From a virus: 35,655 nucleotides of DNA. Positions within the stretch are counted from its first letter, which is position 1. Every line of letters begins with the position of its first letter. Positions 1 through 35,655 of the stretch are shown piece after piece. A program made the position numbers and the translations under genes. Location of the stretch: IMG/VR virus record IMGVR_UViG_3300007735_000666, positions 1-35,655 of that record. The stretch is one strand, 5' to 3'. The notes beneath the pieces were generated by a model. That model worked only from the letters and a program-made list of their open reading frames with translations. It did no database searches and was not told where the DNA came from.

Positions 1-58
1 GTCTTTGACCATCCCTAAATTTTGATGTTTTCAGTGTGCGAATCTGGTAACTAAGACC

Positions 59-574
59 ATGGGACACAAAAAACGATGCAATCAGGCTGAACTTGCCCGT
101 ATCTTGGGGGTGACTTCCCCCACCCTTACTAAGTTTAAGCACGACCCGACCTTTCCCGAGTTTGATGCAGACAACAACATCGAGATTTACGCCGGATGCG
201 TCTGGTGGTACCTGCGAAAAGAGGCACAGCCGGTTCCGTCAGATCCTGACATGCTGGCCGGAACCGAGTCCGATGGGCTGGAGCGTTACCGTTTAGCGCG
301 AGCACAGCAGGAAGAAATCAAGCTGGCAGAACAGCGTGGCCAGATCGTCAAACTGACGGAATTTGAGGAGACCGTGCAGGCCATTCTGGGACCGTATCGA
401 CGATTCGCTGAACACCTGAAGCGGGTGGCTGGGAACGATCTGTGGTCGATGCTGCAGGAGGCGAATGAGGAGGTTTTGCAGGGATTGGAGCGGCTGACAA
501 ATGCACATGGCGACACCACAACATCAGATCCCGTGGGATCTGTACGCGAAGCCGTCAGCAGCGGCACTGCGTGA
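59..574 (+). CDS. Terminase small subunit (DNA-recognition subunit)
   Basis: Probable small terminase, the subunit that recognises phage DNA and delivers it to the packaging motor. The N-terminal 50 residues contain a helix-turn-helix-like segment (NQAELARILGVTSPTL), as in the Nu1-type small terminases that partner GpA motors. The middle and C-terminal parts are charged and helical (RLARAQQEEIKLAEQRGQIV, then a segment around residues 120-145), as expected for an oligomerisation region. At 171 residues it is close to lambda Nu1. The gene directly precedes the large terminase and overlaps it by 74 bases, which is the strongest support. The ATG at 59 has no clear ribosome site, so the start is less certain. 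The homology is inferred from the fold pattern and position, not from an alignment. Confidence 0.75.
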   Translation: MGHKKRCNQAELARILGVTSPTLTKFKHDPTFPEFDADNNIEIYAGCVWWYLRKEAQPVPSDPDMLAGTESDGLERYRLARAQQEEIKLAEQRGQIVKLTEFEETVQAILGPYRRFAEHLKRVAGNDLWSMLQEANEEVLQGLERLTNAHGDTTTSDPVGSVREAVSSGTA

Positions 575-2522
575 CGTATTCGCCAGACACGTCATCCTGC
601 GACCGTATCGGGGGATGAGGCAATTTGCCGAGGATGAAATCATTCTGCCTGATGGACCGTACCAGGGGCAGCGGTTCAGGGTTTCGCGCCAGCCGGCACA
701 CGGGCTGTTTTTCGACGTTGTCGATCAGGGGCAATTTTTCCGCTACGCCTGCACGGGTCCGCAGCAGTCCGGCAAGACCTTGGCCTTCGTGGTCATCCCG
801 ATTCTGTATCACCTGTTTGAAAGGGTTCAGACCGTCTTATTTGGCTTGCCCACAATGGACATGGCAGCGGACAAATGGAAGATGGACATCAGGCCGGCAA
901 TCGAGGCCAGCCGGTACGCACAATACCTGCCACGCAAAGGCAGCGGATCTGGCGGTGGAACTCCGAGCCTGATTCAGTTCAACAACGGGGCAGCGTTGAA
1001 GTTCATCTCAGCCGGCGGGGACGACAGCAAGCGAGCCGGATTCACAGGGCCGGTGCTGGTTGTGACTGAGGTTTCCCACTTGGACGAAGTCGGCGGCAAG
1101 TCGGATGAAGCCACGAAGCTGAAGCAGATGGAAGGCCGAGTGCGTGCGTATCGGGCGAGCGGTCAGGCCAGAATTTATCTGGAATCGACGGTCACTGTTG
1201 AGACTGGCCGGATCTGGCAGGAGTGGAGCCAGGGCACCGCCGGCGAGGTGGTTTTCCCGTGCCATTCCTGCAGGGAGTTCATCGCTCCGAGTCGAGACAA
1301 TCTCATCGGCTACCATGAGGCTATGACAGAGGCGGAAGCGGAGATTGCCAGCCGGTGGGCCTGTCCTGCGTGCGGCATCCTGTTTGACGATACACAGCGA
1401 ATCCAGCAACTGACACAGGCACGGTTGCGGCACCGTGGGCAGGTCATCCTGCCTGATGGATCTGTGCACGGGGAGATTCCAGCCACGAAGACGATGGGAT
1501 TCAGGTACAGCGCAGCCACGAATACATTCGTCACGGCTGGCATTGTTGGGGCGGATGAATGGCGTGGGATGCGGGAGGTGGACCGGGACAACAGCGAACG
1601 CGAGATCCTGCAGTGGACATGGGCACTACCCGCGAAGGAAAAAGAGACGGCGGTTGAACCACTGGACTGGAAGACGGTCATGCACCGCCAGAGCCAGTAT
1701 CGGCGGGGGCTGATCCCTGCAGACTGCAGCCGCATTGCAGCCGGTGTGGACGTGCGAGCGGCACAGTTGGACTGGTTTGTGGTTGCCAAGCACGACACGA
1801 GCGGGCAGCCGTTTTGTGTGGACTACGGCTATGAGCCGATACAGCGAGAACTCACGGATCTGCCGACGGCCATTCGTCAGGCGGTGCGGCTGCTGATGGA
1901 GAAGTTTGAGGCGGGCTGGGAGATGGAGAACGGCGGGCAGAAGCCGGCGGAAATCGTGATGATTGACGCCGGATGGGAAACGGATCTGATTCGCAGCATC
2001 GTGGCCACAAACAGTACATGGAACACCTGCAAGGGGTTCGGGTTCAGGCAGCATTCAGGGACGACCTACCATGCACCGAAAGACCGGAGCAAGGTCACAC
2101 TCAGGATTGGCGAGGGCTGGCATGATGTCGCATTTTTGGACGGTGCGAAGCGGCTGAGGGAGTACCAGAACAATGCAGACCACTGGAAGCGGCGAGTGCA
2201 CCAGGCTTTGAGTGTTGACGCCACCAGTGCGGCGGCATTGTTGCTGCCACGGACAGACAAGCCGGAAGGCCGGATGGAAGTGGCGAAGCAATTGACAGCC
2301 GAACGCGAGGTGCAGGAGTTTCAGGTCGGGAAGGGCACGATCACAAAATGGGTGCAGACATTTACGCGGAACCACCTGCTTGACGCCTGCTATCTGGCGT
2401 TTGTGGGCCATTCCGTGTTAGAATTCGACAGAAAACGAGCTGAGAAAATTGCGGAAAATAGACCGCAAAACGGCGTTATTTCCGGCAAAAAGGCCGAAAA
2501 ATTTGTGAAAGGTTGGAAATGA
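501..2522 (+). CDS. Terminase large subunit, lambda GpA family
   Basis: ATP-driven packaging motor and nuclease that cuts concatemeric DNA and fills the prohead. The Walker A motif GPQQSGKT is at residues 86-93 and the Walker B-like segment VLVVTE is at 185-190. A Cys4 pair (CHSC at 254-257 and CPAC at 288-291) forms the small zinc-binding insert seen in GpA-type enzymes. The nuclease domain starts near residue 413 with GVDVR, has MIDAG near 487, and ends with a LLDACYLA-type motif typical of the family. The length of 673 residues is near lambda GpA (641). The start is inside the small terminase gene; an ATG at 507 is also possible. A family terminase of this kind usually makes cohesive or defined ends, which I infer but cannot see. 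Confidence 0.95.
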   Translation: MHMATPQHQIPWDLYAKPSAAALRDVFARHVILRPYRGMRQFAEDEIILPDGPYQGQRFRVSRQPAHGLFFDVVDQGQFFRYACTGPQQSGKTLAFVVIPILYHLFERVQTVLFGLPTMDMAADKWKMDIRPAIEASRYAQYLPRKGSGSGGGTPSLIQFNNGAALKFISAGGDDSKRAGFTGPVLVVTEVSHLDEVGGKSDEATKLKQMEGRVRAYRASGQARIYLESTVTVETGRIWQEWSQGTAGEVVFPCHSCREFIAPSRDNLIGYHEAMTEAEAEIASRWACPACGILFDDTQRIQQLTQARLRHRGQVILPDGSVHGEIPATKTMGFRYSAATNTFVTAGIVGADEWRGMREVDRDNSEREILQWTWALPAKEKETAVEPLDWKTVMHRQSQYRRGLIPADCSRIAAGVDVRAAQLDWFVVAKHDTSGQPFCVDYGYEPIQRELTDLPTAIRQAVRLLMEKFEAGWEMENGGQKPAEIVMIDAGWETDLIRSIVATNSTWNTCKGFGFRQHSGTTYHAPKDRSKVTLRIGEGWHDVAFLDGAKRLREYQNNADHWKRRVHQALSVDATSAAALLLPRTDKPEGRMEVAKQLTAEREVQEFQVGKGTITKWVQTFTRNHLLDACYLAFVGHSVLEFDRKRAEKIAENRPQNGVISGKKAEKFVKGWK

Positions 2523-2713
2523 AGCCATTGAAACCGCCGGGATACGTCAAACGCCATTACACGGCACCGCATCGGGTTCCGGGCTGCGGGTCTTGTCCGC
2601 AGTGTGGTCAGTTTTCGCCTGTGCAGCACACTGCGACCACTGGCGAGTTCTCCACGCAGTACCGGGCGTGCGGGTGTGGCAATCGTTTCCAGACCGTTAT
2701 CCGGAGGGGCTGA
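2519..2713 (+). CDS. Small zinc-ribbon-like protein
   Basis: A protein of 64 residues starting at an ATG that overlaps the terminase stop (ATGA). It has two cysteine pairs, CGSCPQC and CGC, spaced like a zinc ribbon, plus several basic residues, so nucleic-acid binding is plausible. I do not recognise a named family. An in-frame TTG lies six bases upstream, but the ATGA overlap is the pattern used throughout this genome. Its position between the terminase and the connector genes suggests a late, packaging-linked role, which is inference only. Confidence 0.6.
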   Translation: MKPLKPPGYVKRHYTAPHRVPGCGSCPQCGQFSPVQHTATTGEFSTQYRACGCGNRFQTVIRRG

Positions 2714-2714
2714 A

Positions 2715-2852
2715 ATGCCGATGAAAAAGGGCTACGGCAAACAGGCGATTGCACAGAATATCCGACTGCTGATCCGTGAGGGACGACCGCCAAAGCAAGC
2801 GGCTGCCATCGCCTACGAAAAGGCACGCGAAGAACGACGGAAAGCCCGCTGA
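2715..2852 (+). CDS. Small basic phage protein (45 aa)
   Basis: A 45-residue, strongly basic, helical protein (starts MPMKKGYGKQAIAQNI). The pattern of KGYxKxxIxxNI followed by GxPxKQAxAIA is one I know from many small, uncharacterised tailed-phage proteins found next to portal and terminase genes. The ATG at 2715 has a strong ribosome site, GGAGGGG, just upstream and starts two bases after the previous stop. It is too short for normal ORF thresholds, but the ribosome site and family-like pattern make it credible. Function is unknown. Confidence 0.65.
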   Translation: MPMKKGYGKQAIAQNIRLLIREGRPPKQAAAIAYEKAREERRKAR

Positions 2853-2885
2853 CTTCCAGACGTTTGGAATACCCGTCTGGAAGTC
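2851..2885 (+). terminator. 12-bp perfect hairpin at the stop codon
   Basis: GACTTCCAGACG (2851-2862) and CGTCTGGAAGTC (2874-2885) form a perfect 12-bp stem with an 11-base loop. The left arm includes most of the stop codon of the 45-residue protein. No T-run follows, so it is not a standard intrinsic terminator. It may be an RNA-processing or mRNA-stability element or an operator. Confidence 0.5.
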
Positions 2886-2912
2886 CTGCCAGCCTGCTGC
2901 GACAGTGGCAGC

Positions 2913-3149
2913 ATGGCACGATCAGCAGCAGAACGCCTGGCACTGTTTGAGTCCATCCGCGACAAGGTCGAGGGGGCATTGGCGAGCGGTGCGCCCGTTG
3001 TCAGCTATACCGTTGACGGGCAGATGGTTCAGAAAGAGCCCACCAGCACCTGGCTGGCAGAACTGGATGCGAGAATTGCTGACCTGAGACGGCAGGCATC
3101 TGGCGGAATGAGTCGGTCCCGGAATCTTGTGAGGTTCCGTAATGTCTGA
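2913..3149 (+). CDS. gpW-like head-tail connector protein
   Basis: A 78-residue protein placed directly before the portal, where lambda gpW and its relatives are encoded. The pattern fits that family: an N-terminal helix (AERLALFESIRDKVEGALAS), a short beta-hairpin (VVSYTVDGQMVQKE) and a second helix (TWLAELDARIADLRRQA). Such proteins close the portal channel and join head to tail. The gene overlaps the portal start by eight bases. The ATG at 2913 lacks a strong ribosome site. The assignment rests on size, predicted secondary structure and position. Confidence 0.65.
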   Translation: MARSAAERLALFESIRDKVEGALASGAPVVSYTVDGQMVQKEPTSTWLAELDARIADLRRQASGGMSRSRNLVRFRNV

Positions 3150-5100
3150 CCTGCAGAAGCGAGTGCACAGCGCAGCACAGCCCACGCGACTGGACCGCAT
3201 TATCGGGGCTGTGAGTCCCGTGTTGGCGGCAAAGCGAGTCAAAGCCCGTGTTGACCATGAACTGCGTCTGGCCATCAGCCAGAGGGCCGCAGAGCGGTTT
3301 ACGGCATGGGAAGCAGCAGACCACGACCGCCTGCGCGGGGAAAAGTGGCTGGCCAGCAAGCTGACGACAAACGATGCGCTTCAGTCCGAGCTTGAGACGC
3401 TGATTGACCGGGCGGTGGATCTGTACCGTACCGATGTTTTCGCGGCGTCTGCAATCAACGGGCGAGTGGACAACGTCATCGGCGTGGGGATTCGTCCGCA
3501 GTGTCGAGTGCAGCCAGAACGCGGCATCCTGACACCACGACAGGCCGAAGATTTTCGCGTCATGTCGGAATGGTTGTTTCAGCGATGGGCCGAGGCCGAG
3601 GGGTGGCACACGAAGCAAAGAATGCTGGAGCGGTGCAACGCAATTTTCGGCGAATCGTGGCTGCACATGGCTGATGATGATGACCCGGCAAAGCCAGTCA
3701 CGCTGACGGTTCAGGTCATCCATCCGCAGCGCATTCCATTGTTCGGGTACGGACCACTGGCACCGACTGCAATTCGGCGTTTGGGGCTACGACTGGATGC
3801 AAAAGGCAAGCCGATTGCGGCGTATGTCACGAAGACGCTGCCGAATGATTCCTACGGGTACGACCTGCGGGAAAACGAGGTCAGTCTTGACGACCTGCTG
3901 CACTGCTATGAGGAGCAGACGCCCGGGCAGTTGCGTGGCGTTCCGTGGTTGGCACCAGCCATGCCGAAGCTGAAAGACCTGAAGGATTTTGTGTATGCAA
4001 ATTTAATTGCCGAACAGGTGGCAGCCTGTCACGGGGCATTCGTCACGGGCGTGACTGACCCGGCGACGCTGGCCGACGCTGGCCGCAGCCGCAGCAATCT
4101 TGAAGACCTGGCACCCGGCACGATTCAATACTTGGCCGAGGGCGAAGGGATCACATTCAGCGACCCGGCGCGACCGGGCACGACACTGGCACCGTATGTT
4201 GAATGGTCGTTGCACGGGGTTGCGGCTGCCCTACGGTATCCGTATGAACTCCTTGCAAAGCAGTTCACGAACAACTTCAGCGGCGGGCGGTTGGCGTTAA
4301 TTGATGGCCGGATTACGTTCAAGGTATGGCAGTCCTGTTTGATTGAGCAAGTCTTCCGCAAGGTGTGGGCGCGGTTCATTGACCGCGCTGTGGTGCAGGG
4401 CGTTCTGCCGGTTGATCCCGTGAAGTACGAAGAGCACAGGGAGCATTTCTTACAGCACCAGTGGATTCCGCCGGGCTGGCCGTGGGTTGATCCGCAGAAG
4501 GAAGTGCAGGCCGATATTCTGGCGATTGAATCAGGCCTGACGACGCAGACGGAAAGCCTTGCGAGTCGTGGCCGTGACTTCGACGAAACACTGCAGCAGA
4601 TTGAACGTGAGCAGCGGGCGAAGGCCGACATGGAAGCCCGCATGATGGCGTATCGTGCGGATCTGGAGTTAGACCAGCCCGACATGCCAGACGATCCGGA
4701 TGACGACGAACAGGACAGCGGAGCGGATTACGGTGTGGCCACGTTGGCGGTGGCGAAGAAATACACGGGCATTGACTTTCGACCGCCGGCAGGCGTGCGA
4801 GCGGAGGCGAAACGGGGCCTTGAGTGGCGGCGTGAATACAAACGCGGTGGCACTGCGGTAGGGATTGCAAGGGCGAGAGACCTGAGCAACGGGAAGGCCA
4901 TGAGTCCGAGCACAATCGGGCGGATGGTCTCATTCTTTGCACGCCACGAAGTTGACAAGCAAGGTGAAGGATTTGCACCCGGTGAACCAGGCTATCCGAG
5001 CAATGGCCGGATTGCGTGGGCACTGTGGGGTGGCGATCCCGGCAAAGCCTGGTCGAACAAAGTGAAGCGGCAGATGGAAGCGAGGGACAAGGCACAATGA
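3142..5100 (+). CDS. Portal protein, lambda family, with extra C-terminal domain
   Basis: Portal protein, the dodecameric ring at the head vertex through which DNA passes. Residues 1-500 match the lambda GpB-type portal layout, with features such as RTDVFAASAINGRVDNVIG and HPQRIPLFGYG, and a late segment rich in aromatic and basic residues (WIPPGWPWVDPQKE). An acidic linker (DMPDDPDDDEQDS) follows. The final 120 or so residues form an additional domain with RRGLEWRREY, ARARDLSNG, FFARHEVDK and GRIAWALWGGD motifs. I recognise this as a widespread phage domain of unknown role that also occurs alone or fused to other head proteins. At 652 residues it is longer than lambda GpB (533), and the fusion accounts for the difference. 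Confidence 0.93.
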   Translation: MSDLQKRVHSAAQPTRLDRIIGAVSPVLAAKRVKARVDHELRLAISQRAAERFTAWEAADHDRLRGEKWLASKLTTNDALQSELETLIDRAVDLYRTDVFAASAINGRVDNVIGVGIRPQCRVQPERGILTPRQAEDFRVMSEWLFQRWAEAEGWHTKQRMLERCNAIFGESWLHMADDDDPAKPVTLTVQVIHPQRIPLFGYGPLAPTAIRRLGLRLDAKGKPIAAYVTKTLPNDSYGYDLRENEVSLDDLLHCYEEQTPGQLRGVPWLAPAMPKLKDLKDFVYANLIAEQVAACHGAFVTGVTDPATLADAGRSRSNLEDLAPGTIQYLAEGEGITFSDPARPGTTLAPYVEWSLHGVAAALRYPYELLAKQFTNNFSGGRLALIDGRITFKVWQSCLIEQVFRKVWARFIDRAVVQGVLPVDPVKYEEHREHFLQHQWIPPGWPWVDPQKEVQADILAIESGLTTQTESLASRGRDFDETLQQIEREQRAKADMEARMMAYRADLELDQPDMPDDPDDDEQDSGADYGVATLAVAKKYTGIDFRPPAGVRAEAKRGLEWRREYKRGGTAVGIARARDLSNGKAMSPSTIGRMVSFFARHEVDKQGEGFAPGEPGYPSNGRIAWALWGGDPGKAWSNKVKRQMEARDKAQ

Positions 5101-6251
5101 AGACAATCCAGACGCTGACAGATCCCGGCATGTTTCGTACCGATCGACTTCCGGCACCACCGGTCAGAGTTGACCGGAAGGCGAACGTTATTTTCGGCGC
5201 GTCATTGATGCAGGTGGGAAACCTGAACGACGCGGAGGTGCGACCGTGGACAGTGGACGCGAAAACGCTGGATCAGGCGTTGGCACTGAGCACACGCAGC
5301 CCGAACGGACTGAAAGCCCGATTCACTCACCCGAACATGTCTGCCGATGGCATGGGCAGCTATCTTGGACGCTGGAAGAATCTGCGGATTGACGGCGACA
5401 CACTGCGCGGAGATTTGCACATTGCAGACGCTGCGTTCACGAGTCCGCAGGGCGACCTGGGGAACTACGTGATGGATCTGGCGGAGTCTGACCCGGAATC
5501 GTTTGGCGTCAGTCTGGCAACGAAGCTTGACCAGGGAGACCTGCAGGCGTTTCAGGCTGCGAACGATGCGAAGCCAAAGGGCGAGCGTGGCATGTGGCCG
5601 ATGCGGTTCGCAGCAATCAAAGCCGGTGACGTGGTTGACGATCCTGCAGCCACACGCGGCGGCATGTTCTCACTTGAGGCCGATTTGCGAGATCTTCCAG
5701 CACAGGCAACCGCCCTGCTGAGTACATATTTTGGCGATGCACAGCCCGACGTGGTCAGGGGCCGCATTGCTTCATTTCTTGACCGCTATTTCGCGAGCAG
5801 AGGAGATCAGCCAGTGGCTGAAGAAACCGAGCCGCAGGCACCTGCAGAGACGCCTGAACAGCCGACGCCAGCCGTGGAAACACAGCCGGTTGCTGATCTG
5901 TCTGCCGTCGAGGTGGTGCCTGAAGTTGTGACGAGCAGCACCGCAGACCTGGCACAGGTCGAGCGGCAACGCTGCAAAAAGATCCGAGCACTGTGCGATC
6001 TGGCCGGATGCGGGGACAAATTCAACACGTTTGTGGACGCTGGATTCAGTGTCGAGGAAACACAAGCGGCGTTGAAGGATCTGATGGGCAAGCGTGGCAG
6101 TGTGCTGGATGCAGCACCCGAACCGCCGGCAGACCCGAACGCAAAGTACCGGGCGGAGTTTGCACAGCACAAGCACCTTCTGAGCGTTTCAGAAGATCAG
6201 TACATCCGCAGCCGTCGAATCGACGACGGGCTGGAACCACTTCAGAAGTGA
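5097..6251 (+). CDS. Prohead protease fused to scaffold
   Basis: Head maturation protease with an attached scaffold region. The N-terminal 180 residues resemble the herpesvirus-assemblin-like fold of phage prohead proteases: a His in RFTHPNM (about residue 78) and Ser residues in SDPESFGVS (about 135-139) are the likely catalytic pair. A Pro/Glu-rich linker (about residues 240-265) leads to a helical C-terminal region of about 100 residues, as expected for a scaffold released by self-cleavage. The start at 5097 overlaps the portal stop (ATGA) and gives 384 residues. The order portal, protease, decoration, capsid supports the role. A relation to the Mu I protease is likely because the capsid is Mu-type, but I cannot confirm it. 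Confidence 0.8.
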   Translation: MKTIQTLTDPGMFRTDRLPAPPVRVDRKANVIFGASLMQVGNLNDAEVRPWTVDAKTLDQALALSTRSPNGLKARFTHPNMSADGMGSYLGRWKNLRIDGDTLRGDLHIADAAFTSPQGDLGNYVMDLAESDPESFGVSLATKLDQGDLQAFQAANDAKPKGERGMWPMRFAAIKAGDVVDDPAATRGGMFSLEADLRDLPAQATALLSTYFGDAQPDVVRGRIASFLDRYFASRGDQPVAEETEPQAPAETPEQPTPAVETQPVADLSAVEVVPEVVTSSTADLAQVERQRCKKIRALCDLAGCGDKFNTFVDAGFSVEETQAALKDLMGKRGSVLDAAPEPPADPNAKYRAEFAQHKHLLSVSEDQYIRSRRIDDGLEPLQK

Positions 6252-6264
6252 GGAGAATTGACCG

Positions 6265-6672
6265 ATGGCAGTAACAGCAAATCAGGTTGTGTTGATGCAG
6301 GACGCTGGCGATATCGTCCAGGCCAAAGCAGCAGCAGTGAACCTGTACCAGAACACGATTGCATTCTACGACGCTTCAACCGGATTCGTCACCAATGACG
6401 ACAACGGTGGGGCGAACGCATTTGCCGGCATCGTGTATCAGCAGTGCGACAACAGCGGCGGCAGTGCCGGTGACAAGGTCGTGGAGCTGTGGACCGAAGG
6501 CGTTTTCCGTCTGACAGGATCGAGTTTCACGCAGGGCACTGCGGGCGATTTGATCTACGCAACGGACAATTTCGTCATCACTGCAACCAGCACGAGCGCA
6601 TCCCGAATCGGTCGGGCTGTCAACTACGTTTCCGCAACTCAGATGGACGTCATGATTGACGTGCTGGGCTGA
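6265..6672 (+). CDS. Capsid decoration (head-stabilising) protein
   Basis: A 135-residue, beta-rich, low-charge protein directly before the major capsid gene, the usual site of gpD-like or DUF2190-like decoration proteins that bind the outside of the expanded head. It has alternating small residues and regular turns (GDKVVELWTEGVFRLTG and GTAGDLIYATDNFVI). A good ribosome site, GAGGAG, precedes the ATG. A related-looking protein is encoded at 9980. Assignment is by position and composition. Confidence 0.7.
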   Translation: MAVTANQVVLMQDAGDIVQAKAAAVNLYQNTIAFYDASTGFVTNDDNGGANAFAGIVYQQCDNSGGSAGDKVVELWTEGVFRLTGSSFTQGTAGDLIYATDNFVITATSTSASRIGRAVNYVSATQMDVMIDVLG

Positions 6673-6700
6673 TCAATTTTGACCTGAAAGGGTTTGGACC

Positions 6701-7621
6701 ATGGCTCTCGATATTGCATCAGCACAGGTCAAACTGCGTGACCTGACAGCGAAGTTTGACAACAGGGTCTCCGCAGCAACTCCGTTTTATCCGTCTGTCT
6801 GCTACGACGCCTCCAGTGTGCGGACATCCGAGAAGTACGGATGGATTGGCAACATGCCGGGGATGCGTGAGTGGTTGGGTGAACGCCAGTTTTCCGAACT
6901 GCGAGCCGCGAATTTCGTGCTTGAAAACAAGCACTGGGAAAGCAGCCTGCTGATCAAGAAAACCGACCTTGCCGACGACAACCTCGGGCAGTACGGGCCG
7001 GTCCTTGAGCAGTTGGGCATCGAGGCCGCTCATCATCCTGATGAGCTGTGGTTTTCTGTGCTGGAACAGGGCGAAAGCACCGCGTGCTTCGACGGCCAGT
7101 TTTTCTTCGACACTGACCACGTTTGGGGCAACAGCGGCAGCCAGTCGAACGACATCACCAGCACCGTTGCCAGCACGTCAGCACCGACCGTGGCGGAGAT
7201 CAAGACCGCAATTCGGAAGATGATTCGGACGATGTTGGCGTTCAAAAACGACCAGGGGAAGCTCTACAACCGCCCGACGGTTGGCCGGCTGAATGACCTG
7301 ACGTTGCTGGTTCCGCTGGCCTTGCGGGATCTGGTGTATGACGCGCTCGAATCGGAATTGATCAGCAACAGCAGCAACGTTGTTGTCGATCGTCCGAACA
7401 TCGTGTCCAGCCCGTATTTGACCAGTGACGTGAAGCTGTATCTGTTCAAGACCGGCGAAGCGGTGAAGCCTTTCGGGTTTCAGCGACGCGAGCCGCTAAC
7501 GCGAATGATGAAGGGCATTGACGACCTCGAAACGAAGGACGTCAAGTTCATGACCGAAGCCCGCTACAACGTGGGATACTTCGCATGGTGGACTTCGATT
7601 CTGTGCACGCTGACGACCTGA
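6701..7621 (+). CDS. Major capsid protein, Mu gpT family
   Basis: Main shell protein of the head. It carries the hallmarks of the Mu-like gpT family: WIGNMPGMREWLGER near residue 50, FVLENKHWESSLLIKK near 75, DDNLGQYGPVLEQLG near 95, and CFDGQFFFDTDH near 130-140. At 306 residues it is the usual size for this family. The fold is HK97-like by family knowledge. Its pairing with a lambda-type terminase and portal is a mosaic feature. The start has AAAGGG upstream. A double hairpin after the stop probably separates its expression from the minor connector genes. Confidence 0.92.
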   Translation: MALDIASAQVKLRDLTAKFDNRVSAATPFYPSVCYDASSVRTSEKYGWIGNMPGMREWLGERQFSELRAANFVLENKHWESSLLIKKTDLADDNLGQYGPVLEQLGIEAAHHPDELWFSVLEQGESTACFDGQFFFDTDHVWGNSGSQSNDITSTVASTSAPTVAEIKTAIRKMIRTMLAFKNDQGKLYNRPTVGRLNDLTLLVPLALRDLVYDALESELISNSSNVVVDRPNIVSSPYLTSDVKLYLFKTGEAVKPFGFQRREPLTRMMKGIDDLETKDVKFMTEARYNVGYFAWWTSILCTLTT

Positions 7622-7645
7622 TGACGGCGGTGTGATTTGAGCAAC

Positions 7646-7707
7646 GCCGGCAGCGACGGCTGCCGGCGGCTGCCACTGCATCCGCCATGCGGTGGCAGCA
7701 TCTTTTC
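7646..7707 (+). terminator. Tandem hairpins after the capsid gene, attenuator or terminator
   Basis: Hairpin one pairs GCCGGCAGC (7646-7654) with GCTGCCGGC (7659-7667), with a GACG loop. Hairpin two pairs 7669-7681 (GCTGCCACTGCAT) with 7687-7699 over 13 bp with one wobble pair, and is followed by ATCTTTTC. The weak T-tract suggests a leaky terminator that limits transcription beyond the highly expressed capsid gene; mRNA stabilisation is the alternative. Confidence 0.6.
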
Positions 7708-7725
7708 GGCGGGAGGATTTGGACA

Positions 7726-7965
7726 ATGCCAACATATCGAATTGGACTGGGGAAGGCGGCGGAAGGCCGTCACAAAGAGACCAACAAACGACACTTCCGC
7801 AGCCGTCTTTCGACGGGTGCGTTTCTGGAAGTTGCAGACGGTAAGCCGATCACGCTGACCGTCAACGAAGTCGATGACATCATGGTGCAGAATCTTGCCA
7901 GTCGTGATTTCATCACGCTGGAAGAATCTGCCACAACCACACCTCAGCCGAGCCGCGCACGATGA
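7726..7965 (+). CDS. Hypothetical protein between capsid and head-closure genes
   Basis: A 79-residue protein (starts MPTYRIGLGKAAEG) with a strong ribosome site (GGGAGGA) before the ATG at 7726. The middle has a beta-like segment (SGAFLEVADGKPITL-like region) and the end is a Thr/Pro/Ser-rich tail. It overlaps the next gene by four bases. In many siphoviruses this slot holds a small connector or head-fibre protein, but I recognise no family and assign no function. An upstream in-frame ATG at 7687 lies inside the hairpin and has no ribosome site. Confidence 0.7.
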   Translation: MPTYRIGLGKAAEGRHKETNKRHFRSRLSTGAFLEVADGKPITLTVNEVDDIMVQNLASRDFITLEESATTTPQPSRAR

Positions 7966-8579
7966 GCCTGAGAGACCAATTTGCGGAAGACGTTTGCGCG
8001 ATCCTGAACACCGATGAACTCGGTGAGCAGGCGACGTGGACGAATTCCGCAAACGTGGTCATTCCGCGCACTGTCCGACTGATTGAACAGCCTGAGCGGC
8101 AGACGATCAGGAGGGCACACATCTGGACGCCAGCAAGCACCACAGCAGTGACTGCAGGGGACACGTTCAGAGTCAAGCGAGGCAACGTGACAACAACGTG
8201 GGTGGTGATGTTTACAGATCCTGCAGAGACGGCTTTGCAGCGGTCTTATTGCCACCTGCAGTTGAGTGAGTTCGTCACACTGAAGCAACGACGAACAGCC
8301 ACAGGGCCGGCAAAGGCCGAGCGGCAGTTTGTTGATTCCGAGGTGGCACAGATCCGGGCGAAGTGGTTTTTGTCAAGTGCCGAGATATCCGCGACACAGG
8401 CCGGCAAACGTCGTGCGATGGTCGGGGAATACTACTGCATTTTGCAGAGTCTCAGGGACGTCAACGTGGCGGACACGGTGACAAATGCAGACGGGGAGGC
8501 GTATCGGATTGAGCGGGTTGAAAACCAGTTCAATCGGGTGGATTTGCCCTATCTGATTTGTGCGCGGTGTGACACATGA
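7962..8579 (+). CDS. Head-tail joining / head-closure protein
   Basis: A 205-residue protein starting at an ATG that overlaps the previous stop. It has two beta-rich halves, the first containing AGDTFRVKRGNVTTTW and the second DTVTNADGEAYRIERVEN. The second motif is typical of head-tail adaptors of the FII / gp16 type, which dock the tail on the portal ring. Its place after the capsid gene and before the gp10-like and tail-terminator genes fits. Whether one or two adaptor domains are present needs a profile search. Confidence 0.6.
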   Translation: MSLRDQFAEDVCAILNTDELGEQATWTNSANVVIPRTVRLIEQPERQTIRRAHIWTPASTTAVTAGDTFRVKRGNVTTTWVVMFTDPAETALQRSYCHLQLSEFVTLKQRRTATGPAKAERQFVDSEVAQIRAKWFLSSAEISATQAGKRRAMVGEYYCILQSLRDVNVADTVTNADGEAYRIERVENQFNRVDLPYLICARCDT

Positions 8580-8833
8580 GTGTGAGAATTAAAAAGAAGG
8601 ACCGAAGGCCGGAGTTGATGCGGTCACTGGAGACAGCGACCGGCAAAAGTCTTGAGCGTGCGGCGAAGTTGTGCCGGTCCATTGCGCAACAGATGGTCAG
8701 CAGGAAATTCACGGGACCGAGCCGAGAGGAACGGGACCGAAAGAACGCACGAGCAAGACAGAAACGGGCCGAGCTGAAGGAGAGGGCAAGGCCGAAACAG
8801 GAGGCCGCAAACGGTGGCACGGCGGAGGCGTAA
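8576..8833 (+). CDS. Small highly basic hypothetical protein
   Basis: An 85-residue protein (starts MSVRIKKKDRRPELM) overlapping the previous stop by four bases and the next gene by 20. It is very rich in Lys and Arg, and its last 40 residues are a charged helix without hydrophobic core residues. It may bind nucleic acid or act with the equally basic N-terminus of the next protein. I recognise no family. It could also be the separated N-terminal part of a single connector protein. Confidence 0.6.
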   Translation: MSVRIKKKDRRPELMRSLETATGKSLERAAKLCRSIAQQMVSRKFTGPSREERDRKNARARQKRAELKERARPKQEAANGGTAEA

Positions 8834-9542
8834 AAGTGCGGTGGCAAAGCTGCGAGCCAAGGCAAATAAGGCCGTGGCAAAGCGAGTTAAAGCCGCGAGA
8901 AAACGCATCCAGCGAGTCACACGAAGGACGGAAAAGTTCCTCGCCAGCAACACGCTGGCAAGGGCTGGCAGGAAGACCGCAAAGCGAGCACGCAGGGCGG
9001 CGATTCGGGCCACAAAACGGACGGCGAAACAAACACGGCGAGCGGTTAAGCAGGCACGCAAAGCACGCAAGGCCGCAAAGCAATTTGTGACACGGACGAA
9101 GCGGGCACTAAGGGACAGGCGACGGCAGCAGAAGAAGGCTGCAACACAGGCACGACGGGATCAGAGAGCGAGGGAACGGGAATTCAATCGGGTGACGTTG
9201 TCGGGTGATGCGGACACATCCGGAGCGGCGTTTGGGGACTTCAAGGAAGGCAGTGGGGCCAGCAAGCCCGGCGAGCCTCCAAAGATGAGGACAGGGAAGG
9301 GCCGGAAGTCGATCACGGCTGAGCTGAGGATGAAGGGCAAGAAGCCACAGGCGAGGACATACGTTGACAAAAAGGTGGCTGGTTACATGGCCATGTGGGA
9401 ATTCCGGCAGGACGGCAAAGCAAGGCCATTCCTGAAGCCGGCGGTGGAAAACAATCTGAACATGTTCGGGGCTGAAATCGGGAACACGTTAAAGCAGCAA
9501 CTCAGGCCACAGGCGGGCAAGAAAAAGGCGACGGTGAGATAA
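8814..9542 (+). CDS. HK97 gp10-like tail completion protein with histone-H1-like N-terminus
   Basis: A 242-residue protein in two parts. Residues 1 to about 125 are an almost unbroken Lys/Arg/Ala helix-forming run, reminiscent of bacterial histone-H1-like proteins. Residues from about 130 on carry the pattern of the HK97 gp10 family of neck/tail completion proteins: GEPPKMRTGKGRKSI, YMAMWEF and RPFLKPAVENN, where RPFL near the end is the family's signature. The gene lies between the head-closure and tail-terminator genes, as expected. The start is a GTG at 8814 with GGAGG upstream. The fusion is unusual: the basic arm might touch DNA in the neck channel, which is inference. Confidence 0.75.
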   Translation: MARRRRKSAVAKLRAKANKAVAKRVKAARKRIQRVTRRTEKFLASNTLARAGRKTAKRARRAAIRATKRTAKQTRRAVKQARKARKAAKQFVTRTKRALRDRRRQQKKAATQARRDQRAREREFNRVTLSGDADTSGAAFGDFKEGSGASKPGEPPKMRTGKGRKSITAELRMKGKKPQARTYVDKKVAGYMAMWEFRQDGKARPFLKPAVENNLNMFGAEIGNTLKQQLRPQAGKKKATVR

Positions 9543-9976
9543 TGGCAGAGACTGGCATTGATCGGGCAATCGGCGAATGGTGGGCCGCTACGGCTGCACT
9601 GTGCGACCTTGTCCCGGTTGAAAGGCTGGTGGCCAGTGTCGATCAGTACGCCGAAACGCTGGACGATGACGCGGATGATGACGGGTATTTTGATGATCTG
9701 GTGGTGTTCGATGCGGTCAGTGAGCCAGCCTGGCGGACAAACAGCAGTCAGGGCTGGCGGACATCGTTGACGCTGGGTTGTATGTCGATTGATTACGACC
9801 GCAGCAAGGCAATTGCACAACAGGCCGTCACGAGTTGGCAGAATCAGGGATTCACTGGCAGCGCGGTGGAGATTGCGACCGCGAAGCCGTCAGGGCAAAT
9901 GACAACAACACAGGACGACGCAACAGGCGTCTGGACGACGGCGGTTCAGTTCGATCTGATGCACGTGGGAGTCTAA
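9542..9976 (+). CDS. Tail terminator protein
   Basis: A 144-residue protein whose ATG overlaps the preceding TAA stop. Its composition and order (short helix, acidic loop, beta strands, a helix with AIAQQAVTSWQNQG, final strands) fit the tail-terminator / DUF3168-like group that caps the tail tube at the head-proximal end, as lambda gpU does. It sits between the gp10-like protein and the tail tube region. An Asp-rich loop (ETLDDDADDDGYFDD) is notable. Assignment is by position and fold pattern. Confidence 0.6.
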   Translation: MAETGIDRAIGEWWAATAALCDLVPVERLVASVDQYAETLDDDADDDGYFDDLVVFDAVSEPAWRTNSSQGWRTSLTLGCMSIDYDRSKAIAQQAVTSWQNQGFTGSAVEIATAKPSGQMTTTQDDATGVWTTAVQFDLMHVGV

Positions 9977-9979
9977 GGC

Positions 9980-10390
9980 ATGGCAGACGTTTCAGTGACA
10001 GCGGCAAGCGTGGTGAAGACTGCCACCAGCCTGATTGGATACGGCACCGCCGGCGGGACTGTGACAGCCGGACAGCCGGTTTACGCAGACACAACAGCAT
10101 CGAACAAACTGAAACCGTGTGATGCGGATGTCCTGGCATCGTCCAAGGCCATTGGGATTGCATTGCACGGGGCGAGTGATGGGCAGCCGTTGCAATACTG
10201 CTACGGCGGAAACCTGACATTCAATTCGGCTTTCACGGTCGGCCAAGTCTACGTCTGCAGCGTGAACGCCGGAGGAATTGCACCGTATGCCGATCTGGCC
10301 ACAGGCGACTTTGTGACGATCCTGGGCGTGGCAACGACCGCCACGAATTTGAAAATTGGTATTCTCTATTCAGCAACCGCAAAACCGTAA
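9980..10390 (+). CDS. Beta-rich structural protein, decoration-like
   Basis: A 136-residue, Gly/Ala/Thr-rich, beta-type protein with few charged residues. Its ending (GDFVTILGVATTATNLKIGIL) parallels the end of the decoration protein at 6265, including a turn-strand pattern around an I-G pair, so it may be a distant paralogue. It is encoded just before the tail tube gene, so it could decorate head or tail. It starts four bases after the previous stop. Role not certain. Confidence 0.6.
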   Translation: MADVSVTAASVVKTATSLIGYGTAGGTVTAGQPVYADTTASNKLKPCDADVLASSKAIGIALHGASDGQPLQYCYGGNLTFNSAFTVGQVYVCSVNAGGIAPYADLATGDFVTILGVATTATNLKIGILYSATAKP

Positions 10391-10405
10391 TAAGGAGCAA
10401 ATACA

Positions 10406-10819
10406 ATGGCAGCAGGAACACCATTTACCGGCAAGTCAATGACATTCAAAACGGGGGCATCTCCGACCGAGGTTGACCACACAGGCAAGTGGGAACTGAC
10501 GATCGGTGGAGCGTCGGCAAAGTACGCGACGAACAGCACAGGCGGCTGGCGCAAAACCACGGTTGGCGTGGGTGAGTGGTCCGGCACTGTTACCGTCATG
10601 CTGCACGCTGGCGGGGCGCAGCCACTGGCACGCGGTGACGAAGTGGCGGCGCAGTTTCACGCAGACTCAGACGACTACATAAGCGGAACCATCATCATCA
10701 CCGAGGTGGGGCCGATCACGTTTGACGCTGATTCCGGCGACCCGGTGGCGATTGATTACGCATTCAACGGGCAGGGTGCGCCGTCGAAGTCGGGCACAGC
10801 GTTTGACATCATTGCATGA
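10406..10819 (+). CDS. Major tail tube protein
   Basis: A 137-residue protein with the features of siphovirus tail tube subunits: a short N-terminal arm, KWELTIGG, then GEWSGTVTVMLHAGG, which is the conserved strand-turn region, and SGTIIITEVGPITFDAD. A strong ribosome site (AAGGAG) precedes the ATG. It directly precedes the chaperone pair and tape measure, which is the standard order. Tube subunits stack around the tape measure; expected late and abundant expression. Confidence 0.8.
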   Translation: MAAGTPFTGKSMTFKTGASPTEVDHTGKWELTIGGASAKYATNSTGGWRKTTVGVGEWSGTVTVMLHAGGAQPLARGDEVAAQFHADSDDYISGTIIITEVGPITFDADSGDPVAIDYAFNGQGAPSKSGTAFDIIA

Positions 10820-10842
10820 CCATTTTTTGAGGAGCAGAAACC

Positions 10843-11292
10843 GTGGCGGACGGGTTGTTCAATCTGATTGGCCGACGGGCCATCGAGCTGACGAAAGACG
10901 GGCGAGTGTATCGGCTGGCGGTTCGGACGCTGGCCGATCACGCGCTCAAAGAACAGGCCATCCTGCAGCGTATGGGCAGCCCCTATGCAGGATTGGAGGA
11001 AATCAAAGATCCTGCACAGAGGCAAGCTGCATTCAAGATTGCAGCAGACGTGGCAGCACGTCCTTTGATTGCCACACTGCAGGACGAGGAACGGTTTGAC
11101 GAATCGTTGCGCGGGATCGGTTATTCCGTCTGGCGGGCGTTGTCCGTGCATCATCCGGAGGAGTTTCCGCCTACACTGCCGATTGATCGTGGTATTCAGT
11201 TGGGCTGCGACTTCGTCGAGTGGTTCAACGATATCAAGGCGGTCATTCACGCGCTGCACAAGGCAGAAGAACGGCCAGAGCTGGGAAACTGA
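10843..11292 (+). CDS. Tail assembly chaperone G
   Basis: A 149-residue, mostly helical protein starting at a GTG with GAGGAG upstream. It is the shorter product of the chaperone pair that coats the tape measure before the tube polymerises. Sequence similarity to lambda gpG is not evident and is not expected for this fast-changing family. The evidence is position between tail tube and tape measure, size, and the slippery site at its last two codons. The frame that overlaps its end encodes the T extension. Confidence 0.75.
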   Translation: MADGLFNLIGRRAIELTKDGRVYRLAVRTLADHALKEQAILQRMGSPYAGLEEIKDPAQRQAAFKIAADVAARPLIATLQDEERFDESLRGIGYSVWRALSVHHPEEFPPTLPIDRGIQLGCDFVEWFNDIKAVIHALHKAEERPELGN

Positions 11293-11483
11293 AATCACCC
11301 GGTGGCGGGGGTGTCAATCTGCCGTCACGCAGAACAGTTCCATGGGCCACGATATTCCGGAATATGTCCGAGCGGTACGGATGGACGCCGGAGCAGATCG
11401 GCACACTGACGATGTACCAGGCATTGACGTGGGCGGGAATGTGGTGCCCTGAAGACATCTGGCAGAAACAGGACGCAAAATAA
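10843..11483 (+). CDS. Tail assembly chaperone GT (-1 frameshift product)
   Basis: The longer chaperone made when ribosomes slip back one base at GGGAAAC (11283-11289) just before the G stop codon. After the slip the frame reads LKSPGGGGVNLPSRR and continues to a stop at 11481-11483, adding 64 residues for about 213 in total. The T part has a WTPEQIGTLTMYQAL segment. It ends exactly at the tape-measure start (TAATG). In lambda the GT form recruits tail tube subunits to the tape measure. The extension has no ribosome site of its own, so frameshifting is the likely route. Confidence 0.7.
11283..11313 (+). promoter_or_regulatory. Programmed -1 ribosomal frameshift site
   Basis: Slippery heptamer G GGA AAC (11283-11289) in the reading phase of the G gene, next to its TGA stop. 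Lambda uses the close relative GGGAAAG. A G-rich stretch begins six bases later, and CACCC (11296-11300) can pair with GGGTG (11309-11313) to make a small stimulatory hairpin. The -1 frame enters the T open reading frame. Confidence 0.75.
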
Positions 11484-12973
11484 TGGCTGTGACAGTTCAG
11501 GAAGCACAGGTCATTTTTTCTGCCGACGGAATGCGGCAGGTAGACACGCAGGCGCGGCGTGCGTCATCTGCGATGGACGGCATGACCGCAGCGGCGAAGC
11601 GCACAGGCAGTGCCTTGTCTGGCATCCGGAGTGCATTCAGCGGGATCGGCGGCACACTGGCCGCGTTGGGTGTGACTGCGGGGGCGGTCAAGATGGCACA
11701 ACTGACGATGGAGGCGGAGAAGACCGCGATATCGTTTGAGGTGCTGACTGGCAGCGCAGAGAAGGCAAAAACGCTACTGGATGACATGCGAAAATTGGAC
11801 AAGAAAACCGTCTTTGGGCTACAAGAGTTGTCGCAGGCTCAGAAGCTGATGATGAATTTTGGCGTGGGCACTGAAGAGGCGTTTGGCATCCTGACAAATC
11901 TGACAGAAGTAGCGCAGGGCGATGCGGAACAACTGATGCTGCTGGCGCGTGGTATGGCGCAGGTGAAGGCGGCTGGCCGACTGATGGGGCAGGAAGCAAA
12001 CCAGTTGATAAACAGCGGGTTTTCCCCGTTGTTTGAAATCAGCAAGTCAACAGGCCGAAGCATGGTGGACCTGAAGAAGGATATGGAAAACGGGTTGATT
12101 TCCTACGACATGGTCCGGAAGGCGTTGGAGGATTTGACCACGAGCGGCGGGCGATTGGCCGGAATGAATGAGCGAATTGCGCAGACAACAGGCGGGATGC
12201 TGGGCAAGCTGCAGACCAGTGTGCAGCAACTGGCCATTCAGATCGGCACGGCATTCTTGCCGATGGCGAATCAGATGGTCTCAGCAATCCAAGGGATCGT
12301 CGAACCGATCAATAACGCCAGTTCAGCGGCTGCCGTGTTCGCTGGAAATGCGATGGCCAAATGGACCGAGATGCGGAACAACCTGGAGGATTTGGGGTTT
12401 GCAATCGGCTACATTTTTGGCAGCCTGAAGAATTTGGCGTCGAATGTCCTGAGCGACATCGGCAACAGTTTTTCGAATATGGCCACAATGGCCGTTGATA
12501 CGGCGAAGGCCATTGCCCACAACATGAGTCCGGGCGTGTTGTTCGGTGGCGAAAAGCGAATGGAACTGCCGACACTGCAGCAGTCCGCACTGAAAAGCAG
12601 CACGAGCGACCTGACAGGCATTCTGCCGGGACTACAGGCAGAACTGGCATTGATCAGGCAGGGCCGCATCACGGCAGCGCAGGAGGCCGGACGCGAAGCG
12701 GAAAAGCGAAAGCAGGGGCAGCAGATTGAACGACCGGCGGCACCTGCACTGATACCGATGGCCGAACAAACGATGGCAGCCGCAGCGGAGCAAGTGCAGA
12801 TCGAACGTGGCGGAGCCTTGCAGATGTTTCAGCGGTTGCAGGATCAACTGGCACCGAAGAAGCAGGAAGAACTGAGCAAGCAACAGGTAGAGCTGGCGAA
12901 GCAGTCGCTGGAAGTTCAGCGGGCGATTGCCACAGGAATCACGGGGCTGCCACTGGTTCCGATTTTGGGATAA
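11483..12973 (+). CDS. Tape measure protein
   Basis: Sets tail length and is ejected with the DNA. The N-terminal third has the phage tape-measure domain: a variable start, then a Gly/Ala-rich amphipathic region (SGIRSAFSGIGGTLAALG), followed by FEVLTGSAEKAKTLLDDM, FGLQELSQAQKLMMNFGV, and LLARGMAQVKAAGRLMGQE near residue 160. The middle has hydrophobic helices, and the C-terminal third is charged and helical with several Gln/Glu repeats. At 496 residues it is short. At about 0.15 nm per residue of helix it would fit a tail of roughly 75 nm, an estimate only. The start overlaps the stop of the GT extension. Confidence 0.9.
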   Translation: MAVTVQEAQVIFSADGMRQVDTQARRASSAMDGMTAAAKRTGSALSGIRSAFSGIGGTLAALGVTAGAVKMAQLTMEAEKTAISFEVLTGSAEKAKTLLDDMRKLDKKTVFGLQELSQAQKLMMNFGVGTEEAFGILTNLTEVAQGDAEQLMLLARGMAQVKAAGRLMGQEANQLINSGFSPLFEISKSTGRSMVDLKKDMENGLISYDMVRKALEDLTTSGGRLAGMNERIAQTTGGMLGKLQTSVQQLAIQIGTAFLPMANQMVSAIQGIVEPINNASSAAAVFAGNAMAKWTEMRNNLEDLGFAIGYIFGSLKNLASNVLSDIGNSFSNMATMAVDTAKAIAHNMSPGVLFGGEKRMELPTLQQSALKSSTSDLTGILPGLQAELALIRQGRITAAQEAGREAEKRKQGQQIERPAAPALIPMAEQTMAAAAEQVQIERGGALQMFQRLQDQLAPKKQEELSKQQVELAKQSLEVQRAIATGITGLPLVPILG

Positions 12974-12977
12974 GAAC

Positions 12978-13874
12978 ATGCCATACCCGACATTCACAGA
13001 GCACGAAGACAGCCCGCAGGAATCCGGCAGCAGATCCGGGGAGCTGTCATTTACCCGCATTTTTCTGACGGCATGGGATGACCGCTGGGCATTCATCGCC
13101 GAGCATTTCAAGAGCGGGCCGTTTGGGTTGCCTGCATCTTATTCGTCTTACTGGCCGGGGGTGTTGGCGGATCGGTTCACGATTGACAAGCTGACACCAA
13201 AGCCGATTCAGGCCAGCATCACAGACCCGAACACGCAGCAACTCAGTCACGATACACAGGCGAAAATCACGGTCACGTATGCACCGCTGCAGAGCGACCA
13301 GCAACAGCAGCAAGACCCGAACGACCCGACACCATTGCCTGCCGGAACGTGGTGCACGTACAACCAGCAAAGCAACATCGAATTCCGCACGGTACCGGGG
13401 CGAAGTTGCAAATGGGAGTCCGACAGCAAAGCCCTGCCTGCAGATGTCACGGCAATGATTCCGGAGCCAGTGAGCACGCATGAAGTGACATGGCATCAGG
13501 TGCAAGTTGTGCCGTGGATCACGTTGGAGAACATGAAGGGCTGCGTCAACGAAACGGCGTTCAGATTGCCGGGCAGTCCGCAGACATTCCTGCCAGAGAC
13601 TCTGCTGTTTGAGGGCTTGAGTGATGAGGTGACACTGAGCACAGATGCACAATGGAGCACGCGAAAGCTGATCCTGAGATTTGCGGCAAAGGCGCAGAAG
13701 GGATTCGCGAACAGTGCCAGAGGGGCAAACGCAGCAGCCGGCAGCACGGTGTACGGCTGGAATCACCAGTGGCGGGATGACACGGCAGATTATGACCGTG
13801 TGTTGTCTGCTGATTCCTCGGACACCATGTTCGCAAAGTTTGATTTCAACACGTTGTGGACGGCGCAATCATGA
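12978..13874 (+). CDS. Probable distal tail / tail-tip protein
   Basis: A 298-residue protein immediately after the tape measure, where distal tail and baseplate hub proteins are encoded. It is beta-rich with many Trp residues. A Gln-rich stretch (QSDQQQQQDP) separates two parts, and the C-terminal part has a Gly/Ala-rich loop (SARGANAAAGSTVYGWNH). I recognise no named family. The ATG at 12978 gives a start that matches the gene spacing, whereas the longer in-frame version would run back into the tape measure gene. Confidence 0.6.
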   Translation: MPYPTFTEHEDSPQESGSRSGELSFTRIFLTAWDDRWAFIAEHFKSGPFGLPASYSSYWPGVLADRFTIDKLTPKPIQASITDPNTQQLSHDTQAKITVTYAPLQSDQQQQQDPNDPTPLPAGTWCTYNQQSNIEFRTVPGRSCKWESDSKALPADVTAMIPEPVSTHEVTWHQVQVVPWITLENMKGCVNETAFRLPGSPQTFLPETLLFEGLSDEVTLSTDAQWSTRKLILRFAAKAQKGFANSARGANAAAGSTVYGWNHQWRDDTADYDRVLSADSSDTMFAKFDFNTLWTAQS

Positions 13875-14239
13875 CGCAGGGCGACAAACACCCGGAGAAG
13901 TTTACGAAGGGGCAGCGGCTGACGGCTGCGGGCCTGAATGATCTGACGATTGCCATTGAATCCGTAATGACGCGGATGATGGGGCAGCAGGTCGGCCAAC
14001 CGATGGACATCAGCGGCAAGCTGGACGGCGATTTGGCACCAGCGAGCGACTTCGGCACCGCGCCAGCAACGGCAACGATGTCCGTGTGGGACAAGGACAC
14101 GAACGGCAACATGGTGGACACGGGGCGGAACGAAACCGTGGTCAATCGTTTTCTCCGGATCAGCCTGCCGGCAACGACGATTGTCCAAGCACGGTGGTTG
14201 AATGGTGAATGGCGAGTATACGCAGCAGACTGCGCGTGA
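13871..14239 (+). CDS. Hypothetical tail-associated protein
   Basis: A 122-residue protein (starts MTQGDKHPEKFTKG) overlapping the previous stop (ATGA). It has an N-terminal helix (TAAGLNDLTIAIESVMTRMM), then a Thr/Ala/Pro-rich segment and beta strands ending in ARWLNGEWRVYAADCA. Its place between the tail-tip candidate and the large tail protein suggests a tail-tip or fibre component. No family recognised. Confidence 0.6.
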   Translation: MTQGDKHPEKFTKGQRLTAAGLNDLTIAIESVMTRMMGQQVGQPMDISGKLDGDLAPASDFGTAPATATMSVWDKDTNGNMVDTGRNETVVNRFLRISLPATTIVQARWLNGEWRVYAADCA

Positions 14240-14248
14240 GGTGTTCTG

Positions 14249-16504
14249 ATGCTGTTGGGCCGATGCTGCAGATGCAAGACCGTTGAGCCTGTCACGATCA
14301 AAGGGCTGACCGCCAGCACTGGCGTGACGGAATGGGAGTACGGGCCGGGAGCATTGTGGGCGCAGCACTACGGGGCCGACAGAATCAGCGGCATAAAAAA
14401 CGACTGGACGATCAATAACAAATTTGTTTTGGCCGGTGGTTTCGGATACTTTGCCGGAACGCCTGGAGTACGCAGCAGCGGAGCACTGACGGCAAATTGT
14501 GCGCAGTGTCTGAAACTGGTGAAGCTGAACAGCACGGATGGATCAGAAGTCGAATCGGCGACGATGCAGGGCGTGTTTGCCTATTCGCAGGTCGGCACTG
14601 GAGCATTCCAGACGGTGAATCTTACGCGGTTGACGGCACCAGTGGGGCTTTCCGGTGGTGATTATCTCGTCCCGCATTCAATGGACCCTGCCGTTGAGTG
14701 GGTGGACTACACAACGGACACAGCAAACAAGGAATACATCCTCCACAGGCACACGCTGCAGGGCGGAAACGTGTACTTCCGAACAAAGACAAGCAGCGAA
14801 ACAATCACAGTCCCATTCAATGCAACGGCTGGTCAGGTTAAGTCGTTATTTGAGGCAACGGCAGATTGCACAGCGGCGACTGTGACAGGCGGGCCGTGGC
14901 CGGATGCGGCAATCAATGTTGACGTGACGTGGTCACAGTCTACAGGGGACATCAGCGGCATCAAGTTTGACGCCACCTATTCCGCTGGCGGTTCAGGTTC
15001 CTGCACATTCCAATGGAATGCGGGAACGTCAACGTGGGTGCTCGTTTCCGATACCTGCAACCCGGGGCCGGCTGAAGAGCCGTTGACCTCGGGAACCTAT
15101 GACGGCGAGTTGCGGGCTGGCACCTGCCCTGTATCGTTTCCACCACCACCAACCGGAACACGGGACACCAGAGGTGCAGCGGTGAGCTGGAGCACGTCAA
15201 CAGGGGCAATCACCAGCCACGTTGGGCGGATCTTCGGACTGGGGGCAAGTGGCACAGCAGCAACAAAGCTGATGACGGAAACGGCGGGCACGGTGCCCAC
15301 AGTCTCAACTGTGAGCAATTCGGACGTCGAGCCGGATCTGTATGCAGGGGCCAGCAACAGTGTTCTGGTGTTTGGGTTTCAGGGAACAAACGGCAGGACG
15401 GTTGAGGGATGGACGGTCGGCAGTCCGTGGTCACGGATCTGGCGGCGGTATGTCAATGCAGACATCTGGGCAGGCCGATGGGCATGGGCTGCAGGATTGG
15501 CGCAGTCCGGAAAGGTTGCTGTGTGTGTCAGGCGCAGGCAGTACAACGGCAGCGAGAAAGCTGGCACGATTGTGGACATTGCAGCAGGCACGTTCACGGA
15601 GTTCGACGAGTCAGAAGTCAGCACAACGGCAACTCTGGACAATAACGCGGCATTCAGCCGATTGCTGGACGGCAGTGGCACAGACCGCCTGGCGTATTAT
15701 TATGAACGGCGATTCGTCCCGACAGCGTCACCGACAGCCACGAAGGAATACAGCTTGGGCGGAAGTGAATACAAGACGCCAACAAAAAAGCTGCTGATTG
15801 GAGTCTATGGATGGCAGTTGCTGGGGGTCGATACCGATAGGATTTATGGCCCCCTGATTACGTTCAGCCAAGACACAACGCCGATCCTGTGGAGCAACAG
15901 CAACAACACACAGGGGCCTACGGCTGGCGGCGTGGCGTATGCTGGCAGCATTTCCCGCACCTATCGCTGGCGGTGGTACACAGGGCCGTCAGAGCGTTAC
16001 AACGCCGGAGAATTCCGCATCCTGTTTAAGCCACAGGCAGGCACGGGACTGGCAAACAAAACAACGGCGTGGCTGGATTGGCAATGCAGTGGAACGGACA
16101 TCGTCAATGCGGTGCTGGCACTGTTTCCGGAGAACAGCGAAGGGGTGGTTTCCAATGTCCGCGTGAATCCGTTTGGGGCCACGAATGTGACGGACAACAG
16201 CCCGGCCATCAGCCTGTTTGAGGCGAATATCGACATCCATTTTCAGGCAGCCGGGAGCCTTGGGTTTATCGATGCGCGATATGTCAGCCCTGGCAGAGTG
16301 TCAATCGAGGTCCGCAGCCGCAGCACGTTCCCCAGCACGGGCGGACTGGTGGCATATTCTGCGACCGATGCAAGCGTGGTGTGGTCCCGGAATTACGGCA
16401 GCACCGCCAGCCCGGCGAAGACGTATCCATCGCCACAGGGCGGTTGGTTGCGAGGTTCTCGGCTGTATGTTTACGGCAACGTGGTTGACAACGAACTGCC
16501 CTGA
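14249..16504 (+). CDS. Large beta-rich tail protein, candidate receptor-binding protein
   Basis: A 751-residue protein that ends the structural module, the position of tail fibres and tip receptor-binding proteins. It begins with a Cys-rich segment (LLGRCCRCKTV). It has many Trp-Gly-containing beta repeats with loops such as WEYGPGALWAQHYG near the start and VVWSRNYGSTASPAK near the end, which would suit a beta-propeller or similar fold. Near residues 180-260 there is an inserted domain (ITVPFNATAGQVKSLFEA then TVTGGPWPDAAINV). It matches a short domain I know from surface and tail proteins, where a strand pair is followed by AAxVxxALEA. A small ribosome site precedes the ATG. Confidence 0.6.
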   Translation: MLLGRCCRCKTVEPVTIKGLTASTGVTEWEYGPGALWAQHYGADRISGIKNDWTINNKFVLAGGFGYFAGTPGVRSSGALTANCAQCLKLVKLNSTDGSEVESATMQGVFAYSQVGTGAFQTVNLTRLTAPVGLSGGDYLVPHSMDPAVEWVDYTTDTANKEYILHRHTLQGGNVYFRTKTSSETITVPFNATAGQVKSLFEATADCTAATVTGGPWPDAAINVDVTWSQSTGDISGIKFDATYSAGGSGSCTFQWNAGTSTWVLVSDTCNPGPAEEPLTSGTYDGELRAGTCPVSFPPPPTGTRDTRGAAVSWSTSTGAITSHVGRIFGLGASGTAATKLMTETAGTVPTVSTVSNSDVEPDLYAGASNSVLVFGFQGTNGRTVEGWTVGSPWSRIWRRYVNADIWAGRWAWAAGLAQSGKVAVCVRRRQYNGSEKAGTIVDIAAGTFTEFDESEVSTTATLDNNAAFSRLLDGSGTDRLAYYYERRFVPTASPTATKEYSLGGSEYKTPTKKLLIGVYGWQLLGVDTDRIYGPLITFSQDTTPILWSNSNNTQGPTAGGVAYAGSISRTYRWRWYTGPSERYNAGEFRILFKPQAGTGLANKTTAWLDWQCSGTDIVNAVLALFPENSEGVVSNVRVNPFGATNVTDNSPAISLFEANIDIHFQAAGSLGFIDARYVSPGRVSIEVRSRSTFPSTGGLVAYSATDASVVWSRNYGSTASPAKTYPSPQGGWLRGSRLYVYGNVVDNELP

Positions 16505-16560
16505 CAGCCCCAGCCGAATCGGTAGTTTCCGAAAATCTTTCGAGATTGTCCTGAAGAGTA

Positions 16561-16588
16561 TTGACTTCCCGTGCCGATAGTGTATTCT
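16561..16588 (+). promoter_or_regulatory. Promoter P1 of the shared accessory family
   Basis: TTGACT (16561-16566), a 16-base spacer ending GCCGATAGTG, and TATTCT (16583-16588). The last ten spacer bases and the -10 are identical or nearly so at P2 (17569) and P3 (24421). The promoter follows the end of the structural operon at 16504 and predicts a first transcript base near 16595. Confidence 0.8.
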
Positions 16589-16593
16589 GTACC

Positions 16594-16635
16594 CATCGCG
16601 GTGAGGGCCGCGATGAACGAAACACTAACCGGGAG
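16594..16635 (+). promoter_or_regulatory. 5' leader hairpin and ribosome site, copy 1
   Basis: CATCGCGG (16594-16601) pairs with CCGCGATG (16608-16615) around the loop TGAGGG, starting at the predicted transcript start. It is followed by CGAAACACTAACC and GGGAG (16631-16635), seven bases before the ATG at 16643. The loop is conserved in copies 2 and 3, while stem bases change and keep pairing. Confidence 0.75.
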
Positions 16636-16642
16636 AATGAAG

Positions 16643-16960
16643 ATGAGCACGACGACAGCAAACGAAGTGGCCGAAACGATTCGCCTGCAGATTGGACACC
16701 GTGCGTTTTTCATGCTGGGGACGAAAATGATCGTTCGGCACTCTGACCGATTGGTCTTCAGCATCGGAACCGGTGCACGCTGCAACGGTCGCAAGGTCAA
16801 CCGCTGCACGGTGATTCTGGACGCAAACGACACCTACACCGTCGAAGTTGGAAACCTTGCCGGTCTGAATTACAAGACGATTGGCGAGGCGTCCGGAGTC
16901 TATGCAGACAACCTGCACAGGGTGATTGAGTCCCTGACAGGAATGCGGACAAGTCTCTGA
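16643..16960 (+). CDS. Conserved small phage protein of unknown function
   Basis: A 105-residue protein (starts MSTTTANEVAETIR) that I recognise as a member of a widespread, uncharacterised phage and bacterial family. Its pattern is an N-terminal I-x-x-Q-(I/L)-G, a G-(T/A)-K motif (MLGTKMIVRHSDRLVFSIG), a strand region with LDANDTYTVEV, and an ending like VYADNLHRVIESLTGMRTSL. The start at 16643 is chosen because GGGAG lies seven bases upstream, whereas the ATG at 16637 is too close. It forms its own unit, with promoter P1 upstream and a terminator downstream, like a moron gene. Confidence 0.8.
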   Translation: MSTTTANEVAETIRLQIGHRAFFMLGTKMIVRHSDRLVFSIGTGARCNGRKVNRCTVILDANDTYTVEVGNLAGLNYKTIGEASGVYADNLHRVIESLTGMRTSL

Positions 16961-16970
16961 CAGACAACAC

Positions 16971-16996
16971 AGCCCCCGGAAACGGGGGCTTTCTTT
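16971..16996 (+). terminator. Intrinsic terminator after the P1 gene
   Basis: AGCCCCCG (16971-16978) pairs with CGGGGGCT (16983-16990) around a GAAA tetraloop and is followed by TTCTTT. It is a strong rho-independent terminator. The next gene's ribosome site (AGGAGGG) lies just beyond, so read-through would feed it. Confidence 0.9.
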
Positions 16997-17010
16997 AGGA
17001 GGGTAAGAGA

Positions 17011-17349
17011 ATGAGTGAGGCCCCAGGGCGTTGCCGTTTTTGCGGATGCGAAGATATCCACAGTGACGGATTCCCGGCGATTGATGGCGGGCGGGAAAGG
17101 CGGTTTGAGTGTGGGACACAGTGGCGCGAAGACGGCGAAAGCTGGATCCAGGATCGCGCGTGCAAAGGGCCGGTCGGTGCGTTGTACCGACGGATTGCGG
17201 CCGCACTGCAGGCACTCCGGGAAACGCCGCGATTCCGTCTGGAGCGCGACGAGTACGGCGCGTGGCTCAAGGGCTGCTCTGATGGATCGTGGGTAGACTG
17301 GATCGAGGTGGAAAAGGCGATTGGAATTTTGGAGGGCGGCGAGCAATGA
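17011..17349 (+). CDS. Hypothetical protein with N-terminal zinc-finger-like motif
   Basis: A 112-residue protein with AGGAGGG before its ATG. It starts with CRFCGC and a later Cys near residue 34, so a small zinc site is possible in the first 50 residues. The rest is helical with a WLKGCSDGSWVDWIEVEKA-like ending and has no known motif. It is co-directional with and overlaps the next small Cys-rich gene (ATGA). Function unknown. Confidence 0.65.
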   Translation: MSEAPGRCRFCGCEDIHSDGFPAIDGGRERRFECGTQWREDGESWIQDRACKGPVGALYRRIAAALQALRETPRFRLERDEYGAWLKGCSDGSWVDWIEVEKAIGILEGGEQ

Positions 17350-17528
17350 CAGATCTTAAACCACAGCCCTGCGAGCGATGCAGGGAAAAGCCGATTGTGT
17401 CCTGCGATGAGCGGACCAACAAATGGGATTGCGTGCACTGGTGTTATGATCGACTGTCCGGGGCAGTGAACCACCCGACGAGGGATGCGGCGGTGGAGGC
17501 GTGGAATAGGCTGGCAGAAAAGGGTTGA
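17346..17528 (+). CDS. Lar-like small zinc-ribbon protein
   Basis: A 60-residue protein starting at an ATG that overlaps the previous stop. It has LKPQPCERCREKP, then CVHWC, and ends in AAVEAWNRLAEKG. This is the layout of Lar-type proteins (restriction alleviation) and related phage zinc ribbons, which carry LKPCPFCG, a second Cys pair and AWNRR. The first Cys pair and the AWNR ending are preserved. If functional it might protect phage DNA from host restriction, but many Lar-like proteins are untested, so treat this as family resemblance. Confidence 0.6.
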   Translation: MTDLKPQPCERCREKPIVSCDERTNKWDCVHWCYDRLSGAVNHPTRDAAVEAWNRLAEKG

Positions 17529-17568
17529 CTGTCCCTCAGAATTTTTTTGAAAAAGATTCTAACTACTG

Positions 17569-17596
17569 TTGACACGTTGCGCCGATAGTGTAGACT
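17569..17596 (+). promoter_or_regulatory. Promoter P2 of the shared accessory family
   Basis: TTGACA (17569-17574), a 16-base spacer ending GCCGATAGTG, and TAGACT (17591-17596). An A/T-rich stretch (17540-17563) lies upstream and could act as an UP element. The predicted transcript start is near 17603. Confidence 0.8.
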
Positions 17597-17603
17597 GTGG
17601 TTG

Positions 17604-17643
17604 TCGCGGTGAGGGCCGCGAGGGACGAAACACTAACCGGGAG
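17604..17643 (+). promoter_or_regulatory. 5' leader hairpin and ribosome site, copy 2
   Basis: TCGCGG (17604-17609) pairs with CCGCGA (17616-17621) around the same TGAGGG loop. The following ACGAAACACTAACCGGGAG is shared with copy 1 and places GGGAG seven bases before the ATG at 17651. Confidence 0.75.
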
Positions 17644-17650
17644 GACAGCT

Positions 17651-17854
17651 ATGAAATGGACTCGCACACCCTTGGCAAATCGGTTCCGATACCGATGCGG
17701 TGAATGGAGAATTGACGGCATCCAGAAGCGATTCGGGCGTGAGACGTTTTACGTGGTGTGGCGTGGAGACTTTCGAATTGACACAGTAGACACGCTGGCC
17801 GAAGCGAAGGCCTTGGTGGCACTGGAAATTGAGTGCGAGGTGGTGGCGACATGA
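17651..17854 (+). CDS. Hypothetical protein, first gene of the P2 unit
   Basis: A 67-residue protein (starts MKWTRTPLANRFRYRCG). It has a strand-turn-strand pattern, ETFYVVWRGDFRIDTVDT, and then a helix, LAEAKALVALEIE. The fragment GDFRI also occurs at the end of the protein of the P3 unit, a hint of a shared domain. The start at 17651 is fixed by the conserved GGGAG spacing. I recognise no named family. Confidence 0.7.
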   Translation: MKWTRTPLANRFRYRCGEWRIDGIQKRFGRETFYVVWRGDFRIDTVDTLAEAKALVALEIECEVVAT

Positions 17855-18075
17855 TTACAGCAGTTTTTCGCGTCAAACGAACCGCAAGTGGGCTGACCGT
17901 GCGGGCAGAGTTTACTGGGCACGGACCACGGGGGCGGAAACACGTACAGACGAAGCGTTTCCGCGATGCCTACGGTTGCGCGTCGAGCAAGCTGCAGGAC
18001 TGGATTGACGACTGGAAAAAAAGCTGTGAGGCGGATGGGATACAGACGCAGTACAGCATCGATGTGAGACAATAA
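17851..18075 (+). CDS. Hypothetical small protein, second gene of the P2 unit
   Basis: A 74-residue protein (starts MITAVFRVKRTASG) that overlaps the previous stop (ATGA). It is basic and beta-rich in the first half and helical in the second (SSKLQDWIDDWKKSCEADG). No family recognised. It is the last gene before a strong terminator, so the P2 transcript carries exactly two genes. Confidence 0.65.
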   Translation: MITAVFRVKRTASGLTVRAEFTGHGPRGRKHVQTKRFRDAYGCASSKLQDWIDDWKKSCEADGIQTQYSIDVRQ

Positions 18076-18107
18076 CCTGCGGGTAAGTGCTGGCAGAGTA
18101 AACAAAC

Positions 18108-18146
18108 ACCCGGCAGGCAGTCTGCCGGGTTTCCGATCGGTTTTTT
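18108..18146 (+). terminator. Intrinsic terminator after the P2 unit
   Basis: ACCCGGCAG (18108-18116) pairs with CTGCCGGGT (18122-18130) around GCAGT. It is followed by TTCCGATCGG and TTTTTT (18141-18146). The palindrome CCGATCGG just before the T-run may add a second short stem. Strong rho-independent type. Confidence 0.85.
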
Positions 18147-18160
18147 GAGGGAACAGAGCA

Positions 18161-18481
18161 ATGGAACGTTACGCCGTTTTGAACGTCGGCAGCGGTGAGA
18201 TTCTCAGCCAGTGGCACACAACAGAGGAAGCGGCACACGTAGCCGCAGCAGAGTGCGAGTCACACGAGACACAACCTGACTGCAATGTGGTCCGGTTCTC
18301 AGAGTGGGCGGTTGGGCGGCGGATAGCTGCGTTGCGTAATGAGCGATGGGAAGGGGCCTACCCGCTGGTGACGTTTGGGCCGGATTGGTCTTGGGTGTTC
18401 ACTGGCGAAATTGTGCCAGCCGGTGAGGCTGGATGCACGGTCACAGAGTGTGGCAGGGCAGCATATAAGCGAGGGGGCTGA
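18161..18481 (+). CDS. Hypothetical protein
   Basis: A 106-residue protein (starts MERYAVLNVGSGEIL), with a GAGGGA ribosome site just before it in the tail of the terminator. It has Trp-rich regions (RFSEWAVGRRI and FGPDWSWVFTGE) and several Cys residues but no recognised motif. It starts a dense run of five genes with short gaps or stop/start overlaps that continues to 20014. Confidence 0.65.
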   Translation: MERYAVLNVGSGEILSQWHTTEEAAHVAAAECESHETQPDCNVVRFSEWAVGRRIAALRNERWEGAYPLVTFGPDWSWVFTGEIVPAGEAGCTVTECGRAAYKRGG

Positions 18482-18484
18482 GCA

Positions 18485-18970
18485 ATGACACTTATAACAA
18501 CAGCCGAAGAGCTGGCTGAGGCAATCATCAGCGACCCCGAGCGGGTGGCGGCGTGTTTGGGCAGAATCAACCGATTCGGCGGGCAGGTGCCACACTGCAC
18601 TGTCTTGAGGCACAGCCTGCACGTCTTCGAGCGGATTGACGCGGACGTTGATTCATCAGACGCGGCAAGATTGTGGGCACTGCTGCACGACTGCCACGAG
18701 ATATTGACGGGGGACGTGGTCCGCCCCTACGTCAATGCACGGTTGCGGATGGATCAGTCGGCGATTGATGCGGTGATTGTGCGGCGGTTGCCGTTGCTGG
18801 TTCCGCAGCCTGAGAGCATGAGTTGGGAGTCCGTGGCTGCAGCCGATCGGGCGGTGGGTGAATGGGAGATGCTGGAAATCCGACAGGGCAAGGCCCCCTA
18901 TTTCCTGTATCAGTTTCCGGCGAAGTCGTGGGCGGATTTGGTCCGGGAATTGATCGGGGGTGCAGCGTGA
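18485..18970 (+). CDS. HD-domain phosphohydrolase
   Basis: A 161-residue protein with the HD-superfamily metal-binding pattern: a His in VLRHSLHV (about residue 43), the HD pair in ALLHDCHEILTGDVVRP (His68, Asp69, followed by His71 and Glu72) and a late Asp in AAADRAVGEWE (about residue 121). The HE-x-x-TGD-x-x-P form is typical of the YfbR-like group, which removes phosphate from deoxynucleoside monophosphates, so a role in nucleotide metabolism during infection is plausible. The substrate is inferred from family resemblance only. Confidence 0.85.
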   Translation: MTLITTAEELAEAIISDPERVAACLGRINRFGGQVPHCTVLRHSLHVFERIDADVDSSDAARLWALLHDCHEILTGDVVRPYVNARLRMDQSAIDAVIVRRLPLLVPQPESMSWESVAAADRAVGEWEMLEIRQGKAPYFLYQFPAKSWADLVRELIGGAA

Positions 18971-19554
18971 TTCCACTTGCAATCCGACGGCACAGCCTGC
19001 AGGATCTGACGTTGGGGCAGTCCGTTGTCCTGGCTGTCCCGGCATCCGAGGAACGCCAGATACGGCGGGCGGTCGGGCGGCTGAACGCAGAACGCACGGA
19101 CGGGCTGAGGCTGAAGACACTGAGAACGCCGGACGGGCTGCGGGTGTGGCTGGTGGAGTCGGTCGAGGTTGCCGACTGTCCTGAGTGGCAGACGGGCAAG
19201 TCCCGGCGGTTTCCGGGGCGTGATCCGGTGGCGGTGGGCAAGGCGGTCGTCAAGCTGAACGAATGGGCGCGGGTTATGCGTCGACCGTATCGGTTTCGGG
19301 TGGTGGTTCGGGACGGTGTGCCGATCGTTCTCAAACTGCCGAAGAACAAGACGATCCGCATCAGACGTGAGGCCGAACTGTTGCGGGTTGTGAAAGCCGT
19401 CGAACGTCTCAGGGCGGGTCAGGGTACTGTGGTGCGTGGTGTCGAGCGGTGTGACATTGTGCGGGCAAAGTGGCGGCTGAAGAAACGCGGCATTCGGTTT
19501 GTGGTGCGGTGCATTGGGGAATCAGTGTGGAACGTGGAAAGGGTGACAGAATGA
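18967..19554 (+). CDS. Hypothetical basic protein
   Basis: A 195-residue protein read from a GTG that overlaps the HD-gene stop (GTGA). It is strongly basic, with many Arg and Val residues, and has regular strand-rich segments in the C-terminal half (RFRVVVRDGVPIVLKLPKN and WRLKKRGIRFVVR). A DNA- or RNA-binding role would fit the charge, but I see no known domain. A longer upstream start would run back over the HD gene and is unlikely. Confidence 0.6.
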   Translation: MIPLAIRRHSLQDLTLGQSVVLAVPASEERQIRRAVGRLNAERTDGLRLKTLRTPDGLRVWLVESVEVADCPEWQTGKSRRFPGRDPVAVGKAVVKLNEWARVMRRPYRFRVVVRDGVPIVLKLPKNKTIRIRREAELLRVVKAVERLRAGQGTVVRGVERCDIVRAKWRLKKRGIRFVVRCIGESVWNVERVTE

Positions 19555-19790
19555 GCTGGAAACGTTACCAACTGTGGATGCGGCTGATGTATTACCATCC
19601 CGGCAATCCGGCAGAGACACGCACGCAGGGGCGGGCGAATTTCGCGTGGCGGATCATCGACACGCAGGCGGCGGACTTCCGGGCGCAGCAGTCGCAGGTG
19701 TTGGCGGATGGCTATTTGTTCTACGGTCAATCCGATGACCCGGCAGACGTTGAGAATTTTGCGCTCGAGATGAAGGAGGGGCAGCAGTGA
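19551..19790 (+). CDS. Hypothetical small protein
   Basis: A 79-residue protein starting at an ATG that overlaps the previous stop. It has an aromatic-rich start (MSWKRYQLWMRLMYYHPG), then a helical, Gln-rich middle (FRAQQSQVLADGYLF) and an acidic end. No family recognised. Translational coupling to its neighbours is likely from the four-base overlaps on both sides. Confidence 0.6.
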   Translation: MSWKRYQLWMRLMYYHPGNPAETRTQGRANFAWRIIDTQAADFRAQQSQVLADGYLFYGQSDDPADVENFALEMKEGQQ

Positions 19791-20014
19791 CACCCTATTT
19801 TCAGCAGGACGGCGTCACGCGCGGCGTGTGGCGTGGCAAGCCCTGCGAAGTCGTGGGATTTCAGGACATCACAACCAGCACGGGGGAGCGGAAAGCGTGC
19901 GCAGAAATCAAACTGATCGGCATTCCACTGCATCAGGGGTGGCGGCTGGTCGATGCGGCGGACCTTTGTTCCGAGAAACATCACTTGACACAACGTGTCA
20001 AGCCGATAGACTGA
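19787..20014 (+). CDS. Hypothetical small protein with an embedded promoter
   Basis: A 75-residue protein read from a GTG overlapping the previous stop. It has a compact beta-type pattern (GVWRGKPCEVVGFQDI, then EIKLIGIPLHQGWRLVDAADL). No family recognised. Its last ten codons contain the promoter and inverted repeat described at 19985, so coding and regulatory signals overlap. Confidence 0.6.
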   Translation: MTPYFQQDGVTRGVWRGKPCEVVGFQDITTSTGERKACAEIKLIGIPLHQGWRLVDAADLCSEKHHLTQRVKPID

Positions 20015-20040
20015 ATGGCGGCAGCGTGTGGTGCGTTGCC
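19985..20040 (+). promoter_or_regulatory. Promoter P4 with operator-like palindrome and 5' hairpin
   Basis: TTGACA (19985-19990), a 16-base spacer and TAGACT (20007-20012); P2 has the same -10. The spacer ends in GCCGA. TTGACAC and GTGTCAA form a palindrome around AAC that covers the -35, like an operator. The predicted transcript start is near 20019. GGCAGCG (20020-20026) can pair with CGTTGCC (20034-20040), so this transcript would also begin with a hairpin. The TGAGGG loop is not conserved here. Confidence 0.55.
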
Positions 20041-20065
20041 AAGGGTAGTGACAACGGAGGGATCT

Positions 20066-21364
20066 ATGCGAGCGTATAGCGATACGGTCGACGTGTACGA
20101 CGCGGCGATTGATCGGATTAAATTCATTTTCGACAACTTCCCGCGTATTTATGTGTCGTTCTCGGGTGGCAAAGACAGCGGCGTGATGCTCAATCTGATG
20201 ATTGATTACATGCGAAAGCATGGCATCACACGCAAAATTGGCGTGATGATTCTGGACAATGAAGCCAACTACGAGCATTCATTGACCTTTATGCGAGACG
20301 TGCTCGACGCAAACCTCGATTTGCTCGACGTCTACTGGTGCTGCTTGCCGATTACGCTGCCGTGCACAGTGAGCAGCTACGCAGTAGAGTGGCAGTGCTG
20401 GGGCAATCGCGACAAAGAGCGGTGGATTCGTCCCATGCCGCAGCAGTCGTATGTGGTCAACTTCGAAAACTGTCCGTTTGATTTTTTTCGGGAGGATATG
20501 TCATACGATGAGTTCTGGGATCAGTTCGGCGATTGGTACGCGCAGGGCCAGCGGTGCGCGTGCCTGATTGGTATCCGGACGGTTGAAAGCCTTAATCGGT
20601 TTCGCGCAATCATGAACCGCGAAAAGGTGATGCTGGACGGGCAAATTTGGACAAAGCAGAACACCGATTACGTGTTCAATTGCTATCCAATTTATGACTG
20701 GCGGACAGAAGACATCTGGACGGCAAACGCCAAGTTTGGATGGAAGTACAATTCTTTGTACGACATTTTTTATATGGCTGGTGTGCCAGTGCACAAAATG
20801 CGTGTCGCGTCACCATTCATGAGCGAAAGCAAAAGCAGCTTGGGTCTGTATCGGGTCATTGATGGTCACACGTGGGCACGGCTGTGCGCTCGTGTGCAGG
20901 GAGCCAACTTCATTGCAACGTATGGCAAGCAGTTGGGGTACAGGTCGTTCAAGCTGCCTCCGGGGCACACGTGGAAGTCGTTCACGAAGTTTCTGCTGGA
21001 CACGTTGCCAAAGGAGGTGAGTGAAAATTTTAGGATGCGGTTCCGTCAGTCTCTGCAATACTGGGGAACCGTGGGGCGAGGAGTGCCGGACAACATCATC
21101 GCAGAACTGAAGGAACACGGAATTCCGTTCACAACGAACGGGCTGACGCGGCACGGTGGGCAAACACTCACCCGCGTTGTGATTCGCAAAGTGCCGGATC
21201 ATTTGGATATGTTGAGTTGCAACAACGCGATGGTCACAAGCTGGAAGCGGTTTGCAATCACAATCCTGAAGAATGACCACACCTGCAAATATATGGGGTT
21301 GGCACCGACACGAGAGCAGGCGTTGCGGCAGCGTGAAATCATGGAAAAGTACAAGAATCTTTAA
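20066..21364 (+). CDS. IbrA-like PP-loop / PAPS-reductase-family protein with DUF3440 C-terminus
   Basis: A 432-residue protein with the PP-loop SGGKDSGVML at residues 33-42, which binds ATP and forms an adenylated intermediate in PAPS reductases, DndC and related enzymes. Other IbrA-type features are CACLIGIRTVESLNRF near the middle and CYPIYDWRTEDIW further on. A C-terminal DUF3440-type motif reads SWKRFAITILKNDHTCKYMG. IbrA with IbrB is known from E. coli as an activator of prophage-encoded eib genes. The start at 20066 has GGAGGG upstream; an ATG at 20015 would lie before the predicted transcript start. It heads a cassette whose use of A and T looks higher than in its neighbours. Confidence 0.88.
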   Translation: MRAYSDTVDVYDAAIDRIKFIFDNFPRIYVSFSGGKDSGVMLNLMIDYMRKHGITRKIGVMILDNEANYEHSLTFMRDVLDANLDLLDVYWCCLPITLPCTVSSYAVEWQCWGNRDKERWIRPMPQQSYVVNFENCPFDFFREDMSYDEFWDQFGDWYAQGQRCACLIGIRTVESLNRFRAIMNREKVMLDGQIWTKQNTDYVFNCYPIYDWRTEDIWTANAKFGWKYNSLYDIFYMAGVPVHKMRVASPFMSESKSSLGLYRVIDGHTWARLCARVQGANFIATYGKQLGYRSFKLPPGHTWKSFTKFLLDTLPKEVSENFRMRFRQSLQYWGTVGRGVPDNIIAELKEHGIPFTTNGLTRHGGQTLTRVVIRKVPDHLDMLSCNNAMVTSWKRFAITILKNDHTCKYMGLAPTREQALRQREIMEKYKNL

Positions 21365-21375
21365 GGGGGTGCGAC

Positions 21376-21768
21376 ATGAAGGTTATCAGTCCAAACGACA
21401 TCATCGGAACAGAACGCGAAGTTCATTGCCCGCATGGCGGGTTCGTGAGCCTGCGCTATTTGCTGGCAAAAGACGGGATGGGTTTCAGTCTGCACGAAAC
21501 CCGCATTCCGTGCGGCGACCGGCAACACTGGCACTACAAGCATCATTTTGAGGCGTGCTTCTGCATCGCAGGACGTGGTGTCCTGCGGAATGAAGAGACA
21601 GGCGAAGACTTCGTAATCACGCCGGGCGTGTGCTACGTGCTCGACAATCACGACGATCATTCATTCGTTGCAGAAACGGACGTTGTTTTGATTTCCGTGT
21701 TCAATCCTCCAGTGACGGGCACTGAGGTGCACGGCGCAGATGGCAGTTATGCAAAGGCAGGTGCGTGA
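21376..21768 (+). CDS. Ectoine synthase (EctC)-like cupin
   Basis: A 130-residue protein, the size of EctC, with the family pattern along its full length: GTEREV at 11-16, KDGMGFSLHET at 32-42, HYKHHFEACFCI at 53-64, CYVLDNHDDH at 86-95 and VFNPPVTGTEVH at 108-119. EctC closes the ring of N-gamma-acetyl-diaminobutyrate to make ectoine. By memory of EctC structures, the iron ligands Glu57, Tyr85 and His93 correspond here to Glu59, Tyr87 and His95 with identical spacing. Substrate-contact residues correspond to Arg27, Thr42, Tyr54, His57 and Glu117; one Trp is replaced by Phe23. No EctA or EctB gene is present in the window, so the real substrate may differ. AGGGGG precedes the ATG. Confidence 0.88.
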   Translation: MKVISPNDIIGTEREVHCPHGGFVSLRYLLAKDGMGFSLHETRIPCGDRQHWHYKHHFEACFCIAGRGVLRNEETGEDFVITPGVCYVLDNHDDHSFVAETDVVLISVFNPPVTGTEVHGADGSYAKAGA

Positions 21769-22325
21769 TGAGTGAGTGGAAATCACCAGTATACAATGTG
21801 TTGGCTGTGCACATCGACAAGATTCAGGCCAACACGTACAACCCGAATGCTGTCGCCCCTCCAGAAATGGAGCTGCTTGAAACGTCAATTTGGGAAGACG
21901 GCTACACGCAGCCCGTAGTCACCTACTATGACGCGGCGCAGGACGTGTACATCGTTGTGGACGGGTTCCACCGATATCTCACGCTGAAGCGGTCAAAACG
22001 CATCTACGACCGCGAAAAGGGCATGTTGCCGATCGTCGTGATTGACAAGGAAATGGGCGACCGCATGGCGTCCACAATTCGGCACAATCGTGCACGAGGA
22101 AGCCACAATATCGAATTGATGAGTTCGATTGTGGCTGAACTGGTCGAGATGGGGAAGTCAGATCGGTGGATCTGCAAACACATCGGAATGAGTGCCGACG
22201 AACTGCTGCGACTGAAGCAAATCACTGGCGTGGCTGCGCTGTTCGTGAACCGCGAGTTTTCGAAGTCGTGGGACTACGATGAAACCGCAGGTCGTTTCGA
22301 GGATAGCGACGACGATGAAACGTGA
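21768..22325 (+). CDS. IbrB / ParB-like protein
   Basis: A 185-residue protein with a ParB/sulfiredoxin-type nucleotide-binding domain: NTYNPN near residue 25, VVDGFHRYLTL near 64-74 (the DG-x-HR motif of this superfamily) and IRHNRARGSHNIE near 104-116. A helix-turn-helix segment follows (KSDRWICKHIGMSADELLRLKQI). IbrB is the usual partner of IbrA, and here only the EctC-like gene separates them. The ATG at 21768 overlaps the previous stop (TGATG). The C-terminal tail is acidic. Its biochemical role in phages is not settled; regulation or nucleic-acid modification are both possible. Confidence 0.85.
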   Translation: MSEWKSPVYNVLAVHIDKIQANTYNPNAVAPPEMELLETSIWEDGYTQPVVTYYDAAQDVYIVVDGFHRYLTLKRSKRIYDREKGMLPIVVIDKEMGDRMASTIRHNRARGSHNIELMSSIVAELVEMGKSDRWICKHIGMSADELLRLKQITGVAALFVNREFSKSWDYDETAGRFEDSDDDET

Positions 22326-22740
22326 GTTTCGCGCGTGGACGAAATGGGAATGTTTTCCCGCTGGTTTCTATGCAGCCGCAGGGCCAGCGGGAAAGTCTCA
22401 TGAAGATTGCGAACAGGCGTATGTCAACATACTCGGAAATGCTGACTGGTTTCGCGTGGCTGCGTTTCGAGTGATGAATGAATGGCCTAATTCGTGTGCG
22501 CATTTCTTGACGAACGAACACATCAACCGCGTTGCGTGGCTGGGGCAGGCTGCCGTCTGCATTATGTCAGGCGTTCCAAGTCGTTACAAATACGCATTTT
22601 TGTTGCTGACGCCAGAAAAACAGGAGTCTGCAAATGAGGTGGCGCGGCGAGCAATTTACTGGTGGGAAAACAACAGGCGAGCGGGTGCGTCGTTATTTGG
22701 AGATATGGGAAGCGAGGGACTACAAGACCGGGATTCCTGA
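22315..22740 (+). CDS. Unrecognised protein of the IbrA-EctC-IbrB cassette
   Basis: A 141-residue protein (starts MKREFRAWTKWECFPAG) overlapping the IbrB stop by 11 bases. It is rich in aromatic residues and Cys and looks like a compact helical domain: CEQAYVNILGNADWFRVAAFRVMNEW, cut here only for description, followed by NRVAWLGQAAVCIMSGVPS and a second helix bundle. I do not recognise the family with confidence. The position within the cassette and the coupled start make a joint function with its neighbours likely. Its last 107 bases overlap the next reading frame. Confidence 0.75.
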   Translation: MKREFRAWTKWECFPAGFYAAAGPAGKSHEDCEQAYVNILGNADWFRVAAFRVMNEWPNSCAHFLTNEHINRVAWLGQAAVCIMSGVPSRYKYAFLLLTPEKQESANEVARRAIYWWENNRRAGASLFGDMGSEGLQDRDS

Positions 22741-22948
22741 CGAAGTACCGGCAGAACTAGCGGCGGCAAATTTGGCACCGTCATGGAAATCCATAGCCTG
22801 CGCGATTCTGCGGAATGACGTGCTGCTGTTGAGCCTTGGATTTGCTCCAGTCGTGTCCAAGCATTACGAACAAATCAAACGGCACGAAATTAGCCAGCGG
22901 TGCAATCATCGTTCACCGAACAGACTACGCCAGAAACTCCTATTCTGA
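22634..22948 (+). CDS. Free-standing DUF3440-like domain
   Basis: A 104-residue protein in a different frame from the gene it overlaps by 107 bases. Its centre repeats the C-terminal motif of the IbrA-like protein: here APSWKSIACAILRND then LGFAP, there TSWKRFAITILKND then MGLAP, at the same spacing. Upstream it has GIPDEVPAELAAANL, which precedes this motif in other IbrA proteins as I know them. It is therefore a separately encoded copy of the IbrA C-terminal domain. The first residues (MRWRGEQFTGGKTTGE) may or may not be translated; an internal start is possible. Confidence 0.7.
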   Translation: MRWRGEQFTGGKTTGERVRRYLEIWEARDYKTGIPDEVPAELAAANLAPSWKSIACAILRNDVLLLSLGFAPVVSKHYEQIKRHEISQRCNHRSPNRLRQKLLF

Positions 22949-22957
22949 AAGTACATT

Positions 22958-24166
22958 ATGACCAGTCCCCACATTCTCTGCATTATGTCCCACTACACTG
23001 ACCCGGTGTTGTCTCTGAGGCGTCTTGAAATCAGCCGGGCAACACTGCTGCCGTCATTGGCAGCACAGACCCGAAAGCCCACACTGCACATTGTGGTGAG
23101 CCAGAATGACCCGCACCTGCAGGAACGGCTGGCAGGCTATGCTGGCACGGGCTGCGACTGCGTGGTCCTGTATCGGGACACATGGCGGCTGTACGGGGAG
23201 AATTGGCAGATCCCGGAAGGGCATTGCATCATCGGGCGTGTTGACGATGACGACGTTCTGCGGTCGGACTTCTGCGCTGTCGTGTATCACTGCGGGATGG
23301 TGCACAAAGAACGGGCGATTATCTGGCCTGTTGGGCTGGTGTATTGGCGTGGGCAGATGTTTCGCCTGGAGCATCGCGGGAATCAGTATCTGACGCTGAG
23401 CACGTCGAGGGGCATTGACCCGCACCACAAGGCACACGCGGTGATTCAACGGGAGTGGCGAAGTGTGCGAGCATCGTTGGAGCCTGGCTGGATCTGGGTA
23501 CGGCATGGGGATGCTGAGACCAGCACACTGCCGAAGTACAGGGCGACTGCTGCAGGTGCGTGGCAGTCAGACAAGTGGCCGGTGGATCTGGCGGCGGTCG
23601 ATGCAGCCATTGCCCCCAGCGGCGTTCCGTCTGCCGACTATCGCGAGCACGGGAAGCGAGCGCGAGGAATGCGCGTCAGTCAGTGGCTGTCGGTGTATGG
23701 ATCGGACAAGGTGAGCGTGCACAATTACGGGTCATTCTATGACGATTTATTTGCCCGACTGAAACCGCAGGCACTGCTGGAGATCGGGGTGTATCGTGGG
23801 GCGTCTCTGAGGGCGTGGCGGGCGGCTGGAGTGGCGAAGACGATCGGTGTGGACAGCGACCCGGCAACGGCGGCGCAGGGCCTGCATGTGCTGCTGGCGA
23901 CTATGCCGGGGCAGGCGTATGCAGTGGCGGAGCGTGTTGGGTTGCTTGACATCATCATTGACGACGGTTCCCACCTTTACCCGGATTACGTTGCAACGGC
24001 AGACGTGTTGTTTGATCAGCTGAGACCCGGCGGCGTGTACGTCATTGAGGACATCCAGACGCAGGACAGTGTGGACGCGCTGAGGCGGGATGGGTGGACC
24101 ATGGAAGACTGGCGGGAGTCCACTGGGCGTTACGATGATGTCATTGCGTGGAGGGTCAGGGAATGA
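22958..24166 (+). CDS. Glycosyltransferase-like / SAM-methyltransferase fusion
   Basis: A 402-residue, two-domain protein. Residues 1-200 resemble small glycosyltransferases: LPSLAAQTRKPTLHIVVSQND near the start and an acidic DDDD (96-99) in the place of a metal- and nucleotide-sugar-binding DxD. Residues 240-402 are a class I S-adenosyl-methionine methyltransferase: motif I LLEIGVYRGAS (about 273), DIIIDDGSHLYPD (about 331), and LRPGGVYVIEDI (about 355). This combination usually adds and methylates sugars on a cell-surface or phage target. It could modify host receptors, phage tail proteins or DNA. It is the first gene after the IbrA-EctC cassette, ten bases beyond it. Confidence 0.85.
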   Translation: MTSPHILCIMSHYTDPVLSLRRLEISRATLLPSLAAQTRKPTLHIVVSQNDPHLQERLAGYAGTGCDCVVLYRDTWRLYGENWQIPEGHCIIGRVDDDDVLRSDFCAVVYHCGMVHKERAIIWPVGLVYWRGQMFRLEHRGNQYLTLSTSRGIDPHHKAHAVIQREWRSVRASLEPGWIWVRHGDAETSTLPKYRATAAGAWQSDKWPVDLAAVDAAIAPSGVPSADYREHGKRARGMRVSQWLSVYGSDKVSVHNYGSFYDDLFARLKPQALLEIGVYRGASLRAWRAAGVAKTIGVDSDPATAAQGLHVLLATMPGQAYAVAERVGLLDIIIDDGSHLYPDYVATADVLFDQLRPGGVYVIEDIQTQDSVDALRRDGWTMEDWRESTGRYDDVIAWRVRE

Positions 24167-24414
24167 GACTGGACGTGTGGCTATTCGGTGGCCCTGAACA
24201 TTATCCGTCTGGTGGCATGCACGATCTGATCGGCAGGTATCCCAGCCCGGGCAGCGCAACAGCCGCAGCCGTGGAGGCAGAGCGGCAGGGGCGCGTGGAG
24301 TGGTGGCAGATTGTCAGCGCGACATGCGGCACAATACTGATGCAGTCAACATGCCTGCCATACGGTGGAGAGCGGATTTGCCCGCCCCCCGAAAAAAATA
24401 AAAAAACAGACTGA
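24163..24414 (+). CDS. Hypothetical small protein
   Basis: An 83-residue protein starting at an ATG overlapping the previous stop (ATGA). It has a Gly/Pro-rich start (LFGGPEHYPSGGMHDL) and a Pro/Lys-rich end (PPPEKNKKTD) over an A-rich stretch that continues as the upstream region of promoter P3. No family recognised. Confidence 0.6.
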   Translation: MRLDVWLFGGPEHYPSGGMHDLIGRYPSPGSATAAAVEAERQGRVEWWQIVSATCGTILMQSTCLPYGGERICPPPEKNKKTD

Positions 24415-24420
24415 ACGGGG

Positions 24421-24448
24421 TTGACATAGTTTGCCGATAGTGTATTCT
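24421..24448 (+). promoter_or_regulatory. Promoter P3 of the shared accessory family
   Basis: TTGACA (24421-24426), a 16-base spacer ending GCCGATAGTG, and TATTCT (24443-24448). An A-tract (24391-24409) upstream is a plausible UP element and overlaps the end of the previous gene. The predicted transcript start is near 24455. Confidence 0.8.
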
Positions 24449-24455
24449 ACACCCG

Positions 24456-24498
24456 TCGCGACTGAGGGGTTGCGAAACACAAACAACAAATCTGGGAG
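24456..24498 (+). promoter_or_regulatory. 5' leader hairpin and ribosome site, copy 3
   Basis: TCGCGAC (24456-24462) pairs with GTTGCGA (24469-24475), using one wobble pair, around the same TGAGGG loop. The stem sequence differs from copies 1 and 2 but pairing is kept, which argues for an RNA structure. GGGAG (24494-24498) is again seven bases before the ATG. Confidence 0.75.
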
Positions 24499-24505
24499 AT
24501 GAACG

Positions 24506-24751
24506 ATGAAACAGCTTGGAACAATTCTGCCAAACGCAAACACATTTCGACTGGCTGACAAGTTTGCAAAACGGAAAGCGGCTGAGCGTGAGGCGGTGGC
24601 GTCTGCATCATCAGAACTGCGGGGGACTGACCGCCGCGTTGTTGGTGGTGAAGTGCGATACTATGACACGACTGATCAGTATGCGATTGTGAGCCGTCAG
24701 GGGCGTGTTATTTGGTTTGCAGTAACGCCGCAAGGTGATTTCCGTATCTGA
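24506..24751 (+). CDS. Hypothetical protein of the P3 unit
   Basis: An 81-residue protein (starts MKQLGTILPNANTFRLAD) with a basic helix (KFAKRKAAEREAVASASSEL) and a beta-type C-terminal half (RVVGGEVRYYDTTDQYAIV) ending in GDFRI, a fragment also present in the first protein of the P2 unit. The start is fixed by the conserved GGGAG spacing. It is enclosed by its own promoter and terminator-like hairpin. No named family recognised. Confidence 0.7.
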   Translation: MKQLGTILPNANTFRLADKFAKRKAAEREAVASASSELRGTDRRVVGGEVRYYDTTDQYAIVSRQGRVIWFAVTPQGDFRI

Positions 24752-24765
24752 CACAACACAACACA

Positions 24766-24797
24766 GCCCCGCTGCAAGTGCGGCGGGGCATTTCGCG
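24766..24797 (+). terminator. Terminator-like hairpin after the P3 gene
   Basis: GCCCCGCTGC (24766-24775) pairs with GCGGCGGGGC (24780-24789) around AAGT, with one wobble pair, and is followed by ATTTCG. The preceding CAACACA matches the bases before the terminator of the P1 unit. The T-run is short, so termination may be partial. Confidence 0.7.
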
Positions 24798-24809
24798 GGA
24801 GGGTTGGCA

Positions 24810-24890
24810 ATGGTGCAAGATGTTATCGGCTGCCTGATTGCGGTTGTGTTTGGCGTGGTGGTGGCGTTTCAGTTTGGGAGTGAGTCATGA
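24810..24890 (+). CDS. Tiny membrane protein (26 aa)
   Basis: A 26-residue protein, too short for ordinary ORF calling, with a strong ribosome site (GGGAGGG) before its ATG. It is nearly all hydrophobic after a short start: IGCLIAVVFGVVVAFQFG is a single membrane span. Its stop overlaps the next start (ATGA), and the next protein is also a membrane protein. The pair could be holin- or antiholin-like or could block superinfection, but nothing here decides between them. Confidence 0.7.
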   Translation: MVQDVIGCLIAVVFGVVVAFQFGSES

Positions 24891-25084
24891 CGAATGAAGA
24901 AAAATGGTCTCTGCTGTGGAATCATGACGTGCAATTCGGATTCGTTTGCGGTGCGTTCGCCGGGGTGGCCGGTCTGGTCCTGATGTTTTTCGCGCTGGAC
25001 TGGTTCGCTCGCATCGTGACAGGCAGCCGTAAACAGCCACAACGGCAGCCGATTCGCGGACAGAATGGAGGGCGTGGCCAGTGA
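24887..25084 (+). CDS. Small single-span membrane protein
   Basis: A 65-residue protein with one hydrophobic segment (FVCGAFAGVAGLVLMFFALDWF, about residues 19-40) and a basic, Gln/Arg-rich tail (SRKQPQRQPIRGQNGG). It starts inside the previous stop. A positive C-terminal tail after a single span suggests the tail is cytoplasmic by the positive-inside rule. A membrane-disrupting or exclusion role is possible, but there is no specific motif. Confidence 0.7.
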   Translation: MTNEEKWSLLWNHDVQFGFVCGAFAGVAGLVLMFFALDWFARIVTGSRKQPQRQPIRGQNGGRGQ

Positions 25085-25320
25085 TGGACAAGCGACTGGA
25101 GATTGTCGAGCGGCTGAAGGAGCTTGAGGCGTTTTTGTGCGGTGGCAAACGCACGAAGCGCGAATGCTGCAATGCACTCGGGTACGCATACGAGCGGGCG
25201 TTTAGCCGGGATCTGGAGGACTTGGAAACGCTGGGGAGCGGCGTTGTGCGGGTTGTCGATCCCGGCAAGCGGTCGCAATACTACTGCCCACGGGCACGGG
25301 CGTTTTTCAGACACAAGTGA
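25084..25320 (+). CDS. Winged-helix-like hypothetical protein
   Basis: A 78-residue protein (starts MDKRLEIVERLKELEAF). It has a helical first part, KRTKRECCNALGYAYERAFSRDLEDLETLG, that resembles a winged-helix DNA-binding domain (helix, turn, recognition helix with RDLEDLETLG), and a beta-hairpin-like end (VVRVVDPGKRSQYYCPRA). A small transcription regulator is plausible. The ATG at 25084 overlaps the previous stop (TGATG), and a GTG at 25081 is an alternative. It is followed by the structured gene-free stretch. Confidence 0.65.
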   Translation: MDKRLEIVERLKELEAFLCGGKRTKRECCNALGYAYERAFSRDLEDLETLGSGVVRVVDPGKRSQYYCPRARAFFRHK

Positions 25321-25525
25321 GGCCCTTCGGGCGGCGGTAACGCTGTCCGGTCCCCTGGTCCTGCAGTCCGCACCACGAGCCTCGTGGGACTCCCGGTGAC
25401 TGCAGGGCCGGGGGCGAATACACAACAACAAACCACTGCAGCACAGCATCAGGCCCGCTGGCGGCTGATCCCCGCTGCGAATGATTCGCCGGTGGTTTTC
25501 ACACACTTAGACGAAAGACACGCAG
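25321..25525 (+). ncRNA. Structured gene-free stretch, RNA candidate
   Basis: No gene fits here, but strong hairpins do. GCCC and GGGC close a TTC loop right after the previous stop (around 25322-25332). The bases 25352-25368 pair with 25398-25414 over 17 bp with two wobble pairs, and enclose CCACGA/TCGTGG (25373-25378 with 25382-25387). A CA-rich linker (about 25415-25438) follows. Two shorter hairpins come later: ATCAG with CTGAT, and GCGAA with TTCGC. No promoter is obvious. It could be a leader for the gene at 25526, which has a weak ribosome site, or a processed RNA. Confidence 0.45.
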
Positions 25526-25795
25526 ATGAACGACAGATTTCTTGTGATGGCACGATTCTCAGTTGACGACATACCAATACTGGTGTGCGACACGCTTGAG
25601 GAGGCCAAGGCCATAGCCACGGCCATTGCCCGTGATCCCGCAGTATTGCTGACGACCTACGGCGGCGTTTTCCACGCACTGAGCATACATGAGCCTGATA
25701 TCGTCAATTTGGCTGCGACTACAGTGCTACGGCTGCAAGAGGGCAGGATCGTCGATGCGGTGTGTTGGACCATTATTCCGGGCGAACAGGAGTGA
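25526..25795 (+). CDS. Hypothetical protein, paralogue A
   Basis: An 89-residue protein (starts MNDRFLVMARFSVDDIP). It aligns with the next protein over its whole length, sharing ARF-x-x-DDIP, the VCD segment, a helix over a DP pair, and VLRL. The ribosome site is weak (GAAAG), unlike its paralogue, and it follows the structured stretch at 25321, which may control it. No family recognised. Confidence 0.7.
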   Translation: MNDRFLVMARFSVDDIPILVCDTLEEAKAIATAIARDPAVLLTTYGGVFHALSIHEPDIVNLAATTVLRLQEGRIVDAVCWTIIPGEQE

Positions 25796-25800
25796 ACGAG

Positions 25801-26097
25801 ATGACTGAGGTGTCTGAGATACGACGTGCGGACGATACTTATCTGGTCATCGCCAGATTCCCCTGCGACGATATCCCGCTGCAGGTGTGCGATAATCTGC
25901 ACGACGCGGAATCGTTGGCGGTGGTGGTCGCAAATGACCCTGAGCTGATTTTGCGCGACATGGCAGAGTCGTGGAAGGCGATGGGAAACGAGAAGCCGGA
26001 CGCGGGATGGTTGGCGTCGGTGATTGTGCTGCGATTGCTGGGTGGTGCGGTGCCGATCGAGCGAGTGGTAAACGCAGTACCACCGGAGGATGAGTGA
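25801..26097 (+). CDS. Hypothetical protein, paralogue B
   Basis: A 98-residue protein (starts MTEVSEIRRADDTYLV) that is a tandem duplicate of the protein at 25526: RADDTYLVIARFPCDDIP and VIVLRLLGG are aligned with NDRFLVMARFSVDDIP and TTVLRLQEG. The start at 25801 has AGGAG upstream, while a longer start would overlap the paralogue. Function unknown. Confidence 0.7.
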   Translation: MTEVSEIRRADDTYLVIARFPCDDIPLQVCDNLHDAESLAVVVANDPELILRDMAESWKAMGNEKPDAGWLASVIVLRLLGGAVPIERVVNAVPPEDE

Positions 26098-26474
26098 TGC
26101 CACGAACATCCACACGAATCCGCAGACTCGGGGAGCCTGTGCTGGTCCTGATGGACACCGACGACGATTGGCAGCCGGGCACGGTGACACACTGCATTGC
26201 AGCAGACCGCGATGCAGACTGGCTGTACGTGATTGAGCTGGAGTCAGGCGAGCGGGTGCGAGCGACGGCCAACCGGATCGGCTATCGGATGCCGTCAAAA
26301 GAGGTCGACCCCACACCCGAGGAAATCCGGCAGCGATGTTTGGAGATACAGGCCAAGTGGTCGGAGCTGGAGCGACTCAATCGCATGGGCACAAACGGAA
26401 GTCCGGTGGTTGAGGTGCAGGAGGTGCACAGGTGCCGAGCGTCATATTTAGGAGGGCTTGACTTTGAATTCTGA
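26097..26474 (+). CDS. Hypothetical protein with SH3-like N-terminal half
   Basis: A 125-residue protein starting at an ATG with GGAGGA six bases before it and overlapping the previous stop by one base. The first 60 residues form a small beta-barrel pattern (PVLVLMDTDDDWQPGTVTH then WLYVIELESGERVRA). The second half is helical (PTPEEIRQRCLEIQAKWSEL) and resembles a short element (IRxRCxxIQxxWSxxE) seen in other phage and bacterial hypotheticals. It overlaps the next gene by 11 bases. No function known. Confidence 0.6.
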   Translation: MPRTSTRIRRLGEPVLVLMDTDDDWQPGTVTHCIAADRDADWLYVIELESGERVRATANRIGYRMPSKEVDPTPEEIRQRCLEIQAKWSELERLNRMGTNGSPVVEVQEVHRCRASYLGGLDFEF

Positions 26475-26883
26475 AAACCACTGGATCGAGATTCCCGGAA
26501 CGCCGGTGGCACAGCCACGGCATCGCATTTCATCGCGTGGTGAATTCGTGCGGGTGTACATACCGAAAAGCCACCCGGTGCACGAGTACAAGCGGCGTAT
26601 CGCAGAGGCAACAAAATACTGGCCGGTGTTTACTGGTCCGGTGGCGGTGATCGTTATAGCGAAGTTTCCCATGCCTGCGAGCTGGAACAAGAAAAAACGA
26701 CTTGAGAAAGTGGACAAGCCACACGAGCAAAAGCCAGATCCGGACAATGTCAGCAAGGCCATTCTGGACGCGCTGAACGGCTGCTGGCGTGACGATTGCC
26801 AAGTATCCGACCTGTGGCTGCGGAAGCGATGGACAGACAGGGAAGAGGGTTTCACGTTATTACACATCGAGGAGGCGAAATGA
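26464..26883 (+). CDS. rusA: RusA-like Holliday junction resolvase
   Basis: A 139-residue endonuclease that cuts four-way junctions during phage recombination and replication. The conserved block KPDPDNVSKAILDALNG (about residues 90-106) and WRDDCQVSDLWLRKRW (about 108-123) carries the catalytic aspartates (Asp92, Asp94 and Asp110/111). The start is an uncommon TTG at 26464, chosen because GGAGGG ends seven bases earlier; a TTG at 26458 is too close. No in-frame ATG precedes the core domain. It lies in the recombination block with the CsrA-like and annealing proteins. Confidence 0.9.
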   Translation: MNSENHWIEIPGTPVAQPRHRISSRGEFVRVYIPKSHPVHEYKRRIAEATKYWPVFTGPVAVIVIAKFPMPASWNKKKRLEKVDKPHEQKPDPDNVSKAILDALNGCWRDDCQVSDLWLRKRWTDREEGFTLLHIEEAK

Positions 26884-27155
26884 AACGCAAAGTAACAGCA
26901 GTGGCAGCGGTCCCAATGGAGGCACCAAAGCCAGTCAAGGCGGTCAAGAAATTCCGCACGAATGCGGATGGCAACGGCGTGCTCACCTTGGGACGGAAGG
27001 CGCAGGAATCGGTTCTCATCCGGTGTGGCGATGTCACAATTGAGGTGGTGATGGTGGAGATACGCGGCGACCGGGCACGACTGGCATTCAGCGCACCGCG
27101 AGATGTTGAGATTCTCCGGGCCGAACTGGACGAAAGGGTGAGCCATGATGATTGA
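26880..27155 (+). CDS. CsrA-like translational regulator
   Basis: A 91-residue protein with a CsrA/RsmA domain from about residue 34: GVLTLGRKAQESVLI, then GDVTIEVVMVEIRGDRARLAFSAP, cut here only for description, then RDVEILRAELDERV. The Arg in LGRK and the Arg in EILRAEL line up with the two RNA-contact arginines of CsrA. CsrA dimers bind GGA in RNA loops and ribosome sites. Here a basic, 33-residue N-terminal extension precedes the domain, which is unusual. The start overlaps the rusA stop (ATGA). It could control phage or host messages; the ribosome sites of the leader family contain GGA. Confidence 0.85.
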   Translation: MKRKVTAVAAVPMEAPKPVKAVKKFRTNADGNGVLTLGRKAQESVLIRCGDVTIEVVMVEIRGDRARLAFSAPRDVEILRAELDERVSHDD

Positions 27156-27342
27156 CAGACGATTGGTCAAGCGGCTGCATGCAATGCAGCCCGGCGAACG
27201 GCTGATATTGCCCGCAAGGTATTCATCAGAAGTGAACGTGCGGAATCTGCTGGCGGCGGCGGGTGCTCAAACGTGGGATCTGGTGGAAATAATCGACGCA
27301 AAGAAACGCAGCCGGTGGATGGTCGGGAGGGTGGAGCCATGA
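27145..27342 (+). CDS. Hypothetical small basic protein
   Basis: A 65-residue protein (starts MMIDRRLVKRLHAMQPG) with a GAAAGGG ribosome site upstream and an 11-base overlap with the previous gene. The second ATG at 27148 is an equally good start. It is basic, with a beta-type end (WDLVEIIDAKKRSRWMVG). No family recognised. Confidence 0.6.
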   Translation: MMIDRRLVKRLHAMQPGERLILPARYSSEVNVRNLLAAAGAQTWDLVEIIDAKKRSRWMVGRVEP

Positions 27343-27548
27343 GTGCGGAAATGCTTCTGCGAATAACCTGCGACTATTGTGACACGCAAATCCTGTTGCC
27401 TGTGCGTGAGGCCGTCGACGGTGCTGAGGTGCTGCAGCAGGTGCGGCAGCATTCGTGGACCGAAAGGGCGGACGGCCACAGCCTCCAGCATTTGTGCCCG
27501 TGTTGCGTGGAGGTGCTGGAGGATCAGGAGGGAAAGGGAACGCAGTGA
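27339..27548 (+). CDS. Small zinc-ribbon-like protein
   Basis: A 69-residue protein starting at an ATG that overlaps the previous stop. Two cysteine pairs (CDYC near residue 11 and CPCC near residue 52) could bind zinc, with a helical segment between them (AEVLQQVRQHSWTER). It resembles other small phage zinc ribbons, but I cannot name a family. It lies just before two replication/recombination genes. Confidence 0.6.
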   Translation: MSAEMLLRITCDYCDTQILLPVREAVDGAEVLQQVRQHSWTERADGHSLQHLCPCCVEVLEDQEGKGTQ

Positions 27549-27829
27549 GATACACGGAATACGACTGTCAAGACCCGTGGCACGACGTGGACAATGCAGC
27601 GACACACGCGACGGATTTCAAAGCATTCCGGGAACAATACCCGCGACGAATACAGGCCACACCAGAGCAGACTGCACGAGCGGATGCACTGGTGGCAAGT
27701 TGGCGGGCTGAGACAGACAGGACGCTGCAGAGAATCGAAGCAATGCAGCGGCACAACAGAGAACGTGAGGCGGTCAGTGTGGTGCTGACTGCGGATCTTG
27801 TACGGGCGTTTTTGGAGGGGTTAAGATGA
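27545..27829 (+). CDS. Hypothetical helical protein
   Basis: A 94-residue protein read from a GTG that overlaps the previous stop. The start shows YTEYDCQDPWHDVD, and the rest is a long charged helix (ARADALVASWRAETDRTL then AMQRHNREREAVSV). No motif recognised. It overlaps the next gene start by four bases (ATGA), so it is translationally coupled to the annealing-protein candidate. Confidence 0.55.
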   Translation: MRYTEYDCQDPWHDVDNAATHATDFKAFREQYPRRIQATPEQTARADALVASWRAETDRTLQRIEAMQRHNREREAVSVVLTADLVRAFLEGLR

Positions 27830-28830
27830 CGAAGAACACGATGATCACAGTGGACGCAGCGAGGGCAGCCGGACAGGCGTTGAAACAGGTTGCCACCAGC
27901 CTGCAGGGGCTGGCAGAACGTGAGGCGGTTGAGGGTGCGCTGGTCGTGTCATTTGAGCGGCTGGCACTGATCGGGCAGATGTCAGCGGTGCTGAACCAAC
28001 CACAGGTTGAGGCAATGATTCTGCAGGCCGGTCGCGAGTTCGGCGCGTATGAAATCGCGGAAATGCGGGATCGGTCGATGCCTGACGCGGTGGTGATTGC
28101 GGCGGCGAAGTCTGCACTGTTGAAAGGGTACCTGTTGGCCGATGCAGCGGGGCCACACTTTACCGTCATTGCAGGCAAGGGGAATCAGGCGACGGCGATG
28201 ATTAAAGAAGCCGGGCACCGCTACAGGCTGGCACAGTCTGGATGCACTGACATTCGAGTGACTGCCTGCGGGTTGGGAATGAGACCGCGACCGAACGCTG
28301 CGGGGAAATTCGACATGCTGGTGGCTGGGTCTGCATCATGCACGCACAAGGGCAAGACGGTCACGGTCGAGCGTCCACGGGATTTGCCGTATGCCCTGCC
28401 GTGCTACGAATCCGATGGGCCGGACGGTCACGAAGCGAAAGCACGGCGGCGACTGCTGCGGGATCTGTGGGCGGCGGTGTCCGGTGAGTTTGCGTTGGAT
28501 TCCGAGGACGAAATCGAGACCGTGCAACCGGTCGTCATTGACAGCACAGCAACACGCATTCCGGACAACGACATCAGCCCACAGGCACTGTATGACGGCA
28601 CACGGTCCGAGCTGGTGGCGTATATGTCGGGCATCAAAGATGAGTCCGCACGCATGGCCTACAGTATGGTGCTGGACCTGATTGCAGAGGCCACAGACGC
28701 GGCGGCACTGCGAGCACGAAAGGACACGGACATCGTGCCGACGCTGCGACAGTTGCAGGTCAGCAAGCGAATCGGCGAAACCACACTGAAACTCATGGAA
28801 CAGCGGTGTGCTGTACTGGAGGCCGCGTGA
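27826..28830 (+). CDS. Putative recombination / single-strand annealing protein
   Basis: A 334-residue protein in the recombination block. Helical N-terminal and C-terminal parts flank a central region with KGYLLADAAGPHFTVIAGKG and AMIKEAGHRYRLAQSGC. Such a run (AGN..LTKEG then a glycine-rich strand region) occurs in phage RecT- or ERF-like annealing proteins. A block with ARRRLLRDLWAAVSGEFAL also fits the helical core of this group. It lies after rusA and the CsrA-like gene. The start overlaps the previous stop. The assignment is by pattern and context only, and other DNA-metabolism roles remain possible. Confidence 0.5.
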   Translation: MTKNTMITVDAARAAGQALKQVATSLQGLAEREAVEGALVVSFERLALIGQMSAVLNQPQVEAMILQAGREFGAYEIAEMRDRSMPDAVVIAAAKSALLKGYLLADAAGPHFTVIAGKGNQATAMIKEAGHRYRLAQSGCTDIRVTACGLGMRPRPNAAGKFDMLVAGSASCTHKGKTVTVERPRDLPYALPCYESDGPDGHEAKARRRLLRDLWAAVSGEFALDSEDEIETVQPVVIDSTATRIPDNDISPQALYDGTRSELVAYMSGIKDESARMAYSMVLDLIAEATDAAALRARKDTDIVPTLRQLQVSKRIGETTLKLMEQRCAVLEAA

Positions 28831-29150
28831 ACGTGAAAACTTGCAGCCTGCGAATTGTCGTGAATCCGCAGGGCCAGCCCACACTGCAGTTTCGTGCACG
28901 GCGATTGATTGCAGGGGCGTCTGGGCTGATTGACGCCGGTTGGTATGAATGGGAATCGGTCCCGGTGATTGATGATGTCGAGGTCAGGGCAACAGGAGGG
29001 CGTCATACGTGCAGGCAGATTTACAGCGGGTTGAGTGGCTGCGCCAACACGGATGGCGAGTCGAGGGAGAGGCCGTCATTGAAGGGCAGCCAGTCCGATG
29101 GATTGAATGCGGCGTCTGCAGTGCCTGGCTGCGGGTCGTGGACGGTTTGA
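28827..29150 (+). CDS. Hypothetical protein, overlapping its downstream neighbour
   Basis: A 107-residue reading frame from a GTG overlapping the previous stop. The first 60 residues look like a real beta-type protein (TCSLRIVVNPQGQPTL then LIDAGWYEWESVPVIDD). The last 47 residues (from about HTCRQIYSGLSG) lie over the next gene and look less protein-like. It may be a true dual-frame overlap, or the real end may be shorter after a sequence error. Confidence 0.5.
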   Translation: MNVKTCSLRIVVNPQGQPTLQFRARRLIAGASGLIDAGWYEWESVPVIDDVEVRATGGRHTCRQIYSGLSGCANTDGESRERPSLKGSQSDGLNAASAVPGCGSWTV

Positions 29151-29266
29151 TTTTGTGGCATGGTGCCGAGGATGAGACGTGGAATGACTTTGTTCAGGCT
29201 CAGACCAAACCAGCGAAGTCTGGGCCGAAATTGCGATCACTATTTGGAGACGATGATGATGACTGA
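29009..29266 (+). CDS. Hypothetical protein with acidic tail
   Basis: An 85-residue protein read from a GTG with GGAGGG eight bases upstream, which is the best signal in this stretch. It has a regular strand-rich pattern (VEWLRQHGWRVEGEAVI then GVCSAWLRVVDG) and an Asp5 end, whose bases also form the starts of the next gene. It overlaps the previous frame by 142 bases. No family recognised. Confidence 0.6.
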   Translation: MQADLQRVEWLRQHGWRVEGEAVIEGQPVRWIECGVCSAWLRVVDGLILWHGAEDETWNDFVQAQTKPAKSGPKLRSLFGDDDDD

Positions 29267-30020
29267 GGAAACGACAACGGAGCAACTGGCGGAGATTGAG
29301 GGACAGGCCACAGAATACACACCACCCGAGGGCTGGCGTGTATTGGCGGTGGGTGAGGTACTGCAGCTTGGCGATGTGTGGGTCAACCACGAGGGCGAAT
29401 CACGCTCAACAAAACGCGTTGGCGAAAGAGTTAACGATGAACGGTACATCCGCCCGATTGAGCCGCAGCCGCAGCCGGAGCCAAAGCCAAACGCAGCAGC
29501 AATCGAGGAACTACGCAGCGAGGTGTCATACGTGCAGAATCTGCTGGGCACTGAGAGGCGGAAGGTCACTGAGTTGGAGGAACTGGTAACGAGTCTGCGG
29601 ACGATTAACAGGGGTTGCGAAAATGCTGTCAGAGACGCAGGCAAGGAAAACACCGCACTGCGGAATCAACTGGCAGCGGTCAAGGCCGAACTGGCGAGCG
29701 TGGCAGCAGACCGGCAGCAACTTCGGGTCGAACTGGACGCCGCGCAGCAGGTGCCTGCGGACTCACCAGAGCTGCGGCAGTTGCGGGCGGATCTGGAGCA
29801 AGCGACACTGGGCAGGGACACGTACCAGGACGGTTACAATCGGGTTTTGTCGGATCTGGAGACCGCCAGAGAAACCGCGAAAGCCGAGGCCGTCGAGACC
29901 ATTACCGAGTGGCTGCAGGCGTTCCGGGGATGCAACAGTCCGTCATTGGCATTGCTGCTGCTGGAGGCACTGCCGAGCATCATGCGGAGCCTGACAGGGC
30001 TGGCCGACGACGAGGATTGA
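29256..30020 (+). CDS. Coiled-coil hypothetical protein
   Basis: A 254-residue protein with three consecutive ATGs (29253, 29256, 29259); the middle one is five bases after GGAGA. A Pro/Glu-rich linker (EPQPQPEPKPNAAA) separates a small N-terminal domain (WRVLAVGEVLQLGDVWV) from a coiled coil over about residues 85-195 (EELRSEVSYVQNLLG then NTALRNQLAAVKAELASV). It ends in a helical domain. Coiled coils of this kind occur in structural or scaffold proteins. Its place just before the small-RNA candidate and the replication genes does not suggest a role. Confidence 0.65.
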   Translation: MMTEETTTEQLAEIEGQATEYTPPEGWRVLAVGEVLQLGDVWVNHEGESRSTKRVGERVNDERYIRPIEPQPQPEPKPNAAAIEELRSEVSYVQNLLGTERRKVTELEELVTSLRTINRGCENAVRDAGKENTALRNQLAAVKAELASVAADRQQLRVELDAAQQVPADSPELRQLRADLEQATLGRDTYQDGYNRVLSDLETARETAKAEAVETITEWLQAFRGCNSPSLALLLLEALPSIMRSLTGLADDED

Positions 30021-30044
30021 CTGACCGGCGGGGCGTGGTACAAT
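30017..30044 (+). promoter_or_regulatory. Strong sigma70-like promoter
   Basis: TTGACT (30017-30022), a 16-base spacer and TACAAT (30039-30044), close to consensus. The first bases of the -35 overlap the stop of the coiled-coil gene. The predicted transcript start is near 30051, one base before a hairpin. Confidence 0.75.
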
Positions 30045-30050
30045 GACGCG

Positions 30051-30168
30051 ACCGGATGCGTAAGCCAGACGCAGCCGGACGACAATACAATTTCCCGCTG
30101 ATGTCCTACCATCGGCGGACTGTGACCCGTACTCGCGCAGCTGGCTTCTGCGTGGGTACGGGTTTTTT
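30051..30168 (+). ncRNA. Candidate small RNA with own promoter and terminator
   Basis: A stretch of about 118 bases between the promoter at 30017 and the terminator ending at 30168, without a convincing gene. Three hairpins follow in order. First, 30052-30078: CCGG and TGCGT pair with ACGCA and CCGG around AAGCCAG, with one mismatch. Second, 30095-30118: CCGCTGATG pairs with CATCGGCGG over nine bp around TCCTAC. The third is the terminator itself. It could be a regulatory RNA or a leader with an attenuator before the replication genes. Confidence 0.6.
30125..30168 (+). terminator. Strong intrinsic terminator
   Basis: ACCCGTAC (30125-30132) pairs with GTACGGGT (30156-30163); an inner stem CGCAG/CTGCG strengthens it. 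The T-run 30163-30168 and a second T-rich stretch (CGTTTTC) follow. It lies about 40 bases before the replication initiator gene, so that gene must be read through or start from another signal. Confidence 0.9.
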
Positions 30169-30210
30169 CGTTTTCTGTTGGAGGGCGGGAGCGATGGAAA
30201 GGATGATGCT

Positions 30211-31281
30211 GTGGAGTACCCGAAGTCGAGCCGAGGGAAGTTCTTCGCTCACAAGTACGTGCGGCTGCTGATGAAGTCCTGCGCCGCGCAGGACATGGGC
30301 CAGAATGCCGTTTTGTTGTGCGTGTTCATCGCTCACACGGAAGATGCGATGCACTACAGCGGGGCGTGCAGGTTCTGGAATGAGCAACTGTTGAGCGTGA
30401 TGGGGTTCCGGTCGGCGAAGCAACTGGACAACGCCAGAGACAAGGCCGTAGAGGCTGGCTGGCTGGTGTATGACAGGCCGGGAAATCGGACTGTTGGCCG
30501 GTACTGGGTCACAATCCCGGAACAGTTTGCGGATCTGTCCGACAGCCCGATGGGCGAGAATGGACCAGCCACAACGGGGAATCATTCCGCTATTCATTCC
30601 GGTATTCATTCCACTATTCATTCCGAATTTGACCCAAATACGGCACGAATCGGGCACGAATTGCGGAATGAATCAGGCACGAATCAGGGAGCATCTTCTG
30701 TCCCTGTCCCTGATCCTGTCCCGAGTCCTGTCCCTGCGGGCGCGAACCCGGAACGACCGACGGGCAAAATCGGCGGAGGACATGAGGACATCATCATCCC
30801 GGAAAGCCTGAACGATCCTGAGTGCAGGCACGTTGCGAAGACGTGGTTTCAGTATCTCAGAGAAAAACACCTGGACGAGCGCAGCCCGGAAAACAGCGCA
30901 ACGCAGCTGCAGGAGTGGTGGCGGCAGATGGCGCGGAAGGGCCGGGACAAATTCCTGCGTGATGTCCGTGGCAGTATTGCGAATGGCTGGCGGACAATCC
31001 GAGACGTGGACGACACAGCCACCAGCAAGGGCGGACAGGTGAGCAGGCCAAAGCCGGATCAAGATCCGGAGTTCCTGCGGACGCTGGAAGCGTATCGACG
31101 CTGGCCGGACGCATCGGACGAACACAGGCAGGCACGGGCCGGACATCTCGGGGATACCCTCCTGAGAATTGCCAAACGCATCGGCGGGGATCGGTTTGTG
31201 GCGGTGACGGAATACACGCTGCCGAGATTGGCGGCTGAGTTTTCACGAGTGAAGGACGAGGTGCAGAATGAGCCTTTCTAA
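30211..31281 (+). CDS. Putative replication initiator carrying internal iterons
   Basis: A 356-residue protein. The N-terminal 100 residues look like a winged-helix domain (FFAHKYVRLLMKSCAAQD, then FWNEQLLSVMGFRSAKQLDNA, WLVYDRPGNRTVGRYWVTIP). A flexible linker follows, encoded partly by tandem repeats (see 30583), then a Pro/Val-rich stretch and a helical C-terminal domain (KTWFQYLREKHLDE then LQEWWRQMARKGRD). The layout, with DNA-binding start, repeat-encoded linker, C-terminal domain and following DnaB-type helicase, parallels lambda O. GTG at 30211 has GGAAAGG upstream; a TTG at 30178 is the only longer start. Function is inferred from layout. Confidence 0.65.
   Translation: MEYPKSSRGKFFAHKYVRLLMKSCAAQDMGQNAVLLCVFIAHTEDAMHYSGACRFWNEQLLSVMGFRSAKQLDNARDKAVEAGWLVYDRPGNRTVGRYWVTIPEQFADLSDSPMGENGPATTGNHSAIHSGIHSTIHSEFDPNTARIGHELRNESGTNQGASSVPVPDPVPSPVPAGANPERPTGKIGGGHEDIIIPESLNDPECRHVAKTWFQYLREKHLDERSPENSATQLQEWWRQMARKGRDKFLRDVRGSIANGWRTIRDVDDTATSKGGQVSRPKPDQDPEFLRTLEAYRRWPDASDEHRQARAGHLGDTLLRIAKRIGGDRFVAVTEYTLPRLAAEFSRVKDEVQNEPF
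30583..30630 (+). repeat. Four tandem 12-bp iterons inside the initiator gene
   Basis: CATTCCGCTATT, CATTCCGGTATT, CATTCCACTATT and CATTCCGAATTT in direct tandem (30583-30630). A reverse copy of ATTCATTCC appears at 30665-30673, and GGCACGAAT occurs three times at 30642, 30653 and 30676. Four in-gene iterons in the initiator linker mirror the lambda ori, so this is the best origin candidate. Confidence 0.65.
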
Positions 31282-32374
31282 TCGCGCGACAATCGAAAGC
31301 GGGCTGCTGTGCGCTGCATTGTGCGGGGATCACGTGGTGGCAGAAATTCAGGCCACAGCCGGAGACCATCCATTCCGAGATCCTGACAGGCGGGCATATT
31401 GGGAGATTCTGACGCGCAGGGCCGAAGCTGGGGAGCCGTTTGACGTTGAGACGATGATGGACGAGCTGACCCGCAAGCAGTGCAATTTGCAGGTGCTGGT
31501 GGATCTGACCGCCCTGCAATTTGAGGTCAGCCACGTGGGGTACTACTGCGGGGAATTGCGGAAGCTGAACGAGATTGATGACGCGAGGAGCCTGGGGGCG
31601 AAGCTGCTGAAGGACACAGAGCCGGACGTTGACGAGTACATCGCCAAACTGGACGAAATCCGGCAGGCCGAACTGGCCAAACTGTGCACGCAGCGCGAGG
31701 CACTGGAGGCGATGGACGCCAGACACGCGAACCCGGCAGCAGTGCACAAAACCGGCCTGCCGGATCTTGACGCAGCGTTAGGCGGCGGGTTGAAGGCTGG
31801 GCAACTGGTGGTTGTTGGTGGCAGGCCGGGTTCGGGGAAATCCGTGTTGATGCTGCAGATGTTGCTGGCGTCGGTCAGCCCTGCACAGGCTGGCGTGTTT
31901 GTCAGTCTGGAGATGATGGCAGCCGAGATCAGCGAGCGACTGAGCACGCGATTCAGCCGGGACACGCTGCAGAATCTCAACCTGCACTATCTGGACAGCA
32001 CGAGCAATCTCGGGGCAATTCTCGCGCTGCTGAAGGTCACGGCAAGGCGGAAGAATCTGTGCGGAATTGCGGTGGATTACCTGCAGCTGCTGGAGGTGGC
32101 CGTAAGCCGGGCGGACAATCGAGAGCGTGAAATCGCGAAGGCAAGCCGGAGCCTGAAGCGGCTGGCGTTAGACCTGCAGGTGCCGATAATCGTGGGCAGC
32201 CAGTTGAATCGAGACACCGAAAAGCGGGGGCAACCGACACTGGCGGACCTGCGGGAGTCGGGTGCAATCGAACAGGATGCAGACGTGGTGATTCTGATTC
32301 ACCCGTCAAAAAATCTGGACGAAGGCGAGGGCGAAACGAAGCTGATCGTGGCAAAAATCGGGGCGGCAGGCTGA
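31268..32374 (+). CDS. DnaB-type replicative helicase, C-terminus cut short
   Basis: Replicative helicase of the DnaB/RecA-fold family that unwinds DNA at the phage fork. The N-terminal domain is short. The RecA-like domain shows Walker A GGRPGSGKS at about 184-192, the catalytic Glu in VSLEMM (about 215), Walker B GIAVDYLQLL at about 266-275, and the sensor segment VGSQLNRDTEKRG then LADLRESGAIEQDAD. In this frame it ends abruptly at VAKIGAAG after 368 residues. The family usually continues with AK-x-R and a final strand block, which is present in the -1 frame (see the extended form). The start overlaps the initiator stop. Confidence 0.9.
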   Translation: MSLSNRATIESGLLCAALCGDHVVAEIQATAGDHPFRDPDRRAYWEILTRRAEAGEPFDVETMMDELTRKQCNLQVLVDLTALQFEVSHVGYYCGELRKLNEIDDARSLGAKLLKDTEPDVDEYIAKLDEIRQAELAKLCTQREALEAMDARHANPAAVHKTGLPDLDAALGGGLKAGQLVVVGGRPGSGKSVLMLQMLLASVSPAQAGVFVSLEMMAAEISERLSTRFSRDTLQNLNLHYLDSTSNLGAILALLKVTARRKNLCGIAVDYLQLLEVAVSRADNREREIAKASRSLKRLALDLQVPIIVGSQLNRDTEKRGQPTLADLRESGAIEQDADVVILIHPSKNLDEGEGETKLIVAKIGAAG

Positions 32375-32457
32375 GCACGGTTGACGTGCAGTTGGATGGG
32401 CCGCGATACCATTTCAAGCCGAAGGCGAAGTTCGAGGAGTACGACCGATGGGGCTGA
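31268..32457 (+). CDS. DnaB-type helicase, extended form after -1 shift
   Basis: If the reading frame slips back one base at the A5 run (32353-32357, codons GCA AAA ATC), the helicase continues VAKNRGGRLSTVDVQLDG, then RYHFKPKAKFEEY, for 33 more residues to a TGA at 32455. This restores the family ending LIVAKNR plus a final strand region. The Lys/Arg of AKNR belongs to the arginine-finger hairpin of DnaB-type enzymes. The extension ends ten bases into the next gene, a normal spacing here. The shift could be programmed, a mutation or a sequencing error in the A-run. Confidence 0.55.
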
Positions 32458-32780
32458 GCGATGCGGACAGGGCAATGCTCGAACGGGCACAACAGCAGGC
32501 GAGGGCACGAATAAGCGGGCGAACGATCGACGAAACGGGCAGGGACATCAGCGAGCGACAGGGGCAGCCGGATCTGATCCAGCCTGGCTGGTATTGGACT
32601 GGTGAGTTCTGCGTGTGGGTTGTTGGGCCGTCGAATCGGGGTCAGTGGATACACTGCCAGACGCCAAAGGGCTGCAGATGGGTGGCGACGAGAAAGACAG
32701 GCCACTGGCAGCGAGTTCATGAGGCCGTGCAGGAGTCCGGGCAGGGCTTCGGCTGGAGTCCGCCGGTCCGAACCTGTTGA
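32448..32780 (+). CDS. Hypothetical protein after the helicase
   Basis: A 110-residue protein (starts MGLSDADRAMLERAQQQ). The N-terminal 40 residues are a helical, Arg/Gln-rich region, and the rest has Trp- and Gly-rich strands (GWYWTGEFCVWVVGPSN then GCRWVATRKTGHWQRV). No family recognised. It overlaps the extended helicase form by ten bases. Confidence 0.6.
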   Translation: MGLSDADRAMLERAQQQARARISGRTIDETGRDISERQGQPDLIQPGWYWTGEFCVWVVGPSNRGQWIHCQTPKGCRWVATRKTGHWQRVHEAVQESGQGFGWSPPVRTC

Positions 32781-32803
32781 CAATCCCGGATCGCGTGCCC
32801 ACA

Positions 32804-32950
32804 ATGTCGGGCAACGGAGGACGGCAGGACGCCACATTCAACACAGGGCCAGGACGGCCGCGCGGCTGCCGCGCCACCTCCGGGCGGCACCATCGGCAGC
32901 CGCGATTTCTATTCCTGTGGTGGGATTACGGAGGGCGTGAAAATGTTTAG
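32804..32950 (+). CDS. Possible tiny protein (48 aa), doubtful
   Basis: A 48-codon open frame (starts MSGNGGRQDATFNTGPG, ends in WWDYGGRENV) in the 162-base gap between 32780 and 32943. It is basic and Gly/Arg-rich at the start and aromatic near its end. There is no ribosome site before its ATG, and it overlaps the next gene start in another frame. It may be chance. The gap holds no other signal that I see. Confidence 0.2.
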   Translation: MSGNGGRQDATFNTGPGRPRGCRATSGRHHRQPRFLFLWWDYGGRENV

Positions 32951-33125
32951 TTGGCAGTTGGTGGACGGTGAACACGGGTGGTTTTTCCGGTTGCGAGCGC
33001 AGAACGGAAACATCATCTGCACGAGCGAAATCTACAGCAGCAAAGAGGCAGCCGAAGACACGCTGAAAAGCCTGGCGGGCTGGTTCGGCGAATGTGCTGT
33101 CCTGTGGGACGTGGTGCAGTCGTGA
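32943..33125 (+). CDS. YegP-like DUF1508 domain protein
   Basis: A 60-residue protein with a GGAGGG ribosome site seven bases before its ATG. It shows the YegP/DUF1508 pattern: WFFRLRAQNGNIICTSEIY then SSKEAAEDTLKSLA, a strand pair followed by a helix. Members are small and common in bacteria and phages, and their function is poorly known. The start overlaps the doubtful 48-residue frame. It precedes the DUF1353 gene, whose GTG overlaps its stop. Confidence 0.75.
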   Translation: MFSWQLVDGEHGWFFRLRAQNGNIICTSEIYSSKEAAEDTLKSLAGWFGECAVLWDVVQS

Positions 33126-33514
33126 CCAGCACACGCTGCGAGGATCTGCCGGTGTGCCTGATCGGCGAGCGGTTGGTGTTTCTTCGAGCGTTTTGCGTGG
33201 TGCTCGAAACCGGCGGCGGTGTGTATAAAATCAGCCTCCCAGAAGGATATTCGTGGGACGGTGCCAGCATTCCGAGGGCGTGCTGGAGCGTCATGGGGCA
33301 CCCGCTGGAATCTAGCGTGCGGCTCGCCAGTCTGGTGCATGACTGGCGGTGCGAGCACGCCAGAACCGGGGCGGAGCGAATGGTTGGCGATGCCTTGTTT
33401 TTGGAGCTGCTGGAGAAGGCGGGGCTGCCGAGGTGGCGGCGGATCGGCATGTGGGTTGCCGTGAGGGTTTGGAGTCTATTTTTCTGGAGGCGGAGACGTG
33501 GGAAAAGCGGTTGA
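33122..33514 (+). CDS. DUF1353-family phage protein
   Basis: A 130-residue protein read from a GTG that overlaps the previous stop. Its core is the DUF1353 pattern: ISLPEGYSWDGASIPRACW, then GHPLESSVRLASLVHDWRC, cut for description, and a late helix region with MWVAVRVWSLFFW. Members are typical tailed-phage proteins of unknown function, often near tail or lysis genes. The Trp-rich end before the basic RRRRGK tail may contact a membrane. Longer in-frame starts would overlap the YegP-like gene. Confidence 0.85.
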   Translation: MTSTRCEDLPVCLIGERLVFLRAFCVVLETGGGVYKISLPEGYSWDGASIPRACWSVMGHPLESSVRLASLVHDWRCEHARTGAERMVGDALFLELLEKAGLPRWRRIGMWVAVRVWSLFFWRRRRGKSG

Positions 33515-33965
33515 CAAATTTGCATCATCAGTGACGGGCAAGTGCGGCGGGCTGACAGGCGACAGCGAGGGCGGCGACAAAGTCGCATTTGACCCGGTTA
33601 CGATCATTACGTTAATCACTACCATTTTGCCGACGTTGGTAGAATGGTTTCAGAGTTGCCGTGAGAAGCGGCAGCAGAAGCAACAGGACCAGACGCCGCA
33701 GCAGCAGATTGCAGCGGCACACGCAGAGCCGAAGGCACGAGCGAAAAACGTGGCAGCCCTGCAAACGAAGATTCTGCAGGAATGCAAGCGCGGGGCCGTG
33801 GCGGAACGTAAGCGGGCACGTCAGACCGGCATTCCGGCGGACGTGGGCCGGTTTGCGATTGATTACGATTCCGCAGGGCGACTGGCGGACAAGATCCACA
33901 GTGAGGCAGCCACAATGCCGGCCAAAGACGCAGCGGCACTGTGTGCTGAGTGTGGCATCACATGA
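33498..33965 (+). CDS. Hypothetical membrane-associated protein
   Basis: A 155-residue protein starting at a GTG with GGAGGCGGAG upstream and a 17-base overlap with the previous gene. A hydrophobic segment (FDPVTIITLITTILPTLVEWF, about residues 31-51) could cross or sit on a membrane. It is followed by a Gln-rich charged region (EKRQQKQQDQTPQQQ) and a helical domain. Holin-like or structural roles are possible given the lysis-type neighbours. No family recognised. Confidence 0.6.
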   Translation: MGKAVDKFASSVTGKCGGLTGDSEGGDKVAFDPVTIITLITTILPTLVEWFQSCREKRQQKQQDQTPQQQIAAAHAEPKARAKNVAALQTKILQECKRGAVAERKRARQTGIPADVGRFAIDYDSAGRLADKIHSEAATMPAKDAAALCAECGIT

Positions 33966-34678
33966 GGGCGTTACTTCTGCTGCTGACAATGCTGCAGGAC
34001 GGTGGCGAGATCGATTTCCCGGAGCCTCCTGCACCTGCGCCGGTCGTGGTCGACGATACGCAGCCACAGCCGAGCGTGGACACGTTTACCACGGATCAGC
34101 TATACCTGATTCAGTCGGACATCGCGCTCGTGATTTTGGCGAGTCCTGCAGGCGTCCTGCAGGTGACACCAGCCAAACAGGGAGCGGTGATTTTCAGCCG
34201 GTTTGCGGGTGGCAAGGGGCTGGAGGAACGAACCGTTAGTCGGGCGAATGGGTACGTTGTCCGTGGTCTGGCTGCAGGTACAGCGGAACTGCTGATCCTG
34301 CCTGCGGGGTCGGCGGATTTGACGGACCTGAGACGCAGAATTCTCAACGTCACCGCAGCAGAGACAACACCACTAGACGGCAGGCCGCAGCCTCCGGCAG
34401 ATGACGTTGCAGCGGCTTTTCGGCAGTACGAAAAGGCGTGGCGAGCGGCGCAGGGTGAGCTGGCGGACAGGCTGGAGTCCGGGGAAATCACGAGCGAAAA
34501 GGCGGCGGCTGACTGGTTCAGTGTGGCCGGTCAGGAGGCACGGAAGCAGGCGTTTTTGCCGTTGCTGCGGGCTGAGTCGGTCGTGTTCGGCGGCGAGGGA
34601 TGGACGGCAGAGAAACACGCAAGGTACATCAGGAGGTACGCAGATGGTCAGCGTGGCAAATCTGCCCAGGCCAACTGA
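33962..34678 (+). CDS. Hypothetical exported protein
   Basis: A 238-residue protein whose first 11 residues (MRALLLLLTML) form a short export-like hydrophobic start. A Pro-rich segment follows (PEPPAPAPVVV), then a beta-type domain (IALVILASPAGVLQVTP then RANGYVVRGLAAGTAELL) and a helical C-terminus (EKHARYIRRYADG). The signal is short and may be a lipoprotein- or membrane-anchor-like start rather than a full signal peptide. It overlaps the previous stop and the peptidase gene by 35 bases. A role at the cell envelope during lysis is possible. Confidence 0.6.
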   Translation: MRALLLLLTMLQDGGEIDFPEPPAPAPVVVDDTQPQPSVDTFTTDQLYLIQSDIALVILASPAGVLQVTPAKQGAVIFSRFAGGKGLEERTVSRANGYVVRGLAAGTAELLILPAGSADLTDLRRRILNVTAAETTPLDGRPQPPADDVAAAFRQYEKAWRAAQGELADRLESGEITSEKAAADWFSVAGQEARKQAFLPLLRAESVVFGGEGWTAEKHARYIRRYADGQRGKSAQAN

Positions 34679-35501
34679 CGCAGAGCGTGAGGCGGTCAGT
34701 CGGCGAGTCGGGGCGAGGTTCGGTGCGAGCAATTTTCCCGGTTATCTGGACGTGCTGCGAGATCCTGCCAACAGCCCGTTAACACGGATGCAGGTTGAGC
34801 GACAGCAGCGGTCGGATTGCCAAGGCAACGCGACGGCAAACGGTGAGGAATGCCGGTCATGGTACTGCAGCGGGCGGCAGGTCATGCCGGTGTTGTCTGA
34901 GATGTACGCGTACAATGCTTCCGAGTACGTGATGCAGCCGAGCAACGTGGGCGGCGACCGTGGCACGTCGATTCATTCAGGCGTGCGGGTGCTGTGCGAG
35001 GGAATTCCGAGTCTACAGGTCGATCCCGGATTGCCAACCGAAGCCGTCTGGCCTTACGCGCAATACTGCCGAAGATCGTCGGAGTTTGTGCGGTGCTGTC
35101 AGGGCCTGCAGGTTGAGTCCCCGCACGTCACCGAGGTCAAAGACTTGCCCCCGTGGGATGACATGCTGGCGGCACTGGCTGCTGGCAGCACGGGGCATAT
35201 CGGTACGTTCTGGGGCGTGTCGTGGAAGACTGTGAGCGGTGCGCCGAAGCGGGTGATGGATCAGGCACCACGCAGCGGCGGCGGACATGCCACGGAGATC
35301 ATATGGGCCGTCGAGGTGGGCGGCGATTGGTATTTGGCGGTGTGGAATTCGCACGGGGATGGGTATTATCTCATGAGCCGCAGATGCTACGAACAACTGT
35401 GCAAAAATAGCTGGGAGCCATTTGGGGGCTACCTGCTGACGCCTGACAGGATGGTGGAACGATACGACAGAATCACACAGGGCGGAGGGTATTTCGCATG
35501 A
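34644..35501 (+). CDS. Papain-like cysteine peptidase, lysis or cell-wall candidate
   Basis: A 285-residue protein with the papain-type catalytic layout. The active Cys is in QRSDCQGNATANG (about residue 59, with Gln54/55 for the oxyanion hole), the His is in SGGGHATEIIWAVEV (about 215) and the Asn is in AVWNSHGDGYYL (about 235). The Cys-His-Asn order and spacing fit the C1 family. In this position after two envelope-type proteins it is the best endolysin or cell-wall peptidase candidate; cleavage of a structural protein is an alternative. The start at 34644 has AGGAGG seven bases upstream. Confidence 0.85.
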   Translation: MVSVANLPRPTDAEREAVSRRVGARFGASNFPGYLDVLRDPANSPLTRMQVERQQRSDCQGNATANGEECRSWYCSGRQVMPVLSEMYAYNASEYVMQPSNVGGDRGTSIHSGVRVLCEGIPSLQVDPGLPTEAVWPYAQYCRRSSEFVRCCQGLQVESPHVTEVKDLPPWDDMLAALAAGSTGHIGTFWGVSWKTVSGAPKRVMDQAPRSGGGHATEIIWAVEVGGDWYLAVWNSHGDGYYLMSRRCYEQLCKNSWEPFGGYLLTPDRMVERYDRITQGGGYFA

Positions 35502-35655
35502 CATGGGTACCGTATGTGGCATTGAGTTGCGTGGCGTTCGGCGTCATGGCGTTTGGGAGCGACGAACCGACCCCTGCAGCCGTGGCGGATCTGGCCACGC
35601 TGAGTAAACGAGTCACGGACCTTGAGCAGCGGGTGCGGGATCTCGAATCCCGGGG
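35498..35655 (+). CDS. Partial small membrane / coiled-coil protein (right edge)
   Basis: A gene cut by the window end: 52 codons are visible. It starts at an ATG overlapping the peptidase stop, has a hydrophobic segment (WVPYVALSCVAFGVMAFG) and then a charged coiled coil (LATLSKRVTDLEQRVRDLE). Such a span plus short coiled coil occurs in spanin-, Rz-like or holin-accessory proteins, but there is no decisive motif. If the window is circular the frame continues across the junction and stops at 23-25 of the window, giving a protein of 61 residues. Confidence 0.65.
   Translation, partial: MTWVPYVALSCVAFGVMAFGSDEPTPAAVADLATLSKRVTDLEQRVRDLESR

Follow-up and report, generated by a model that had tools for sequence, protein, structure and literature searches.

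Why would a virus carry a gene for an ectoine synthase homolog, and why would this gene lie between homologs of IbrA and IbrB? Ectoine synthase, to our knowledge, is known solely from stress-solute biosynthesis. What EctC proteins do when encoded elsewhere than in ect clusters is recognised as an open problem (PMC5924519, PMC6344544). In the window analyzed here, that is, the entire stretch of 35,655 nucleotides of viral DNA, an initial annotation had delineated a block of five genes at positions 20066-22948, and all five ORFs are indeed found at the places it gave. The A/T-richer composition ascribed to this block is real, with a GC content of 52.5% against 58.6% in the rest of the window and at least 56.6% in every other segment of the same length. 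The claim that the block possesses its own promoter needs qualification: the match, TTGACA-16-TAGACT at 19985-20012, is present and is located on a perfect inverted repeat (TTGACACAACGTGTCAA) that occurs in one perfect copy within the window, and the element as a whole (19983..20012, + strand) is a candidate operator or promoter of the cassette, but such promoter-like sites are no more common in the region than expected by chance (3 found vs 2.1 expected).

Could the neighborhood be fortuitous? It recurs in many viruses, as the initial annotation had anticipated for other genomes. Among 80 viral loci chosen by EctC alone, IbrA is present in 77, ParB in 79, gene 4 in 77 and gene 5 in 75, and every case of a missing gene falls on a cut contig; conversely, 78 of the 80 viral loci chosen by cassette-type IbrA alone contain EctC (79 when a diverged copy is counted). 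EctC and ParB are fused in 37 of the 79 EctC-selected loci, the gene order is permuted in some cassettes that still keep all five genes together, and the median dN/dS values of 0.04-0.12 point to strong purifying selection on all five. The reciprocal linkage between EctC and IbrA and the dN/dS values rule out a chance neighborhood. Because of this linkage, the persistence of the set under permuted order, the EctC-ParB fusion and the low dN/dS, the five genes almost certainly comprise a conserved functional unit, a virus-specific operon. An origin of the whole cassette in bacteria or plasmids is ruled out as well: the cassette genes are found in none of the best 80 bacterial EctC loci, two sampled sets of bacterial genomes (397 and 399) yielded only ordinary IbrA-family matches, which score at most 332 bits vs 800-900 bits for the cassette type, and the plasmid EctC matches are mostly annotated ordinary ectoine synthase genes.

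The cupin (21376..21768, + strand) belongs to the EctC family according to profile, PDB match and tree alike, a test that had been set beforehand. It matches PF06339 at 151.4 bits (1.9e-44; cut-off 27) and the NCBIfam ectoine synthase model PRK13290 at 150.9 bits, above the cut-off of 128, slightly under which several further viral EctCs score; these profiles, along with the PDB match, rule out a cupin from a non-EctC family. The metal-ligand positions had been described as complete, and Glu57, Tyr84 and His92 are all present in the window protein and kept in each of the 72 viral and 76 bacterial EctCs compared. Together with S23, R25, T40 and Y52, they show no variation across the 72 viral sequences, so that the viral enzyme retains its metal-binding site along with most active-site residues. 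In the window protein, Phe replaces Trp21, and among the viral EctCs this position is occupied by Phe in 54, by a gap in 17 and by Met in one, but never by Trp; nor does a Trp occur at any position N-terminal of S23 across the viral set. Bacterial EctCs have W21 in 74 of 76 cases. This residue contacts the substrate and is reported to be fully conserved in 437 ect-cluster EctCs, and the W21A variant of the P. lautus enzyme retains 9.7% activity (PMC6344544). The loss of Trp21 could signal a different reaction. In the tree, the viral EctCs form one clade, apart from the bacterial ect-cluster and sampled orphan EctCs (support 100/100). The viral protein is very likely an active EctC-type enzyme.

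The assignments of the other genes proved sound. The first gene (20066..21364, + strand; alternative in-frame ATG at 20015) encodes an IbrA-like PP-loop ATP pyrophosphatase of 432 aa that combines the PAPS-reductase fold (PF01507, 38.6 bits, 1.5e-9) with DUF3440 (PF11922, 196 bits, 4.8e-58). The SGGKDS PP-loop motif is kept in 40/40 aligned homologs and the PAPS-reductase cysteine motif ECG[IL]H is found in 0/40; the cassette-type sequences form a clade of their own (support 100). The AF2 model matches CysH, CysD and FAD synthase, the folds closest to it being those of adenylyl- or sulfate-activating enzymes, for example the latter two. The third gene (21768..22325, + strand; alternative GTG start at 21765), which overlaps the stop codon of ectC, encodes an IbrB/ParB-like protein of the ParB/sulfiredoxin type with a DGFHR motif that matches phrog_2159 'ParB-like' at 263.6 bits (6.5e-78) and ParB_N at 20.7 bits, under the curated cut-off of 26.3. 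Gene 4 (about 22315..22740, + strand, the start being inferred from the alignment) encodes an orphan six-helix protein that had been called unrecognised and has no match in Pfam, PHROG, NCBIfam or PADLOC; its model (pLDDT 93) shows no fold match in the PDB and a single viral structure match, with no function named, and the gene is conserved alongside IbrA/ParB in hundreds of viral contigs. Gene 5 (22634..22948, + strand; start uncertain, ATG 22634 or GTG 22685) was rightly taken for a lone DUF3440-type domain, being a homolog of the C-terminal region found in IbrA/DUF3440 (a weak match, 16.5 bits).

Some cassettes contain additional genes. In two of them (L090 and L098), which are 33% identical to each other, a homolog of the ectoine hydroxylase EctD is located between ibrA and ectC; no further viral EctD was found. 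Both resemble the solved EctD over the full length (best match 8.8e-77, to 3EMR) and have a nearly intact signature with the core WHSDFETWH kept, but differ in that they score 285.0 and 173.2 bits, below the TIGR02408 equivalog cut-off of 336.5, and have Trp, not Phe, at the first signature position. One faecal 'phage' record that contains EctB was discounted, being taken for a fragment of a bacterial ect cluster. Recombination and replication genes flank part of the cassettes, namely, a DEAD/ResIII helicase in 24/82 loci and YqaJ/PD-DExK exonucleases, which fall into two clusters (18 and 13 loci); this neighborhood is absent beside the window's own cassette and is not universal elsewhere, and the flanks hold no further universal partner.

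So what might the five genes do? The interpretation originally advanced for the locus is, as a whole, supported, and the chemistry it envisaged, activation and cyclisation of a substrate or else modification of nucleic acid, is a proposal compatible with all the results. Many unrelated phages share the five-gene set, which probably represents a pathway, not described before, for making or attaching a ring similar to ectoine. Under this scenario, the five products would act as one pathway in which EctC, by metal-assisted cyclodehydration, turns a substrate that resembles an N-acyl diamino acid, or is an amide, into a cyclic amidine similar to ectoine. This substrate would be related to N-gamma-acetyl-diaminobutyrate and probably not identical to it, given that the loss of Trp21 predicts a different one. 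In some phages, the EctD homolog would then hydroxylate the ring. IbrA would use ATP to adenylate either the acceptor or the carboxylate that the ring compound bears, and the ParB-like protein, frequently one polypeptide with EctC, would carry the activated group to the target together with the products of genes 4 and 5. At the weakest steps of this chain, the target would most likely be phage nucleic acid, during replication and recombination, and the outcome would be a hypermodified base or nucleotide that could shield the phage DNA. An ectoine-like product of EctC appears reasonably probable, and for its coupling to activation by IbrA the chances seem about even. Nucleic acid as the target of the activated group is a tentative suggestion, somewhat short of an even chance, and the complete explanation, with ring closure by EctC, activation by IbrA and delivery to phage nucleic acid by ParB/gene 4, is put forward with the same reserve. 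Against it weigh the failure to find an EctB-type aminotransferase in ten cassette-bearing virus records, the naming of IbrA/IbrB as co-activators of prophage gene expression, the patchy occurrence of the helicase/exonuclease neighborhood and the loss of Trp21. A more specific version, under which EctC/EctD, IbrA and ParB/gene 4 would put an ectoine- or hydroxyectoine-like amidine on phage DNA and the wider IbrA-ParB-gene 4 family would consist of similar systems with other substituents, we consider rather unlikely.

Several different readings have to be weighed against this one. EctC and EctD could be auxiliary metabolic genes that raise the host level of ectoine or hydroxyectoine as an osmoprotectant, with IbrA and ParB as mere neighbors, a view with which the conserved catalytic core of EctC, the EctD in two cassettes and the possibility that solitary EctC enzymes still produce ectoine (PMC5924519) would agree. 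However, viral EctC is almost never found apart from the other four genes and is frequently fused to ParB, no EctB occurs near it and no EctB-type class III aminotransferase in any of ten cassette-bearing virus records, and the residue that is universal in the 437 ect-cluster enzymes (PMC6344544) is always lost, all of which renders this reading improbable. A regulatory system, in which IbrA/IbrB-type proteins govern gene expression with EctC producing or detecting a small effector molecule for them, is unlikely but far from negligible: the annotation of IbrA/IbrB as 'co-activators of prophage gene expression' (PMC8813620) and the operator-like palindrome at the cassette start speak for it, whereas pure regulation would not require that IbrA be conserved as a PP-loop enzyme whose ATP motif is intact, and it is rare for regulatory modules that two or three enzymes are kept together despite permuted order.

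Might the modified molecule be tRNA or protein, as would be the case if the cassette were, for example, a set of PP-loop tRNA-modifying or anti-defence enzymes that employ a group similar to ectoine? Modification of tRNA is common among PP-loop enzymes, and TilS/MesJ, NcsA and TtuA are among the fold matches of IbrA, but the ParB-like partner and the recombination/replication neighbors favor DNA and the window contains no tRNA genes; we regard this reading as fairly improbable. Chemistry of the DndC/DndB type, based on sulfur or redox reactions (phosphorothioate-like) and with a sulfur compound as the substrate of the cupin, would fit the weak DndC match of IbrA (1.7e-6), its almost invariant cysteines C93 and C407, and the 1-Cys peroxiredoxin that adjoins IbrA in two cassettes, in one of them replacing EctC. 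Its chances are slim given that the DndC equivalog score of 19.9 bits is far under the cut-off of 290.4 and that the EctC active site is of the cyclodehydratase type, with EctD as a partner. Finally, the idea of EctC and the products of genes 4 and 5 as non-catalytic scaffolds appended to an IbrAB core would suit a gene 4 without a catalytic-looking family and the fusion of EctC to ParB, but is scarcely credible when 72 viral EctCs share all three metal ligands and the majority of the substrate residues without variation.

Attachment of the proposed pathway's product to DNA, if it takes place, would amount to a base modification of a new type. Viral EctC, with four near-constant partners, the ParB fusion and an occasional EctD, provides a defined context for orphan EctC, and the cassette offers a chemical handle on IbrA/IbrB, whose genes are widespread in phages. 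How does the cassette compare with known systems? With ectoine synthase (EC 4.2.1.108) and the orphan EctCs, its cupin shares PF06339, the metal site and the catalytic core, but differs in having no ectA/ectB context and in the absence of Trp21 from 72/72 viral sequences. The M. abscessus EctC 'group 1' and the prophage prophiGD21-3, with a cupin and a PAPS reductase, present a suggestive parallel (PMC8092301, PMC5924519); a search of the phage collection with the Gaia EctC found no record of the prophiGD21-3 type. The DndC/DndB and DpdB systems likewise pair a member of the ParB superfamily with an enzyme of the PP-loop or PAPS-reductase-like kind and are DNA-modification precedents for such a pair (PMC12839542); unlike in these systems, no DndD/E or tRNA-guanine transglycosylase partner is recognised beside the cassette, and no Dnd proteins were found among the window ORFs scanned with PADLOC. 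With IbrA/IbrB, the cassette has in common the same two families, adjacent and co-oriented, and its IbrA can be aligned over the full length with IbrA proteins of phages at about 32-43% identity; the differences are the added EctC and gene 4, the separate gene 5 and the distinct IbrA clade. Since there are also IbrA/IbrB pairs that have neither EctC nor gene 4, a role in DNA modification would have to apply to them as well.

The same cassette, including gene 4 and gene 5, is present in Mycobacterium phages Gaia and Nebkiss (gp103-gp104) and in Pseudoalteromonas phage XCL1123, with IbrA proteins (PAPS reductase) 64-67% identical to that of the window. The placement of EctC between IbrA and IbrB had been considered undescribed, which stands insofar as no paper giving a function for the cassette of these phages was found in the literature, but the GenBank entries of Gaia and XCL1123 already name the fusion 'ectoine synthase/ParB multidomain protein', without a function. 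In Gaia and Nebkiss, EctC is fused to ParB and a GIY-YIG gene is inserted, whereas in XCL1123 and in the window EctC and ParB are separate genes; all three being isolated phages with laboratory hosts (M. smegmatis mc2 155 for Gaia and Nebkiss, P. marina for XCL1123), the function of the cassette is open to direct experiment.

The 35.7-kb IMG/VR record is that of a tailed phage, with genes for terminase, portal, major head protein and tape measure 5' of the cassette and a DnaB-like helicase 3' of it. The initial annotation described the cassette (20066-22948) as five packed genes for an IbrA-like, an EctC-like, a ParB-like, an unrecognised and a lone DUF3440-like protein, and the positions of the open reading frames and the profile matches bear this out. 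The genes are co-directional, with 11-bp gaps or overlaps between them, and encode an IbrA-like PP-loop protein (DUF3440, 4.8e-58; PAPS_reduct, 1.5e-9), a cupin that does belong to the EctC family (PF06339, 1.9e-44; NCBIfam ectoine synthase, above the cut-off), a ParB-like protein (phrog_2159, 6.5e-78), a protein with no family match in profile searches (gene 4) and one weakly matching the C-terminus of DUF3440 (gene 5). The proposed A/T-richer composition is also found (52.5% GC against 58.6% in the rest, no equally long stretch of the window being as low). As for the suggested promoter, a promoter-like site lies upstream (19985-20012), overlapping a perfect palindrome, but sites like it occur in this region at a frequency consistent with chance. 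The palindrome (TTGACACAACGTGTCAA, 19983-20003; one copy in the window) overlaps the -35-like hexamer. Nearby genes encode a protein with a methyltransferase C-terminal half (PF13578, 3.3e-7) and a weakly glycosyltransferase-like N-terminal half (22958-24166, 3' of the cassette) and an HD-domain protein resembling deoxynucleoside 5'-monophosphate phosphatases (18485-18970; phrog_318, 9.6e-12), a group sometimes tied to phage nucleotide remodelling.

The same neighbourhood, sought in other genomes, was found with all five genes in four viral contigs carrying close EctC relatives (L001-L004) and in the isolated Pseudoalteromonas phage XCL1123 and Mycobacterium phages Gaia and Nebkiss, the latter two having EctC and ParB as a single protein. 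Among 80 loci picked by an EctC-alignment scan of viral contigs, IbrA accompanies EctC in 77, ParB in 79, gene 4 in 77 and gene 5 in 75, and wherever a gene is absent, the contig stops there; in 37 of 79 loci, a single open frame spans EctC and ParB. Conversely, when cassette-type IbrA alone served as bait, 78 of 80 viral loci contained EctC; in one more, EctC has diverged strongly (PF06339, 32.6 bits), and the remaining one has a 1-Cys peroxiredoxin where EctC would stand. The usual order is ibrA-ectC-parB-gene4-gene5, with several permutations of the same five genes, and close pairs give median dN/dS values of 0.04 for ibrA, 0.055 for ectC, 0.04 for parB, 0.12 for gene 4 and 0.08 for gene 5. 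Peroxiredoxins occur at two loci (L273:3865-4611, in place of EctC; L267:5516-6175, after the strongly diverged EctC); as ParB is a member of the ParB/sulfiredoxin superfamily, there may be a connection to redox or sulfur chemistry. At four further loci (L007:5890-6264, L097, L136 and L157), GIY-YIG-type ORFs interrupt the row of cassette genes, an insertion pattern like that of homing endonucleases.

Could the cassette have come from bacteria as a unit? No cassette genes were detected within about 10 kb at the best 80, by EctC similarity, of 372 bacterial EctC loci found in 84,980 genomes, and two sets of bacterial genomes drawn as samples (397 and 399) yielded no cassette-type IbrA, only ordinary IbrA-family matches. 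At this depth of sampling, the cassette thus seems specific to viruses. The trees show single origins: viral EctCs separate as one group from those of bacterial ect clusters and from the sampled orphans (100/100), and the IbrAs of the cassette fall in a single clade (100) adjoining phage proteins of the IbrA/IbrB-only type. These phylogenies suggest that EctC probably joined an IbrA/ParB system once and was retained afterwards. A faecal 'Bacteriophage sp.' record with ordinary ectB-ectC (L009; MT835761.1, 12296-18907) was set aside, as it looks more like bacterial than phage DNA.

Gene 4 has at least 580 relatives in viral contigs and is a widespread orphan family; it is predicted with high confidence to be a six-helix protein, and this model has no match in the PDB. 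In the best 80 of these contigs, gene 4 nearly always belongs to a three-gene unit, parB-gene4-ibrA, whose IbrA ends in the domain that the EctC cassette encodes separately as gene 5. Among isolated phages, Microcystis phage Mwe-JY13 and Pseudomonas phage Amjad_SA carry such units. A third architecture, IbrA-IbrB without gene 4, is found in E. coli phage PhiR5_2 and in Streptococcus, Lactobacillus and Fusobacterium phages. Thus, the EctC cassette is one branch, probably specialised by substrate, within a large family of phage IbrA-ParB systems.

When 72 viral EctCs are mapped on the P. lautus EctC structure (PMC6344544), the three metal ligands of the active site, S23, R25, T40 and Y52 are invariant and F106 is present in 71. 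None of the 72 has Trp21, a substrate-stacking residue that activity requires (9.7% is left in W21A) and that is reported to be fully conserved in 437 ect-cluster EctCs (PMC6344544): 54 have Phe instead, 17 a gap and one Met, and no Trp occurs at any position upstream of S23; position 38, a carboxylate contact, is mostly Thr rather than Asn or His. Such a pattern is as expected for an active cyclodehydratase whose substrate would have changed. In two viral loci, an EctD homologue sits between ibrA and ectC (L090:4123-4998; L098:4147-4995). The L090 protein matches the solved EctD 3EMR at 8.8e-77 and shares 33% identity with its L098 counterpart; identity of the pair to bacterial EctDs beside ectC is about 30-46%, and both keep the WHSDFETWH core. 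Scanned for EctD, 2.9 million viral contigs yielded this pair only, although a pattern-based scan may overlook further copies. Neither protein reaches the EctD equivalog cut-off, and in both Trp replaces the first Phe of the signature, pointing to a ligand that may be ectoine-like rather than identical to ectoine. EctB was not found near viral EctC or in the ten cassette-bearing virus records searched; therefore, either the host supplies the precursor or the phages use one unlike that of bacteria.

All 40 aligned IbrA homologues contain SGGKDS and none the PAPS-reductase catalytic motif ECG[IL]H; two cysteines are near-invariant (C93, 47/50; C407, 49/50). By fold, the AlphaFold model (pLDDT 84) most resembles PAPS reductase, the CysD subunit of ATP sulfurylase and the PAPS domain of FAD synthase, which would imply adenylyl chemistry. 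Around other EctC cassettes, the commonest 3' neighbour is a DEAD/ResIII helicase (24 of 82 loci) and the commonest 5' neighbours are YqaJ or PD-(D/E)XK exonucleases (clusters of 18 and 13 loci). Gene context of this kind, absent at the window's own cassette, places the cassette, though not universally, in a DNA recombination/replication module.

The comparisons establish a conserved unit, the family of its proteins, the residue pattern and the single origins. Most simply, they can be read as a short EctC-EctD-IbrA-ParB pathway, for which we infer substrate, product, activation and target: EctC would close a ring, EctD would optionally hydroxylate it, IbrA would activate the product in an ATP-dependent step, and delivery would fall to the ParB-like protein coupled to EctC, together with the products of genes 4 and 5. 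The ParB-type partner, the gene neighbourhood and the precedents of Dnd and Dpd favour DNA as the target; models with a free metabolite, a regulatory role, tRNA or sulfur remain alongside. The pathway may represent a categorically new DNA modification, at less than even odds.

The five-gene system, the near-obligate linkage, the loss of Trp21 and the EctD link appear undescribed. The initial annotation took an EctC between IbrA and IbrB, without EctA or EctB, as a sign of a candidate undescribed system, and searches of the open-licence literature found no paper describing the five-gene cassette, but the observation is not wholly unseen because GenBank already names the Gaia and XCL1123 entries 'ectoine synthase/ParB multidomain protein'. 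The known kind to which the cassette belongs is the phage IbrA/IbrB system. Helicases also adjoin phage IbrA/IbrB genes in Streptococcus, Fusobacterium and Pseudomonas; in the Streptococcus and Fusobacterium phages, SNF2-type or annotated DNA helicase genes abut IbrA/IbrB (L250:1273-2508, L259:1339-2508, L257:4656-5852), an arrangement like that of many EctC cassettes.
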